This document shows, piece by piece, positions 1-64,000 of a stretch of 64,000 nt of DNA; the stretch's first letter is position 1; each line of letters begins with the position of its first letter. The stretch is from Acidimicrobiia bacterium (GTDB lineage: Bacteria > Actinomycetota > Acidimicrobiia > Acidimicrobiales > Bin134), in the NCBI GenBank assembly GCA_022822265.1, contig JAJECA010000025.1, positions 124,001-188,000 on the forward strand, given 5' to 3'. The position numbers were made by a program, and so were the translations under genes. The notes below the pieces were generated by a model that did no database searches, was not told where the DNA came from, and saw nothing but the letters and a program-made list of their open reading frames with translations.

Positions 1-1758
<1,758 letters not shown>

Positions 1759-1790
1759 CTTGGCCTCCAAATGGTTGGTTGACTAGAGCT

Positions 1791-1817
1791 TTAGCACTCT
1801 CAATAGGCGAGTGCTAA
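1791..1817 (-). promoter_or_regulatory. CIRCE operator (HrcA binding site)
   Basis: A perfect inverted repeat TTAGCACTC-N9-GAGTGCTAA lies 33 bases upstream of the groES ATG. This is exactly the CIRCE consensus bound by the heat-shock repressor HrcA, which predicts heat induction of groESL by release of HrcA. The element begins right at the -10 hexamer of the promoter, so a bound repressor would block initiation. No hrcA gene is in this window. Confidence 0.95.
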
Positions 1818-1846
1818 GAGTAGGGCTTGAGCCGCCCTGAGTCCAA
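1817..1846 (-). promoter_or_regulatory. Probable housekeeping-sigma promoter of groESL
   Basis: Reading the minus strand there is TTGGAC, an 18-base spacer, then TACTCT, directly followed by and overlapping the CIRCE element. The match to -35 and -10 hexamers and the position immediately upstream of the operator make this a convincing promoter. It lies directly after the tsaD stop, so groESL can be transcribed independently of the tsa genes. Confidence 0.65.
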
Positions 1847-1847
1847 T

Positions 1848-2936
1848 TCAGGCTGCCGGTTCGCCCGACAACAAGAAGGGGAGGGGGAGGTTGGGGTCGG
1901 CCCCGGTGTCCAGAGGGGAGGGCCCGTCGAGATGGAGCCTCTGCCATCCGGCGGCGGCCACCATGGCGGCGTTGTCGGTACACATGGAGCGGCTGGGCAA
2001 GAATCCGCTGATGCCGTCGGCCACGCAGGCATCCAGCAACCTCTCCCGAAGCGAAGAGTTGGCTGCCACCCCGCCAGCCAGGCACAGGCCCTTGGCCCCA
2101 TACTCCTTGGCGGCCTTGCGGGCCTTGTGGACCAGAACGTCCACCACCGCTTCCTGGAACGACGCCGCGATGTCGGCCACCACCAGGTCGGGATGGTTTC
2201 GCACGTGGTTGACCACCGCGGTCTTGAGGCCGCTGAAGGAGAAGTCGTAGCCGTCGTCGTACATGGGGCGGGGAAAGGCGACGGCCTCGGTGTCGCCGTC
2301 CATGGCCAGCCGGTCGATGACCGGACCGCCGGGATAGCCCAGATCCATGAAACGGGCCACCTTGTCGAACGCCTCCCCGGCGGCGTCGTCCAGGGTCTGG
2401 CCGATGAGCCGGTAGCGGCCGAAGGCCTCCATCAGCACCAGCAGGGTGTGACCGCCGGAAACCAGCAGCACCACGACGGGCAGGTCCAGGTCGGGCTCTT
2501 CGAGGAATGAGGAGTACAGATGGGCTTCTAGGTGGTTCACCGCCACGAATGGGACATCCCAGACCAAGGCCAACGACTTGGCCGCACTCACCCCCACCAA
2601 CAGCGAGCCGATGAGGCCGGGGCCGGAGGTGGCGGCGACGGCCTCGATCTCGTGATCGCCGAGCCCGGCCTCGATCACTGCTTGGGCCACCACCGGGGTG
2701 AGCAGCTCCACATGGGCCCGGCTGGCGATCTCCGGAACTACTCCGCCATAGCGGGCGTGGAGGTCTACCTGGCTGCTGATCACCGACGACAAAACGTCGG
2801 AGGGGCCGGAGACCACCGCGGCGGCGGTCTCATCACAGGAGGTCTCGATGCCCAGCACGATGGCGGGGGTATGCGGGGGAGAATCCGAGTCCAGCACAAT
2901 GGCGGGAGCTTCTTGGGAGGGAACCTGGGAACTCAT
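1848..2936 (-). CDS. tsaD: tRNA N6-adenosine threonylcarbamoyltransferase TsaD
   Basis: Transfers the threonylcarbamoyl group to A37 of ANN-decoding tRNAs (t6A synthesis), acting with TsaB and TsaE. The 362-residue product has the ASKHA-fold signature GIETSCDETAAAVV near residues 29-42 and the metal-binding HLEAH at about 135-139. It ends close to family length. The first 25 residues are a non-conserved extension. The ATG overlaps the rimI stop as ATGA. Neighbours tsaB and tsaE in the same run confirm the pathway. Confidence 0.96.
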   Translation of the reverse strand: MSSQVPSQEAPAIVLDSDSPPHTPAIVLGIETSCDETAAAVVSGPSDVLSSVISSQVDLHARYGGVVPEIASRAHVELLTPVVAQAVIEAGLGDHEIEAVAATSGPGLIGSLLVGVSAAKSLALVWDVPFVAVNHLEAHLYSSFLEEPDLDLPVVVLLVSGGHTLLVLMEAFGRYRLIGQTLDDAAGEAFDKVARFMDLGYPGGPVIDRLAMDGDTEAVAFPRPMYDDGYDFSFSGLKTAVVNHVRNHPDLVVADIAASFQEAVVDVLVHKARKAAKEYGAKGLCLAGGVAANSSLRERLLDACVADGISGFLPSRSMCTDNAAMVAAAGWQRLHLDGPSPLDTGADPNLPLPFLLSGEPAA

Positions 2937-3454
2937 GCGCAGTCCAGTTCTACCGCGATTTTGGTGAGACGGTTGAAATAGTCGGGCTGTTGGATGTTGT
3001 CGGCCCGCATCACCACGGCGTCGGGCGACAACCCCATGTTCTTGTAATACCCCCGCTGAATGCCCACCGGGGCGAGGCCGAAGCGCCGGTAGAGGGCCTG
3101 GGCGGCGGGATTGTCGGCGGCCACCTCCAAAGCGAGGCTGGTATTGCGGCGGCAAGCGGCCAACGCCAGGGCCAAGAACAGCCGGGCGCCGATGCCTTCA
3201 CCGCGGCAATCGGGGGACACCGTGACCGTGGTGATGTGGGCTTCGTCCTCCTCGAAGGCCACCCCGGCGTGGCCAACCACTTGATCGGGGCCGGCGATCA
3301 CGTAGAGCCGGTCATCGGTGCGGGCCAACTCCGCCTCGTAGACATCCCGGGACCAGGGCAAGGGGTAGCACTGGGCATCGATGGCCATGACCTGGGGCAG
3401 GTGATCGGAAGTCATGGGAGCGATCATCTGAGCAAGAGTTGTGGGCAGAGTCAT
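2933..3454 (-). CDS. rimI: Ribosomal-protein-alanine N-acetyltransferase RimI-like (GNAT)
   Basis: GNAT-fold acetyltransferase, expected to acetylate the N-terminus of ribosomal protein S18 or other substrates. In the 173-residue product the acetyl-CoA-binding segment CRGEGIGARLFLALA follows the VTVSPD strand, and the ALEVAADNPAAQALYRRFGL block is typical of RimI. The chosen ATG overlaps the tsaB stop (ATGA). A longer reading frame upstream runs into tsaB and is not needed. Position between tsaB and tsaD is the classical actinobacterial arrangement. Confidence 0.92.
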   Translation of the reverse strand: MTLPTTLAQMIAPMTSDHLPQVMAIDAQCYPLPWSRDVYEAELARTDDRLYVIAGPDQVVGHAGVAFEEDEAHITTVTVSPDCRGEGIGARLFLALALAACRRNTSLALEVAADNPAAQALYRRFGLAPVGIQRGYYKNMGLSPDAVVMRADNIQQPDYFNRLTKIAVELDCA

Positions 3455-4140
3455 CGTGTTTTCCAGTTGATGTCGGCGTCGGGAACCCGAAGGTAGATCG
3501 GCTTCAGCTCCCACGGTTTGACGAATTCCTCTCGCAGGGCGCGGGCGTGGGCCAGCTGCACCAGAGAGGCGGCCGAGGGGTGGGCCAGATCCTGCTCGGC
3601 GATTTCGGTCTTCTGGAGCCGGTCGAACACCTCGGCGTAGCGGCGGGCGCCGTCGCCCACCAACAACACCTCTTCGCTGGTGGCCAGCAGCTCGGAGGCC
3701 AGATCGTCGGGCGTGCCCACGCAGGCGTCGGACACCCGCTGGATCCCGCCGGGCACCTGGCGGTAGAAGGCGTAGAACAGCTCACTGCGCCGAGCGTCGA
3801 TGGCGGCCACGATCACCCGGTTGGTGTGGCGCACCGCAAAAGCCAGCAGATCGAGGCTGGGCACGCCGATCATCGGGACGCCCAAGGCGTAGGCCAAGGC
3901 CATGGCGCTGGAGATGCCCACCCGCAGGCCGGTGTACAGGCCCGGGCCGAGATCCACGGCCACACAGCCCACATCTCGCAATTCGACCCGGGCTTGGCGG
4001 GTTACGAATTGAATCTGCGGGGCGATGGTCTCGGCGTGGCGGCGGCCCCGGGCGCTGTGGGCCGATGCCAGCACTCCCTCGTGCCCGCCGAGGGCGCATC
4101 CCACCTGCTGAGTGGCCGACTCGATGCCCAAGATCAACAC
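3451..4140 (-). CDS. tsaB: tRNA threonylcarbamoyladenosine biosynthesis protein TsaB
   Basis: Non-catalytic partner that forms a dimer with TsaD in t6A synthesis. The product starts LILGIESATQQVGCALGG and contains DLGPGLYTGLRVGIS near residue 70, the hallmark of TsaB. I chose the GTG at 4140, which overlaps the tsaE stop by seven bases and has AGAGGA six bases upstream. This gives 229 residues. The C-terminal half is poorly conserved, as usual. Confidence 0.94.
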   Translation of the reverse strand: MLILGIESATQQVGCALGGHEGVLASAHSARGRRHAETIAPQIQFVTRQARVELRDVGCVAVDLGPGLYTGLRVGISSAMALAYALGVPMIGVPSLDLLAFAVRHTNRVIVAAIDARRSELFYAFYRQVPGGIQRVSDACVGTPDDLASELLATSEEVLLVGDGARRYAEVFDRLQKTEIAEQDLAHPSAASLVQLAHARALREEFVKPWELKPIYLRVPDADINWKTR

Positions 4141-4637
4141 GGTGGATCCTCTAGCCAATGCCCGGCGGCGGCCGCCAAATCGTCGACCCGGGCCTGCCAT
4201 CGGGGTCCCACGGGGGTCAAGACCACGATCCGCTCGTCTGGAGGGCTGGGTTGACCCTCGATGAAGGTCAGCGCTACCTCGAGATAGTCATTGGGCAAGG
4301 CCTGGCGGATGGCGTCACCCCACTCGATGAGGATTACTCCGTCACTGTCGAGCAGTTCGGGCAGGCCTAAATCAAGCACTTCGGAGATCTGGTCGAGGCG
4401 AAAGACGTCGAGATGATGGAGGAGCAGCCGTCCGTGGTACTCCCGGGCCAGGGTGAAGGTGGGGCTGGTGACCGGCTCGCTGATGCCCAAAGCGGCGGCG
4501 AACCCCTGGGTGAAGGTGGTCTTGCCCGCGCCCAAGTCGCCCACCAGCAGCAAGAGATCGCCGGACTGGGCCAGCTCGGCCAGGTTGGCAGCCAACTCCC
4601 GGGTGTCAACGGGAGAGCGAGTGCGGACTCGGATCAT
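4134..4637 (-). CDS. tsaE: tRNA threonylcarbamoyladenosine biosynthesis ATPase TsaE
   Basis: P-loop ATPase of the t6A complex. The Walker A motif GDLGAGKTTFTQG lies at residues 34-46. TSPTFTLAREY follows, and LIEWGD near residue 105 is the family's Walker B-like segment. At 167 residues it is normal length. The ATG at 4637 overlaps the stop of the uracil-DNA glycosylase gene (ATGA). It is the first tsa gene of the coupled run. Confidence 0.95.
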   Translation of the reverse strand: MIRVRTRSPVDTRELAANLAELAQSGDLLLLVGDLGAGKTTFTQGFAAALGISEPVTSPTFTLAREYHGRLLLHHLDVFRLDQISEVLDLGLPELLDSDGVILIEWGDAIRQALPNDYLEVALTFIEGQPSPPDERIVVLTPVGPRWQARVDDLAAAAGHWLEDPPC

Positions 4638-5197
4638 TCGGAGATCGCCATACGGGCTCGGACCAGATCAGAGCGCATCTGAGCCTCTTGAAGACCACCG
4701 CCCCGCAATACTGCCGCAGGATGGAAGGTGGGGATGACCAAGATTTCGCCGTTGGGCATCGGATAGCTCTGCCCCCGCAGCTTGGTGATGCCGGTCTTGG
4801 TGTCGAGCAGGAGTTTGGATGAGAAGTTGCCGAGCGTGACGATGACTTTCGGGGCGATCAGCCCGAGCTGCTGCTCCAGCCAGGGGCGGCAGGCGGCCAC
4901 TTCCTCGGGCTTGGGATCCCGGTTCTCGGGAGGACGGCACTTGACCACATTGGCGATGTAGCAACTGTCGCGGGTGAGCCCGATTTCCTCGGCCATCAGC
5001 CGGTCGAGAAGCTTGCCGGATCGGCCCACGAACGGGAGGCCCTGCTTGTCCTCCTCGGCGCCGGGTCCCTCTCCCACGAACATGAGGTCGGCTTGGGGGT
5101 TGCCCATGCCGAACACCACCTGCTTGCGGCCCTCGGCCAGCCCGCACTTGGTGCAATCGGCTGCTTCGGCGGCGACCTCGGCCAACGTCAATTTCAC
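4634..5197 (-). CDS. Uracil-DNA glycosylase, family 4 (4Fe-4S type)
   Basis: Removes uracil from DNA in base-excision repair. The 187-residue product has the family 4 motif GEGPGAEED at 42-50, [13 protein letters not shown] after it, and the active-site HPAA at 159-162. Four cysteines at 15, 18, 87 and 103 are placed to bind the 4Fe-4S cluster. The start is a GTG at 5197; longer alternatives add a non-conserved stretch. It is the first gene of the minus-strand run into tsaE, with a four-base overlap, so DNA repair and t6A genes share a transcript. Confidence 0.93.
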
Positions 5198-5349
5198 AGG
5201 CCAAGAATACGCCCCCCACCAGCAGATTCGATAGGGGAGTGGCAAGTTATGAACTGGGCGGGTGCTGCGCCGCCGGAGCGCCTCAGTCCCAAGCCGCTGA
5301 CGGTAATACTGGTAATCTTCGCAGGCAGGCGCGAGGAGGGGTGCAGATC

Positions 5350-6477
5350 ATGATCGACTGGCTCGGCATCGACCATCTGTTCAAATTGTCCGGCGGCGAG
5401 GTGGTGCTGGGATTCCTCACGCCGCTGTTCGTCTGCATCGCGGTCTTCGTGGCGCACATGATCCTGCCGGGACGGCGCGTGCCCGGCTACGCCACCGACC
5501 GCGAGACCGGCGAGCCCCGCCAATACCGGCTCAACGGATTGGCGGTGTTCGTGCTTGCGCACCTCGTGTGGCTATTCGCGATGCCGCGCGACTGGTTCTA
5601 CCGGTCGACCATGTATGCGATCGCGGGCGGCGTGGTGATCGCGATCATCGCGAATACCGTCGTGGTGTTCTCTCAGCCCGAAGGCGCACAGAAGAACCGC
5701 CTGCTGGCCTGGTGGTTCGGACGGGCACAAGAAATGCAGTTCTTCAACGGCCGCCTCGACCTCAAGATGTACTTCTACATGGTGGGCGGCACGATGCTGT
5801 CGCTCAACGCGTGGTCGGCCGCGGCATGGCACAACGACAACGTTGCCGATGCCAATCCCGGCTTGTTCCTCTACGTCGCCATCAGTTCCTTCTACGTATT
5901 CGACTACTTCGTCTGGGAACGGGTGCAGCTCTACACCTACGACCTCATCCACGAGAACGTCGGATTCAAGCTCGTCTGGGGCGGGCCGTTCGTGTGGGGC
6001 TGGATGTTCGTGCTGCCGCTGTGGGGCTTGGCGCCACACGCCGACCCAGGCATCTCAGGCGGCTGGATGTACTTCTGGCTGATCGGCAGCGCAGCACTGT
6101 TCTTGGTGGGCTGGACGATCTCCCGCGGCTCCAACATGCAGAAGTACACGTTCAAGCGCTGGCCCGAACGCAAGTTCCTCGGCATCATCGAGCCGGAGTA
6201 CATCCAGGCCGGCGAGCGCAAGATTCTGGTCAGCGGGTTCTGGGGGAAGGCACGGCACTTCGGCTATTTCGGCGAAGGCCTGTACGGGATTGCCGTGGCT
6301 CTGACCTTTGGGCACTTCTCCAACCTGTGGGCTTGGACGTACGTGGTGTTTATCGTTGCGTTCTTCGTTCCTCGCCAGTTCGAGGACGACAAGGCTTGCG
6401 CCGAGAAGTACGGCGAAGAGAAGTGGGCCGAATACCAGGCTCGAGTTCCGTACCGGATCATCCCCGGCATCTTCTAG
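5350..6477 (+). CDS. DHCR7/ERG4/ERG24-family sterol C-14/C-7 reductase-like membrane protein, copy 1
   Basis: Predicted NADPH-dependent sterol double-bond reductase of about 375 residues with some nine to ten hydrophobic segments. Diagnostic blocks are FFNGRLDLK, the DLIHENVGFKLVWG region (compare CHDHFGWYLGWG in DHCR7), SGFWGKARHFGYFGE with Arg302, and the C-terminal KYGEEKWAEY...VPYRIIPGIF. From memory of human DHCR7, Arg302 aligns with Arg404, and DHCR7 also ends PGIF. I see no N-terminal Tudor domain as in lamin B receptor. The ATG at 5350 has GAGGAGG about a dozen bases upstream. The substrate is unknown, since no sterol or hopanoid synthesis gene is nearby. Copy 2 follows after 39 bases. 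Confidence 0.85.
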   Translation: MIDWLGIDHLFKLSGGEVVLGFLTPLFVCIAVFVAHMILPGRRVPGYATDRETGEPRQYRLNGLAVFVLAHLVWLFAMPRDWFYRSTMYAIAGGVVIAIIANTVVVFSQPEGAQKNRLLAWWFGRAQEMQFFNGRLDLKMYFYMVGGTMLSLNAWSAAAWHNDNVADANPGLFLYVAISSFYVFDYFVWERVQLYTYDLIHENVGFKLVWGGPFVWGWMFVLPLWGLAPHADPGISGGWMYFWLIGSAALFLVGWTISRGSNMQKYTFKRWPERKFLGIIEPEYIQAGERKILVSGFWGKARHFGYFGEGLYGIAVALTFGHFSNLWAWTYVVFIVAFFVPRQFEDDKACAEKYGEEKWAEYQARVPYRIIPGIF

Positions 6478-6516
6478 CGCCGACCGGCTGAAGCGGTACC
6501 GGAGAGGAGGCCAACG

Positions 6517-7653
6517 ATGTTCGAATGGCTCGGCGTCGGACACCTGACTGAGTTGACTGCGGGCGAGGCGGTGCTGGGGTTCCTCACGCCGCTGATCGTG
6601 ATGGCCGCCTTGGTCGTGCTCCACATGATCCTGCCCGGCAGGCGCGTGACCGGCTACGTGATCGACGCAGCCACCGGCCAGCCCCGCAGCTACCGCCTAA
6701 ACGGCCTGCTGGTGTTTGCGGTGGCCCAGGTTCTGTGGTGGTTCGAGCTCACCGGCATGCCGCGCGACTGGTTCTACCGGTCATCGCTGTACGCCGTGGC
6801 CGGCGGAACGGTACTCGCCGCCATCCTGACCGGGATAGCGGTGTTCACCCAGCCCGAAGGCGAGGTCAAGAATCGTTTCCTGGCCTTGTGGTTCGGGCGT
6901 GCGCAAGAGATGCAGTTCTTCAACGGCCGCCTCGACCTCAAGATGTACTTCTACATCGTGGGCGGCACGATGCTGTCGCTCAATGCGTGGTCCGGCGCAG
7001 TGTGGCACCACGACAACATTGCAGATCTCAATCCGGGAGTCTTCGCGTTCGCAGCGTTCGTCACCGTCTACGTGCTCGACTACTTCGTCTTCGAACGGAC
7101 GATGCTCTACACGTACGACATCATTCACGAGCGGCTTGGCTTCAAGCTGTTCTGGGGCGGGCTCATCATCTACGGCTGGGTGTTCATCATTCCGATGTGG
7201 GGGCTGGCGGCTCATTCCGATCCGGGGCTCTCCGGCGGCTGGCGCATCCTGTTGCTGATCGGTGCGCCTGCGCTGTACGCCGCAGGATGGGTCATCACCC
7301 GCGGCGCCAGCTTGCAGAAGTACACGTTCAAGCGCTGGCCCGACCGCACGTTTCTCGGGGTGTTCGCGCCGCAGGTCATCGTGGCTGGCGACCGCAAGAT
7401 CCTGTGCAGCGGCTTCTGGGGCGCCGCCCGGCATTTCAACTACATGGGCGAGTGGTGCTACGGCCTCGCCATCGCCCTGGTCTGGGGTCATTTCGGCATC
7501 CTGTGGGCATGGGTCTACTTCGTCTACGTCATCGCGTTGTTCCTAATCCGCCAAAGGCAGGACGACCGGCACTGTGCCACCAAATACGGTCCCGAAAAGT
7601 GGGCCGAGTACCGGCAGCGAGTTCCCTACCGGATCGTTCCCGGCATCTACTGA
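6517..7653 (+). CDS. DHCR7/ERG4/ERG24-family sterol reductase-like membrane protein, copy 2
   Basis: Tandem paralogue of the preceding gene, 378 residues. Nearly identical blocks include FGRAQEMQFFNGRLDLKMYF and GGTMLSLNAWS. The SGFWGAARHFNYMGE block (Arg305) and the VPYRIVPGIY end are again those of the sterol reductase family. The membrane helices between blocks have diverged, and the synonymous sites differ widely, so the duplication is not recent. The ATG at 6517 follows GGAGAGGAGG with good spacing. It is probably co-transcribed with copy 1. The two could reduce different double bonds of one substrate, but that is inference. Confidence 0.85.
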   Translation: MFEWLGVGHLTELTAGEAVLGFLTPLIVMAALVVLHMILPGRRVTGYVIDAATGQPRSYRLNGLLVFAVAQVLWWFELTGMPRDWFYRSSLYAVAGGTVLAAILTGIAVFTQPEGEVKNRFLALWFGRAQEMQFFNGRLDLKMYFYIVGGTMLSLNAWSGAVWHHDNIADLNPGVFAFAAFVTVYVLDYFVFERTMLYTYDIIHERLGFKLFWGGLIIYGWVFIIPMWGLAAHSDPGLSGGWRILLLIGAPALYAAGWVITRGASLQKYTFKRWPDRTFLGVFAPQVIVAGDRKILCSGFWGAARHFNYMGEWCYGLAIALVWGHFGILWAWVYFVYVIALFLIRQRQDDRHCATKYGPEKWAEYRQRVPYRIVPGIY

Positions 7654-7707
7654 TCCGGCTTGCGGGCCGATGCACGGTTCAGTGAGGGTGCGGTACGGTC
7701 GGCGGTG

Positions 7708-8583
7708 ATGTTGGGAGACGGCGGGGGCGTGCTGGTGGGGCACTGGACCGATGAGGCGGCCCGCACGGGATGCACGGTGGTGGTGTTTCCCGAGGGGACC
7801 ACGGCCTCGGGAGAGATTCGGGGCGGCGCGCCGGCGACCAGGGATTTTGGGTTGCTCGCCCCAGAGCGGACGGTGAGCCAAGTAGACGCGGTGGTGTTGT
7901 CGGGGGGGTCGGCGTTCGGCTTGGCGGCCGCCGACGGGGTGATGCGGTGGTGTGAGGAGCAGGGCCGGGGGTTTGAGACTCGGGGCGGCCGGGTTCCCAT
8001 CGTGGTGGGTCTGTCGCTATACGACCTGACCGAGGGCGACGGCTCGGTACGGCCCGGACCCGACGCTGGTTACGCCGCCGCCCAAGCGGCCCGCGACGGA
8101 GATCCCCCGCGGGGCCGGGTGGGGGCTGGCACCGGGGCCACGATGGACAAGTGGCGAGGAGCGGAGAATCGCCGGCCGGGCGGGCTGGGCAGCGCCTTGC
8201 TTCAGGTGGGCGATGTACTGGTGGGCGCGCTGGTGGCGGTGAACGCATCGGGGGCGATCAACGACGGTGGTGTGCAACGAGCCCTGATCGATGGCACCTA
8301 CCAGCACCAGTCCGCTGATCCGTTTGCCGACAGCGATGACGAGGCGCACACCAACACCACCATCGGGGTGATCGCCACCAACGCGACGCTCGACAAGTTG
8401 GGTTGCTTCCGGGTGGCCCGCAGCGGCCACGGCGGGATGGCCCGGGCGCTTTTGCCCGCTCATACCGACGGTGATGGGGACGCGTTGGTGGTTGGGGCCA
8501 CCGGCCGGGTAGAGGCGGACATCGGACTGGTTCGCTTGATGGCGGCCGCTGCCGTGGAGACAGCCATCAGGGCAGTGAGCTGA
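7708..8583 (+). CDS. P1-family (S58, DmpA-like) peptidase
   Basis: Member of the self-processing P1 peptidase family, related to the L-aminopeptidase/D-esterase DmpA. Family hallmarks are GVLVGHWTDEAARTGCTVVV near the start, RGGAPATRDFGLL, VLSGGSAFGLAAADGVM around residue 70, and the NTTIGVIATNA segment near 220. The last is where the family cuts itself just before a Thr or Ser that becomes the N-terminal nucleophile. The start is uncertain: ATG 7708 or GTG 7705, with no strong ribosome site, and a TTG at 7660 also lies in frame. Cytosolic, with no signal peptide. It follows the sterol reductase pair on the same strand. Confidence 0.88.
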   Translation: MLGDGGGVLVGHWTDEAARTGCTVVVFPEGTTASGEIRGGAPATRDFGLLAPERTVSQVDAVVLSGGSAFGLAAADGVMRWCEEQGRGFETRGGRVPIVVGLSLYDLTEGDGSVRPGPDAGYAAAQAARDGDPPRGRVGAGTGATMDKWRGAENRRPGGLGSALLQVGDVLVGALVAVNASGAINDGGVQRALIDGTYQHQSADPFADSDDEAHTNTTIGVIATNATLDKLGCFRVARSGHGGMARALLPAHTDGDGDALVVGATGRVEADIGLVRLMAAAAVETAIRAVS

Positions 8584-8671
8584 CTTCGACCCCCTTTGAG
8601 GACAATGGGATAAGGAATATCTCGGTGGGCCATGATGGCGGTGCTTGAAGGCAACCGCGAAGGGGATTGAC

Positions 8672-9535
8672 ATGAAGGACTTGGCCGGAAAGGTGGCGGT
8701 GATCACCGGGGCAGGCAGCGGCATGGGTCGGGCCATGGTGCGAAAGGCCGCTTCTGAGGGGATGCACGTATTGGCCGGCGACATCGACGAGGCCGGGCTG
8801 GCCGAGACCGTCGGCGGCCTGGAGAACGCCCAGCTCATGTTGACCGACGTGACCAGTCCCGACGCCAATGAAGCGCTGGCCAATGCGGCCCTAGAGCGAT
8901 TTGGGGGGATTCACCTGGTACACCTCAACGCTGGAGTGCTGACTGGCGGATTCACCTGGGAGAACACCGTGGACGATTGGCGGTGGGTGCTGGACGTGAA
9001 CCTATGGGGTGTGATCCACGGGGTGCGCAGCTTCATTCCCCGGATGCTTGACAAGGGCGAAGACGGCCACGTGGTGATAACCGCCTCGGTGGGCGGCCTC
9101 ACCTCCGGGGGGCTGCTCGGTCCCTACACAACCTCGAAGTACGGGGCGGTGGCCATCGCCGAATCGCTCCACCGGGAGCTCGACATCATCGGAGCACCGA
9201 TCGGGGTGTCGTGCTTGTGTCCCGGACCGGTGGCCACCGGCATCTTCCGGTCGGAGCGCAACCGCCCCGACACCTATGAGGACACCTGCGGCCCCATGTC
9301 GGCTGATGCCGAGGCGGCCGCCTTCCACCAAGCCCTGATCAAGACCATCGACGAGAGCACCGATCCCGCGGTGATCCCGGAATTGGTGTTCGACGCGGTG
9401 CGCGACGACAAGTTCTGGATATTTCCCCACCCTGACTTCAAAGAGCGGATCGCGGCCCGCACCGAGTCGATCATGAATGAGACCAATCCGGAGTACACCG
9501 TGGGACTGCCGGAGGCGATACCGCCGTCTCGCTAA
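8672..9535 (+). CDS. Short-chain dehydrogenase/reductase (SDR family)
   Basis: NAD(P)-dependent oxidoreductase of 287 residues. The cofactor motif TGAGSGMG is at 12-19, NAG at 86-88, and the catalytic tetrad reads Asn110, Ser139, Tyr152, Lys156 (PYTTSK). The acidic residue after the second strand (GDID near 36) favours NAD over NADP. The ATG at 8672 has AAGGGG six bases upstream and was preferred over an in-frame TTG at 8645. The substrate is unknown, but steroid-type alcohols are one possibility given the two reductases upstream (inference only). It ends immediately next to the convergent alr gene. Confidence 0.9.
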   Translation: MKDLAGKVAVITGAGSGMGRAMVRKAASEGMHVLAGDIDEAGLAETVGGLENAQLMLTDVTSPDANEALANAALERFGGIHLVHLNAGVLTGGFTWENTVDDWRWVLDVNLWGVIHGVRSFIPRMLDKGEDGHVVITASVGGLTSGGLLGPYTTSKYGAVAIAESLHRELDIIGAPIGVSCLCPGPVATGIFRSERNRPDTYEDTCGPMSADAEAAAFHQALIKTIDESTDPAVIPELVFDAVRDDKFWIFPHPDFKERIAARTESIMNETNPEYTVGLPEAIPPSR

Positions 9536-10645
9536 CTAAGAGAAACGCAAGGGGACGCGGCGGCCGAATTGGCAGACGATTTCGTAGGCGATGGTGTCGA
9601 GGCGGTGGGCAATCTCGGTGGCGGTGATTTCTTGATCACCCTGTCGCCCTAGCAGGATCACCTCGTCTCCAGGCGAAACTGGGTGATCGAGCCCGCAGTC
9701 CACCATGGTCTGGTCCATGGTCACCACTCCGGCGATGGGTCGCCGGTGACCACCGATCAGCACCTCGCCCCCACAAGTTCCAAGTCGCCGGGGCCAGCCG
9801 TCGGCGTAGCCAATGGGGATGGTGGCCAACTGGGTGTCAGAGGGGGCGTGGTAGTGGTGGCCGTAAGACACCGGAGTGCCGGCGGCGATGGTCTTGACCA
9901 TGGATACTTCGGTGCGCACCGTCATGGCCGGCTGAAGCGGCAGGCAGTCGGCTAGGGCTGGCGACGGAGGGATCCCGTAGAGCGCTATGCCACAGCGCAC
10001 CATGTCGAACCGGCCGCCCGGGTGAGCCATGGCCACCGCAGAATTGGCCAAGTGTCGGCAGTAGTCCTGGTGCCCGGCGAGTCTGAGCCGAGACAGCAGA
10101 TGGTTGAACTGCTCGATCTGGTAGTCGGTAAACGGATTGTCGGGTTCATCGGCCACTGCGCAGTGCGTCCACACCCCGGCCAACTCCAGGGTGTCTCGCT
10201 CAGCGATGGCGTCGGCCAGCATCAGGACCTCGGCGGGCGGAGCGCCGACTCGGGCCATGCCGGTATCGACCTTGAGATGGACGGGCATACACTCGTTGGC
10301 TGCGGTAGCGGCGGCAGCTGCGGCCGCCAAGCCCTCACCTTGGTACACGGTGGGGATTAGTCGGTGCTCGACCACCTCGGCGAACTCGTAAGGGCGAGGC
10401 TCGGACAGCAGGAGGATGGGAACCTCTATGCCGTCTTCACGCAACAGTCGGCCTTCGTCCACCAAGGCCACCGCAAGTGAGGCGGCACCGGCGTCCACTG
10501 CGGTTCGGGCCACCGGAATCATGCCGTGCCCATAGGCGTCGGCTTTGACCACCGCGCAAAGCTCGGCGGGATTGACCATTTCAGCCAACAGCCTGGTGTT
10601 GTGGGCGATGGCCTCCAGGTTGATATCGGCCCAGGTCGGTCTCAT
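9536..10645 (-). CDS. alr: Alanine racemase
   Basis: PLP enzyme converting L- to D-alanine for peptidoglycan. The 369-residue product shows the cofactor lysine in VVKADAYGHG (Lys34), the second catalytic base tyrosine in PVSYGHHYHA, and GYADGWPRRL, all family signatures. The length is standard. It lies 34 bases after the NAD(P)HX repair gene, the usual actinobacterial pair. Its stop codon abuts the stop of the convergent SDR gene with no spacer. Confidence 0.97.
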   Translation of the reverse strand: MRPTWADINLEAIAHNTRLLAEMVNPAELCAVVKADAYGHGMIPVARTAVDAGAASLAVALVDEGRLLREDGIEVPILLLSEPRPYEFAEVVEHRLIPTVYQGEGLAAAAAAATAANECMPVHLKVDTGMARVGAPPAEVLMLADAIAERDTLELAGVWTHCAVADEPDNPFTDYQIEQFNHLLSRLRLAGHQDYCRHLANSAVAMAHPGGRFDMVRCGIALYGIPPSPALADCLPLQPAMTVRTEVSMVKTIAAGTPVSYGHHYHAPSDTQLATIPIGYADGWPRRLGTCGGEVLIGGHRRPIAGVVTMDQTMVDCGLDHPVSPGDEVILLGRQGDQEITATEIAHRLDTIAYEIVCQFGRRVPLRFS

Positions 10646-10679
10646 GACGTCCCTCGGTTGGAAGCGGCTTCGCCGGGTC

Positions 10680-12116
10680 TCATGGCGAGGCCTCTTGCTG
10701 GGTTGCAGCTTCCCAAGCTTGGGGTAGGGCCAGGAGCAGGTCGGATGCCGCCATTCCCCCGGAGGGACGACTGGTAGCTGCCTGCCCGTGAAGCCAGGCT
10801 GCCGCCGCGCCCGCCTTCATCGGCTCCACTCCGGCGCTGAGCAGGCCGCAGATGAGTCCGGCCAGTACGTCGCCGGTCCCGGCGGTGGCCAGTCGGGCGT
10901 CGCCGTTGGCAATGGCCAACGCGGCTCCGCCGGGGTCGGCCACCACGGTGGTGGGGCCCTTGAGCAGAATGTGGACACCGGTGGCCGCGGCCAGCGAACG
11001 GGCGGCGGCGAAGCGGTCGGGATCGGGAGCTGAGCCGGTGAGCGCGCGGTATTCGCCGTCGTGAGGGGTGAGCACGGTGGGAGCGGAGCGGCCGGCCAGC
11101 ACGTCAGCGGCTTCGAGGCCCAGAGCGGTCAGGCCATCGCCGTCGATGACCAGGGGAAGCGGCGTGGCGGCGGCCAACTCTCGGACAGAATGGCCGGTGC
11201 TCGGCTGCCTACCCAGCCCGGGACCGACCACCATGGCCCGAAAGCGTGCCTGCTCGTCGGCCTCGATGGCGGCGGCCCAATTGTCGGCGGGCAGGGAGTG
11301 GCCGACAGCCTCGGTGGGAGCGGTGCGGCCGGCCAGCACGTCACCGGCGTCGAGGCCGGGCGTGCTGAGTCGGACATAGCCCGATCCGCTTCGCATGGCT
11401 GCGGTGGCGGCCAGATGGGCGGCGCCGCTCATGCCCGGCGAACCGGCGATTACCCAGCAGGCGGTCTGCCATTTGTGGGTCTCGGCTGGCCGAACGGGCA
11501 GCCAATCGCTGACATCGATTCCTGTGACCAGATGAGCACGGGCGGAGGAGGCGTCGAGCCCGATGGGCGCCACCGTGACCTGACCGCAGTGCTGTTTTCC
11601 GGGATGGAGGATGAGTCCGGGCTTGAGGGCGCCAAAGGTGACCGTTTGATTAGCGGTCCAGGGTTCGCCGACCAGTTCCCCGGTCAATCCGTTTACTCCG
11701 GAGGGAATGTCGGCGGCCAGGATCGGAGCCGTCCGGTCGGGGTGGTCGAGCAAGGGTGCCGGTGCCGGTGGAGCATATGGCCGACGCAGACCGGTGCCGT
11801 AGGCGGCATCGATGGACAGGTGGGCGGGGGGAAGCTGCTCAGCCGCATCGGCCGCGTCGATTATCGCCACTCGGACACCGCGCTGCCGCAACTGCCGGGC
11901 GGCGGCCTGCCCGTCGGCGCCGTTGTTGCCCTTGCCGGCCAGCACAGTTACCCGCCGTCCGTAGCTGCCTCCCAGCATGTCCAGCGCGGCTCGGGCCAGC
12001 GCAGATCCGGCTCGCTCGATCAACTCCTCGACCGGCTCGGGTGCAGCCGCGTCGATTGCGGCCATCTCCTCAGGGGTTACGACGGGGATCATGGCAGCCG
12101 GAGTCTGGTTGGGCAT
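10680..12116 (-). CDS. nnr: Bifunctional NAD(P)H-hydrate epimerase / ADP-dependent NAD(P)H-hydrate dehydratase
   Basis: Repairs hydrated NAD(P)H. The N-terminal YjeF epimerase domain (about residues 10-210) has GKGNNGADG and DIPSGVNG. The C-terminal kinase-fold dehydratase (about 215-470) has AGSPGMSGAAHLA, TPHDGEYRALTG and the catalytic ATAGTGDVLAG. The 478 residues fit the fused bacterial form. Upstream is the giant GlmS-like gene, 42 bases away, and downstream is alr, all on the minus strand. Confidence 0.95.
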   Translation of the reverse strand: MPNQTPAAMIPVVTPEEMAAIDAAAPEPVEELIERAGSALARAALDMLGGSYGRRVTVLAGKGNNGADGQAAARQLRQRGVRVAIIDAADAAEQLPPAHLSIDAAYGTGLRRPYAPPAPAPLLDHPDRTAPILAADIPSGVNGLTGELVGEPWTANQTVTFGALKPGLILHPGKQHCGQVTVAPIGLDASSARAHLVTGIDVSDWLPVRPAETHKWQTACWVIAGSPGMSGAAHLAATAAMRSGSGYVRLSTPGLDAGDVLAGRTAPTEAVGHSLPADNWAAAIEADEQARFRAMVVGPGLGRQPSTGHSVRELAAATPLPLVIDGDGLTALGLEAADVLAGRSAPTVLTPHDGEYRALTGSAPDPDRFAAARSLAAATGVHILLKGPTTVVADPGGAALAIANGDARLATAGTGDVLAGLICGLLSAGVEPMKAGAAAAWLHGQAATSRPSGGMAASDLLLALPQAWEAATQQEASP

Positions 12117-12158
12117 TTCTAACCGGCTTCACGCCGTTCCGGGGAGTGTCCACAGGGA

Positions 12159-15100
12159 TCATGGACGCCAGCGGTTGGCCAGTTCGGTCACCGGTTCCAG
12201 CAAGAGGTCTTCTGTTCCTATGGCACCCAGCCGATCAAGGCGGAAATCGGGCTCGGTCTCCGTGACCTCATCGCGCAAGGCAGCGAACCGATTCCGGTAG
12301 CCCTCTAGCACTTGCTGGGCCACTTCAGCGGAGAGACGGGGCTGGAATTGAACGTGCAGCAAGGTGAGTCCGGTTGTCTGGCGGTCTTTGACCTCTGGAA
12401 TAAGCACGATGGTCCGGCCATCAGAGCGGCCTCGAGCAGCCAGGACCTCACGCTCGATCGCCACTAGGTGTTTGCTGCCTCGCAGGGTCGGGTCGCGCTC
12501 GGTGCGGGAGGCCAGCCCCACGGTGATTCCGCCCCGGTCGACTACATGGATGGTGGTGTTTGATGCTTCCGGGTCGCCGCTGATGGCATAGCGGATGTAG
12601 CCGGTGACCTCGGCGACCGCGGGGTCGAGTGCGGTCAAGGTGCGCAGCGTCTGGTAGCTGAGCTGGTGCCGGGGGGCGCCCGCGTCGAGGGCCGCCCGGA
12701 CCAAAGGCAACTCCATCAGCGACTCCTCGGCCCGAGATATCCCGACGGTGACGGTCTTGGCCTGGTGCCGAATGGCGTCCACCGGCCGGGTCAGCTCACC
12801 CACCGCCACAGTTAGCATGGCGGTGAGGTCTTCCAGCACCACCGCGGGCGTGCCGACCCGACCCCTCTCCAGTTGGTACGCGTCGAGCGGGGCGATGCCC
12901 AGGGCATAGCGGTACATGGAGGCCATCTCGGCAGCAGTTCCCGCCTCCAAGCAACCGTTGTAGCGGCCTTGGCGCAGGTCTTGGAAAAACCGCCCGGCGG
13001 CGGGAGCGAACTGCGAGCGAAGTTTGACCAGCAGTTCCTGGCTGTCGATCTCGGCATTGCTGGCGGCAACCTCGGCCTCGATGGCGGCCCGGGTTTCCCG
13101 TAGGGGCTGGGCCAGTTCGTCTATGGCCAGCGCCGACTCATACCCGAATAGATGGCCCACCATGGTGGCCAGCACGAAAGCCAGTTCGGGCGAGCCGGAG
13201 GAGGGAGTGGCGATTACTTCGGAAGCCGCGTCGAAGCGAGCTTCGGTGTCGCTGGTGATCACGATGGGGGCAGCCTTGTGGGCGCGGAAAATGGCCACCT
13301 CTTTGGCTACGTCGTCGGCAGTGGAGTCGAATAGGCCGGCGGCGCACACCAGGATCAGCGGCTCCGACGAGAGATCGATGTGCTTCTTGTCCTCGGTGGT
13401 ATCGCAGGCAATGGACTTGTAGCACAGCTCCGATAGCTTGATGCGGACTTCCTCGGCGGCCACCCGGTTTAGACCGTTACCCACCACGGCCCAGTAGGTG
13501 TGGCCCAGAGCGTGGCGGCGGACGATATCGGCGATGCGACCGTGGAGGCTGAGCACGCTGGCCATGGCCGCCGGCAGATCGCGCAAAGAGGCCAGCAATT
13601 GCTGGCGGCGTTCGTGCTGGCGGAGGTCGGACGGCGGCTGCCCGCTGACCGCGTCGGCTAGGGCCACAGCCAGCAGCACACCGGCGGCCACTTGGGCATA
13701 GAAGGCCTTGGTGGAGGCCACGCTCATCTCCACATCCCGGCCGTCAGAGGTGTACAGCACCCCGTCGGCCTTGTCGCACAGATCGCTGTTGCGGCGATTG
13801 ACGATGGCGATGACACTGGCCCCTCGGCGGCGCACAAGATCAACGGTGCGGTTGGTGTCGGTGGTGGTGCCCGACTGGCTGATGGCGATGACCAAGGTAT
13901 CGCTCATGTCGGATCGCATCCCGAACCCCGACAGCTCAGTGGCCTGGACCGAGCTCACATGGCGGTTGGGCAGCTCTTGGCGCAAGAAGTAGGCCAGGCT
14001 GTGCGCGGCTACCGCGGCAGTGCCCTGGCCGATGACGATGATGTCGGCGACGCTCCCGTCGGCCAGCCGTCGGAGAAGATGGTCGGGCAGGGTTTCGGAT
14101 CCCAGCTTTACCGCCAGACTCGGAGAAGGCTGGTCATCCTCGGTGCTGACGATGCGGCCGCGCAGGGTCTTGCGAAACGATTCGGGCGACTCGGTGATCT
14201 CCTTCAGCAGATAGTGCCGGAAGCCACGTCGGTCGACGTCTCGAGTGGTGATCTCCGCATTGACGATGTCGGTCTCGGATATTGGCAGCGGAGTGCCGTC
14301 GTAAGAGAACCGCCCAATGGCGCCTAGGTCCCCAGCGTGGTCGCGGTCGAGCGCTATAACCTGGCCCCGGCTGGCTGCGGCGTTCCCCGGCTCCGACGGG
14401 GTCTCGCCGTCCATGCGCAGATAGCGGGTGGACTGCTCCACCAGTCCGTAAGGCTCGCTGGCCACCACGTACGCATCTTCGGCGGTCCCGATGTACATGG
14501 CCTGGCCGCTTCCCCGCAAGGCCAGGAGGAGTTGGCCCGGATTGGCCGCGGCTTGCCCGACGATGGCCACCGAGCCGTTGAGGTCGGCCACTGTGCGGCG
14601 GAAGGAGTCGATGGTGCCATCAGCGCTAGCCGAAGGTTCCAACCGGGAAGACCACAGAGCGGGGATGACTTTGGCGTCGGTGGTGATGCCAGGGTCTAGG
14701 GCCAGGTCGTGTTGAGCGACCAAATCGGTATGGTTGTCGACGTCGCCGTTCAAGGCACCGATGGTGTAGGGCAGGGTGGCGCCTGTGGTGAGTTCGGAGT
14801 TGAGCGGATGGGCGTTGGCCTCGTTGATCATTCCCACACTGGCCCAGCGGGTGTGTCCGATGACCGTCGCCGAGGCCCCCTCATCTTCCACTGCGGCGGC
14901 CAGCAGCTCGTCTGCGGCAATGGCGGCTCGCAGGGCCGCGGTGTTGTCGCCGAGTTCGCCGATCTCCGCCGCTGCCTTGTAGATGAAGCTCAAACAACCT
15001 TCGGCCCATCGCACCGATCCCGATCGGAACAGCGGATCGGCTGATCTCTCGGCCAGGGCGGCAGCCACCGCCGGAGTGGTTGGGTCGAGGCCATGGCCGC

Positions 15101-15632
15101 TGACCAGCAAGTGGAGACCGGCCGAGTCTCGACCCCGAACCTCTAGGCGGTCGAGTGCCGACAGGGCAACCTGAACCGAGGAGAACACGGCCAGTGCGGC
15201 TTGTCCAGCCGCGGGGCCGGCCAGATCGGCCACCGCGTCGGCGGTGTTCAAGCGGTCGTTGCTGATGGCCCAGACCGCGTCCTTCATCTCGATCAGCGCG
15301 GCGTTGACTGCCTCAGAGGCCCTCTCGCCAGCCGACTGATCCAAGTCGGCCTCCAGTGCGCCGATCAACCGGTCGATCTCGCTCACCGTGGCTCGGATGG
15401 TGGCCCGCAGCGTCTTTTCGACCAACAGCGCCTGAAGCCCTGCGGTGCCCTGGAGCAGGCGGTCGGCCTGGGTCAAGCTGGCTGCCGCGGCCCCGATACC
15501 CCCCGCTAGATCACCGGTGCTTCTCAAGTCGCGCAAAGACACGACCACCGGGCTCAAGAGGTCGAGGACCTCGGCCGAGGTCGGGGGAACACGCTGTGAG
15601 TCGCGCCGGACCACCGCGACAATGCCGCACAT
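12159..15632 (-). CDS. glmS: Giant GlmS-like glutamine-fructose-6-phosphate aminotransferase (about 1157 aa)
   Basis: Predicted first enzyme of UDP-GlcNAc synthesis, but almost twice the usual 610 residues. The start at 15632 gives MCGIVAVV, so Cys is N-terminal after Met removal, and GGGGGAG precedes it. RGRDSAG sits at 166-172 instead of about 26-32, meaning some 140 helical residues are inserted. GHTRWAS is at 259-265 and NGDVDNH at 295-301. KEITESPESFRKTLRGRI (477-494) leads into SIS domain 1 (530-660, ISQSGTTTDT, VASTKAF), and SIS domain 2 spans about 710-830. A motif resembling the canonical GlmS C-terminal end (RPVDAIRHQAKTVTV) occurs at 949-963, followed by about 195 more residues. 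glmM is close by. The catalytic role is inferred. Confidence 0.85.
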   Translation of the reverse strand: MCGIVAVVRRDSQRVPPTSAEVLDLLSPVVVSLRDLRSTGDLAGGIGAAAASLTQADRLLQGTAGLQALLVEKTLRATIRATVSEIDRLIGALEADLDQSAGERASEAVNAALIEMKDAVWAISNDRLNTADAVADLAGPAAGQAALAVFSSVQVALSALDRLEVRGRDSAGLHLLVSGHGLDPTTPAVAAALAERSADPLFRSGSVRWAEGCLSFIYKAAAEIGELGDNTAALRAAIAADELLAAAVEDEGASATVIGHTRWASVGMINEANAHPLNSELTTGATLPYTIGALNGDVDNHTDLVAQHDLALDPGITTDAKVIPALWSSRLEPSASADGTIDSFRRTVADLNGSVAIVGQAAANPGQLLLALRGSGQAMYIGTAEDAYVVASEPYGLVEQSTRYLRMDGETPSEPGNAAASRGQVIALDRDHAGDLGAIGRFSYDGTPLPISETDIVNAEITTRDVDRRGFRHYLLKEITESPESFRKTLRGRIVSTEDDQPSPSLAVKLGSETLPDHLLRRLADGSVADIIVIGQGTAAVAAHSLAYFLRQELPNRHVSSVQATELSGFGMRSDMSDTLVIAISQSGTTTDTNRTVDLVRRRGASVIAIVNRRNSDLCDKADGVLYTSDGRDVEMSVASTKAFYAQVAAGVLLAVALADAVSGQPPSDLRQHERRQQLLASLRDLPAAMASVLSLHGRIADIVRRHALGHTYWAVVGNGLNRVAAEEVRIKLSELCYKSIACDTTEDKKHIDLSSEPLILVCAAGLFDSTADDVAKEVAIFRAHKAAPIVITSDTEARFDAASEVIATPSSGSPELAFVLATMVGHLFGYESALAIDELAQPLRETRAAIEAEVAASNAEIDSQELLVKLRSQFAPAAGRFFQDLRQGRYNGCLEAGTAAEMASMYRYALGIAPLDAYQLERGRVGTPAVVLEDLTAMLTVAVGELTRPVDAIRHQAKTVTVGISRAEESLMELPLVRAALDAGAPRHQLSYQTLRTLTALDPAVAEVTGYIRYAISGDPEASNTTIHVVDRGGITVGLASRTERDPTLRGSKHLVAIEREVLAARGRSDGRTIVLIPEVKDRQTTGLTLLHVQFQPRLSAEVAQQVLEGYRNRFAALRDEVTETEPDFRLDRLGAIGTEDLLLEPVTELANRWRP

Positions 15633-15790
15633 CTCCCCCAAGGTTAGTGGGCTGTATTGGAAATGACTTGCCGAGTGCTGACAGAGTAAAGGGCCGCTAA
15701 CCGACTTGTAGACGAAAGTTGCTGTTTGGTTTACCTCAGCGATTGTCGGCGCCCACATTTGGGTCACAAACCCGTTACGGCGCTATATAT

Positions 15791-16765
15791 ATGCTGAGCA
15801 GAGTGGTTAAATCCTGGCGCATCGTGCCTGTCTTGGCCTTGGCCTTTGCTGCTTTTTCGGCAGTTTCAGCGCAAGCAGCCCACGCCTCGACTGCGGGGAT
15901 ATTGGACATCGAGCAGCTAGACAGGCTGATCGTGGAGCAAGAGGAATCGCTGCACGTCTTTCGCTGCCAATTCGATGTTGACGCCCAATTGGTGTTTGGA
16001 GGGTGCAGTCAAGGGGAACCTGTCCAACCGGTCGACAGCCCACCTCCATTCGTTGGCACCCCCAGAGTGGAAGATGTCGTTCACCGCATCCGCGTAATAA
16101 TGGCTCAACAATCGCTGCTCAACATCTATCGCTGTCGATTTGGGATCGACACAGAGATCGTTTACGGGGGGTGCGGCAATGTCGGGAAGCAGGATGGAGT
16201 CGACGAAGCCGATGACAACGAAGAGGTTGACGAAGTCGACGAGGTAGACGAAGTCGACGAGGTAGACGAAATCGGGGGCTCGGCGTCTTCGGCTGGTTGG
16301 GTCTCGTTTGATGAGGCGAAACCCAACCACCCCGGTCTGAAGCGACCTCGCCAGGTGGGCGTCCTGACCGAATCAATCACATCGGCAGGGCTGCCCGAAG
16401 GGATGAAGGCCGAGTTGGTGGTGGCGTGCCTTTACTTCGACAGCGAAGAGGAGACGACGTTCAGGGCTTACATAGACTGGAATAGGTTCATCACGTCGCG
16501 GATCAGCATCTACGACCTGGCCGTAGAATTCGCCGATGGGGAGAGCAGGGCTCTACCAGCGATCAACAGCACAGTCAACGAAGCCTCCTTCGTGTTGGGT
16601 GCAGAGGAGTCGGTCCAATTCGCCCAGTCATTGATCGACTCCGACGAAGAGACGGTGACAGCATCGATCTTCATTCCATTTGGCGGGTGGACAGCCTCGG
16701 CGACATTCGACTTGAACGGTTCCGCGGCCGCCATCCAACCCGTCCTCGACAGATGCAGCGGCTAG
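15791..16765 (+). CDS. Secreted protein with tandem YRC/GGC domain, acidic linker and unknown C-terminal domain
   Basis: Family not recognised. The product has 324 residues. A signal peptide (basic start, hydrophobic 11-26, cut near SAQAAHA at about 32) predicts export. Residues 40-128 hold two copies of a unit with consensus YRCxFxxDTxxVxGGC, cysteines at 59/72 and 115/128, joined by a PPPFVGTP linker. The same domain opens the RCC1-like protein at 58179. Next comes an acidic run of Asp-Glu-Val repeats (about 138-161), then a C-terminal domain of about 160 residues rich in beta-type sequence with two cysteines. The ATG has no clear ribosome site. An in-frame GTG at 15803, 12 bases after TATATAT, could be a leaderless start. 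It lies between glmS and glmM on the opposite strand. Confidence 0.75.
   Translation: MLSRVVKSWRIVPVLALAFAAFSAVSAQAAHASTAGILDIEQLDRLIVEQEESLHVFRCQFDVDAQLVFGGCSQGEPVQPVDSPPPFVGTPRVEDVVHRIRVIMAQQSLLNIYRCRFGIDTEIVYGGCGNVGKQDGVDEADDNEEVDEVDEVDEVDEVDEIGGSASSAGWVSFDEAKPNHPGLKRPRQVGVLTESITSAGLPEGMKAELVVACLYFDSEEETTFRAYIDWNRFITSRISIYDLAVEFADGESRALPAINSTVNEASFVLGAEESVQFAQSLIDSDEETVTASIFIPFGGWTASATFDLNGSAAAIQPVLDRCSG
15908..16174 (+). repeat. Two-copy YRC/GGC protein domain, 56-residue period
   Basis: Encodes residues 40-128 of the secreted protein. Copy 1 ends FRCQFDVDAQLVFGGC and copy 2 YRCRFGIDTEIVYGGC. Each has C-x12-C, and the first cysteines are 56 residues apart. The linker contains PFVGTP. The RCC1-like gene has the same spacing and the same linker motif (PFEGTP). 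Confidence 0.85.
16223..16273 (+). repeat. 18-bp tandem repeat encoding an acidic linker
   Basis: Two complete 18-base units (GAGGTTGACGAAGTCGAC and GAGGTAGACGAAGTCGAC) and a 15-base partial third unit encode the Glu-Val-Asp run of the linker. The near-perfect units suggest recent slippage expansion, so copy number may vary between strains. Confidence 0.85.
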
Positions 16766-16789
16766 ACCGTCTGGTGGAGACCGGCCGCT
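16757..16789 (+). terminator. Imperfect hairpin between convergent genes, possible bidirectional terminator
   Basis: AGCGGC and GCCGCT form a six-base outer stem around an inner GTCT/AGAC stem with a GGTGG loop. It lies just before and after the stop of the secreted repeat protein, in front of the convergent glmM end. No T-run follows on either strand, so an intrinsic terminator role is only tentative. Confidence 0.3.
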
Positions 16790-16816
16790 AGCTGTACACG
16801 GGGTACGGAACCGCAG

Positions 16817-18127
16817 TTAGGACTTGATCGCCGCGGCGACGTTGGCGGCGGCTGATTCGGCGGCCTCTGAGGTTTCGGCTTCAACCATGATGCGGAGGAC
16901 GGGCTCGGTGCCGGAGGGGCGAACCAGAATTCGACCGTTCGAGCCGAGGGCCCGCTCGGCGGCGGCCACCGCGAGCGACAAGCGGTCTTCATCGATGGAT
17001 TCGGGGCCGACAACCACGTTGTGAAGCACTTGGGGCATTTTGGTCATGGCCTCCGCGGCCAAGTCCCGAAGCGGCACGCTCCGTCGGGCGACCACCTCGA
17101 GGAGTTGCAAGGCGGTGATCAGTCCGTCGCCGGTGTTGGCCAGTGCGGGAAAGATCACATGGCCCGATTGCTCACCGCCCAACGCCCAGTTGCCTTCTTG
17201 CAGCGCCGACCACACGTGGCGATCGCCTACCGGAGTGGTCACCACGTCGATGCCCCGGTGGGCCATGGCCCGGTGGAATCCCAGGTTGGTCATCACCGTC
17301 ACCACCACGGTGTTGCCGGGAAGCCGTCCCTGTTGATGGCGGTCGGCGGCACAGATGGCGATGATCTGATCACCGTCGATCAGTTCGCCGGTGTGGTCAA
17401 CGGCCAACACCCGATCGGCGTCGCCGTCGAAGGTGAGCCCTAAGTCGGCGCCTCGTCCGCTGACCGCCCGAGCAACTGCCTCGGGGTAGGTGGAACCGCA
17501 CCGATGATTGATGTTTCGACCGTCGGGCTCGGCGTTGATAACCGTGACGGCCACCCCGTGAGCACGGAGCGGATCGGGGAGAGCGGCGGTGGCCGAACCG
17601 TGGGCCGCGTCCACCACCACCCGGAGATCGCCCCCGTGAAAGTCGGCGGTGCCGGCCACTGCATCCCGGTATTCCTGCAACAGCTCCGACCCGTCGGACG
17701 TTCGTTCAGGGGTGCCAAGCGTGGGCACTGTGCTGCGGCCGGTGTCGGCAAGGGTCGACTCCAAGTCGGCTTGGACCTCGTCGTCGAGCTTCCGGCCCTC
17801 TGGGCCGAAAAGTTTGACGCCGTTGTCGTACCACGGATTGTGGGACGCCGAAATCATGGCCCCCGGAGTGCGAGCACGTTCCGCAGCCCAGGCCACCGCC
17901 GGTGTGGGAGCCACACCCATGTCGATAGTGGAAACTCCGACTGCGCTGAAACCAGCGGCCAAAGCGGCGGCAAAATCAGGGCTGGAGTCGCGCGTGTCGC
18001 GGCCGATGACCACCGGTCCCGTAGGGGCGAGGACCTCAGCGGCTGCCTGAGCCAGTCGGACAACGTCGTCGGGCAGGAGATCTTCGTAGGCTCGACCCCG
18101 AACCCCGTCGGTTCCGAAGCGCAGCAT
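16817..18127 (-). CDS. glmM: Phosphoglucosamine mutase
   Basis: Interconverts glucosamine-6-phosphate and glucosamine-1-phosphate on the way to UDP-GlcNAc. The active serine lies in GAMISASHNPWYDNG near residue 100, the metal loop DGDADR near 240, and the substrate loop RPSGTEPVLRIMVE near the end. At 436 residues it is normal length. It follows rpsI by 40 bases on the same strand, as in other actinobacteria. The GlmS-like gene lies just beyond an opposite-strand gene, so both early steps of amino-sugar synthesis are encoded here. Confidence 0.97.
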   Translation of the reverse strand: MLRFGTDGVRGRAYEDLLPDDVVRLAQAAAEVLAPTGPVVIGRDTRDSSPDFAAALAAGFSAVGVSTIDMGVAPTPAVAWAAERARTPGAMISASHNPWYDNGVKLFGPEGRKLDDEVQADLESTLADTGRSTVPTLGTPERTSDGSELLQEYRDAVAGTADFHGGDLRVVVDAAHGSATAALPDPLRAHGVAVTVINAEPDGRNINHRCGSTYPEAVARAVSGRGADLGLTFDGDADRVLAVDHTGELIDGDQIIAICAADRHQQGRLPGNTVVVTVMTNLGFHRAMAHRGIDVVTTPVGDRHVWSALQEGNWALGGEQSGHVIFPALANTGDGLITALQLLEVVARRSVPLRDLAAEAMTKMPQVLHNVVVGPESIDEDRLSLAVAAAERALGSNGRILVRPSGTEPVLRIMVEAETSEAAESAAANVAAAIKS

Positions 18128-18167
18128 TGAACTCAGGCTCCGGATAGCAGGCCCAGGGCGATCCGGA

Positions 18168-18560
18168 TCAGCGCTTGGAGTACTGAGGCGCCTTGCGGGC
18201 CTTCTTGAGGCCGTACTTCTTGGATTCCTTCTTGCGGTCGTCGCGGGAGAGGAATCCCGCCTGCTTCAAGATCTCCCGCAGCTCGGGATCCAGTGCCACC
18301 AGACCACGGGCTATACCCAGACGTAGAGCACCGGCTTGTCCGTTGGCCCCACCGCCGTGCATGTTGACGTCGATGTCGTATACCTCGGCGGTATTGGTGA
18401 GCCGGAGCGGCTCCATATACGCCATGCGATGGCTCTGGGAGGGGAAGTAGTCCTGGGCCTCGCGGCCGTTGACGGTCACCTGGCCGGTGCCGTGGCGGAA
18501 CCGGACACGGGCAACAGCTCGCTTGCGCCGTCCGGTGGCTTGAGTGAGGGGGGCGGGCAT
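18168..18560 (-). CDS. rpsI: 30S ribosomal protein S9
   Basis: Small-subunit protein whose C-terminal tail reaches the P-site tRNA. The product starts with GRRKRAVARVRF after a short N-terminus, has GGGANGQAGALRLGIARGL mid-protein, and ends in the invariant KAPQYSKR. It has 130 residues. Its ATG overlaps the rplM stop by one base (TAATG), the usual L13-S9 pair. Confidence 0.98.
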   Translation of the reverse strand: MPAPLTQATGRRKRAVARVRFRHGTGQVTVNGREAQDYFPSQSHRMAYMEPLRLTNTAEVYDIDVNMHGGGANGQAGALRLGIARGLVALDPELREILKQAGFLSRDDRKKESKKYGLKKARKAPQYSKR

Positions 18561-19018
18561 TATGAGTCCTCGGTGCGGGATCGGGCCCCGGCGATTACCA
18601 GGGGCTGTGGTTGCTGTGCCTCGTGGGGATGGACCGGACCGGCGTAGACCTTGAGCTTGCGGAGCATCTGTCGGCCTAATCGGTTCTTGGGGAGCATTCC
18701 CCGGACGGTTCGGCGCACCGCTTCAGCGGGCTGGGTCTCGAGGAGGTGGCCGTAGCTGGCCTGGCGCAGGCCCCCGGGATAGCCGGAGTGGCGGTAGACC
18801 TTCTTGCCCGTGGCCTTGTTGCCGGTGAGGACCACTTTGTCGGCGTTGACGATGATCACGTGGTCTCCGGTGTCGAGATGGGGAGTGAAGTCGGGCTTGT
18901 GCTTGCCGCGCAGCACGCGGGCCACCTCGGTGGCCATCCGGCCGAGGATGAGGCCCTCGGCGTCGACGATGTGCCACGCGCGTTCGATGTCTTTGATTTT
19001 CGGGGAGTAAGTAGGCAT
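18560..19018 (-). CDS. rplM: 50S ribosomal protein L13
   Basis: Large-subunit assembly protein. Characteristic segments are [51 protein letters not shown] and the near-terminal [17 protein letters not shown]. The 152 residues fit the family. It lies 93 bases downstream of truA, so a promoter may lie in that gap, though I could not point to one. It is coupled to rpsI. Confidence 0.98.
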
Positions 19019-19111
19019 CGGCTTTCCTTCAGATGCGATACCGGGAAGGGCAATGATACGGCCCGAATCGGGGAATTGACAACTGCCCCAGCCAGTGTCC
19101 CGGCAACCCCT

Positions 19112-19861
19112 TCATTGGTAGGAGACCGACCACAGGCAAAGGCCGTGGGGCGGGGCCAGATTGGGGACCCTGGAGCGGTCTTTGGCGGCCAGGATCTCGG
19201 CCATGGCTTCGGGAGAGCGCTGGGCGGCACCGATGTCCACCAATGCCCCGGTGATGGAGCGCACCATCTGATGGCAGAAGGAGGAGGCTTCGATCTCGAA
19301 GCGCAACAGATCTTGTTCGCCTTGTTGCCACGCCGCTCGCAAAACCACTCGGACCCGGGATTTCTCCGAGCCGTCGGCGGCGTGCTGTCGGCGGCAGAAC
19401 GACGAGAAGTCGTGCTCGCCGACGATGGCGGTGGCTGCGCTGTTCATGGCGACCACGTCGAGGCGACGGGGATAGTGCCAGGCAGTGGCGGCTAAGAACG
19501 GATCGGGCACTTCTCGGTTCAAGACGGTGTAGTGGTAGGTACGGCTGGTGGCATCGAAGCGAGCGTCGAAATCCTCCGGCGCGGCATCCATGTCTTTCAC
19601 CGCGATGGCCGGAGCCAGCATGCGGTTCACCGCGGTGCGAACGGCCGGCAGGTCCGCTTCGTCGGGGGCGGAAAAGCTCACCACCTGTCCCCGGGCATGG
19701 ACCCCGGCGTCGGTGCGGCCCGCGCAGGTCAACTCCACCCGATGGCGCAGGCAGCGGGAAAGTGCGTCTGTGAGGTCGCCTCCTACCGTGCGCACCCCTT
19801 CGTTGACGGCAAACCCGTGGAAGGGTCCGCCGTCGTAAGCAACCGTGGCGCGAACTCGCAC
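19112..19861 (-). CDS. truA: tRNA pseudouridine(38-40) synthase TruA
   Basis: Isomerises uridines 38-40 of the tRNA anticodon arm. The catalytic aspartate is in CAGRTDAGVHARGQV near residue 52. SFCHQMVRSITGALVDIG near residue 190 is the second family signature. There are 249 residues from a GTG start at 19861. It lies 13 bases after rplQ, matching the common rpoA-rplQ-truA order. Confidence 0.96.
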   Translation of the reverse strand: MRVRATVAYDGGPFHGFAVNEGVRTVGGDLTDALSRCLRHRVELTCAGRTDAGVHARGQVVSFSAPDEADLPAVRTAVNRMLAPAIAVKDMDAAPEDFDARFDATSRTYHYTVLNREVPDPFLAATAWHYPRRLDVVAMNSAATAIVGEHDFSSFCRRQHAADGSEKSRVRVVLRAAWQQGEQDLLRFEIEASSFCHQMVRSITGALVDIGAAQRSPEAMAEILAAKDRSRVPNLAPPHGLCLWSVSYQ

Positions 19862-19874
19862 GGTTGCCTAGTGA

Positions 19875-20228
19875 CTAGACCAGCTCGATTCGGGCCATGG
19901 GGGCGTTGTCGCCATAGCGGGGTCCGAGCTTCAGGATGCGGGTATAGCCCCCGGGTCGGTTGGCGTAGCGGGGCCCGATGTCCACCATGAGCTTGTCAGT
20001 GATCTCGGGGTCGCCCAGCTGGGCCAGGATCTGGCGGTGATTGTGCCGTCCGCCCTTCTTGGCCTTGGTGATGAGCTTCTCGGCCACCGGTCGCATGGCC
20101 TTGGCCTTGGCCTCGGTGGTGGTTATGCCCTCAGCGGCGATCAGCGATGCGACCAGGTTGGCCATCATCAGCTTCTGGTGCTGCGAGCTGCCGCCGAAGC
20201 GTCGTCCCTTGCGTGGTTGTCCGGGCAT
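19875..20228 (-). CDS. rplQ: 50S ribosomal protein L17
   Basis: Protein near the exit tunnel. The product starts [19 protein letters not shown] and includes [20 protein letters not shown] and a terminal [12 protein letters not shown], all standard. It has 117 residues, the short bacterial form. It sits between rpoA and truA with a gap of 13 bases on either side. Confidence 0.98.
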
Positions 20229-20241
20229 GGGGTTCCCTCTT

Positions 20242-21183
20242 CTACGACCGGGGGCCAGCCAGGGCGAGGCCGCGCTCGTCCAGTTTCTCGTTGACCTCGT
20301 CCAGTGACTTCTGGCCGAAATTGGTGATGGCCAGCAGCTCGTCTTCGGTGCGGGCCAGCAGCTCGCCGATCATGTTGATCTGCGCCCGCTTGAGGCAGTT
20401 GCGGGGCCGCTCGGAGAGCTCAAGGTCTTCGATGGGCAGGTCGAGGTCGGGGGCTCCGGCCGGGGCGCTGCCCGCCTCAGCCATGCTCAAACCCTGGGGC
20501 TCGTCGCTCATCTCCTCGACGAGCTGAACGAGGGTTCGCAGCGTGGCGCCGGCTGAGGCCAGCGCTTCTTGCGGGGTAATGGAGCTGTCGGTCTCGATAT
20601 CCAGCACGAGCCGGTCAAACTCGGTGGACTGCTCCACTCGGGTGGGCTCCACGTTGTAGGCCACCCGGCGCACGGGAGAGAAGATCGAGTCGATGGGGAT
20701 TACGCCGATGGTGGAGTCGACCTTGTTGGTCTCGGCCGACACATAGCCCCGGCCCTGGGAGACGGTGATGTCCATGGCCAGGCGGGCCTTGTCGTTCAGG
20801 CGGGTGATGACCAAGTCGGGGTTGAGCACCTCAACATCGGGGTTGACGGCCAAGCTCCCACCGGTGACCTCACCTGGGCCTCGCTGGTCGATGCGGAGCT
20901 CGACGGGCTCCTCGCTGTGGCACCGCAGGACGAGATCCTTGAGGTTCAAAATGATGTCGGTCACGTCCTCGGCCACGCCAGTGATCGTGTCGAACTCGTG
21001 GAGGGCGTCGTCGAAGCGGACCCGGATTACCGCGGCGCCGGGAATGGACGACAGCAGGGCTCTGCGCAGGGAGTTGCCGAGCGTATGGCCGAATCCAGGC
21101 TCCAGAGGGCCGATGGCAAATTTCTGGCGGTTGTCTTCGAGCTCGGTAACAGTCTCGACAGTTGGTCGTTGCATTACCAGCAT
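20242..21183 (-). CDS. rpoA: DNA-directed RNA polymerase subunit alpha
   Basis: Assembly platform of RNA polymerase. The N-terminal domain has the [20 protein letters not shown] motif near residue 30. The C-terminal domain, with [20 protein letters not shown] near 245, contacts UP elements and activators. There are 313 residues. A linker of about 20 Gly/Ala/Pro-rich residues lies between the domains. Two ATGs three codons apart are possible starts; I list the first. It is preceded by rpsD after 80 bases. Confidence 0.98.
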
Positions 21184-21263
21184 GGTCCGGCTCCCTCAGT
21201 TCTTGAAGTGGTGGTGGTCAACTTGGTCGGATGGTCGTCTTGGATTGCAAGAGGCTGCGTGGC

Positions 21264-21881
21264 CTACTTGCTGTAGAGCTCGACGATGAGCTGTTCTCTA
21301 ACCGGCACGTCGATCTGCTCTCTCAGGGGGGCGTCTCGCACGGTGGCCTCGAAGCCGTCGTCGGCCCGGGTCAACCAGGCTGGCGGGGTGCGGTCGAGCA
21401 CATCCAAGTTCCACCCCACCACGATCATCTCCCGGGCCTTGTCCCGCAGTGACACAACGTCGCCCTTGCGGAGGCGATAGCTGGGAATGTTCACCCGGCT
21501 TCCGTTCACATTGATGTGGCCGTGGGAGACGAGCTGGCGGGCTTGGGGACGGGTGGCTCCCCATCCAAGGCGGTACACCACGTTGTCGAGGCGCAGCTCC
21601 AAGAATCGCAACATGTTCTCGCCGGTGACTCCCTTGTGGCGGGCGGCCTCCTTGAAGACATTGCGGAACTGGCGCTCGTTGAGCCCGTAGGTGTAGCGGG
21701 CCTTCTGCTTCTCCTGAAGCTGGAGCAGATATTCCGAGACGTTGCCCCGGCGCCGCGACCGGCCGTGCTCGCCTGGGGGGTAGGGGCGACGTTCCAAGGC
21801 GATGGTCTCGCCCTTGGTGCCCCAGACGTTCACGCCGAGGCGCCGAGAAACCCGCGATCGCGGACCGGTGTATCGAGACAT
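21264..21881 (-). CDS. rpsD: 30S ribosomal protein S4
   Basis: Primary 16S rRNA binder and assembly initiator. It starts MSRYTGPRSRVSRRLGVNVW and contains the S4 RNA-binding domain (ENMLRFLELRLDNVVYRLG, SHGHINVNGSRVNIPSY). The 205 residues include no N-terminal zinc cysteines, so this is the C-minus form. It starts one base after the rpsK stop. Confidence 0.98.
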   Translation of the reverse strand: MSRYTGPRSRVSRRLGVNVWGTKGETIALERRPYPPGEHGRSRRRGNVSEYLLQLQEKQKARYTYGLNERQFRNVFKEAARHKGVTGENMLRFLELRLDNVVYRLGWGATRPQARQLVSHGHINVNGSRVNIPSYRLRKGDVVSLRDKAREMIVVGWNLDVLDRTPPAWLTRADDGFEATVRDAPLREQIDVPVREQLIVELYSK

Positions 21882-21882
21882 G

Positions 21883-22281
21883 TCAGACCCTCCGCCGCTT
21901 TGCCGGGCGGCACCCGTTGTGGGGGATGGGGGTGACGTCCTTGATGCCGGTGATCTCGATGCCCACCCCCTGGAGCGAGCGGATTGCGGTCTCGCGTCCG
22001 GAGCCCGGTCCGCGGACGTGCACGTCCACCTTGCGGATACCGTGTTCCATGGCCTTGCGTCCGGCTTGTTCGGCGGCCATCTGGGCGGCGAACGGGGTGG
22101 ACTTGCGCGAACCCTTGAAGCCCACGTTGCCCGCCGATGCCCAGGAAATGACGTTCCCCTGCTGGTCGGCGATGGTCACGATGGTGTTGTTGAAGGAGCT
22201 CTTGATGTGGGCCACCCCGTAGGAGATGTTCTTGCGCTCCCGACGGCGGGGCCGACGCCCTCCGGCTGATGGCTTGGCCAT
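21883..22281 (-). CDS. rpsK: 30S ribosomal protein S11
   Basis: Platform protein near the mRNA exit. It has [37 protein letters not shown] and [16 protein letters not shown]. The C-terminus [17 protein letters not shown] is invariant in the family. It has 132 residues and lies 22 bases after rpsM. Confidence 0.98.
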
Positions 22282-22303
22282 TAGCGGCTAGTCCTTTCCT
22301 GCT

Positions 22304-22684
22304 TCACTTCTTCATCACCTTTTTCTTTCCGGCCACCGTCTTCTTCGGTCCCTTGCGGGTGCGAGCGTTCGTGTGGGTGCGCTGGCCTCGAACGGGGAGT
22401 CCCCGGCGGTGGCGCAGGCCCTGATAGCAGCCGATCTCCATCTTGCGCTTGACGTCTTGGCTGGTTTCCCGGCGGAGATCGCCTTCCACCCGAAGGCTGC
22501 CCTCGATGTAATTGCGCAGCTTGGCCACCTCTTCATCGGTGAGGTCGCGCAGCCGGGTGCTCTCGTCAACGTCGGTTTCGGCGCATACCTGTCGAGCCAG
22601 GGTCGGCCCGATGCCGTAGATGTAGGTCAAGGAGACGACGGTGCGCTTCTCCCGCGGGATGTCGACGCCGGCGATACGGGCCAC
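22304..22684 (-). CDS. rpsM: 30S ribosomal protein S13
   Basis: Head protein that bridges to L5 and contacts P-site tRNA. It has [33 protein letters not shown] and the C-terminal [18 protein letters not shown]. It has 126 residues. It starts three bases after the rpmJ stop. Confidence 0.98.
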
Positions 22685-22687
22685 AGC

Positions 22688-22801
22688 TCAGCCCTGCCTC
22701 TGCTTGTGGCGGGGGTTGGAGCAGATCACCCGCACGCGCCCGTGCCGGCGTATGACCCTGCATTTGTCGCAGATTTTCTTCACACTGGGACGGACTTTCA
22801 C
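22688..22801 (-). CDS. rpmJ: 50S ribosomal protein L36 (zinc-binding form)
   Basis: Very small protein of 37 residues read from a GTG start. It begins [19 protein letters not shown] and ends NPRHKQRQG. Cysteines 11, 14 and 27 and His32 form the zinc ribbon of the C-plus form. It lies between infA and rpsM, its classical place. Confidence 0.97.
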
Positions 22802-22849
22802 GGTGTGCCTTTCGATGATCCTTTGTGCCCTATGGCTGCTTTGTTGTGG

Positions 22850-23074
22850 CTATTTGTACCGGTAGGTGATCCGGCCCCGTTGAAGGTCGTAGGGAGTCAA
22901 CTCCACTTGGACCCGATCGCCGGGGAGAATCCTGATGTAGTGCATCCGCATCTTGCCGGAGATGTGGGTCAGCACCTTGTGCCCGTTCTCAAGTTCGACT
23001 CGAAACATGGCGTTGGGAAGAGACTCGGTAACCGTCCCTTCCATGATGATGGCGTCTTCCTTGTTTTTCGCCAA
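22850..23074 (-). CDS. infA: Translation initiation factor IF-1
   Basis: OB-fold factor that occupies the ribosomal A site during initiation. Segments [38 protein letters not shown] and [16 protein letters not shown] are diagnostic. The TTG at 23074 gives the normal AKNKEDAII start and 74 residues, and AGGAGAGG lies six bases upstream. An upstream ATG would add nine foreign residues. The gene upstream is adk, not the methionine aminopeptidase gene often found here. Confidence 0.96.
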
Positions 23075-23205
23075 GGGCGACCTCTCCTGACGTCTTGGCA
23101 AGCTGGTGCGGTGAACCGCGCGAATAACGGCCCACTAGGTGAGCCGAATAGCAATGCTATACGGCGCATTCAATGGGGACAAACCGGCTGATGGGCGGAA
23201 ATGCC

Positions 23206-23763
23206 CTAAATCGCGCTGATGACATCGGTGAGGCGGGCAAAAACTTCGTTTTCTGCTCCCAATCCGTCGACGACACTCAGGCGTCCCCGCTCTTCGAACC
23301 AGGCCAGCAGCGGGGCAGTCTCGGCTTCGTAGAGCTCCAGTCGGCGGGAAATGGCCTCTTCGGTGTCGTCGTCTCGCCCTCGGGCCAGCATCCGCTCGGT
23401 TACCTCAGCGATGGGAACGTCCAGGTTCAGGGCCATGTCGGGGCCGGTGCCCCCCAGGATCTCGGCGAGGGCGTCGGCTTGGGCGGTGGTGCGGGGAAAC
23501 CCGTCCAGCAGCACGCCTCGGGCTTGGATATCGTCGTCGGCCAAACGCTCGCCCACGATACCGATCATGATGTCGTCGCCGACCAGGTCGCCGGCGTCCA
23601 TCACCGCCTTGGCCCGGAGTCCCAACTCGGTGCCCGCGGCCACTGCGGCCCGCAGCATGTCGCCGGTCGAGACGTGGACCACCCCATAGCGCTCGGCCAA
23701 CATCGCAGCCTGGGTTCCCTTGCCTGAGCCTTGGCGGCCCAGTATGACCAGCACCAAGGGCAT
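23206..23763 (-). CDS. adk: Adenylate kinase
   Basis: Balances ATP, AMP and ADP. It has the P-loop GRQGSGKGTQ at about 9-18, the AMP-binding STGDMLRAAV, and LLDGFPRTTAQAD with the catalytic Arg. The LID is the short form, so no zinc cysteines are present, and the protein has 185 residues, the usual actinobacterial size. The ATG overlaps the secY stop by one base. About 130 bases separate it from infA. Confidence 0.97.
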   Translation of the reverse strand: MPLVLVILGRQGSGKGTQAAMLAERYGVVHVSTGDMLRAAVAAGTELGLRAKAVMDAGDLVGDDIMIGIVGERLADDDIQARGVLLDGFPRTTAQADALAEILGGTGPDMALNLDVPIAEVTERMLARGRDDDTEEAISRRLELYEAETAPLLAWFEERGRLSVVDGLGAENEVFARLTDVISAI

Positions 23764-25112
23764 TACTTCAAGAAGCCCTCGTAATTTCTCATCATGAGCT
23801 GGCTGTCGATCTGCTTCATGGTCTCGAGGGCCACACCCACGGCGATGAGCACAGAAATGCCGCTGAAGCTGTAGGCGGTTGCGCTCTGGCTGGGGATGTA
23901 CTGGGAGAGGGCGATGGCGGGAATGACGGCCACCGCGGCGATGAACAGCGCTCCGGGCAAAGTGATGCGGGACAGGATGCGGCCCAGGTAGCGCTCGGTT
24001 TGGCGGCCGGGTCGGATTCCGGGGATGAACCCGCCCTGCTTGCGGATCTGGTCGGCTTGCTTGACCGGATCGAAGGTGATGGCGGTGTAGAAGTAGGCGA
24101 ATCCAACGATCATGAGGGCGAAAACGATCAAATACACGGTGTCGGCCGGATCGCCCAGATGGGTGTTAACCCAGCTCTGGACGCTCTCTCCCCAGGTGTT
24201 GTGGTCGGGGTTGGAGTCAGACGGCAGCACTGCCGACAGCAGGATGGGCAGATACAGAACCGAGCTGGCGAAGATGATGGGGATCACGCCGGACTGGTTC
24301 ACCTTGAGCGGGATATAGGTGCTCTGGCCGCCGGCCATGCGGCGGCCCACCACCCGCTTGGCGAACTGCACCGGGATCTGGCGCTGGCCGTTCTCCACGA
24401 ACACGATGGCCACCAGCAGCGCCAGGTACATGAGGGCGATGACGAACACCGCGCCCCAGCCCTCAGACGCCTTCACCAGCGAGAACTGGTTGGGAATGGT
24501 GGACACCACCGAGGCGAAGATGATGAGCGACATTCCGTTGCCGATGCCCTTTTGGGTGATGAGCTCGCCCATCCACATCAACAACGCCGTGCCGGCGGTG
24601 AGGGTGAGCACCACCAAGAACACCCGGGGGGCGGTGAAGTTGGGCAGCAGGTCGATGGCCTGGTTGGCGTTGCCGCCGGTCAGGCTGAGGCCGCCGCCGC
24701 CATTGTGGAACAGGAAGGAGAACGAGGTGGCCTGGATGATGGCGATGGCGATGGTCAGATACCGGGTCCATTGGGTGATCTTGCGCTGGCCCACCGCTCC
24801 CTGGTTCTGCCATTGCTCGATGCGGGGAATCACCACTCCCAGCACCTGCATGATGATGGACGCGGTGATATAGGGGAAGATTCCCAGGGCGAAGATGGCG
24901 AACTGTGACAATGCGCCGCCGGAGAAGAAGTTCAACAGCCCGGTAACCCCGCCGGCGTCAGCCTGGTTGCGGAGTTGGTCGACGGCATCGAGATCGACGC
25001 CGGGAGAGGGGATGGCCACGCCCAAGCGGAAGATCACCAGCATCGCCAGAGTGAACAGGATCTTGTTCCGGAGATCGGCGACCCGGAACATATTGGTAAT
25101 CCTGGTGAGCAC
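23763..25112 (-). CDS. secY: Protein translocase subunit SecY
   Basis: Pore-forming subunit of the Sec translocon in the inner membrane, with ten predicted helices over 449 residues. MFRVADLRNKILFTL at the start, GVIPIIFASSVLYLP in the middle, and GIRPGRQTERYL in the cytosolic loop before the last helices are family features. The GTG at 25112 is chosen because SecY proteins typically have a short leader before the FRV motif. It follows rplO by 36 bases. The partner SecE is encoded at 54432 in the same superoperon direction. Confidence 0.97.
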   Translation of the reverse strand: MLTRITNMFRVADLRNKILFTLAMLVIFRLGVAIPSPGVDLDAVDQLRNQADAGGVTGLLNFFSGGALSQFAIFALGIFPYITASIIMQVLGVVIPRIEQWQNQGAVGQRKITQWTRYLTIAIAIIQATSFSFLFHNGGGGLSLTGGNANQAIDLLPNFTAPRVFLVVLTLTAGTALLMWMGELITQKGIGNGMSLIIFASVVSTIPNQFSLVKASEGWGAVFVIALMYLALLVAIVFVENGQRQIPVQFAKRVVGRRMAGGQSTYIPLKVNQSGVIPIIFASSVLYLPILLSAVLPSDSNPDHNTWGESVQSWVNTHLGDPADTVYLIVFALMIVGFAYFYTAITFDPVKQADQIRKQGGFIPGIRPGRQTERYLGRILSRITLPGALFIAAVAVIPAIALSQYIPSQSATAYSFSGISVLIAVGVALETMKQIDSQLMMRNYEGFLK

Positions 25113-25148
25113 GGCGGCTTCTACTCCTTCAACCCTGTCTAGGTTGGG

Positions 25149-25634
25149 CTATCGGTTGGTGAGGGCGTTGCCCTTGGCCGGCGGCCGCCCGGTGAAGGGC
25201 TTGGGCAGCACCTCCACGCTACCGCCTGCGGCCTCGATGGCCGCCTTCGCCGACTCAGAGAACCCGTGGGCCTTGACGGTGACGGCCCGAGTCAGCTCGC
25301 CGCGGCCTAGGACTTTGGCTAAAGCCCCCTTGTGCAAGAGCCCGTGCTCGTGCAGCACTTCCGGTGTGATTTCGTCCAGTTCCGTGGCCTCGATGACGTC
25401 TAGGTTGATGGCCTGGTACTCCATGCGGAACGGGTTCTTGAACCCTCGCAGCTTGGGCACCCGGCGGGCCAGAGGCATCTGGCCGCCTTCGAACCCGACG
25501 GGGATCTTGCTCCGGGCCCGCTGCCCTTTCGTGCCTCGGCCTGCGGTTTTGCCGCCCTTGCCGGCAATGCCGCGGGCCTTGCGCTGAGGGCGCTTGCGGG
25601 ATCCCGGGGCCGGCTTCAGATCGTGAACCTTCAT
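25149..25634 (-). CDS. rplO: 50S ribosomal protein L15
   Basis: Late-assembly large-subunit protein. It has a glycine-rich, basic N-terminus (GSRKRPQRKARGIAGKGGKT) and FEGGQMPLARRVPKLRGFKN. The 161 residues are slightly long because of a Pro-rich end. The start overlaps the rpmD stop as ATGA. Confidence 0.97.
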   Translation of the reverse strand: MKVHDLKPAPGSRKRPQRKARGIAGKGGKTAGRGTKGQRARSKIPVGFEGGQMPLARRVPKLRGFKNPFRMEYQAINLDVIEATELDEITPEVLHEHGLLHKGALAKVLGRGELTRAVTVKAHGFSESAKAAIEAAGGSVEVLPKPFTGRPPAKGNALTNR

Positions 25635-25816
25635 GACTCTTCGGTCTCCTCCCAGGAGATCAGATGGGAAACCTTGTCGATCATCCCCCTGATCTCGGGG
25701 GCATCCGGCAAGGTGTTGGTTTGGCCGATGCCGCGCAGGCCCAAGGCCCGCAGCGTGCCCCGCTGCTTGGGCCGAGTACCGATCTGAGACCGGATCTGGG
25801 TGACCTTGATCGCCAT
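25631..25816 (-). CDS. rpmD: 50S ribosomal protein L30
   Basis: Small 61-residue protein beginning MAIKVTQIRSQIGTRPKQR and containing the LGLRGIGQTNTLPDAPEIRG core that identifies L30. It begins five bases after the rpsE stop and overlaps rplO. A much longer frame upstream is an artefact of reading through rpsE in another phase. Confidence 0.96.
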   Translation of the reverse strand: MAIKVTQIRSQIGTRPKQRGTLRALGLRGIGQTNTLPDAPEIRGMIDKVSHLISWEETEES

Positions 25817-25821
25817 GGCGG

Positions 25822-26415
25822 CTACTCCTCGTCGTCCTCGGCGGGCGCCTCGGCCGACAGGCGCTCTGACTCCCGATAGGCCGCCAGCAGCCCGGCGGGA
25901 ACGAACTCGTCGGCGGGGATGCCCCGATGGCGGGCCACCTCGTCGGGGCGCTTCAGGGCCTTGAGCCCGGCGATGGTGGCTCGAGCCACGTTGATGTGGT
26001 TGGGAGAACCCAGCGACTTGCACAGCACGTCGCCGATGCCGGCCTCTTCCAGAATGGCCCGTGCGGCGCCCCCGGCGATCACGCCGGTACCGGGCGCGGC
26101 CGGCTTGAGCAGCACCCGCCCAGCGCCCATTTCGCCGATCACCGGGTGGGTGATGGTGGACGCGGTCAGCGGGACCCGGAAGAGGTTGCGCCGGGCCTCC
26201 TCGGTGCCCTTCTGGATGGCCAGGGGCACCTCTTTGGCCTTGCCGTATCCCAGTCCGACCCGGCCCGCGCCGTCGCCGATCACCACCAAGGCGGTGAAGG
26301 AGAAGCGGCGGCCGCCCTTGACCACTTTGGCCACCCGGTTGATGTTGATCACCCGGGAGTCGCGCAGCTGGCCGTCTGGCGTCGGTGTGGGGGTCGAGGT
26401 TGAGGTGTCGGTCAT
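25822..26415 (-). CDS. rpsE: 30S ribosomal protein S5
   Basis: Decoding-fidelity protein. It has [40 protein letters not shown] and [19 protein letters not shown]. The 197 residues include a Thr/Pro-rich N-terminal extension of about 15 residues and a short acidic end. The ATG overlaps the rplR stop by one base (TAATG). Confidence 0.98.
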
Positions 26416-26777
26416 TAAAACTCCAGTCCAGCTTCACGGGCCGAGTCGGCCAGGGCGGCGATCCGACCGTGGTAGCGGAATCCGCCCCGGTCGAAAACGA
26501 CCGCGGTGATGTTCTTCTCCTTGGCCCGCTCAGCGATGAGCTTGCCCACCGCGGCGGCCCCGGCCACGTTTCCGGTGGGGCCAGATCGCAAGTCGGCCTC
26601 GGTTGAGGAGGCCGAAGTGAGAGTGTGGCCTGCGGTGTCGTCGATGAGCTGGGCGATGATGTGGCGGTTGGACCGGTAAACGGCCAGGCGAGGGCGCTCG
26701 GCGGTGCCCTGGATCTTCTTGCGAACCCGGCGGTGGCGACGGACCCGGCTTTGGTGCTTGTGTTTGACGCTGCTCAT
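26415..26777 (-). CDS. rplR: 50S ribosomal protein L18
   Basis: Binds 5S rRNA together with L5. It has [40 protein letters not shown] and the terminal [19 protein letters not shown], invariant in the family. It has 120 residues and lies 17 bases after rplF. Confidence 0.98.
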
Positions 26778-26794
26778 GTCGATTACCAGATGTC

Positions 26795-27334
26795 CTATTT
26801 GGCGGCCTTGCCAGCTTTGCGGATGATCCGCTCGCCGACGTAGCGAATACCCTTGCCCCGGTAGGGCTCGGGCTTGCGGATGGCTCGGATGTCGGCGGCC
26901 ACTTGGCCCACCGCCTGCTTGTCGATTCCCAGCACATGGATGCTCGTCTGGTTGGGCACCTCAAACGTCACGCCGTCGGGGGCCTCGACGTGGACCGGAT
27001 GGCTGAATCCCAGCTGAAGCTCGATCTTGCTGTTTCCCTGGGCGATGGCCCGGTAGCCCACCCCCACGATCTCCAGCTCTTTGCGGTAGCCCTCGCTGAC
27101 GCCGGTGACCATGTTGGCTACGAGCGAGCGGCTCAAGCCGTGCAGCGCCTTGGTGTTGCGCTGCTCGTCGGCTCGTTCCACGACGACGAAGCCGCCATCG
27201 ATGCGGGCGGAGATGACATCGGGGAGGTTGTGTTCCAGCGTGCCGCGGCTGCCGGAAACGGTGACGTGGGCGCCGTCGATGGCCACGTCCACCCCTTCTG
27301 GCACCGGGATCGGGTTCATTCCGACTCGTGACAC
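26795..27334 (-). CDS. rplF: 50S ribosomal protein L6
   Basis: Two-domain protein near the factor-binding site. It starts (GTG) [16 protein letters not shown] and has the signature [19 protein letters not shown] near the end. It has 179 residues. It follows rpsH by ten bases. Confidence 0.98.
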
Positions 27335-27344
27335 CGCTGGCCTC

Positions 27345-27749
27345 CTACCAGACCACGCAGACGACTTCGCCGCCCATGCGGCGGCGGCGCGCCTCGCGGT
27401 CGCTCATCAAGCCCTTGCTGGTGGACACGATGGCCACACCCAGCCCGCCCAGCACCCGGGGAATCTTGTCCGACTTGGAATACACCCGCAGGCCGGGCTT
27501 GGACACCCGGGTGATGCCGGAGATGACCCGCTCTCGCTGGTCGGAATACTTCATGTCTATGGTGAGGGTCTGCCCTGGGCCGGATTTGGCCTCAGCCACG
27601 GCAAAGTTGCTGATGTAGCCCTCCTGCTTGAGGACGTCGGCCAGAGCCACCTTCATCTTGGAGGACGGCATGGTCACCTCGTCGCGCATCGCGGTGTTGG
27701 CGTTGCGGATGCGGGTCAGCATGTCGGCGATGGGATCGGTCATAGTCAC
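27345..27749 (-). CDS. rpsH: 30S ribosomal protein S8
   Basis: Central-domain 16S binder and the usual translational repressor of the spc operon in E. coli. It has [38 protein letters not shown] and the terminal GGEVVCVVW. It has 134 residues. A GTG two codons before an ATG is taken as the start to give the actinobacterial MTMTDP form. Confidence 0.98.
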
Positions 27750-27799
27750 AGTCGCATCACCTCACCAGCTCATAGGGGTGGATCATCGCTTCAATCACC

Positions 27800-27985
27800 T
27801 CACCAGCTCGCCTTGGTCAGACCGGGGATCTCCCCGGCGTGGGCCAGCTCCCTCAAACACACTCGGCACAAGCCGAACTTGCGGTACACGGCCCGGGGCC
27901 GGCCGCAGCGTCGGCAGCGGGTGTAGGCCCGCACCTTGAATTTCGGAGTTCGCTGTTGCTTTTGGATAAGCGCCTTTTTTGCCAT
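27800..27985 (-). CDS. rpsN: 30S ribosomal protein S14 type Z (zinc-binding)
   Basis: Short S14 of 61 residues with two CxxC pairs (CRRCGRP and CRVC), the zinc-binding type Z form. It lies between rplE and rpsH, the normal place for the type Z gene. A zinc-independent long paralogue is not in this window. Confidence 0.97.
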
Positions 27986-27989
27986 TGAG

Positions 27990-28556
27990 TTACTGTCCCT
28001 CGGCTCGGAATGGGAACGAGAAGGCCTCGAGCAGAGCTCGGCCCTCCTCGTCGGTGGTTGCGGTGGTAACGATCGTGATGTCCATGCCTCTGATGGTGTC
28101 GATGGAGTCGTAGTCGACCTCGGGGAAGATCAACTGCTCGGTGACTCCGAAGGAATAGTTGCCCTGCCCGTCGAAGGAGCGGGGCGAGAGTCCTCGGAAG
28201 TCCCGAATGCGGGGAATGGCCAGGTTGATGAGCCTGTCCAGGAACTCCCACATGCGAGCTCCCCTCAAGGTGACTTTGGCCCCGATGGGATTGCCCTCCC
28301 GGATCTTGAAGTTGGCGATGGACTTCTTGGCCCGAGTGATGACCGGGCGCTGGCCGGCGATGGTGGTCAGGTCGGCCACTGCGCCGTCGAGCAGCTTGGC
28401 CTGGGCCACGGCTTCGCCGACGCCCATGTTCACCACGATCTTCTCGAAGCGGGGCACCTGCATAACGTTGTTGAGCCCCAACTCCTCTTTGAGCTGGTCT
28501 CGGATCTCTTCGCGGTACAGGGCTTGCAGCCGGGGAGAGGTTGCGGTGACAGCCAT
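27990..28556 (-). CDS. rplE: 50S ribosomal protein L5
   Basis: 5S rRNA binder of the central protuberance. It has [40 protein letters not shown] and [19 protein letters not shown]. It has 188 residues and overlaps rplX by one base. Confidence 0.98.
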
Positions 28557-28864
28557 TACAGATCAACTCCCGTGCGGCGGCAGACCCTGATCTTTCGGCC
28601 GTCGGTATCGAACCGATATCCCACCCGGGTGGGTTGGCCGTCTGCCGGGCTGATCACGGCCACATTGGACACCCTGATGGGCATCTCCTTGTCGATGATG
28701 CCGGTCTGCATGATCCCCTGGCGAGGCCCCTGGTGCTTGGTGGCGATGTTCACGCCTTCGACGATCACCGTTCCTTTGGCCGGATAGGCGAAGACCACCT
28801 CGCCTTCTTTGCCTCGGTCCTTCCCGCTGAGCACTCGGACCCGATCTCCTTTGCGGACTTTCAT
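28556..28864 (-). CDS. rplX: 50S ribosomal protein L24
   Basis: Assembly initiator with a KOW motif ([20 protein letters not shown]) followed by [16 protein letters not shown]. It has 102 residues from the ATG at 28864, five bases after the rplN stop. Longer frames upstream are non-coding extensions. Confidence 0.98.
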
Positions 28865-28869
28865 GGCGG

Positions 28870-29238
28870 CTACAACACCTCCGGTGCGAGCGACACGATG
28901 CGCATGAAGCGCTTGTCCCGGAGTTCCCGGCCCACCGGGCCGAAGATGCGGGTACCGCGAGGCTGCTGCTGCTCGTTGATGAGCACAGCAGCGTTCTCGT
29001 CGAAGCGGATGTACGAGCCGTCTTTGCGGCGTTTTTCCTTCTTGGCCCTCACTAGAACGCAGCGCACAACCTCGCCCTTGCGGACGGCGGCACCGGGCAT
29101 GGCGTCTTTGACGGTGGCCACAAAGACGTCGCCGATGGTGGCGTAGCGCTTGCGGGACGATCCCAGCACCCGGATGCACAGCACCTCTTTGGCCCCGGAG
29201 TTGTCGGCCACCTTGACGCGGGTCTCTTGCTGAATCAT
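28870..29238 (-). CDS. rplN: 50S ribosomal protein L14
   Basis: Highly conserved interface protein starting [20 protein letters not shown] and containing [20 protein letters not shown]. It has 122 residues. The start overlaps the rpsQ stop (ATGA). Confidence 0.98.
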
Positions 29239-29561
29239 CGGGCACGCTCCAAGATCTCAACCAGCCTCCACCGCTTGATCTTGGACAAAGGACGGGTTTC
29301 CTGCACCCGCACCCGGTCGCCCACGGCGAGCTGGTTGGACTCATCGTGGACGTACAGGCGTGTGTTGCGCTGCACGGTCTTGTTGTATCGGCGATGGCGG
29401 ACGCGGTCGGTGGACACCACCACCGCGGTCTTGTCCATGGACACCGACGTAACCATTCCCTCCCGCACCTTGCGGCGGTTGGGCCGGGTTTCGGTTTGCG
29501 TTTCAGTAGTCGGGTCAGCCGCATTTGATGCTTCGGTTGATTCGACCCTTGCGTCAGCCAT
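29235..29561 (-). CDS. rpsQ: 30S ribosomal protein S17 with N-terminal extension
   Basis: Primary 16S binder. The OB-fold core reads [40 protein letters not shown] and [20 protein letters not shown]. The ATG at 29561 gives 108 residues, with about 28 Thr/Glu-rich residues in front of the core, an extension also seen in other actinobacteria. It overlaps the rpmC end by eight bases. Confidence 0.96.
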
Positions 29562-29793
29562 TGCCGGCCTCCTCCATCTGGGCTTCAAGCGCCTCAGCGG
29601 CTTGGATCTCCCGCATCCGCAGCTCGGTCATGGCCCGGGCCACTTCCCTTTTGGCCTGCTTGAGGCGGGCGGTGTTGTCCAAGCGGCCGGTGACGATTTG
29701 GAAGCGGAGCTTGAATACTTCTTCTTTGGCCTCGTCCAATTGCTCGATGAGATCGGCGTCGCTCAGGTTCGGCCAGTTTGTCTGTCGGGCCAT
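29554..29793 (-). CDS. rpmC: 50S ribosomal protein L29
   Basis: Two-helix protein near the tunnel exit. It has LSDADLIEQLDEAKEEVFKL and FQIVTGRLDNTARLKQAKRE. The 79 residues end in a short acidic helix. It starts 46 bases after rplP. Confidence 0.97.
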   Translation of the reverse strand: MARQTNWPNLSDADLIEQLDEAKEEVFKLRFQIVTGRLDNTARLKQAKREVARAMTELRMREIQAAEALEAQMEEAGNG

Positions 29794-29839
29794 AGCTACC
29801 GCCTCTCCCCGCGCCAGGTGGTCTTATGGATCATGGCGA

Positions 29840-30253
29840 TCAGCCCTCCTGGCGCTCGACGAATCGAGCCTTGATCGGGAGCTTTTGGATGCCCCGCTCG
29901 ATGGCCGTCCGGGCCACCTCGCGGTCGTGGTAGGACAGCTCGAACATGATGCGGCCGGGCTTGACCACGGCCACCCAGCGCTCGGGGTTGCCTTTGCCCG
30001 AGCCCATGCGGGTCTCCGCCGGCTTCTCGGTGACCGGCTTGTCGGGGAAGATGTTGATCCACACCTTGCCGCCCCGGCGTATGTGCCGGGTGATGGCAAT
30101 ACGGGTGGCCTCGATCTGGCGGGCGGTGATCCATCCCGGCTCGAGCGCCTTGATGCCGTACTCGCCGAAGGTAACGGTGGTGCCGCCCTTGGCAATGCCC
30201 TTGGTCCGGCCTCGATGGTGCTTGCGGTGCTTGACCTTCTTGGGCATCAACAT
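29840..30253 (-). CDS. rplP: 50S ribosomal protein L16
   Basis: Binds near the A-site tRNA. It starts [20 protein letters not shown] and has [20 protein letters not shown] and the [15 protein letters not shown] loop. It has the standard 137 residues from the ATG at 30253, and a second ATG two codons later is also possible. A longer upstream frame runs into rpsC and is rejected. Confidence 0.97.
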
Positions 30254-30305
30254 GGCTGGACCTGGCCTTTGCGGAATTCGGGGGTCGCGGACATCGAAAT
30301 GGCGA

Positions 30306-31208
30306 TCAGTCGGCGTCGCCTGGTCGGAAGTGCGGAGTCTCGCTGTGCTCGCGGGTCGAGCGGAGGATGTCTTCCTCCTCCTCGAGCAGCTTCTCGAACT
30401 CCGGATCGGCTTCCTTGATGAGGGGTGCGGGCTCTTCGGTTTCGTCGACCCGCTCGAGATCGCCCTGGCGTCGGGCTGCGGCCGACGACACCACTGCTCG
30501 GGGCTTTTGGGTGCCGGAGGCCTCACCCACCGCCATGGCTGCCTCGCGGCTGATCTTGTCCTCGGCCTGGGTCTTGTAGGGGAGGATGTCGCCCTTGTAG
30601 ATCCACACCTTCACGCCGATGCGGCCATAGGTGGTGTGGGCCTCCCGGAATCCATAGTCGATATCGGCCCGGAGGGTGTGGAGGGGAACCCGGCCCTCTC
30701 GGTACCACTCGGTTCGAGCCATCTCCGAGCCGCCCAAGCGACCAGAGCACTGCACCCGAATGCCAAGAGCGCCGGCCTTCTGGGCGTTTTGGACCGCCCG
30801 CTTCATGGCCCGGCGGAACGCCACCCGGTTGGCCAGCTGGTCGGCCACACCCTGTGAGATGAGCGCGGCATCCAGCTCGGGCTGCTTGATCTCTTGGATG
30901 TTGAGCTGCACCCGGTTGTTGCCGGTGATCTTGGCCAGCCCGTTGCGGAGCCGGTCGGCCTCGCTGCCCCGGCGCCCGATGACGATTCCCGGCCGGGCAG
31001 TGTGGACGTCCACACGGAGCCGGTCGCGGGTGCGCTCGATCTCGATGCGGCTGATGGCTGCGTGGGGCAGCTCCGACATCAAGTAGTCGCGCACCTTCCA
31101 GTCTTCGATTATGAAGTCGCCGTACTCTCGGCGGTTGGCGAACCAGCGCGACTTCCAGTCGGTGGTGACACCGAGTCGGAACCCGTAGGGATTGATCTTC
31201 TGGCCCAT
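30306..31208 (-). CDS. rpsC: 30S ribosomal protein S3 with acidic C-terminal extension
   Basis: mRNA-entry protein with a KH domain. It has [20 protein letters not shown], the KH loop [19 protein letters not shown] and [20 protein letters not shown]. At 300 residues it is some 60-80 longer than E. coli S3. The extra end (after about residue 215) is rich in Glu, Arg and Asp (for example [11 protein letters not shown]). The ATG overlaps the rplV stop by one base. Confidence 0.97.
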
Positions 31209-31876
31209 CAGGATTCCTTCTCTTCGTCCTCATCGACGGCGTCTTCCGCCACTGCCTCGTCTTCCGCCACTGCCTCGTCCATTTCGTCTTCTAGGTCTTC
31301 CTCGAGGGCTTCATCTTCTAGGTCTCCCTCGAATTCCTCTAGGGCGTCCTCGTCGTGTTCATGGTCGTCCTCGAGCTCTTGCTCCTCGGCCCGCGCTGCG
31401 TCGCGTTCCCGGCTGGCGGCCACTCGCCGGCGACGGGCCTCGGCAGCCGAGCTGCGTCGACCGGTGCCTTTGAGGGCCATGCGGGCATCGATGGCGGCCA
31501 ACTCCTCGTCGGAGTATCGGGCTACCACCACGGTGATGTGGCAGGTCCGCTTGCGAATGCGAGTGGCTCGGCCTCGGGCTCGGGGCCGCCAGCGCTTCAG
31601 CGTGGGGCCCTCGTCGGCGTAGCAGGCGGCGACGAAGAGCTCCTCGCCGTCGAGTTCGTCGTTGTGCTCGGCGTTGGCCACCGCGGAGTCGAGGCACTTG
31701 GCGATCGTGTCGGAGATGCGCCGCTCGGAGAAGGTCAGAATCTCCCGAGCTTCGGAGTACGACTTGCCTCGCACCAAGTCGAGCACCTCCCGGGCCTTGT
31801 AGGCCGACGAGCGCACGTACTTGGCCACGGCCCGGCTTCCCGGGCGGGTCTCGTTGCCCACGGTGATCGCAGTCAT
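31208..31876 (-). CDS. rplV: 50S ribosomal protein L22 with long acidic C-terminal tail
   Basis: Lines the exit tunnel with its beta-hairpin. The core, residues 1-120, has [20 protein letters not shown] and [18 protein letters not shown]. The total of 222 residues is nearly double the usual 110-130. After a basic helix-like stretch (about 135-160), residues 163-222 are more than half Asp/Glu and include duplicated [10 protein letters not shown]. The start at 31876 overlaps the rpsS stop (TGATG). The function of the tail is unknown. Confidence 0.95.
31241..31276 (-). repeat. Perfect 18-bp direct tandem repeat in the rplV tail
   Basis: The plus-strand unit GTCTTCCGCCACTGCCTC occurs twice back to back with no mismatch. 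It encodes the duplicated acidic AEDEAV-type motif at the end of L22. Perfect identity suggests a recent duplication. Confidence 0.9.
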
Positions 31877-32154
31877 CAGCGATTGGCTCCCCGCTCTTGG
31901 CCGGCGTGGGCCCGGAACGTGCGGGTGGGGGCGAATTCGCCCAGCTTGTGGCCCACCATCGATTCGGTGATGTACACCGGGACGTGTTTGCGCCCGTCGT
32001 GGACCGCAATGGTGTGGCCCACCATGTCGGGGATGATGGTGGAGCGGCGGGACCACGTCCGGATTACCTGCTTGGTGTTCTGGTCGTTGAGTTCGTCGAC
32101 CTTGCGCAATAGGTGGCCGTCGACGAACGGGCCTTTCTTCAAGCTTCTGGGCAT
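31876..32154 (-). CDS. rpsS: 30S ribosomal protein S19
   Basis: Head protein bound with S13. It starts [20 protein letters not shown] and has [20 protein letters not shown] and [18 protein letters not shown]. It has 92 residues. It follows rplB by 11 bases. Confidence 0.98.
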
Positions 32155-32165
32155 GGGCAATCCCC

Positions 32166-33002
32166 CTAGCGACGCCCGCCGCGGGTACGGCGTCGTCGGA
32201 CGATCATCTGCTGTGACTTCTTCTTCTTGTTGCGGGTGCGTCCCTCGGGCTTGCCCCAAGGCGATACCGGGTGGCGTCCGCCGGAGGACTTGCCCTCGCC
32301 GCCTCCTAAGGGGTGGTCCACCGGGTTCATGGCCACGCCGCGGGTCTGGGGCCGAACTCCCTTCCAGCGGCTTCGCCCGGCCTTGCCCAGCTTGATGAGC
32401 TCGGCCTCGGCATTGCCCACCGATCCCACCGTGGCCCGGCAGTCGATGGGCACCCGGCGCATCTCGGTGCTGGGCAGGCGAATGGTGGCGAAGGATCCCT
32501 CTTTGGCCACGAGCTGGGCGCTGGCGCCGGCCGAGCGGGCCATGCGGGCACCGCCGCCGGGCTTCAACTCCACGGCATGAACGGTGGTGCCCACCGGGAT
32601 ATAGCGCAGCGGCAGGGCGTTGCCCGGCCTGATCTCGGACCCGGGACCGTTTTGCAGGATGTCGCCCACGCCCACGCCTTCAGGGGCCAAGATGTAGCGC
32701 TTCTCGCCGTCGTGGAAGTGCAGCAGAAGGATGCGGCAGTTGCGATTGGGGTCGTATTCCACCGACGCCACTGTGGCGGGAACGCCGTCTTTGGCCCGCT
32801 TGAAATCGACCACCCGATAGCGCTGTTTGTGGCCTCCGCCCCGGTGCCGGGAGGTCTTGCGCCCGTGGTTGTTGCGTCCGCCGGTGCTGGTCTTCTTGGC
32901 GACCAGCGACCGCTCCGGCTTCGTGGCGGTGATGCCGGAGAAGTCCGACACTGTTTGAAAGCGCCGACCAGGACTGGTGGGGTTGCGTCTACGCACAGCC
33001 AT
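32166..33002 (-). CDS. rplB: 50S ribosomal protein L2
   Basis: Required for subunit association and peptidyl-transferase activity. It has [39 protein letters not shown] and [20 protein letters not shown] with the conserved histidine. It has 278 residues. The ribosome site GGAGG lies six bases before the ATG. A diverged copy of its first eight codons lies just upstream (32989-33048). Confidence 0.98.
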
Positions 33003-33048
33003 TATGCGCCTCCGACCTAGTTCTGGGGTTGCGTCTGCGTACTGCCAT
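32989..33048 (-). other. Mini reading frame duplicating the start of rplB
   Basis: A 19-codon frame starts ATG-GCA-GTA-CGC-AGA-CGC-AAC, encoding MAVRRRNP, the same first eight residues as L2. It uses different synonymous codons at three positions. It continues through the rplW-rplB gap and stops inside codons 4-5 of rplB. It is either a decayed duplication of the rplB 5' end or an overlapping leader peptide. Confidence 0.6.
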
Positions 33049-33056
33049 GGCGTTCC

Positions 33057-33347
33057 CTAAACGTCGAACAACTCGATCTCGTCACCCTCGGCCAGCGTGA
33101 CAAGAGCCCGCTTGGTGTCGGGTTTGCGGCCGAAGGAAGGGCTGCGGCGGTTGCGGCGGCGCTTGCCCTTGCGGTTCATGGTGTTGACCTTGAGAACGGT
33201 GACGTCGAACAGGGTCTCGATGGCGTCTTTGATCTCGGGCTTGGACGCGGTGGGGTGAACCCGGAACGTGTAGACGTTGGACTCCAGCAGCTCATAGGAC
33301 TTCTCCGACACCACCGGGGCCAACACCACGTCGCGGGGATCCTTCAT
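33057..33347 (-). CDS. rplW: 50S ribosomal protein L23
   Basis: Tunnel-exit protein that docks trigger factor and SRP. It has [20 protein letters not shown] and [20 protein letters not shown]. It has 96 residues. The start overlaps the rplD stop. Confidence 0.97.
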
Positions 33348-34072
33348 GAGTCTTCCCCTTCTTCGGCGGCTTCGCCGGGCGCCTCTTCAGCGGCCTCATC
33401 CTCGGTATCGGCCGGGGACGACGTGGGCAGGGTGTCGAGGGTGAAAACCACCGAGTCGGACACCAGCACGTCGTAGGCGTTCAACTCTCCGGGGCTGATG
33501 AGATGCACCTGGGGGAGGTTGCGGAAGCTCTTCCACACGTCTGTCTCGTCGCGCTCGGCCACCAACAGCACCCGACCGTCTACCTTCAATGCGTCAAGTG
33601 CGGCCATCGCATCTTTGGTGCGGGGGGACTCGAATCGCCAGCGGTCAACTACAACGACCTTCTCGTCGCGAGCCCGATCAGACAACGCCGATCGCAGAGC
33701 CAAGCGAACCATCTTCTTCGGAGTGCGCTGGCGGTAGCTCCGGGGCTTGGGGCCGAGGGCCACGCCCCCTCCCCGCCACTGCGGGTTGCGGGTCGAGCCG
33801 TGGCGGGCCCGGCCAGTGCCCTTTTGGCGCCACGGCTTGCCGCCACCGCCTTTGACTTCCGATCTGGTCTTGGTGCTCTGGGTGCCCCGGCGCCGGGCCG
33901 CCAGCTGGGCGGTGACCACCTGGTGCATGACGAATACGTTGGGCTCGATGCCGAACACTTCGGGATCCAGGTCCACTGACCCGGTTTTCCGCCCAGAAGA
34001 GGGATTGCGAACGGTGACAGTGTGCACTTGGCGAACCGGAGCCTCGTCGACTGGGGCGGTCGCCATGGTCAC
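33344..34072 (-). CDS. rplD: 50S ribosomal protein L4 with acidic tail
   Basis: Tunnel-lining protein and, in E. coli, the autoregulator of the S10 operon. It has [39 protein letters not shown] and [17 protein letters not shown]. It has 242 residues, of which about the last 25 are mostly Glu, Asp and Ala. A GTG at 34072 overlapping the rplC stop is taken as the start; an ATG two codons later is also possible. Confidence 0.96.
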
Positions 34073-34713
34073 TTCGCTCCGTTCTTGATCGCGCTGCGAA
34101 TGAGCACAGTGGATCCTCGTCGGCCGGGGACCGAGCCCTTGAGCAGAATCAGATCGTTCTCGGTGTCCACCCTCACCACCTGGAGATTCAGGGTGGTGAC
34201 TTTCTCAGCCCCGGCTCGTCCCGGCATCTTCTTGCCGCGGAAAATTCTCGAGGGCGTGGCGCACTGGCCTACGGCGCCGGGCTTGCGGTGGACCTTGTGG
34301 GCGCCGTGGCTGGCCTTTTGGCCACTGAAGTTGTGGCGCTTCATGACCCCGGAGAAGCCCTTGCCCTTGCTGACGCCGGTGACGTCCACCCGCTCGCCCC
34401 CATCGAACACGTCGACGCCGATCTCCTGGCCGGGCTCGTAGGCACCCACGTCGTCGAGGCGCAATTCCACCAGCTTGCGACCGGGAGCGACGCCGGCCTT
34501 GTCCAGATGCCCTCGCTCCGGCTGCGAAATCCGATCGGGACTCTGGGTTCCATAGGTCACCTGGAGAGCGGAATAGCCGTCGGTCTCCGGTCGTTTGACC
34601 TGCACGATGCGGCACGTCTCCACCCGAAGCACGGTGACGGGCACGACGCGGTCGTCCTCGTCCCATACCTGGGTCATTCCTAGTTTTTCGCCGACAATCG
34701 CCTTGGCAACCAC
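34069..34713 (-). CDS. rplC: 50S ribosomal protein L3
   Basis: Peptidyl-transferase centre protein. It has AIVGEKLGMTQVWDEDDRVV, SKGKGFSGVMKRHNFSGQKA and GRAGAEKVTTLNLQVVRVD. It has 214 residues from GTG 34713. It is the first gene of this ribosomal block: rpsJ, its usual upstream partner, is 4 kb away. A promoter must lie in the 247 bases before the AI-2E gene, but I could not pick one with confidence. Confidence 0.97.
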   Translation of the reverse strand: MVAKAIVGEKLGMTQVWDEDDRVVPVTVLRVETCRIVQVKRPETDGYSALQVTYGTQSPDRISQPERGHLDKAGVAPGRKLVELRLDDVGAYEPGQEIGVDVFDGGERVDVTGVSKGKGFSGVMKRHNFSGQKASHGAHKVHRKPGAVGQCATPSRIFRGKKMPGRAGAEKVTTLNLQVVRVDTENDLILLKGSVPGRRGSTVLIRSAIKNGAK

Positions 34714-34960
34714 CGCGAACCTGCCTTCACGCGAACGCTCCGCACGGGTGCAGACCCAGTTGGCGGGCCTTTCCGGCGGAGCGGGTTTCGGTTGTGCTGT
34801 CCGGTTCCCGGAGCAGGGTGAATGCCCCTTGTGGGCCTGGACAGACGTCGTTTGACACGAACAGTGCCGACCGGAGCCAGCACGAAGTACAAAGGTTAGC
34901 GGTTGCCGCCGGTTGGGCCAAATCCCCGATCGGTCAAAAGACGAGGGTTAACGTGAGACT
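34714..34960. promoter_or_regulatory. Divergent intergenic region between rplC and the AI-2E transporter gene
   Basis: These 247 bases separate the minus-strand rplC block from a plus-strand gene and must carry the promoter of the rplC-to-rplQ operon. Any S10-type leader RNA would also have to lie here. I see no convincing hexamer pair, no perfect long stem and no small gene. Confidence 0.4.
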
Positions 34961-36124
34961 GTGGACGAAGTTTCGCCTGAAGAGACACCGTCCCAGAAAG
35001 TACCGCCTTGGCTGTTTCGGGCCATTCTGACCGGCGCGGCCGCTCTCGGCGGGCTGTATGTGCTGGGGTGGTTGATCGCGGAGCTGAAGACGCTAATCGT
35101 GATCTTGCTGGTGTCATTCTTTCTGTCTTTCGCGCTAGAGCCCGCGGTGAATCGCATGGAGAGGGTGGGTATTCGCCGAGGTGTCGGAACCGGGATCATG
35201 TTCTTGGCATTGCTGGCGGCTGTGGGGTTGTTCCTGTGGGCCATTGGCACGGTTCTGGCCGACCAGATCGGAGAGTTCGCCGACGACGCCCCCGGGTACA
35301 TCAACGACATAGAGGACTGGCTGGAGGACACATTCGACATTGAGGTCGACGCCCAAGGGCTGCTGGATGAGTTCCAAGAGGGCGGGGCGGTAGCCAACCT
35401 GGCCACCCGGCTGGCCGACAATCTGATCAACCTCGGCGCCACCGTGCTGCAAGTGCTGTTCCAGATTCTGACCATCGCGTTGTTCACGTTCTATCTGGTG
35501 GCCGAAGGCCCCAAGCTGCGCCGCAACATCTGCTCACTGCTGTTGCCGGAGCATCAGCGCCAGGTGTTGAGCATTTGGAACCTGGCCATCGAGAAAACCG
35601 GGGGATACATCTACAGCCGACTGATCTTGGCGGTGATCTCGTTTTTGGTCCACTGGCTGGTGTTCTGGCTGGTTGGGGCGCCATTCCCGGTGCCGATGGC
35701 CATGTGGGTGGGCTTGATATCTCAGTTCGTCCCGGTGATCGGCACCTACATCGCCGGGGCGCTGCCCGTGATCATCGGGCTGTTGGACCGGCCTTCGACA
35801 GGCTTAGCCATGTTGATCGCCATTGTGGTGTACCAGCAGGTGGAGAACTACCTGCTCCAACCCAAAGTGACCGCCCACACCATGGAGATACACGTGACCG
35901 TGGCGTTCGGATCAGTGATTGTCGGAAGCCTGCTGCTAGGGGCGGTGGGGGCGGTGCTGGCCCTTCCCGCGGCCGCCACCATCCAGGCCTTTTTGGCCAG
36001 CTACCTCGAACGCCATGAAGTGGTGCAAGAGCTCGAAGACGCCGAGGCGGCCCAGCATCCTCCCCGTGAGCCCCTAGGGGATCGCATCCGCCAACTGATG
36101 GACCGGGTTTTCACCCCCAAATGA
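34961..36124 (+). CDS. AI-2E family transporter (TqsA/PerM-like)
   Basis: Integral membrane protein of 387 residues. Hydrophobic helices lie at about 20-75 and 85-105, then comes a soluble amphipathic region (about 110-160), then five or more further helices. The C-terminal half contains ISQFVPVIGTYIAGALP and QQVENYLLQPKVTAHTMEIH, typical of the family. Members export autoinducer-2 or act as ion antiporters, and the substrate here is unknown. It starts at GTG. It is the only plus-strand gene between 18 and 54 kb and interrupts the ribosomal cluster. Confidence 0.9.
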   Translation: MDEVSPEETPSQKVPPWLFRAILTGAAALGGLYVLGWLIAELKTLIVILLVSFFLSFALEPAVNRMERVGIRRGVGTGIMFLALLAAVGLFLWAIGTVLADQIGEFADDAPGYINDIEDWLEDTFDIEVDAQGLLDEFQEGGAVANLATRLADNLINLGATVLQVLFQILTIALFTFYLVAEGPKLRRNICSLLLPEHQRQVLSIWNLAIEKTGGYIYSRLILAVISFLVHWLVFWLVGAPFPVPMAMWVGLISQFVPVIGTYIAGALPVIIGLLDRPSTGLAMLIAIVVYQQVENYLLQPKVTAHTMEIHVTVAFGSVIVGSLLLGAVGAVLALPAAATIQAFLASYLERHEVVQELEDAEAAQHPPREPLGDRIRQLMDRVFTPK

Positions 36125-36138
36125 CGGGTTAGCCCCGC

Positions 36139-36639
36139 TCAGGAGCAGGCGGCGAGGGCAGCGTCGTAGTCGGGCTCGGAGGGGATGGCCTCCACCAACT
36201 CGGTGTGGGCCACAGTGCCATCGGGGCCGATAACCACCACCGCCCGGGCCGTGAGCCCGGACAAGGGCCCGTCCACCATCTCCACCCCGTAGTCGTCCAA
36301 GAACTCTCGGTTGCGGAAGATTGAGCCGATGGTCACGTTCTCGATGCCCTCAGCGCCGCAGAATCGGGACCCGGCAAAGGGCAGGTCCATTGAGGCGCAG
36401 ATCACGGTGGTGTTGTCGAGGCTGGCAGCCCTCTCGTTGAAGGTCCGCACGCTGGCCGCGCAAACCCCCGTGTCGATGCTGGGGAATATGTTGAGCACTA
36501 CGTTGCGGCCCGCCAGCCCTTCCAGCGTGACCGGGGACAGATCACCCCCGGTCAGGGTGAATCCCGGAGCTGCTGATCCCACTGCGGGAAGGTCGCCGCC
36601 GGTGTTGATTGTCATGTCTTTGAATGTGGTCTGGCCCAT
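36139..36639 (-). CDS. tpx: Thiol peroxidase Tpx
   Basis: Atypical two-cysteine peroxiredoxin that removes hydroperoxides using thioredoxin. In the 166-residue product the peroxidatic cysteine is Cys60 (SIDTGVCAASV) and the resolving cysteine is Cys94 (GSRFCGAEG), a spacing matching E. coli Tpx. The ATG at 36639 gives MGQTTFKDMTINTGGDL, and an upstream ATG would add 22 foreign residues. It converges with the AI-2E gene 14 bases away. Confidence 0.94.
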   Translation of the reverse strand: MGQTTFKDMTINTGGDLPAVGSAAPGFTLTGGDLSPVTLEGLAGRNVVLNIFPSIDTGVCAASVRTFNERAASLDNTTVICASMDLPFAGSRFCGAEGIENVTIGSIFRNREFLDDYGVEMVDGPLSGLTARAVVVIGPDGTVAHTELVEAIPSEPDYDAALAACS

Positions 36640-36697
36640 AGCCGTTTTGTACCACTCCCGCCGGTGGTTTCCGTTGCCGAGGAGGGAATTCCCAGCT

Positions 36698-37579
36698 TTA
36701 GTCAAGCCCCAGTCGGGCGGCGCGGGAGAGGTTTTGCTGGGCGGTCAGGAGGTGGGCGCGGTCGATTAGGCGGCCTTCGTGGCGGAAGGCGCCGATGCCT
36801 TGGGTATCGGCTTCTTCAACGGCGGCGACGAGACGGCGCCAGGCGTCGATCTCTTCGGAAGTGGGGGAGAACGCCTGGTTGACGATCGGAATATGGCTGG
36901 GGTGGATGATCATCATGCCCTCGTAGCCGAACTGGCGGGTTTGGCGGGCAAATCGGGCTAGGCCGTCGAGGTCGTCGATGGTGCCCCAGAGGCCCGACAG
37001 GGGGTTGGGCACGCCGGCCGATCGCACGTCGATCAACACCTTTTGGCGCAAGTACAGAGTTTCTGTGCCTTCAGGGGTCCACTGGAATCCCACTGAGCGG
37101 CCCAAGTCGCCATGGCGACCGGTGGCGCCGCCCATGTAGGCCACCCGGTTTGAGGCGGTGGCCAGCTCATAGGCCAGGCGCACCGCCGAGGCGGTCTCCA
37201 CCAGGGGCATGATGAGGATGCCGGTGCCGTCGAGGACATCGTGGGTGATAGCCACCTCATCGGGGCGGGCCACCTGGGGCAGCATCACCGCGGTTAGCGA
37301 AGGGTGCTGGCAGACCTCCATATCGGGTGCGAAATCGTCGGTGCCCACCGCGGAAACCCTCACGAACACCGCGGGCTGGTCAGGGCTGTGCGATTCCAGC
37401 GCCTGGGCGACGTTGGCCCGGGCCTCGGTGGCCGTGTTCCGGGTAATGGCGCTTTCCAGGTCGAACACCACTCCGTCGGCATCTGAGGCCAGTGCCTTTT
37501 GCATCCGGTCGGCTCGGTTGGCCGGGACGAACAGCAGACTGCGAATGGGCGGCGGGTCGCTTTGCATCTCAGCCGCCAT
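36698..37579 (-). CDS. HpcH/HpaI aldolase/citrate lyase family protein (CoA-ester lyase)
   Basis: TIM-barrel lyase of 293 residues related to CitE and malyl/citramalyl-CoA lyases. Evidence is SLLFVPANRADRMQKAL, the metal region GVVFDLESAI, and the IMPLVETASAVRLAYELA strand with its catalytic glutamate, followed later by GYEGMMIIHPSHIPIVNQAF. The ATG follows the serB stop directly (TGAATG), so the two are coupled. The specific substrate is not clear from sequence. Confidence 0.88.
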   Translation of the reverse strand: MAAEMQSDPPPIRSLLFVPANRADRMQKALASDADGVVFDLESAITRNTATEARANVAQALESHSPDQPAVFVRVSAVGTDDFAPDMEVCQHPSLTAVMLPQVARPDEVAITHDVLDGTGILIMPLVETASAVRLAYELATASNRVAYMGGATGRHGDLGRSVGFQWTPEGTETLYLRQKVLIDVRSAGVPNPLSGLWGTIDDLDGLARFARQTRQFGYEGMMIIHPSHIPIVNQAFSPTSEEIDAWRRLVAAVEEADTQGIGAFRHEGRLIDRAHLLTAQQNLSRAARLGLD

Positions 37580-38752
37580 TCAGATTCCCTCGGCCTCAAC
37601 CTCTTCGCGGCTGACGCCCAACACGAACAACACGGCATCTAGGTAGGGGACGCTCACCGCGGTGTCCACGGCCTGGCGGACCTTGGGCTTGGCGTTGAAG
37701 GCGATGCCCAGCCCGGCCGCAGTGAGCATGTCGATGTCGTTGGCGCCGTCGCCCACCGCTACCACCTGTTCGGACGAAACACCTTCGGCCGCGGCGATCT
37801 CGTGGAGGATTTCCGCTTTGCGTCCTCGATCCACGATCGGGCCCTCCAGGTTCCCGGTCAGCTTGTCGTCCACCATCTCCAGCGTGTTGGCGTAGGCGTA
37901 GTCGAGATCGAAGTCCCTCTTTAGCCGGTTGCAGAACCGGGTGAAGCCGCCGCTCACGATGGCGATGGTGAAACCCAGCCGTTGAAGGGTGGTTAGGAAG
38001 GTGCGGGCCCCGGGGGTGAGCGTGACTTGATCCCAAACCCGCTCCAGAGCGGCCTCGTCCAGGCCGGCCAAGAGGCGGACTCGCTCCCGCAGGGAGGTCT
38101 CGAAATCGATCTCGCCCCGCATGGCCTGGTCGGTCAGCTTCTGGCACACCTCCACGCAGCCTGCCTCGGCGGCCAGCAAGTCGATCATCTCGTCTTGGAT
38201 GAGGGTGGAGTCCACATCCAGCAGGGCCACCCGCTTGGCCCGGCGGGACAGGCCCTCCCGCTGGATGGCCACGTCGAATTCAGGGTTGGCGCCGGCCACC
38301 GACAGCAGGTTGCGGCGGATGGCATCGGCGTCGCCTCCTTCCACCACCAGCTCGTAGCTGTAGATGGGATAGCGGGAGAGGCGCACGATGCGATTGATGT
38401 TTCCTCCGCCCGACGCGATGGCGTCGGCGGTGGTGGCCAGCATCTCCGGGGTCAGGTCTCGGCCTAGCACGGTCACGGCATGGGCGCCGGTGTGCACTGA
38501 AGGCGTGGGATCGACCACGTCGAATTCCACGGTCACCCGCTGCTCCCAGCCGAACAGCAGGAGGTCTTTGAGCAGGTCTTGGCCGGGGGGAACCTCCATG
38601 ACGATGCCCAAGGCGAGCTGGCGGCGGATGACCACCTGCTCCACGTCTTGGATCTTGGCCCCGCCGGCGGTCAGCACATTGAGCAGGGCGGCGAACAGGC
38701 CGGGTCGGTCGGGTCCGGAGACCCGCAGCAGAATGACTTGGGGGGAGGCCAC
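37580..38752 (-). CDS. serB: Phosphoserine phosphatase SerB with N-terminal ACT domains
   Basis: Last step of serine synthesis. Residues 1-170 contain two ACT-like regulatory domains ([20 protein letters not shown] near 10). The HAD domain follows, with nucleophile motif [16 protein letters not shown] near 180, [11 protein letters not shown] near 280, and [17 protein letters not shown] near 335. There are 390 residues from the GTG at 38752, the size of mycobacterial SerB2. It is downstream of rpsJ and upstream of the CoA-ester lyase gene, inside the split ribosomal cluster. Confidence 0.95.
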
Positions 38753-38789
38753 GGCTCGTCCGGACTCGGTCCGTCGCCTCGGCCGTTTC

Positions 38790-39110
38790 TCAGCCGTGCT
38801 GGAGCTTGATCTCGATGTCGACGCCCGCAGGCAGGTCCAGCCGTTGCAGCGAGTCCACGGTTTTGGGCCCGGGATCAACGATGTCGAGCAAGCGCTTGTG
38901 GATGCGGATTTCGAAGTGCTCGCGGCTGTCCTTGTCCTTGTGGGGTGACCGGATCACGGTGAAGCGGTGCTTCTCAGTGGGCAGCGGGACAGGACCCCGC
39001 AAATCGGCCTGAGTGCGCTTGACCGTTTCCACGATTTTCTTGGTGGACTGGTCGATGATCTCGTGATCGTAGGCCTTCAGCCGAATGCGGATTTTCTGTC
39101 CTGTTGCCAT
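38790..39110 (-). CDS. rpsJ: 30S ribosomal protein S10 (NusE)
   Basis: Head protein that also joins NusB and NusG in antitermination. It starts [20 protein letters not shown] and has [19 protein letters not shown] and [19 protein letters not shown]. It has 106 residues. It starts five bases after the tuf stop and thus ends the str operon instead of opening the S10 operon. Confidence 0.98.
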
Positions 39111-39115
39111 GAGAG

Positions 39116-40306
<1,191 letters not shown>

Positions 40307-40340
40307 TTTTCATCCTCCGAAACGGGCTCCTTGCCCTTGA

Positions 40341-42419
40341 TCATTCGCCCCTGATGCGGGCGACTATCTCCTCTTGCACCTTGGCAGGTGTCTGTCGGTA
40401 GGTGTCGAACTGCATGGTGTGCGTTGCACGCCCCTGTGTTCTCGACCGGAGTTCGGTAGCGTATCCGAACATTTCCGAGAGTGGCACATGGGCCTTGACA
40501 ATTTGTTCACGGCCCCGCTGCTCCATGCTGTCGATCTTTCCCCGCCGGCCGTTCAGGTCGCCGATGACGTCGCCCATGTACTCCTCGGGGGTCACCACGT
40601 CGACGGCCATAATCGGCTCCAGAAGGATGGGCTTGGCCCGGCGAGAGGCGTCGCGGAAGGCCGCGGTGGCCGCGATCTTGAAGGCCATGTCGGACGAATC
40701 CACGTCGTGGTGCTTGCCGTCGGTGAGGGTCACCTTGATGTCGACCACCGGGAACCCGGCCAGCGGGCCGGTGGTCATGGCGTCCTGCATGCCGCTGTCC
40801 ACTGCGGGGATGTACTCCTTGGGGATGCGCCCCCCGCTGACCTGACTGGCGAACTCGTAGCCCTTTCCGGGGTCGTTGGGCTCCAGGTCGAAGGTGATCT
40901 CGGCGTACTGTCCCGAGCCGCCGGTTTGCTTCTTGTGGGTGTGGGTGTACTTGCCCACCGGCGCGGAGATCGTCTCCCGGTAGGCCACCTGCGGCTTGCC
41001 GACCGAGGCGTCCACATTGAACTCCCGCAGCATCCGCTCCACCAGTACCTCAAGATGAAGCTCGCCCATGCCGGCAATGAGGGTCTGGGCGGTCTCCTCG
41101 TCGGTGCGGACCTGGAACGTGGGATCCTCTTCGGCCAGGGCCGACATTGCTTTGCCCAGCTTGTCCTGGTCGGCTTTGGTCCGGGGTTCCACCGCCACTT
41201 GGATCACCGGGTCGGGGAAGTCCATCTGCTCCAGCTCGATGGGGTGGTTGGGATGGGTCAGGGTGTCGCCGGTGCGCACGTCTTTGAGGCCGATGCCGGC
41301 CACGATGTCGCCAGCCCGGACAACGTCGAGGTCTTCGCGGTCGTTGGCGTGCATCTCCAGGATGCGGCCGATCCGCTCCTTGCGCCCCGTACGGGTGTTC
41401 ACCACCTGGCTGCCCTTGTCGAGCTCGCCGCTGTAAACCCGGAAGTAGGTGAGCTTGCCGACGTGGGGATCGCTCATGATCTTGAACGCCAACGCGCTGA
41501 ACGGGGCCTCGTCGTCGGCGGGCCTCTCGGCCTCCTCGCCCTTGTGGATGCCGGTGACCGGGGGGACGTCCAACGGGGAGGGGAGGTACTCGATGATCGC
41601 GTCCAGCAGCGGCTGCACGCCCTTGTTCTTGAATGCCGACCCGCACAACACGGGCACGACGTCGAGAGAGAGGGTGCAGGCTCGCAGCGAGGCCCGCAGA
41701 TCGGCTGGAGTGATCGAGTCCTCGTCCTCGATGTACTTCTCCAGCAGGTACTCGTCAAACTGGGTGAGCAGGTCGATGAGCTCGAGGCGGGCTTCCTCGG
41801 CCTTGTCTTTGAGGTCGTCGGGAATCTCGGTGACGTCCCAGGTGGCGCCCAGGTCGTCGCCCCGCCAAACCAGGCCCTGCATCTCCACCAGGTCGACCAC
41901 ACCCAGCAGGTCGGTCTCGATCCCGATGGGCAGCTGCACCACCGCGGTGGTGGCCCGCAAGCGCTCTTGAATGGTGAGAACGGCCCGCTCGAAGTTGGCT
42001 CCGGTGCGGTCGAGCTTGTTGATGAAGCAGATCCGGGGGACGCCGTACTTGTTGGCCTGGCGCCAGACGGTCTCCGACTGGGGCTCCACGCCGGCGACGC
42101 CGTCGAACAGGGCCACCGCGCCGTCGAGCACCCGCAGGGAGCGCTCCACCTCCATGGTGAAATCCACGTGGCCGGGAGTGTCGATGATGTTGATGCGATG
42201 CCCGGCCCACTCGGCGGTGGTGGCAGCCGAGGTGATGGTGATGCCCCGCTCCTGTTCCTGTTCCATCCAGTCCATGGTGGCGGCGCCATCGTGGACCTCT
42301 CCTAGCTTGTAGGCCTTGCCGGTGTAGTAGAGGATGCGCTCGGTGCAAGTGGTTTTGCCCGCGTCGATGTGGGCCATGATGCCAATGTTGCGGGTCTTCT
42401 CCAACGGGTGACGAGACAT
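40341..42419 (-). CDS. fusA: Elongation factor G
   Basis: Translocation GTPase with five domains in 692 residues. Motifs are [19 protein letters not shown] near 17, the switch I region [39 protein letters not shown], and [12 protein letters not shown]. The C-terminal domains III-V are complete ([20 protein letters not shown]). It is followed by tuf after 34 bases. Confidence 0.98.
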
Positions 42420-42441
42420 GACGCTCAGGAAGTAGGACCGC

Positions 42442-42912
42442 TTACCAGCGGTAGTGGGCGAAGGCCCGGTTCGACTCAGCCATCTTGTGCAAGTCGTCGC
42501 GCCGTTTCACCGACGCACCCAGGCCGTTGGAGGCGTCCAGGATTTCATTGGCCAGCCGATCGGTCATGGTGCGCTCACGCCGCTCCCGGGCGTGATTGAC
42601 GATCCACCGGATGGCCAGGGTGTTCGCCCGTCGCGGGCGCACGTCTACCGGGACCTGATAGGTGGCCCCGCCGACCCGCCGACTGCGAACCTCGAGTTGA
42701 GGGCGCACATTGTCCACGGCCCGCTTCAGGGTGCCCAGCGGCTCGGCGCTGGTCTTCTGCTCCACGATGTCGAGCGCGCCGTACATGATGCGCTCAGCGG
42801 TGGAGCGCTTGCCCCGTTGCAGGATCTTGTTCACGAACTGGGTGACGAGCAAGGAGTCGTACACCGGGTCGTTGGGAAGGTCGCGACGCCCTGCCGGGCC
42901 CTTGCGAGGCAT
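42442..42912 (-). CDS. rpsG: 30S ribosomal protein S7
   Basis: Initiator of 30S head assembly. It begins [20 protein letters not shown] and has [20 protein letters not shown] and [20 protein letters not shown]. It has 156 residues. It lies between rpsL and fusA. Confidence 0.98.
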
Positions 42913-42955
42913 GACTAGATCCCTCTTTCAGCGACGCAGGAGGTGCCGAGCATTA

Positions 42956-43327
42956 TCAGCCGTCCCTCTTGGCGCCGTAGCGGCTGCGGGCCTGGCGGCG
43001 GTCGGTCACCCCGGCGGTGTCCAGGGTGCCCCGGATGATCTTGTAGCGCACGCCCGGCAGGTCGCGCACTCGACCGCCGCGCACTAGCACTATGGAGTGC
43101 TCCTGGAGGTTGTGCCCCTCGCCGGGGATGTAGGCGGTGATCTCCATTCCGCTGGTCAGCCGGACGCGGGCCACTCGACGGAGTGCGGAGTTCGGCTTCT
43201 TCGGAGTGGTGGTGTAGACCCGAGTGCATACCCCTCGCCGCTGGGGCGCGCCTTTGAGAGCCGGCGTCTTCTCCTTGCGGAACTTGGACTGGCGACCCTT
43301 GCGCACCAGTTGCTGAATCGTGGGCAC
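42956..43327 (-). CDS. rpsL: 30S ribosomal protein S12 (natural Arg88)
   Basis: Decoding-centre protein of 123 residues with a GTG start. It contains [20 protein letters not shown] and [20 protein letters not shown]. Position 43 is the usual lysine. Position 88, in GGRVRDLPG, is arginine where most bacteria have lysine. Lys88 to Arg is a known streptomycin-resistance substitution in mycobacteria, so this strain may be intrinsically less sensitive (inference). It follows rpoC by 66 bases. Confidence 0.97.
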
Positions 43328-43349
43328 AGCACTTCCTAGGGCTGATTGG

Positions 43350-43382
43350 AAAAAGATTGAGGGCGCAGCGAAGGCCGCGCTC
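43350..43382 (-). terminator. Possible intrinsic terminator or attenuator between rpoC and rpsL
   Basis: On the minus strand a GC hairpin (CGCGG, loop CCTTCG, CTGCG, with an outer GAG/CTC pairing across a two-base bulge) is followed by AATCTTTTTCC. It lies directly after the rpoC stop and only about 22 bases before rpsL. If it terminates, it must be partial, or the rpsL promoter would have to lie within it. Confidence 0.45.
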
Positions 43383-43393
43383 CGATTGTAAGT

Positions 43394-46300
43394 TTACGCC
43401 CCTAGGTTCCCCATCGGCAACACGTCGGCGTCGGTGGCATCGGCCGCCGACGCCCACTGGGCAAACTGATCTGCCAGGTCAACGTCTTCATCAGCGGAGG
43501 TGTAGTACTCCATCGGGGTGAAGTCGGGAGCGTGGGTGGCGATCTCCCGATACATCTCCATGCCGGTCCCGGCGGGGATCAGCTTGCCGATGATGATGTT
43601 CTCCTTTAGACCGACGAGCTCGTCTTGGCGAGACTCGATGGCCGCTTCAGTGAGCACGCGGGTGGTCTCCTGGAACGACGCGGCCGAAAGCCACGAGTCG
43701 GTGGCCAGGGAGGCCTTGGTGATCCCCATGAGCTCGGGCCTTCCCTCGGCGGGGCGTTTGCCCTCTTGGGCCAAGGAGCGGTTCACGTTGGTGAACTTCT
43801 GGGAGTCCACCCGCTCGCCGGGCAGGAAGTCGGAGTCTCCCGGCTCCTGGATGGCCACTCGGCGGGTCATTTGCCGGACGATCAGCTCAATGTGCTTGTC
43901 GTGGATGGACACACCCTGGTCTCGGTAGACCCGCTGCACCTCATCGACGAGGTATTGCTGGGTTTCCCGCACGCCGCGGATTTCCAGAAGCTCCTTGGGA
44001 TCGCGGGGCCCGTCGGCTTGGGCCACCGAATCGCCGGCGGACACCTCTTGGTCTTCGACCACCGCCAACTTCCAGGCCGGGTCGATGACGATGGACCACT
44101 CGGCCCCGTCATCGCCCACCACGGTCAACCGGCTGGCCTTGCCGTCCTCCTCGTTGATGCGAACGACTCCGGAAATCCGGGTGAGCTCGGCCTTGCCCTT
44201 AGGTGTGCGGGCCTCGAACAGCTCCACGACTCGGGGCAGACCGCCGGCGATGTCCTTGCCGGCCACGCCGCCGGTGTGGAAGGTCCGCATGGTCAGCTGC
44301 GTGCCCGGCTCGCCGATGGATTGAGCGGCGATCACGCCCACGGCCTCGCCCACCTCGATGGCCTGGCCGGTGGCCAGGGAGAGCCCGTAGGAGGCGCGGC
44401 TGATTCCCACCTCGGAGTCGTCGGTGAGGGGGGACAGCACCCGTACCCGGGTTACCGTGGGGTCGTCGCGCAGCAGCGCCATCTCCTCATCGCCGATGAT
44501 GGAACCCCTCTCCAACACGGTGCCATCGTCCAGGGTCACGTCGTCAGCCAGAGTGCGGCTGAAAAGGCGGGTCTCCAGGTAGGTTCGCCTGCCCGGTTCA
44601 TCGGGCATGACGTCGTTGATCCAGATTCCCCGAATCGGCCCGCCGGATTCGAACGGGTCCCGGTCGTTGATGATGACCTCCTGGGCCACGTCTACCAGGC
44701 GGCGAGTGAGGTACCCGGAGTCCGCGGTGCGAAGGGCGGTGTCCACCAGGCCCTTGCGGGCGCCGGGGGTGGCGATGAAGTACTCGAGCATCGCCAGGCC
44801 CTCGCGGAAGTTGCTCTTGATGGGGCGGGGGATCATGTCGCCACGGGGGTTGGCCACCAGGCCGCGCATGCCCGCGATCTGGCGGACCTGCATCATGTTC
44901 CCCCGGGCTCCTGAGCCCACCATCATGTCGATGGGGTTGAACTTCTCGGACTGGAGCACGGTCTCCATGCTCTGGCGCACCATCTCGGTGGCCTCGGTCC
45001 AGATCTCCACTTCCTTTTGGCGGCGCTCACCGTCGGTGATGATGCCCCTCCGGAACTGGTTCTCAACCTTTTCAGCTTCCTTCTCGTAGCCGTCCAAGAT
45101 GGTCTTCTTGTCGTGGGGGACCTTGATGTCGTCCACCGACACGGTGAGCCCGGACTGGCTGGCGAACTGGAAGCTCAGGTTCTTCAAGGCGTCGAGGCTG
45201 GTGGCCACCACTTCCTTGGTGTACTGCTGGGCCAGCTTGTCGACGATGGTGGTGATATCCCGCTTGGTGGCCACCCGGTTCACATAGGGGAAGTCGTCGG
45301 GCAGCGTGCTGTTGAACAACACCCGACCCACCGTGGTGGGCGTGTAGGTGGCGGCGTCGCCGTTGGCCGGCGTGTCCACCAACTGGGGAATGCGGTACTC
45401 GATGCGGGCGTGGAGCTCGACCTCGCCAGCCTCGTAGGCCCGCTCGATCTGGTGCTGGTGGCGGAAAATCCGCCCCTCGCCAACCGCGCCCTCCACTTCC
45501 TCGGTTAGGTAGTAGGCCCCGATGATCATGTCCTGGCCGGGAGTTACCAGCGGACGGCCGTGGGCGGGGCTGAGCACGTTGTTGGCCGACAGCATCAGCA
45601 CCCGGGCCTCGGCCTGCGCCTGGGCCGACAGCGGCAAATGGACCGCCATCTGGTCGCCGTCGAAGTCGGCATTGAAGGCAGTGCACACCAGTGGATGGAT
45701 CTGGATGGCCTTGCCCTCCACCAGAACGGGCTCGAACGCCTGGATTCCCAGGCGGTGCAGGGTGGGGGCCCGATTCAGCAGCACGGGGTGCTCTTGGATG
45801 ACCTCGTCGAGCACGTCCCAAACCTGGGGACGGCGTCGCTCCACCATCCGCTTGGCCGACTTGATGTTCTGGGCCAAGTCTTCCTCAACCAGCTTCTTCA
45901 TGACGAAGGGCTTGAACAGCTCCAGGGCCATGAGCTTGGGCAAGCCGCACTGATGCAGCTTGAGGGTGGGTCCGACCACGATGACCGAGCGGCCGGAGTA
46001 GTCGACCCGCTTGCCCAGGAGGTTCTGGCGGAAGCGGCCCTGCTTGCCTTTGAGCATGTCGGACAGTGACTTGAGGGGCCGGTTGCCTGGTCCGGTCACC
46101 GGGCGCCCCCGGCGGCCATTGTCGAACAAGGCATCGACCGCCTCTTGCAGCATGCGCTTTTCGTTGTTGACGATGATCTCGGGCGCACCGAGGTCGAGCA
46201 GCCGCTTGAGTCGGTTGTTGCGGTTGATGACCCGGCGGTAGAGGTCGTTCAGATCGGAGGTGGCGAATCGGCCGCCGTCCAGCTGCACCATGGGGCGCAG

Positions 46301-47311
46301 TTCCGGGGGGATGACCGGGACGGCGTCCAGGATCATGGCCCGGGGATCGTTGATGCGCCGGCCGTGCTGGTCGCGCCGGTTGAACGCCGACACGATCTTC
46401 AGCCGCTTGATGGCCTTCTGCTCCCGCTGTTGGGAGAGCTTCTTCTGGCCCTCGGGAGGATCGAGCTGCTCGCGGAGCTTGCGCTCCTCCTCGTCCAGGT
46501 CGACGCTGTCGATAAGCGTGGCGATGACCGCGGCACCCATGCCTCCGGTGAACAGTTCGCCATAGCGGTCTTCCATCTCCCGCCACAGCTCCTCGTCCTC
46601 GACGATTTTGCGGGGGAACAGGCTTGAGAACTCCTCGAAGGCCCGCTCGACCATCTCGATCTCCTCGGCGTACTCCTCTTCGAGGGCCAGCAGATCCTTC
46701 TCCGCCGCCTTCTGGCGCTTGTCCAGGTCCTTGGCGTCGGCGGTCTCGAGCTCTTCCTCGAGCTCGGCCAAGCGCTCGTTCTTGCGCTCCTGAAGCTCGT
46801 CGCGGATGGCCTCGATCTCCTCGTGCATTTCCCGCTCGAGCTCGGGAAGCCGCTTGTGGCGCTCTTCCTCGTCGACCTCGGTCACCAGGTTGGCGGCGAA
46901 GTAGATGACCTTTTCCAGCTGCTTGGCCTTCAACTCCTCCTTGGGCTCGGTGCCCATGAGCAGATAGGCCAACCACGATCGGGTGCCCCGCAGGTACCAG
47001 ATGTGGACCGCGGGGGCGGCGAGCTCGATGTGGCCCATCCGATCGCGGCGCACCTTGGAACGGGTTACCTCTACGCCGCACCGCTCGCAGATGATGCCCT
47101 TGAAGCGGATGCGCTTGTACTTGCCGCAGTAGCACTCCCAGTCCTTGGTGGGACCGAAGATCTTCTCGCAGAACAAGCCGTCCTTTTCGGGGCGGAGCGT
47201 GCGGTAGTTGATGGTCTCGGGCTTTTTCACCTCGCCGTTTGACCAGGTCCGAATGGCATCGGCGGTGGCCAGTCCGATGGAGAGCTGGTCGAATGCGTTT
47301 ACGTCCAACAT
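43394..47311 (-). CDS. rpoC: DNA-directed RNA polymerase subunit beta'
   Basis: Largest polymerase subunit, 1305 residues. The zinc motif [20 protein letters not shown] is near residue 61. The catalytic magnesium loop [14 protein letters not shown] is near 545. [16 protein letters not shown] in the trigger-loop side is near 1000. The start follows the rpoB stop directly (TAG-ATG). Length and domains are normal for an actinobacterium. Confidence 0.99.
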
Positions 47312-50950
<3,639 letters not shown>

Positions 50951-51092
50951 GTGTATAGACGGGCAACGCCGGTTGGCTGCTCGAATCCCTGAACGTTGAC
51001 GGGAGGGGGTAATCCTGTAAACGCGGCCGCGTCAAGTGAGAAGGCGTGGCCGAGGAGACAAGCGAGCGGGTATCCGGGAATGATACGCGGCG

Positions 51093-51118
51093 CGGGCATG
51101 GTTTACAAGCCATGCCCG
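51093..51118 (-). promoter_or_regulatory. Perfect 9-bp hairpin in the rplL-rpoB spacer
   Basis: CGGGCATGG and CCATGCCCG flank an eight-base loop, 22 bases after the rplL stop. No T-run follows on the minus strand, so it is not a standard terminator. It lies where E. coli has the rplL-rpoB attenuator and RNase III site. A second, shorter stem (GTATC/GATAC) lies at 51070-51086. Confidence 0.5.
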
Positions 51119-51140
51119 TCAAGATTTCGCTGGTGGCGCG

Positions 51141-51536
51141 TTATTTGAGCTCGACTGCTCCGCCGGCGGCCTCGATGAGCTCTTTGGCCTTTTCGGCGTC
51201 CTCCTTGGAGGCCTTCTCCAAGATCGGCTTGGGAGCGTTGTCCACCAGTTCTTTGGCGTCCTTCAGGCCCAGGTTGGTGAGGGTGCGCACCTCTTTGATG
51301 ACCTGGATCTTCTTCTCGCCCGCGCTGGTCAGGACCACGTCGAATTCGCTCTGCTCCTCAGCGGCACCGCCGCCGTCACCGCCGCCGTCACCGGGAGCGG
51401 CCATCATCATGGGCATGGCTGCGGCCGGGGCTGCGGCCTCCACGTTGAAGCGCTCCTTGAACGCTTCTTTGAGCTCGGACAGCTCGAGCACCGTCATGGA
51501 CCCGATGGAGTCCAGAACCTCATCTACCTTGGACAT
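51141..51536 (-). CDS. rplL: 50S ribosomal protein L7/L12
   Basis: Stalk protein that recruits translation factors. The N-terminal dimer helix is followed by an Ala/Gly/Met hinge with an acidic Gly-Asp-Gly-rich stretch (about 45-62). The factor-binding domain reads [20 protein letters not shown] and [20 protein letters not shown]. It has 131 residues. It lies 57 bases after rplJ. Confidence 0.97.
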
Positions 51537-51593
51537 TTCTTTTCCTCATTCCTTTGTTGGGTGATTGTTGTCAGTTCCTTGAGTTGGAGCGGG

Positions 51594-52175
51594 TCAGGCC
51601 GCGGCGCCGCTTTTTTCGGTGAGCGACTCCAGCAACCCGGCCACTTCCACCAGCGGGGCATCGAGGAGTCCCGCCATCTCGACCAATGGGGCCTCCAGCA
51701 ATCCGGCCATTTCGGCCATGGGAGCTTCCAGCAGCCCGAGGATCTCAGACAGGATTTCGGTTCGGGTTCCAAGCTTGGACAAGGCGCTCACTTCGTCGGC
51801 CGAGATCACCTGGCCATCGAGCACGCCGCCCTTGATCGACAAGAAGTTGGAGTCTTCGGCGTATTGGCACAGAGCCTTGGCCAGCGAGACGGCGTCGCCA
51901 GGAGAACCGTCATCACGGGCGCCCACGAAAGCCAAGGCGGTTGGGCCCACGAGGACCTCGTCCAAATCCAGATTGAGCTCGCGGGCCGCAAAGCGGGTCA
52001 ACGTGTTCTTGTACACCTTGTAGTCGCCGCCGGCCTCGCGCAGCTGACGGCGCAAATCGGCCAGGGCCGGGACGTCGAGGCCGCGGTAATCGGTGATGAC
52101 CACTGCCTCGGTGGAGGAGATGCGCTCGCGCACCTCTTCCACGACGGCCACTTTTTCGGGGCGGGGATTTTCCAT
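51594..52175 (-). CDS. rplJ: 50S ribosomal protein L10 with repeat-bearing C-terminus
   Basis: Base of the L7/L12 stalk. The core has VVITDYRGLDVPALADLRRQ, YKVYKNTLTRFAARE and FLSIKGGVLDGQVISADEV. It has 193 residues from the ATG at 52175. The C-terminal helix, which docks L7/L12 dimers, is replaced or extended by four near-copies of an 11-residue unit LLEAPLVEMAG. GGAGGG lies 12 bases upstream of the ATG. The unusual helix may bind extra L7/L12 dimers, but that is inference. Confidence 0.95.
   Translation of the reverse strand: MENPRPEKVAVVEEVRERISSTEAVVITDYRGLDVPALADLRRQLREAGGDYKVYKNTLTRFAARELNLDLDEVLVGPTALAFVGARDDGSPGDAVSLAKALCQYAEDSNFLSIKGGVLDGQVISADEVSALSKLGTRTEILSEILGLLEAPMAEMAGLLEAPLVEMAGLLDAPLVEVAGLLESLTEKSGAAA
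51636..51734 (-). repeat. Three complete 33-bp units encoding 11-residue repeats in L10
   Basis: Units read LLEAPMAEMAG, LLEAPLVEMAG and LLDAPLVEVAG, followed by a diverged fourth (LLESLTEKSG). The nucleotide copies differ at many synonymous sites, so the protein repeat is older than a recent slippage event and seems to be under selection. Confidence 0.85.
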
Positions 52176-52378
52176 CAGATTGCCGTACCCTCCATGAGAA
52201 CGAGCAAATGGGGCGCCGCTGAGTGCGAACGCCCCACGAGTTTCGGGAGGGTTCACCTCGTCAGGCCAGTCGACGCCTCGGTCCTTGCGGACGGAGTGCC
52301 AGCCGATTAAGCGGTGCTGGGCACTGCGCCTGATGTCTGCGGCAAATCAGTAGATTGTGAGCGCCAAAAGGTATCAGA
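52176..52378 (-). promoter_or_regulatory. Probable rplJ leader region
   Basis: The 203 bases between rplA and rplJ are long for this compact operon. In many bacteria this leader contains the L10 binding site that autoregulates rplJL. I see GC-rich inverted segments but could not define a single structure. No small reading frame is convincing. Confidence 0.4.
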
Positions 52379-53080
52379 TCAGTTGGTGGCGCCCAAGTCG
52401 GCGGGATCCAGCCGAACTCCGGGACCCATGGTGGAAGAGATGGTGACCTTGCGGATATAGCGGCCTTTGAGAGACGCGGGCTTGGCCCTGTTCAACTCCT
52501 CCATAACCGCCCGGATGTTGGCCACTAGGGCATCGGCCTCAAAGCTGATCTTGCCCACGGGCACGTGGACGTTTCCCTGGCGGTCGGTGCGAAATTCCAC
52601 CTTGCCGCTCTTGAACTCGCCCACTGCTCGGGAAACGTCATCGGTGACCGTGCCGGTCTTGGGGTTGGGCATAAGCCCTCGGGGTCCGAGGATCTTTCCG
52701 AGCTTTCCCACCACCGGCATCATGTCGGGGGTGGCAATGGCCACGTCGAAGTCCATCTTGCCGCCCTGCACCTGTTCGGCGAGGTCATCGGCGCCCACCA
52801 CATCGGCTCCGGCTTCGCTCGCCTGGGTGGCCGCCTCGCCCTGGGCGAACACGGCCACCCGAACATCGGTGCCGGTGCCCGAGGGCAACGAGACCGTTCC
52901 CCGGATCATCTGTTCAGCTTTGCGAGGATCGACGCCCAAACGGGCCGCGAGCTCCAAAGTCTCGTCGAATTTCGCGGCGGCCAAGCTCTTCACCAGCTCC
53001 ACGCCCTCTGCGGCGGTGTGCGGTTGCTGCTTGTCGTAGCGCTGGGCGGAATCGCTGTACCGCTTGCCTTTATTCGCCAT
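52379..53080 (-). CDS. rplA: 50S ribosomal protein L1
   Basis: L1-stalk protein that helps E-site tRNA exit. It has [40 protein letters not shown] and [20 protein letters not shown]. It has 233 residues from the ATG at 53080 ([11 protein letters not shown]). It starts 14 bases after rplK. Confidence 0.98.
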
Positions 53081-53094
53081 GTTGCCTCCCGTTT

Positions 53095-53520
53095 CTACTC
53101 CACCTTGATGCCCATGCTGCGGGCGGTTCCGGCCACCTGAAGCTTGGCCTGCTCGAGGTCGTCGGTATTGAGATCGGGCATTTTGATCTTGGCTATTTCC
53201 GCGCACTGGGCGTCGGTGATGGCACCGACTACTTCTCGGCCCGGCTCCATGGACCCTTTCTCCAGTCCGGCCGCTTCCCGGATGAGGAAGGAGGTGGGTG
53301 GGGTTTTGGTTATGAACGAAAACGTCCGGTCTTCGTAGATGGTGATCTCCACCGGAATGATCTGGCCCCGCTTGTCCTCGGTTCTGGCGTTGTAGTCCCG
53401 GCAGAAGTCCATGATGGCCACGCCATGGGGACCCAGCGCGGTGCCCACTGGGGGGGCCGGGGTGGCCTGGCCGGCGGGTATCTGGATTTTGATGGTGGTG
53501 GCTACCTTCTTTTGAGCCAT
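53095..53520 (-). CDS. rplK: 50S ribosomal protein L11
   Basis: GTPase-centre protein and thiostrepton target. It has [40 protein letters not shown] and [11 protein letters not shown] at the end. It has 141 residues. It lies 63 bases after nusG. Confidence 0.98.
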
Positions 53521-53583
53521 GACTCTGCCCCTTCTGGCTTGGTCCTTGTGCCGCTTGGCGACTTGGGGGGAATTCGAATCTTC

Positions 53584-54435
53584 CTACAATTTCGCCACTT
53601 GGGAGAACTCAAGCTCGACCGGCGTCTCTCGGCCGAAGATATTCACGAGAACCTTCATCTTGAGCTGGTCTTCGTTTATCTCGGCCACCTCGCCGGAAAA
53701 GTCGGCGAACGGACCCTCTTTGACTCGAATGGTCTCGCCCACCTCGTAGAGCAGGCGGGGCTTGGTGCGGCGGACAGTCGGCTCGCCGTCGGTCTTGACC
53801 TGAAGGAAGTTCTCCACGTCCTTGCGCTTTAGGGCTGACGGCTTGCTGCCGCGGCGACCGTGGCCCACAAAGCCGGTCACACCGGGGGTGTTGCGGATCA
53901 CATCCCAGGAGATGTCGTTCATCTCAGCTCGAACCAGCAGATAGCCGGGGAACATCTTCTTTTTGGTGGTGACCTTCTTGCCGCCCTTGAACTCCACCAC
54001 GTCTTCCATGGGAATGACGGTTTCGTGGATATGGCTCTCCATGCCCATGGTCTTGCGGCGGGCTTCGATGTTCTGCTGGACCTTGTTCTCATAGCCCGAT
54101 TGGGTGTGGACCACATACCACTTCCCGGGCATGTCGTAGGGGCTGATGGTCTCGACTTCGTCTTCGTCTTTCTCGTAAACCAGTTCTTCGGCGTCGATTA
54201 CCTCGATCGTGTCGCTTGACAGCGCAGCGTCGTCGAGAAGGCTGTCGCTGACGGGGTCGGGGCTCTCAACTTCGGGCTCGGCTACTGGCCCGGTGGGCAG
54301 CAATGCCGCGGCGGCTTCGGCGGCGTCGACTGGTGGGGCTTCGACCTCGGCGTCGGGCGCTTCGGACTCGGGGTCGGCCGTTTCGGTGGTGGGGAAGAGA
54401 TCGGTCATTTCGGTTTCATCTACCTCAGGGTTCAT
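53584..54435 (-). CDS. nusG: Transcription termination/antitermination protein NusG with acidic N-terminal extension
   Basis: Binds RNA polymerase and couples it to Rho or the ribosome. The first 95 or so residues are rich in Glu, Pro, Ala and Asp and have no known fold, an extension common in actinobacterial NusG. The NGN domain starts at [19 protein letters not shown]. The KOW domain ([20 protein letters not shown]) is near 230. It has 283 residues. The ATG overlaps the secE stop (ATGA). Confidence 0.97.
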
Positions 54436-54737
54436 CGATCGAACAACTTCAGGATGGCCTCGCTGAATCCCCAGTCGAGCAGGCCGATGGCCGTGGTGAG
54501 CAGCACCAACACCACCAGCACCACGATGGAGTAGTTGACGACTTCTTCGCGCCGGGGCCACGACACCTTGCGGAGCTCGCCGCGAACCTCGCGCAGGAAC
54601 TGCGCGGGACCCACCCGCTCCTCGCCGGGCCGGGGTTGATTCCTAGCCTGGCGGCGGTCGCGGACCGGGGTGCCTTCTTCGTCGACAAAGCCCTGCTTCT
54701 TGGCCATCCTCTTCTGTTGTCGGTTCAGGTCGGTCAT
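54432..54737 (-). CDS. secE: Preprotein translocase subunit SecE
   Basis: Small clamp subunit of the Sec translocon, 101 residues. A basic N-terminus is followed by FLREVRGELRKVSWPRREEV, the SecE signature, and one membrane helix (VVLVVLVLLTTAIGLLDWG). The ATG at 54737 excludes a longer frame that would run into the tRNA-Trp gene. The order tRNA-Trp, secE, nusG is the usual one. Confidence 0.96.
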   Translation of the reverse strand: MTDLNRQQKRMAKKQGFVDEEGTPVRDRRQARNQPRPGEERVGPAQFLREVRGELRKVSWPRREEVVNYSIVVLVVLVLLTTAIGLLDWGFSEAILKLFDR

Positions 54738-54782
54738 GGAGACTCCAGTGCGCCCGGCACTACGGAGACGGGCTTGCTTGCG

Positions 54783-54855
54783 CAGGGCAGGAGGGACTCG
54801 AACCCCCAACCGCCGGTTTTGGAGACCGGTGCTCTACCAATTGAGCCACTGCCCT
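54783..54855 (-). tRNA. tRNA-Trp (CCA)
   Basis: A 73-base cloverleaf with acceptor AGGGCAG/CTGCCCT, discriminator G, anticodon loop CTCCAAA giving CCA, and T loop TTCGAGT. CCA is not encoded after the discriminator. It sits 45 bases before secE on the same strand. Confidence 0.97.
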
Positions 54856-54932
54856 TCGTTCGTTAGGGGCAAAACAAGGCTACAGCGCCGACCAAGGCCA
54901 TCCCAATGCAAAATCTCTGGGGGGCGCGGCGA

Positions 54933-55115
54933 CTAATGGCGGATGCGGCGGCGGAAGAGGACGGTGATCACGGCCAGGGTGGTGGCGGCCAAAAATCGCC
55001 GAATGAGCTGCCGGCGCCGGTCGTACTGATCGAGTCGGGCCATGACCTTCCACACCAAGGTGGGGGGCGCCTCGGTCGGGCGGTGGTCGAAAGACCGGGA
55101 GGCGTCATTGATCAT
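54933..55115 (-). CDS. Small basic membrane-anchored protein coupled to the sigma factor gene
   Basis: Unknown family, 60 residues. The ATG overlaps the sigma factor stop (ATGA), which supports a real, coupled gene. The N-terminal half is charged. A hydrophobic stretch RRFLAATTLAVITVLF near 39-54 is followed by RRRIRH, predicting one membrane-associated helix with a positive cytosolic end. No zinc-finger motif as in ZAS anti-sigma factors is visible. It could be a minimal partner of the sigma factor, but this is inference. Confidence 0.6.
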   Translation of the reverse strand: MINDASRSFDHRPTEAPPTLVWKVMARLDQYDRRRQLIRRFLAATTLAVITVLFRRRIRH

Positions 55116-55750
55116 GACGCTTCCTCGTCTTCTTCTTGGGCAGCCGGCGCGGTTTGGCCCGCTCCCAGCTCAGTGGTGCGTTGAAGCACGGCGCGCAGCC
55201 GCTGCCGGGCCCGGTGGAGCCTCACCTTGGCGGCGGAGGTGGTGATGCCCAGCTCGGCGGCGATCTCGCTGTGGGAGAGGTCGTGCAGGTCTCGCAGCAC
55301 CACCACCTGGCGCAGCCGCTCCGGCAGCGCCCGGATGGCCCGGTCGATGTGATGGCGCAGCAAAGCGGCCTCGGCTCGCAGGCTGGGATCCTGCTCAGGC
55401 CGCAGATCGACGATGGGCACTTCATCGCTCAGCTCTTCGGTTCGCTGGCGGGACCGGCGGCTCAAATGGGTGGACGCGCAGTTGCTGGTGATGCGATACA
55501 TCCAGGTGGAGAAGCTGGAATCCCCCCGAAAGCGGCGGATCGCCCGGTAGGCCCGGACATAGGCATCCTGCACCACATCGGCGGCGTCGTCTCGATTGCC
55601 GGTGAGCCGGTAGGCCAGGGCGTAGATGTCTCGGTAGGTGGACCGGACCAGCTCGTTGAACGCGTCGCGGTCGCCGCGGCGGGCGGCGTCTACCAGCGCG
55701 GCGTCCTCGAAGGCCGGCTCACGAGATGCTGCGGGTTCGATGGGGCCAGA
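55112..55750 (-). CDS. ECF-type RNA polymerase sigma factor (start codon unresolved)
   Basis: Region 2 reads DRDAFNELVRSTYRDIYALA then DAADVVQDAYVRAYRAIRRF and the -10 recognition FSTWMYRIT. Region 4 reads LRQVVVLRDLHDLSHSEIAA and ITTSAAKVRLHRARQRL. The coding frame is open back to a TAG at 55751-55753, but there is no ATG, GTG or TTG in frame before region 2.2. Candidates are a CTG at 55696 or an upstream ATG at 55767 in another frame, reachable if one C were added to the C4 run at 55742-55745. The last 20 residues are acidic. Coordinates give the open frame, not a proven start. Confidence 0.85.
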   Translation of the reverse strand, partial: SGPIEPAASREPAFEDAALVDAARRGDRDAFNELVRSTYRDIYALAYRLTGNRDDAADVVQDAYVRAYRAIRRFRGDSSFSTWMYRITSNCASTHLSRRSRQRTEELSDEVPIVDLRPEQDPSLRAEAALLRHHIDRAIRALPERLRQVVVLRDLHDLSHSEIAAELGITTSAAKVRLHRARQRLRAVLQRTTELGAGQTAPAAQEEDEEAS

Positions 55751-55786
55751 CTATCCGTGGTCCCCATTGGGGCGAAAGAGTGGTGG

Positions 55787-55860
55787 TAGCGGCGGCCAGA
55801 CTCGAACTGGCGACCTCTCGATTATGAGTCGAGCGCTCTTACCGACTGAGCTACGCCGCC
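55787..55860 (-). tRNA. tRNA-Met (CAT, elongator type)
   Basis: A 74-base cloverleaf with acceptor GGCGGCG/CGCCGCT (one G-U pair at the end), anticodon stem CTCGA/TCGAG around CTCATAA giving CAT, and T loop TTCGAGT. The paired first position and overall sequence match elongator tRNA-Met rather than the initiator. tRNA-Ile2 with modified C34 cannot be fully excluded. Confidence 0.93.
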
Positions 55861-55901
55861 CCGGGGCCCTTCGGTGGCTGGAAACCGCCGAAGTGACCCT
55901 G

Positions 55902-55974
55902 AGCCTCCTGAGAGAATCGAACTCTCGACCTTTTCCTTACCATGGAAACGCTCTGCCGACTGAGCTAAGGAGGC
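55902..55974 (-). tRNA. tRNA-Thr (GGT)
   Basis: A 73-base cloverleaf with acceptor GCCTCCT/AGGAGGC, discriminator T, anticodon loop ATGGTAA giving GGT, and T loop TTCGATT. It lies 41 bases upstream of the tRNA-Met gene, probably on one transcript. Confidence 0.97.
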
Positions 55975-56063
55975 GGGCTGGGAACTCTATCCCTGTCCGG
56001 GGCCAATATTGCCACCCTGCGAGATGGCACGGAAAGCCGGTTTGGGGCTTCGCAGGCGATACG

Positions 56064-56594
56064 GTGAGTCGGGTGGCGATTCGTGCGGCTCGGCTGGCTG
56101 ATGCCGAAGGCATCCGCGAGATCATCAACTACGAGATCCTGAACGGGACCAGCATTTTCGAGTTGGAGCCTCGCACCTTGGCTGCCCAGCGCACCTGGCT
56201 GCAAGACCGCAGCGGGGTTCACGCCGTGCTGGTGGCCACCCCCGATGACGACGATGACACCGTGCTGGGCTTCTCCTCGCTGTCGCCCTTCCATTCTCGT
56301 TGTGCCTATAACACCACGGTGGAGAACTCGGTGTACGTACACCAGGACCATCGCGGCAAGGGAATCGGCCGGGATCTATTGGTAGAGCTCATCGCCCTGG
56401 CTCAGAGCCACGGATTCCACACCGTGATCGCCCGAATATCCGGAGGCAATGAGGCATCGGTCGCTATCCACCGCTCCGTGGGATTCGAAATAGCTGGCAC
56501 CGAGCGCGAGGTAGGCCGCAAATTCGGCCGCTGGCTAGACGTAACCGTGATGCAGCTCATGCTGCAAGACTGGAGTGGGCCGGGGAGGATTTGA
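56064..56594 (+). CDS. GNAT-family N-acetyltransferase (phosphinothricin acetyltransferase-like)
   Basis: Acetyltransferase of 176 residues. It opens RAARLADAEGIREIINYEI as in the PAT/MnaT group. The acetyl-CoA loop is VHQDHRGKGIGRDLLVELI near 95, followed by ISGGNEASVAIHRSVGFEI. A GTG at 56064 or at 56073 is the start. A longer frame upstream runs through two tRNA genes and is rejected. The last six codons overlap the opposite-strand tRNA-Tyr 3' end. The substrate is probably an amino acid or small amine. Confidence 0.87.
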   Translation: MSRVAIRAARLADAEGIREIINYEILNGTSIFELEPRTLAAQRTWLQDRSGVHAVLVATPDDDDDTVLGFSSLSPFHSRCAYNTTVENSVYVHQDHRGKGIGRDLLVELIALAQSHGFHTVIARISGGNEASVAIHRSVGFEIAGTEREVGRKFGRWLDVTVMQLMLQDWSGPGRI

Positions 56595-56657
56595 ACCTCC
56601 GAAGGCTATGCCGACGGGTTTACAGCCCGTTCCCTTTGGCCACTCGGGCACCGACCC
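56576..56657 (-). tRNA. tRNA-Tyr (GTA)
   Basis: An 82-base class II tRNA with a long variable arm, acceptor GGGTCGG/CCGGCCC, anticodon stem ACGGG/CCCGT around CTGTAAA giving GTA, and T loop TTCAAAT. The 3' end overlaps the stop region of the GNAT gene on the other strand. Confidence 0.97.
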
Positions 56658-56736
56658 AACGAGGGACCACACTACCGGCTCGCGTGATGGCTTCCCCACT
56701 CGAATTCGGAGCACTGGGGTGCGGTAGGTTCGGGTG

Positions 56737-57225
56737 ATGCCTACGTTTGATGTTTCTTCTGAGCTGGACATGCAGGAGGTCCGCAATGCGGTGGACCAGG
56801 CCGCAAGGGAGATCCACGGCCGCTACGACTTCAAGAACACCGGCAGCGAGGTGGCGCTGGGCGACGGGGTGATCACGCTGCGGTCATCCAATGAGGACCG
56901 GCTGGCGGCCGCTCGACAGGTGCTGGAGGAGAAGCTGGTGCGGCGCAAGGTCTCGCTGAAGGGGGTGACCTACGGCTCGGTGGAAGACGCGGCCGGGGGG
57001 ACGGTTCGCCAAGAAGCCGCGCTGGCCGCGGGCATCTCGGCCGACAAGGCTCGGGAGTTGAACAAGTTCATCAAGAACCTTGGAATGAAGGGGGTCTCGT
57101 CGCAGACCCAGGGCGGTCAGCTGCGGGTGAGCGGCAAGAAACGGGACATGCTCCAAGAGGTGATTGCCGCCCTCAAGGAGGCCGACTTCGCCATCCCCCT
57201 CCAGTTCGGGAACTTCCGGGACTGA
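56737..57225 (+). CDS. YajQ family cyclic di-GMP-binding protein
   Basis: Small nucleotide-binding protein of 162 residues with two ferredoxin-like domains. The start PTFDVSSELDMQEVRNAVDQ and REIHGRYDFKNTGSEV, then GVSSQTQGGQLRVSGKKRD and a terminal IPLQFGNFRD, are the YajQ signatures. In Xanthomonas and Pseudomonas homologues bind c-di-GMP; here the role is inferred. The ATG at 56737 is preferred over a GTG one codon earlier. It is convergent with htpX. Confidence 0.94.
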   Translation: MPTFDVSSELDMQEVRNAVDQAAREIHGRYDFKNTGSEVALGDGVITLRSSNEDRLAAARQVLEEKLVRRKVSLKGVTYGSVEDAAGGTVRQEAALAAGISADKARELNKFIKNLGMKGVSSQTQGGQLRVSGKKRDMLQEVIAALKEADFAIPLQFGNFRD

Positions 57226-57249
57226 TTGCCGCTTGAGAGAACTCCCGGC

Positions 57250-58110
57250 TTAGTACGCCTGGGGGACCCACTCGCCGGCGCGGAGGCGGCGGATGCGCTC
57301 TTCGGCGGGGGGGTGGGTGCTGAACAGGCTGCGGAAATTGGCCCGGCCGGTTAGGGGATTGACGATGTAGTGGGATGCCTGTTCCACCGGCACGTTTACC
57401 GGGATGCGTTGGGAGGCGGCGTTGAGCTTCTCCAGTGCTCGGGCCAAGGGCTCGCCGTCGCCGATGAGCCGGGCGGCGGAGGCGTCGGCCTGGTACTCCC
57501 GGGTGCGGCTGATGGCCATTTGGATCATGCTGGCAGCGATTGGGGCCAAAATGGCGGCCAGGATGACTCCGACCAGTTCCCCAGGGCCGTTGTCACGGCC
57601 CCGGCCGCCGAAGAAGATCATTCCCCACACCGCGATGCGCGACGCGAAGGTGATGGCCATGGCGATGGCCGCGGCCACCGACCCGATGAGGATGTCCCGA
57701 TTGCGGATGTGGGCCAGTTCGTGGGCCAGCACGCCCCGAATCTCATCCCACGACAGGTGGTTGATCAGACCCTCGGTGATGGCCACCGCGGCGTGTTTGG
57801 GGTTGCGGCCGGTGGCGAAGGCGTTGGGCTGGGGATTGGGGCTCACGTACAGCTTGGGCATCGGTATCTGGGCCTTGGAGGTGAGCTCTTCCATGATGGC
57901 GTGATACTGGGGGAGCTGCGCAGAGGTGACCGGCACGGCCCGGGCCGAGGCGATGGCCAGCTTGTCGCTGAACCAGTACGACCCGCCCACCACGATCACC
58001 GCGATGACAATGCCGATGGCCAGCCCGCCGCTGCCGCCCAGCAGCCCTCCGACGGCCACGAACAGCGCCGCCATCAGCACCAGCAGGAGGATTGTCTTGA
58101 TCGTGTTCAT
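57250..58110 (-). CDS. htpX: Membrane zinc metalloprotease HtpX
   Basis: M48 protease for quality control of membrane proteins, 286 residues. Two helices at the N-terminus (about 5-50) are followed by GRNPKHAAVAITEGL and the zinc motif LAHELAHIRNRD near 138. Two further helices and EYQADASAARLIGDGEPLAR follow, with the third zinc ligand in the EYQAD segment. It starts MNTIKTILLLV at 58110; longer frames are not conserved. Whether heat or envelope stress controls it is not visible. Confidence 0.95.
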   Translation of the reverse strand: MNTIKTILLLVLMAALFVAVGGLLGGSGGLAIGIVIAVIVVGGSYWFSDKLAIASARAVPVTSAQLPQYHAIMEELTSKAQIPMPKLYVSPNPQPNAFATGRNPKHAAVAITEGLINHLSWDEIRGVLAHELAHIRNRDILIGSVAAAIAMAITFASRIAVWGMIFFGGRGRDNGPGELVGVILAAILAPIAASMIQMAISRTREYQADASAARLIGDGEPLARALEKLNAASQRIPVNVPVEQASHYIVNPLTGRANFRSLFSTHPPAEERIRRLRAGEWVPQAY

Positions 58111-58178
58111 GCCCAGCGCCACTCCTTTAGCAACTCTTTGAAGGTTACCGGAGAGCGGCCGATGTGCGACACGCCCAA

Positions 58179-60260
58179 TCAGGGGTTGTGCCAGGTGACT
58201 GCGTCGGGCATCAGCACGAGCCCGTAGCTCTGATCGCCCCAGCAGGTGATGGCCTGATTGGCATCGATCCCGCACGAGAAGTTGCCGCCCGCGGTGATGG
58301 CAGTGAAGGTACCGGCAGGGGGATCGGTTTGGCCGAAGGAATTGCTACCCCAGCAAACCGCAGAGCCATCGGGTCTCAGCCCGCAAATGTGGGAGTTTGC
58401 TGCGTCGATGGCCACGAAGGTGCCGAAAGGCGCAGTTCTCCTGGTCCCCCAACAGGTGACGGTGCCTTCGGTCCTAAGTCCGCAAGAATATCCAAGGCCT
58501 GCGGTGAGAGCGGTGAAGGTGCCGCTTGGGGGAGATGCTTCGTTGTGCCCGTTATCGCCCCAGCAGGAGACGGTGCCGTCGGTCTTAAGGGCGCAATTGT
58601 GGTAGTAGCCGGTAGCCACCACGTCGAATTGGCCGCTGGGGGCATCTCGCTGCCCGGAGCTGTTGTCGCCCCAGCAAACGAGTGTGCCGTTGAGCCTCAG
58701 CCCGCAGGAGTGGTCGCGGCCCGCGGCGACTGCGGCGAAGGCCCCGCTAGGGGCTGTCGCCTGTCGGGCCCAATTGTCTCCCCAGCACACTGCTGCTTGG
58801 TCGGTACTCAGCGCACAACCGTGGCCCAGTCCTATTGACACCGAAGTGAACTCACCATGCGGTGGTTCTTGGCTGAAGAAGCTGGAGTCGCCCCAGCAGC
58901 TGATGGATCCATCGGTTCGGAGCCCACACCCGTACTTTCGAGTGGAATCGACTGAGGTGTAGAAGCCGTCGGGAACCGTGGTGTGAAGGAAGGGGTTGGA
59001 TCCCCAGCAGACAACGATGCCTTCGGTACTCAGACCGCAGGAACTGCGATAGTCGGAGCTGATCTGGGTGAAGGTCCCGTCGGGAGCGTTGGTTTGTCCG
59101 TATTGGTTGTCGCCCCAGCACGAGATTGTGTTGTCGGTCTTGATGCCGCAAGTGAAGCCTCTACCGGCAGAGAGCGCAGTGAACGTGCCGACCCTTGGGC
59201 TACTTGGAGAATTCGCAAAGCTGCTACCCCAGCACGTGACGAAGCCGTTGGTTCTCAGCCCGCAGATGTGGTGCGTGCCTCTGGCCAAAGCGGAGAACGC
59301 ACCGGAAGGCGCGTTCAAGATTCCGGGGTCGTGGCTTCTGCCCCAACAGGCGATTGTCTGGTCGGTCCTGATGCCACAGGCGTTGAAGTAGCCGACAGAG
59401 ACTGAGGTGAAAGTACCCGCGGGCGGCTCACCCAGGCGACCGTCCCAGTCTCTTCCCCAGCAGGCGATGGTTTGGTCGGTTTTGATGCCGCACACATGAC
59501 TGTTCCCCACGGAGATGCTGATGAACGAGTCGCTGGGGATCGGCGTGTCCGGGAATCCCCTGCCCCAGCAGGCGATGGTTTGGTCGGTTCTTATCGCGCA
59601 TGCATCATTGGAGTTGGTGGAAATTGCCGTGAACGTACCGCTGGGAGCATTGGTGATCTTTCCGCCCCAGCACTCGATCCTCTGGTCCACGGTCAGAGCG
59701 CAGGAGTAGAGACCATCGGGAGAGACAGCGGAGTATCGGCCGGGAGGCGAATTCGACTCTCCGAAGCTGTTGGTTCCCCAGCAGTCAATGGTTTGGTCGG
59801 CTCTGATCCCGCACGCTTGTTCGGCGATGGCAACGGAGGTGAACGGGTTTTCTGGAGGTGGTTCCCCGCAGCCGCCGGGCACTATGTGGGTGTCTACGTT
59901 GAACAGGCAGCGGTAGACATTCAGCAGTGCCTCTTGGTTGTCGATCAGCCGGTCGCGCACGTTGAGGGCGTGCTGGGTGGGGGTGCCCTCGAACGGCGTT
60001 GGCTGGATTGGGCCTGCTGCGGGGGCGCCACCTGCGCAGCCGCCTTGTACGACGTGGGTATCGATGTCGAACCGACAGCGGTACGCGTTTAGGAGCGATT
60101 CCTGAGCGGCGATCAGCTGGTCGCGCAATTCGATGTGCTCCAAGGGAACCTCATCGCTGGCTGCTTCCTGTGCGTTGGCCACCGCACTCCCAAAGGACAG
60201 CACCAGCAGGCATGCCAACAGAGCGCTGGTCAATAGGCACCAGGGTCTCATTAGAGACAT
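58179..60260 (-). CDS. Secreted RCC1-like beta-propeller repeat protein with N-terminal YRC/GGC domain
   Basis: Exported protein of 693 residues. The signal peptide (about 1-30) contains a cysteine-bearing hydrophobic core ending SAVANA. Residues 44-131 hold two YRCxFxxDTxxVxGGC units, cysteines 62/75 and 118/131, joined by PTPFEGTP, the same domain as in the protein at 15791. From about 140 there are 15 modules of 33-38 residues, each with an invariant C-x9-CWG and most with P-x-G-x-F, so each module probably has its own disulfide. Fourteen or 15 modules would fit two seven-bladed propellers. The ATG is at 60260. Role unknown, probably extracellular binding. Confidence 0.85.
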   Translation of the reverse strand: MSLMRPWCLLTSALLACLLVLSFGSAVANAQEAASDEVPLEHIELRDQLIAAQESLLNAYRCRFDIDTHVVQGGCAGGAPAAGPIQPTPFEGTPTQHALNVRDRLIDNQEALLNVYRCLFNVDTHIVPGGCGEPPPENPFTSVAIAEQACGIRADQTIDCWGTNSFGESNSPPGRYSAVSPDGLYSCALTVDQRIECWGGKITNAPSGTFTAISTNSNDACAIRTDQTIACWGRGFPDTPIPSDSFISISVGNSHVCGIKTDQTIACWGRDWDGRLGEPPAGTFTSVSVGYFNACGIRTDQTIACWGRSHDPGILNAPSGAFSALARGTHHICGLRTNGFVTCWGSSFANSPSSPRVGTFTALSAGRGFTCGIKTDNTISCWGDNQYGQTNAPDGTFTQISSDYRSSCGLSTEGIVVCWGSNPFLHTTVPDGFYTSVDSTRKYGCGLRTDGSISCWGDSSFFSQEPPHGEFTSVSIGLGHGCALSTDQAAVCWGDNWARQATAPSGAFAAVAAGRDHSCGLRLNGTLVCWGDNSSGQRDAPSGQFDVVATGYYHNCALKTDGTVSCWGDNGHNEASPPSGTFTALTAGLGYSCGLRTEGTVTCWGTRRTAPFGTFVAIDAANSHICGLRPDGSAVCWGSNSFGQTDPPAGTFTAITAGGNFSCGIDANQAITCWGDQSYGLVLMPDAVTWHNP
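59868..60131 (-). repeat. Two-copy YRC/GGC domain in the RCC1-like protein
   Basis: Copies end YRCRFDIDTHVVQGGC and YRCLFNVDTHIVPGGC. Both have C-x12-C, and the first cysteines are 56 residues apart, as in the gene at 15791. Both copies are preceded by an amphipathic RDxLIxxQExLLN helix-like stretch. Confidence 0.85.
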
Positions 60261-60288
60261 GTCAGGTGAGTGTAGGGAAGGAACGCCT

Positions 60289-60717
60289 CTAGTAATAACT
60301 GTAATAACCGGAGTAGACGTAGACGCAGGGGACATCTTCCTCGGCGTACATCTCCACGTTGCGGGGGTCGTCTTCGAGGGCGTAGAGCAAGTCGAATCGG
60401 TGGCGGCGGAGGTTGTCCACTTCGGTGGCCTTGTACGCCCGCGAGGAGCCGCCGCTGTTGGGCGGTCGCAGGATCAGCAGGTCCCAGCGGACCTCGTGCA
60501 TCTTCAACCAGGCCAGCGTGTCATCGAGCAGGTGCCAGGGGCGGGCGGTGAGCAGTACTACCGTGAGGTCGGCGGCCAGTGAGCCGACCAACGACACCGT
60601 CGCCTCCAGCGGAGGGTCGTCGGGGCAGCCGGCGAAGAATTCATCCCAGCGGCGGGCTGTGGCCAAATGCTGGCGACTGCTGGCATCGGAAATGACCCCG
60701 TCCACATCCACGATCAC
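60289..60717 (-). CDS. HAD-superfamily phosphatase (PNK 3'-phosphatase-like)
   Basis: Protein of 142 residues with all HAD motifs: VDVDGVISDA (nucleophile Asp and acid Asp) at the start, VVLLTARPW near 65, a lysine in SRAYKATEVDNL near 105, and ALEDDPRNVEMY near 120. The layout resembles stand-alone polynucleotide-kinase-type 3'-phosphatase domains. The GTG at 60717 has GGAGG upstream, and codons before it have no start in frame. It lies 62 bases after acs on the same strand. The C-terminus is unusually Tyr-rich (YVYSGYYSYY). Confidence 0.82.
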   Translation of the reverse strand: MIVDVDGVISDASSRQHLATARRWDEFFAGCPDDPPLEATVSLVGSLAADLTVVLLTARPWHLLDDTLAWLKMHEVRWDLLILRPPNSGGSSRAYKATEVDNLRRHRFDLLYALEDDPRNVEMYAEEDVPCVYVYSGYYSYY

Positions 60718-60779
60718 CGCGGGGCCGCCTCCGATGGGGCCGTCGCACCATCTCCAGTGAGATGTGTTGGGCGGGCTGC

Positions 60780-62738
60780 TCAATCTTCTTGGGGGGATTC
60801 GGCGGCCCGGGTGCGGATCTCGTCCACCACCGACTGGTCGGCCAGGGTGGTGGTATCGCCCAGGCTGCGGCCCTCGGCCACGTCCCGCAGCAGGCGGCGC
60901 ATGATCTTGCCCGAGCGGGTCTTGGGCAGGTCGGGAACCAGCACCACCGTCTTGGGTCGGGCGATGGGTCCCAGCTTGGTGGCCACATGCTGGCGGACCT
61001 CCTCGCCCAACTCGTCGGTGGCGTCGTGGCTGCCTCGCAGGATCACATAGCCGATGATGGCCTGGCCGGTGGTGTCGTCGGCCGCGCCCACCACGGCGGC
61101 CTCGGCAACCGCGGCATGGTCCACCAGGGCCGACTCCACCTCGGTGGTGGAGATGCGGTGGCCGGAGATGTTCATCACGTCGTCCACCCGGCCCAGTAGC
61201 CACAGGTAGCCGTCGTCGTCGACTTTGGCCCCGTCGCCGGCGAAGTAGCGGCCCTCGAACCGGCTCCAATACGTCTCCCTGTAGCGCTCGGGGTCGCCCC
61301 AGATGCCTCGCAGCATCGACGGCCACGGGCGGGTGATGGTGAGGTAGCCACCGCCCCGCTCCACCGGGCGGCCGTCGTCGTCCACCAGCTCGGCGAACAC
61401 CCCGGGAATGGGATGGGTGGCCGACCCCGGCTTGGTGGTGGTCACCCCGGGCAGCGGGGAGATCATGTGGCCGCCGGTCTCGGTCTGCCACCACGTGTCC
61501 ACTATGGGACAGCTCTCGCCGCCGATGTGGGTGTGGTACCACATCCACGCTTCGGGGTTGATGGGCTCGCCCACCGTGCCCAGCACCCGCAGGCTGGACA
61601 GGTCGTGTTTGGCCGGCTCCTGGGCGCCCCACTTCATGAAGGTGCGGATGGCGGTGGGGGCGGTGTAGAGCTGGGTGACGCCATAGCGCTCCACGATGTC
61701 CCAGAGGCGGTCGCGGCCCGGGGTGTCGGGGGTGCCCTCGTAGATCACCGAGGTGGCGCAGTTGGCCAGCGGGCCGTACACGATGTAGCTGTGGCCGGTG
61801 ACCCAGCCGATGTCGGCCGCGCACCAGTACACGTCGGTGTCGGGCTTGAGGTCGAACACGTACTTGTGGGTGAACGCCACCTGGGTGAGGTACCCGCCGG
61901 TGGTGTGCATGATGCCCTTGGGCTTGGCGGTGGTGCCCGAGGTGTACAGCAGGTAGAGGAGCGCCTCCGAGTCCATGGGCTCGGGCGCGCAGTCGGCCGA
62001 GGCGTCGGCCATGAGGTCGTGCCACCACAGATCCCGGCCTTCGGCCATGTCCACGTCGGTGTCGCAGCGGTTGACCACCACCACGTGCTCCACAGAGGCT
62101 GCCCCCTGGCTGAGGGCAGTGTCCACGTTGGGCTTCAGCATCGACGGGGCGCCCCGGCGGTAGCCGGCGTCGGCGGTGATGATCAGGCGGGCCTCGGCGT
62201 CCTCGCAGCGGTCGACGATGGCATCGGGCGAGAAACCGCCGAATATCACCGAGTGGGCTGCGCCGATGCGGGTGCAGGCCAGCATGGCCACCGGCAGCTC
62301 GGGGATCATCGGCATGTAGATGGCCACCCGATCACCCGCGCCCAATCCCAGGCCCTTGAGCACGTTGGCGAATTTGGATACTTCGGTGAGCAGGTCGGCA
62401 TAGGTGATGGTGAGGGTGTCGCCTGGCTCGCCCTCCCAGTGGAAGGCGATCTTGTCACCCTGGCCCGCTTCCACGTGGCGGTCGAGGCAGTTGTACGAGA
62501 CGTTGAGGGCGCCGCCGATGAACCACCGGGCAAAGGGCAAATCCCATTCCAGAACGGTGCTGAAATCGGTGTCCCAGCTCAACAGGTCGCGTGCCTGCCG
62601 GGCCCAGAACGACTCGTAGTCACCTTCCGCCTCGTCGTAGAGCGAGCGGTCGTTGGCCAGTGCGGCCGCGGCGAAATCGGCGGCCGGAGCGAAGGTGCGA
62701 TCCTCGACGTAGTAGTCCTCGATGGTGGCGTCAGCCAT
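60780..62738 (-). CDS. acs: Acetyl-CoA synthetase
   Basis: AMP-forming ligase activating acetate, 652 residues. It has the nucleotide loop [20 protein letters not shown] near 270, [34 protein letters not shown] and [16 protein letters not shown]. The acetylation-controlled catalytic lysine is in [13 protein letters not shown] near 617. It is divergent from the small gene at 62854, so a promoter should lie in the 115-base gap. Confidence 0.97.
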
Positions 62739-62853
62739 GGTCGGTCCTTTCCCATGCTCTCGCGGGACAGCGCGGCGAGCCTACATTCTGTCGTCTCACA
62801 GAGGTTATGGTCAGATAGTGGAGCCACTTCGGGCTAGGAGTTGATCGGCGGTT

Positions 62854-63267
62854 ATGGATATCCGGGTTGCCACACTGTGCGATTTCGCCCAGGTGCGGGA
62901 GGGGCTGTTGTTTGTGAGCTCGGCGGGCATCACCCGGGTGTATCGGGAGTCGTTTCCCGCGCCCATCGGGGTCATGCTGGCGCTGGTGCTGGAGATGTCT
63001 CCAGTGGAGGCCGCTGAGCCCAACAAGATCAAGGTGCGGGTAGAGGATGCCGATGGGCGGAAGCTGGCCGAGATGGTGGGCGAGGTCCAGGTGAAGCTGG
63101 GCTCTGGTCACGATCCTGGCGAACTGGTCAACGTGCCGTTTGTGGCCGACTTCCGGGCGATGAAGCTGCCATCGCCGGGTCGCTATCAGGTGGCCATTCA
63201 TCCAGAGGTCGATGGCGCTAACCCGGTGGCGCTGGGATTTCGAGCCGCGGCGCGCAACAAGGCCTGA
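62854..63267 (+). CDS. Conserved small protein resembling DUF6941
   Basis: Cytosolic protein of 137 residues with no signal peptide. The opening LCDFAQVREGLLFVSSAGIT followed by FPAPIGVMLALVLEMS and a central beta-rich part (KIKVRVEDADGRKLAEMVG) resembles a family of unknown function frequent in actinobacteria. The DUF assignment is from memory. It is divergent from acs and convergent with the methyltransferase gene, six bases from its end. No function can be stated. Confidence 0.75.
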   Translation: MDIRVATLCDFAQVREGLLFVSSAGITRVYRESFPAPIGVMLALVLEMSPVEAAEPNKIKVRVEDADGRKLAEMVGEVQVKLGSGHDPGELVNVPFVADFRAMKLPSPGRYQVAIHPEVDGANPVALGFRAAARNKA

Positions 63268-63273
63268 TTCGGC

Positions 63274-64000
63274 TTATCCCGGCGTAGGCACGTCCCATTC
63301 GGCCACGGTAAAGCTGCCCAGACCGGAGGGGTCGAGCAGGGCTTCGGCTTCGATGGCCCGGCTGCGACCGGCCACAGCGGCCAGATCGCCTTGGGCGGCT
63401 CCAGCTCGCCAGGCGGCCGTGCCCTCGGCCACCAGTTCGTCGATGCCGTGGGCCCGCAGCCATGTGGCCTGATCGGCGACTCGGGTAGGCGGGCACACTG
63501 CGGCGAGTTGGTCGAGGGCCACTTCGCTGGTGATGTCTTGGGTGCCGGGGGCGGTCCACGGGTCGTCGCCCCGCTCGTGTCCCCGGTAGGTCCGCAGCCA
63601 CTCGGGCCAAGGCCGGGTGGCCATTTCCTCGGTGGTGCTCATGTAGTCGATTACAACCACGGTGCCCTGGTCCAAGATCGAAAGGGCCTGAGACAGCCAC
63701 ACACAGGCTTGGTCTTGGCGGGGGGTCAAACGGGTCTCGGGATGGGGGCGCTGGTCGCCCACCTCGTTGCCGCCGGAGTCGAACAGGCGCAGCGGCAGGT
63801 TGTCGAGCAGCTCGTTGGCCACGATCACTCCGGTGATCGGGCCTTCGGGCATGTCGGCTTGTGATTCGCCGACGGTGTGGGCGGCCCGCCCCGCGGCGCT
63901 GCGCTCCACATTGACCCAGTGCAGCGCGGGTGCGCAGTCCGGCTCGGCTTTGGCCACGGTGCGGGCCAGGGTGCCTGGTCCGGCGCCGGCGTCGATCACG
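63274..64000 (-). CDS. MidA/NDUFAF7-family SAM-dependent methyltransferase (N-terminus outside window)
   Basis: Partial, last 241 residues. It has DAGAGPGTLARTVA (SAM-binding loop), GVIVANELLDNLPLRLFD, GTVVVIDYMSTTEEMATRPW and TYRGHERGDDPWTAPGTQDI, which are signatures of the DUF185/MidA family. In mitochondria the homologue methylates an arginine of complex I subunit NDUFS2; the bacterial target is unknown. The gene continues past 64000. Confidence 0.88.
   Translation of the reverse strand, partial: VIDAGAGPGTLARTVAKAEPDCAPALHWVNVERSAAGRAAHTVGESQADMPEGPITGVIVANELLDNLPLRLFDSGGNEVGDQRPHPETRLTPRQDQACVWLSQALSILDQGTVVVIDYMSTTEEMATRPWPEWLRTYRGHERGDDPWTAPGTQDITSEVALDQLAAVCPPTRVADQATWLRAHGIDELVAEGTAAWRAGAAQGDLAAVAGRSRAIEAEALLDPSGLGSFTVAEWDVPTPG

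Follow-up and report, generated by a model that had tools for sequence, protein, structure and literature searches.

Two secreted proteins encoded in a window of 64,000 nucleotides from an Acidimicrobiia bacterium share a duplicated cysteine-containing unit, YRC/GGC, in front of unrelated C-terminal parts. This raises the question of whether the unit is a domain in its own right, how far it is distributed, and which task it fulfils on proteins that differ in this way. The YRC/GGC unit is a real and new family of secreted domains whose probable task is of a familiar sort.

The YRC/GGC unit in the two window proteins

P0001 (15791..16765, plus strand) is a secreted protein of 324 amino acids according to its translation, a structural model and Foldseek. 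A signal peptide is followed by the YRC/GGC pair, an acidic DEVDEV linker, and a beta-rich C-terminal domain. P0002 is a secreted RCC1-repeat protein encoded on the minus strand; its ORF spans 58179-60335 with a likely start near 60260, from which it covers 58179..60260 (translation; Pfam RCC1_2). Its C-terminal part passes RCC1_2 of Pfam with an E-value of 2.7e-74 in 13 stretches and 243.7 bits against a cut-off of 22. The initial annotation had assigned a signal peptide and two copies to both proteins, which was confirmed; it gave no strand, and the RCC1 protein is the one on the minus strand.

In P0001, the divergent copy 1 comprises residues 35-75 (15893..16015, plus strand; profile match E 2.4e-18) and copy 2 comprises residues 91-131 (16061..16183, plus strand; E 4.8e-20). 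In P0002, copy 1 is located at 60027..60149 (profile match E 2.7e-22) and copy 2 at 59859..59981 (profile match and modelled pair 59859-60149), both on the minus strand. The range 15908-16174 first given for P0001 is indeed the site of its copies, the second of which runs just beyond it to 16183. The C-x12-C pattern in all four copies, the distance of 56 residues within each pair, and the P-x-PF-x-GTP linker also held.

Alignment of the copies from the whole window genome defines a unit of about 41 residues, consisting of a helix and a Cys-x12-Cys turn, with the short consensus vRDxLIaxQEaLLNvYRCxFxxDTxxVPGGC and the longer consensus xTxxxxxxRDxLIxxQExLLNVYRCxFxVDTxxVPGGC. The repeat itself had thus been seen correctly, although only its second half had been caught, as the unit begins about 20 residues earlier with the helix RDxLIxxQExLLN. 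In 25 aligned copies, the positions without any variation are Q16, L20, R24, C25, D30, and C38; across all carriers collected, the gap between the cysteines is exactly 12 residues in 173 of 184 copies. The two cysteines of each unit are predicted to be, probably, linked by a disulphide. The conserved polar stripe formed by D10, E17, N21, and R24 was not accepted as proof of a binding face, since the helix may be conserved for structural reasons alone.

Relation to known domains and predicted structure

The unit had not been recognized as any described domain, and searches of known families agree with this. In Pfam, the best E-value among 25 scanned copies was 0.1, with each family found in a single member only. 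No match to NCBIfam was obtained with the whole P0001 and P0002 sequences, and a profile search of the PDB reached a best E-value of 0.94. AlphaFold2 predicted a compact fold for the P0002 pair with high confidence (70 pairs as alignment; pLDDT 95.9, pTM 0.85), in which a short turn and then the second cysteine come after each of the helices 3-26 and 59-82; the module is also confident in the model of P0001. Foldseek retrieved no similar fold for the modelled pair from the PDB (best E 5.8) or from viral models (best E 2.9). Identity with a known domain was rejected on the basis of these searches, and the pair is apparently, as judged from the predicted model, a fold without a solved relative. 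In a literature search of limited scope, no description of the domain was found.

Distribution of the domain

A profile search of the window genome found 27 full copies, distributed over 13 secreted proteins, with E-values from 4e-24 to 2e-16, a similarity far above chance. The 13 proteins are spread over 12 contigs, by which a mere local duplication was rejected. YRC/GGC is present in 22 of 22 genomes of the genus searched, with 5-40 copies each. Outside the genus, no full match was obtained at an E-value of 1e-3 among the sampled genomes of the order (192), the class (388), and the phylum (395); these samples overlap, and genus members included in them did give matches in the same searches. 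A looser profile yielded two matches in other genera (E 0.0015 and 0.0099), which are coiled-coil helices without cysteines and were dismissed as chance matches. Scanning 84,980 species with a sequence pattern, an approach of limited sensitivity, gave 26 loci, all of them in metagenome-assembled genomes labelled Acidimicrobiia or 'bacterium'. Within the samples searched, the domain is restricted to one genus. The initial annotation had predicted many carriers throughout Acidimicrobiia; the carriers are indeed numerous, but their spread is much narrower.

The family is universal in the genomes of the genus that were searched and unseen in those sampled outside. Within the genus, it marks a set of surface and secreted proteins and provides a handle for finding and testing them. 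One source of YRC/GGC, MPNQ bin134 of the 'Sva0996 marine group', was binned from the microbiome of the sponge Aplysina aerophoba (PMC5649159), so that the genus is at least partly sponge-associated. The other source records are presumably sponge-derived as well, and the genus may be Candidatus Poriferisodalis or one close to it.

Architecture of the carrier proteins

The carriers were collected as 97 distinct proteins, some of whose ORFs are cut by contig or locus ends. Two copies are present in 82 of them, one in 14 (some truncated), and six in a single protein. The paired copies are mostly 56 (63 pairs) or 52 residues (16 pairs) apart. The pairs may all go back to a single ancestral pair that was passed on whole: the copy class, first or second, was correctly predicted for 101 of 140 copies, yet the closer likeness among copies of the same protein points the other way. 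A hydrophobic, signal-peptide-like stretch precedes the module in 92 of the 97 carriers, as called, like lipoboxes, by simple rules rather than by a trained predictor. More than 20 types of effector are joined to the module, in line with the expected combination of signal peptide, module, and variable C-terminus in many proteins. They include RCC1 (23 of 97 carriers by motif count), Trypsin_2 with PPC, Amidase_3, Transglycosylas, OpuAC, CAP, Calx-beta, cadherin, PKD, GmrSD_C-like, PD40, and Polyketide_cyc2, and some without a known domain. The Amidase_3, Transglycosylas, and OpuAC carriers belong to families whose members work in the cell wall or close to the membrane. A location of the OpuAC carrier beside transporter genes was rejected, as the neighbours read in L010 encode P450, dehydrogenase, and thiolase instead.

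The carriers are essentially without other anchors or C-terminal sorting signals. Among 76 C-termini checked, a hydrophobic tail was seen in a single protein and an LPXTG-like string in a different one; the signature of sortase substrates, a C-terminal LPXTG with a hydrophobic tail, was found in none of them. Sortase itself is encoded by 19 of the 22 genomes of the genus. A lipobox at the end of the signal peptide is convincing only in L067 and L068 and, by eye, also in L163.

In nearly all carriers, the module is N-terminal, directly after the signal. Such a usually terminal position would suit a tag for routing or maturation, which a secretion or processing machinery would recognize and which would then be removed or left inert. 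This seems very improbable, because the pair stands at the very C-terminus in three proteins (L131, L166/L065, and L137), two of the three pairs in the six-copy protein L016 are internal, the predicted geometry of the pair is that of a confidently folded module, and module-only proteins occur. L016 (4381-6720, minus strand, G000 contig 10) is an RCC1 protein with long AEPAEP repeats between its three pairs.

Tandem arrays of paralogues are located at L129:8896-17706 (G020; about 8 genes) and L132:1827-5058 (G021; about 3 genes). Each paralogue consists of a signal peptide, a YRC/GGC pair, and a common domain of 210 residues (ELWGGGTGWAYNSRG...) for which no Pfam match was obtained. L118:4926-5174 encodes a single-copy protein of 83 residues, whose tail GTYTAARS matches the end of the RCC1 protein of L112; judged from its sequence, it looks like an internal deletion derivative.

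Amidases with and without the module

Relatives of the window genome's module-bearing amidase occur elsewhere in the order, in 42 of the genomes sampled beyond the genus. None of 29 relatives from other genera whose N-termini were read carries the module. A lipobox was called by rule in 12 of them and recognized by eye in two more (L207 and L224), and the rest mostly have another hydrophobic N-terminal segment. The window genome itself encodes a 62% identical paralogue (G000:C19:208-936), which is a lipoprotein without the module. In these amidases, the module thus occupies the place of the anchor. Although the comparison covers one effector family only, it lends independent support to the early idea of an envelope or surface-anchoring domain. 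The two paralogues of one genome represent a natural experiment, in which a lipid anchor has been exchanged for a protein module. The lipobox of bacterial lipoproteins has the same position in related amidases as the module, which differs from it in being a protein module whose carriers nearly all lack a lipobox.

Probable surface retention and alternative functions

Based on the amidase comparison and on the presence of the module on wall enzymes, retention at the surface is the most likely function. With moderate confidence, it is proposed that the YRC/GGC module holds secreted proteins at the cell surface instead of a lipid or membrane anchor. Each unit would form an amphipathic helix that ends in YRC and continues into a short turn, stapled back by the second cysteine 13 residues on, and the tandem units would pack into one compact module. 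After export, this module would keep the attached variable domain at the surface, the role of the lipid or membrane anchor in the relatives, and would probably dock to an envelope partner common to all carriers. The parts of this reading that we infer are the disulphides and the surface retention. Like the module, LysM, SLH, SPOR, and PG_binding are terminal modules common to wall enzymes and diverse surface proteins; unlike these, the YRC/GGC unit has no Pfam match and the modelled pair no PDB neighbour.

A ligand on the sponge host or in a matrix, rather than in the cell's own envelope, could also be bound by such a module. RCC1, cadherin, and CAP are eukaryotic-like protein types discussed as mediators of sponge symbiosis. 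Their occurrence among the effectors and the origin of at least one carrier genome from a sponge microbiome are consistent with adhesion to the host. This appears improbable, as the module is also carried by enzymes of the wall and by a solute-binding protein, and it stands in the place of lipid anchors; for such proteins, a host ligand would have no evident use.

Retention at the surface is itself confronted with the module-bearing lipoproteins L067 and L068 and with L163, on which a pure anchor would be redundant, and with the 14 single-copy carriers. L067 and L068, from two genomes, comprise little besides the module, and L051 is a secreted module-only form. In the single-copy transglycosylases L088, L146, and L017, the helix is prolonged by regular heptads. 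The lipoproteins L067 and L068 and the heptad extensions suggest that the module may achieve retention by docking or pairing to further molecules instead of binding the wall directly.

Homotypic assembly, in which helices pair between molecules and build mixed surface oligomers or a lattice, with the tandem pair as the intramolecular equivalent of a dimer of single-copy proteins, would accommodate the heptad-extended transglycosylases, the module-only forms, and the long coiled coil capped in L163. It would also agree with the finding that copies of the same protein resemble one another more closely than those of different proteins do (0.715 versus 0.660; permutation p 5e-5). We nevertheless consider it unlikely as a separate explanation, since the pair is already a confident monomer in the model and has no obvious need for a partner. 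Homotypic pairing overlaps with docking and could perhaps be its mechanism.

The lipoprotein L163 (1734-2657, G021) combines a long coiled coil of heptads with a divergent YRC-like cap, LRCxxxxDIELVLDGC. Its C-terminal domain resembles that of P0001 by eye, and it is possibly an ancestral form of the module proteins. A search for L163 homologues beyond the genus, run without a positive control, found none.

Returning to retention by docking, the closest parallel is provided by the dockerin modules of cellulosomes, which are duplicated short segments, terminal on many unrelated secreted proteins, and serve docking. YRC/GGC resembles them in its duplicated terminal segments on many unrelated secreted proteins and in a likely constant partner, but it lacks a Pfam or structural match and has two conserved cysteines per unit. 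The dockerin profile of Pfam had no match among the 25 scanned copies, and no cohesin-like partner was found. A genus-wide docking system, in which the disulphide-stapled fold plugs secreted proteins into a dedicated envelope receptor, possibly other carriers of the module such as the lipoproteins, is conceivable, if rather doubtful. With such a system, the symbionts could exchange their surface effectors without constraint, as dockerins allow in cellulosomes.

The C-terminal domain of P0001 and its genomic context

The C-terminal domain of P0001 has no Pfam match, and matches to it occur in 11 of 22 genomes of the genus. Foldseek related it to IalB, the invasion-associated protein B of Bartonella (PDB 3dtd), with a Foldseek probability of 0.99 and a TM score of 0.56 on the target, at a weak E-value of 0.02 and 8% identity; the likeness is at the level of the fold and a hint rather than a sign of membership. 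A relative of this domain without the module, apparently split over two frames, is encoded in L177 (G011:C61). In the window, P0001 lies between two genes on the opposite strand. One of them (12159-15767, minus strand) encodes a GlmS-like protein that contains GATase_6 and SIS domains and, with 1202 residues, is about twice as long as usual, and the other encodes a GlmM-like phosphoglucomutase/phosphomannomutase.
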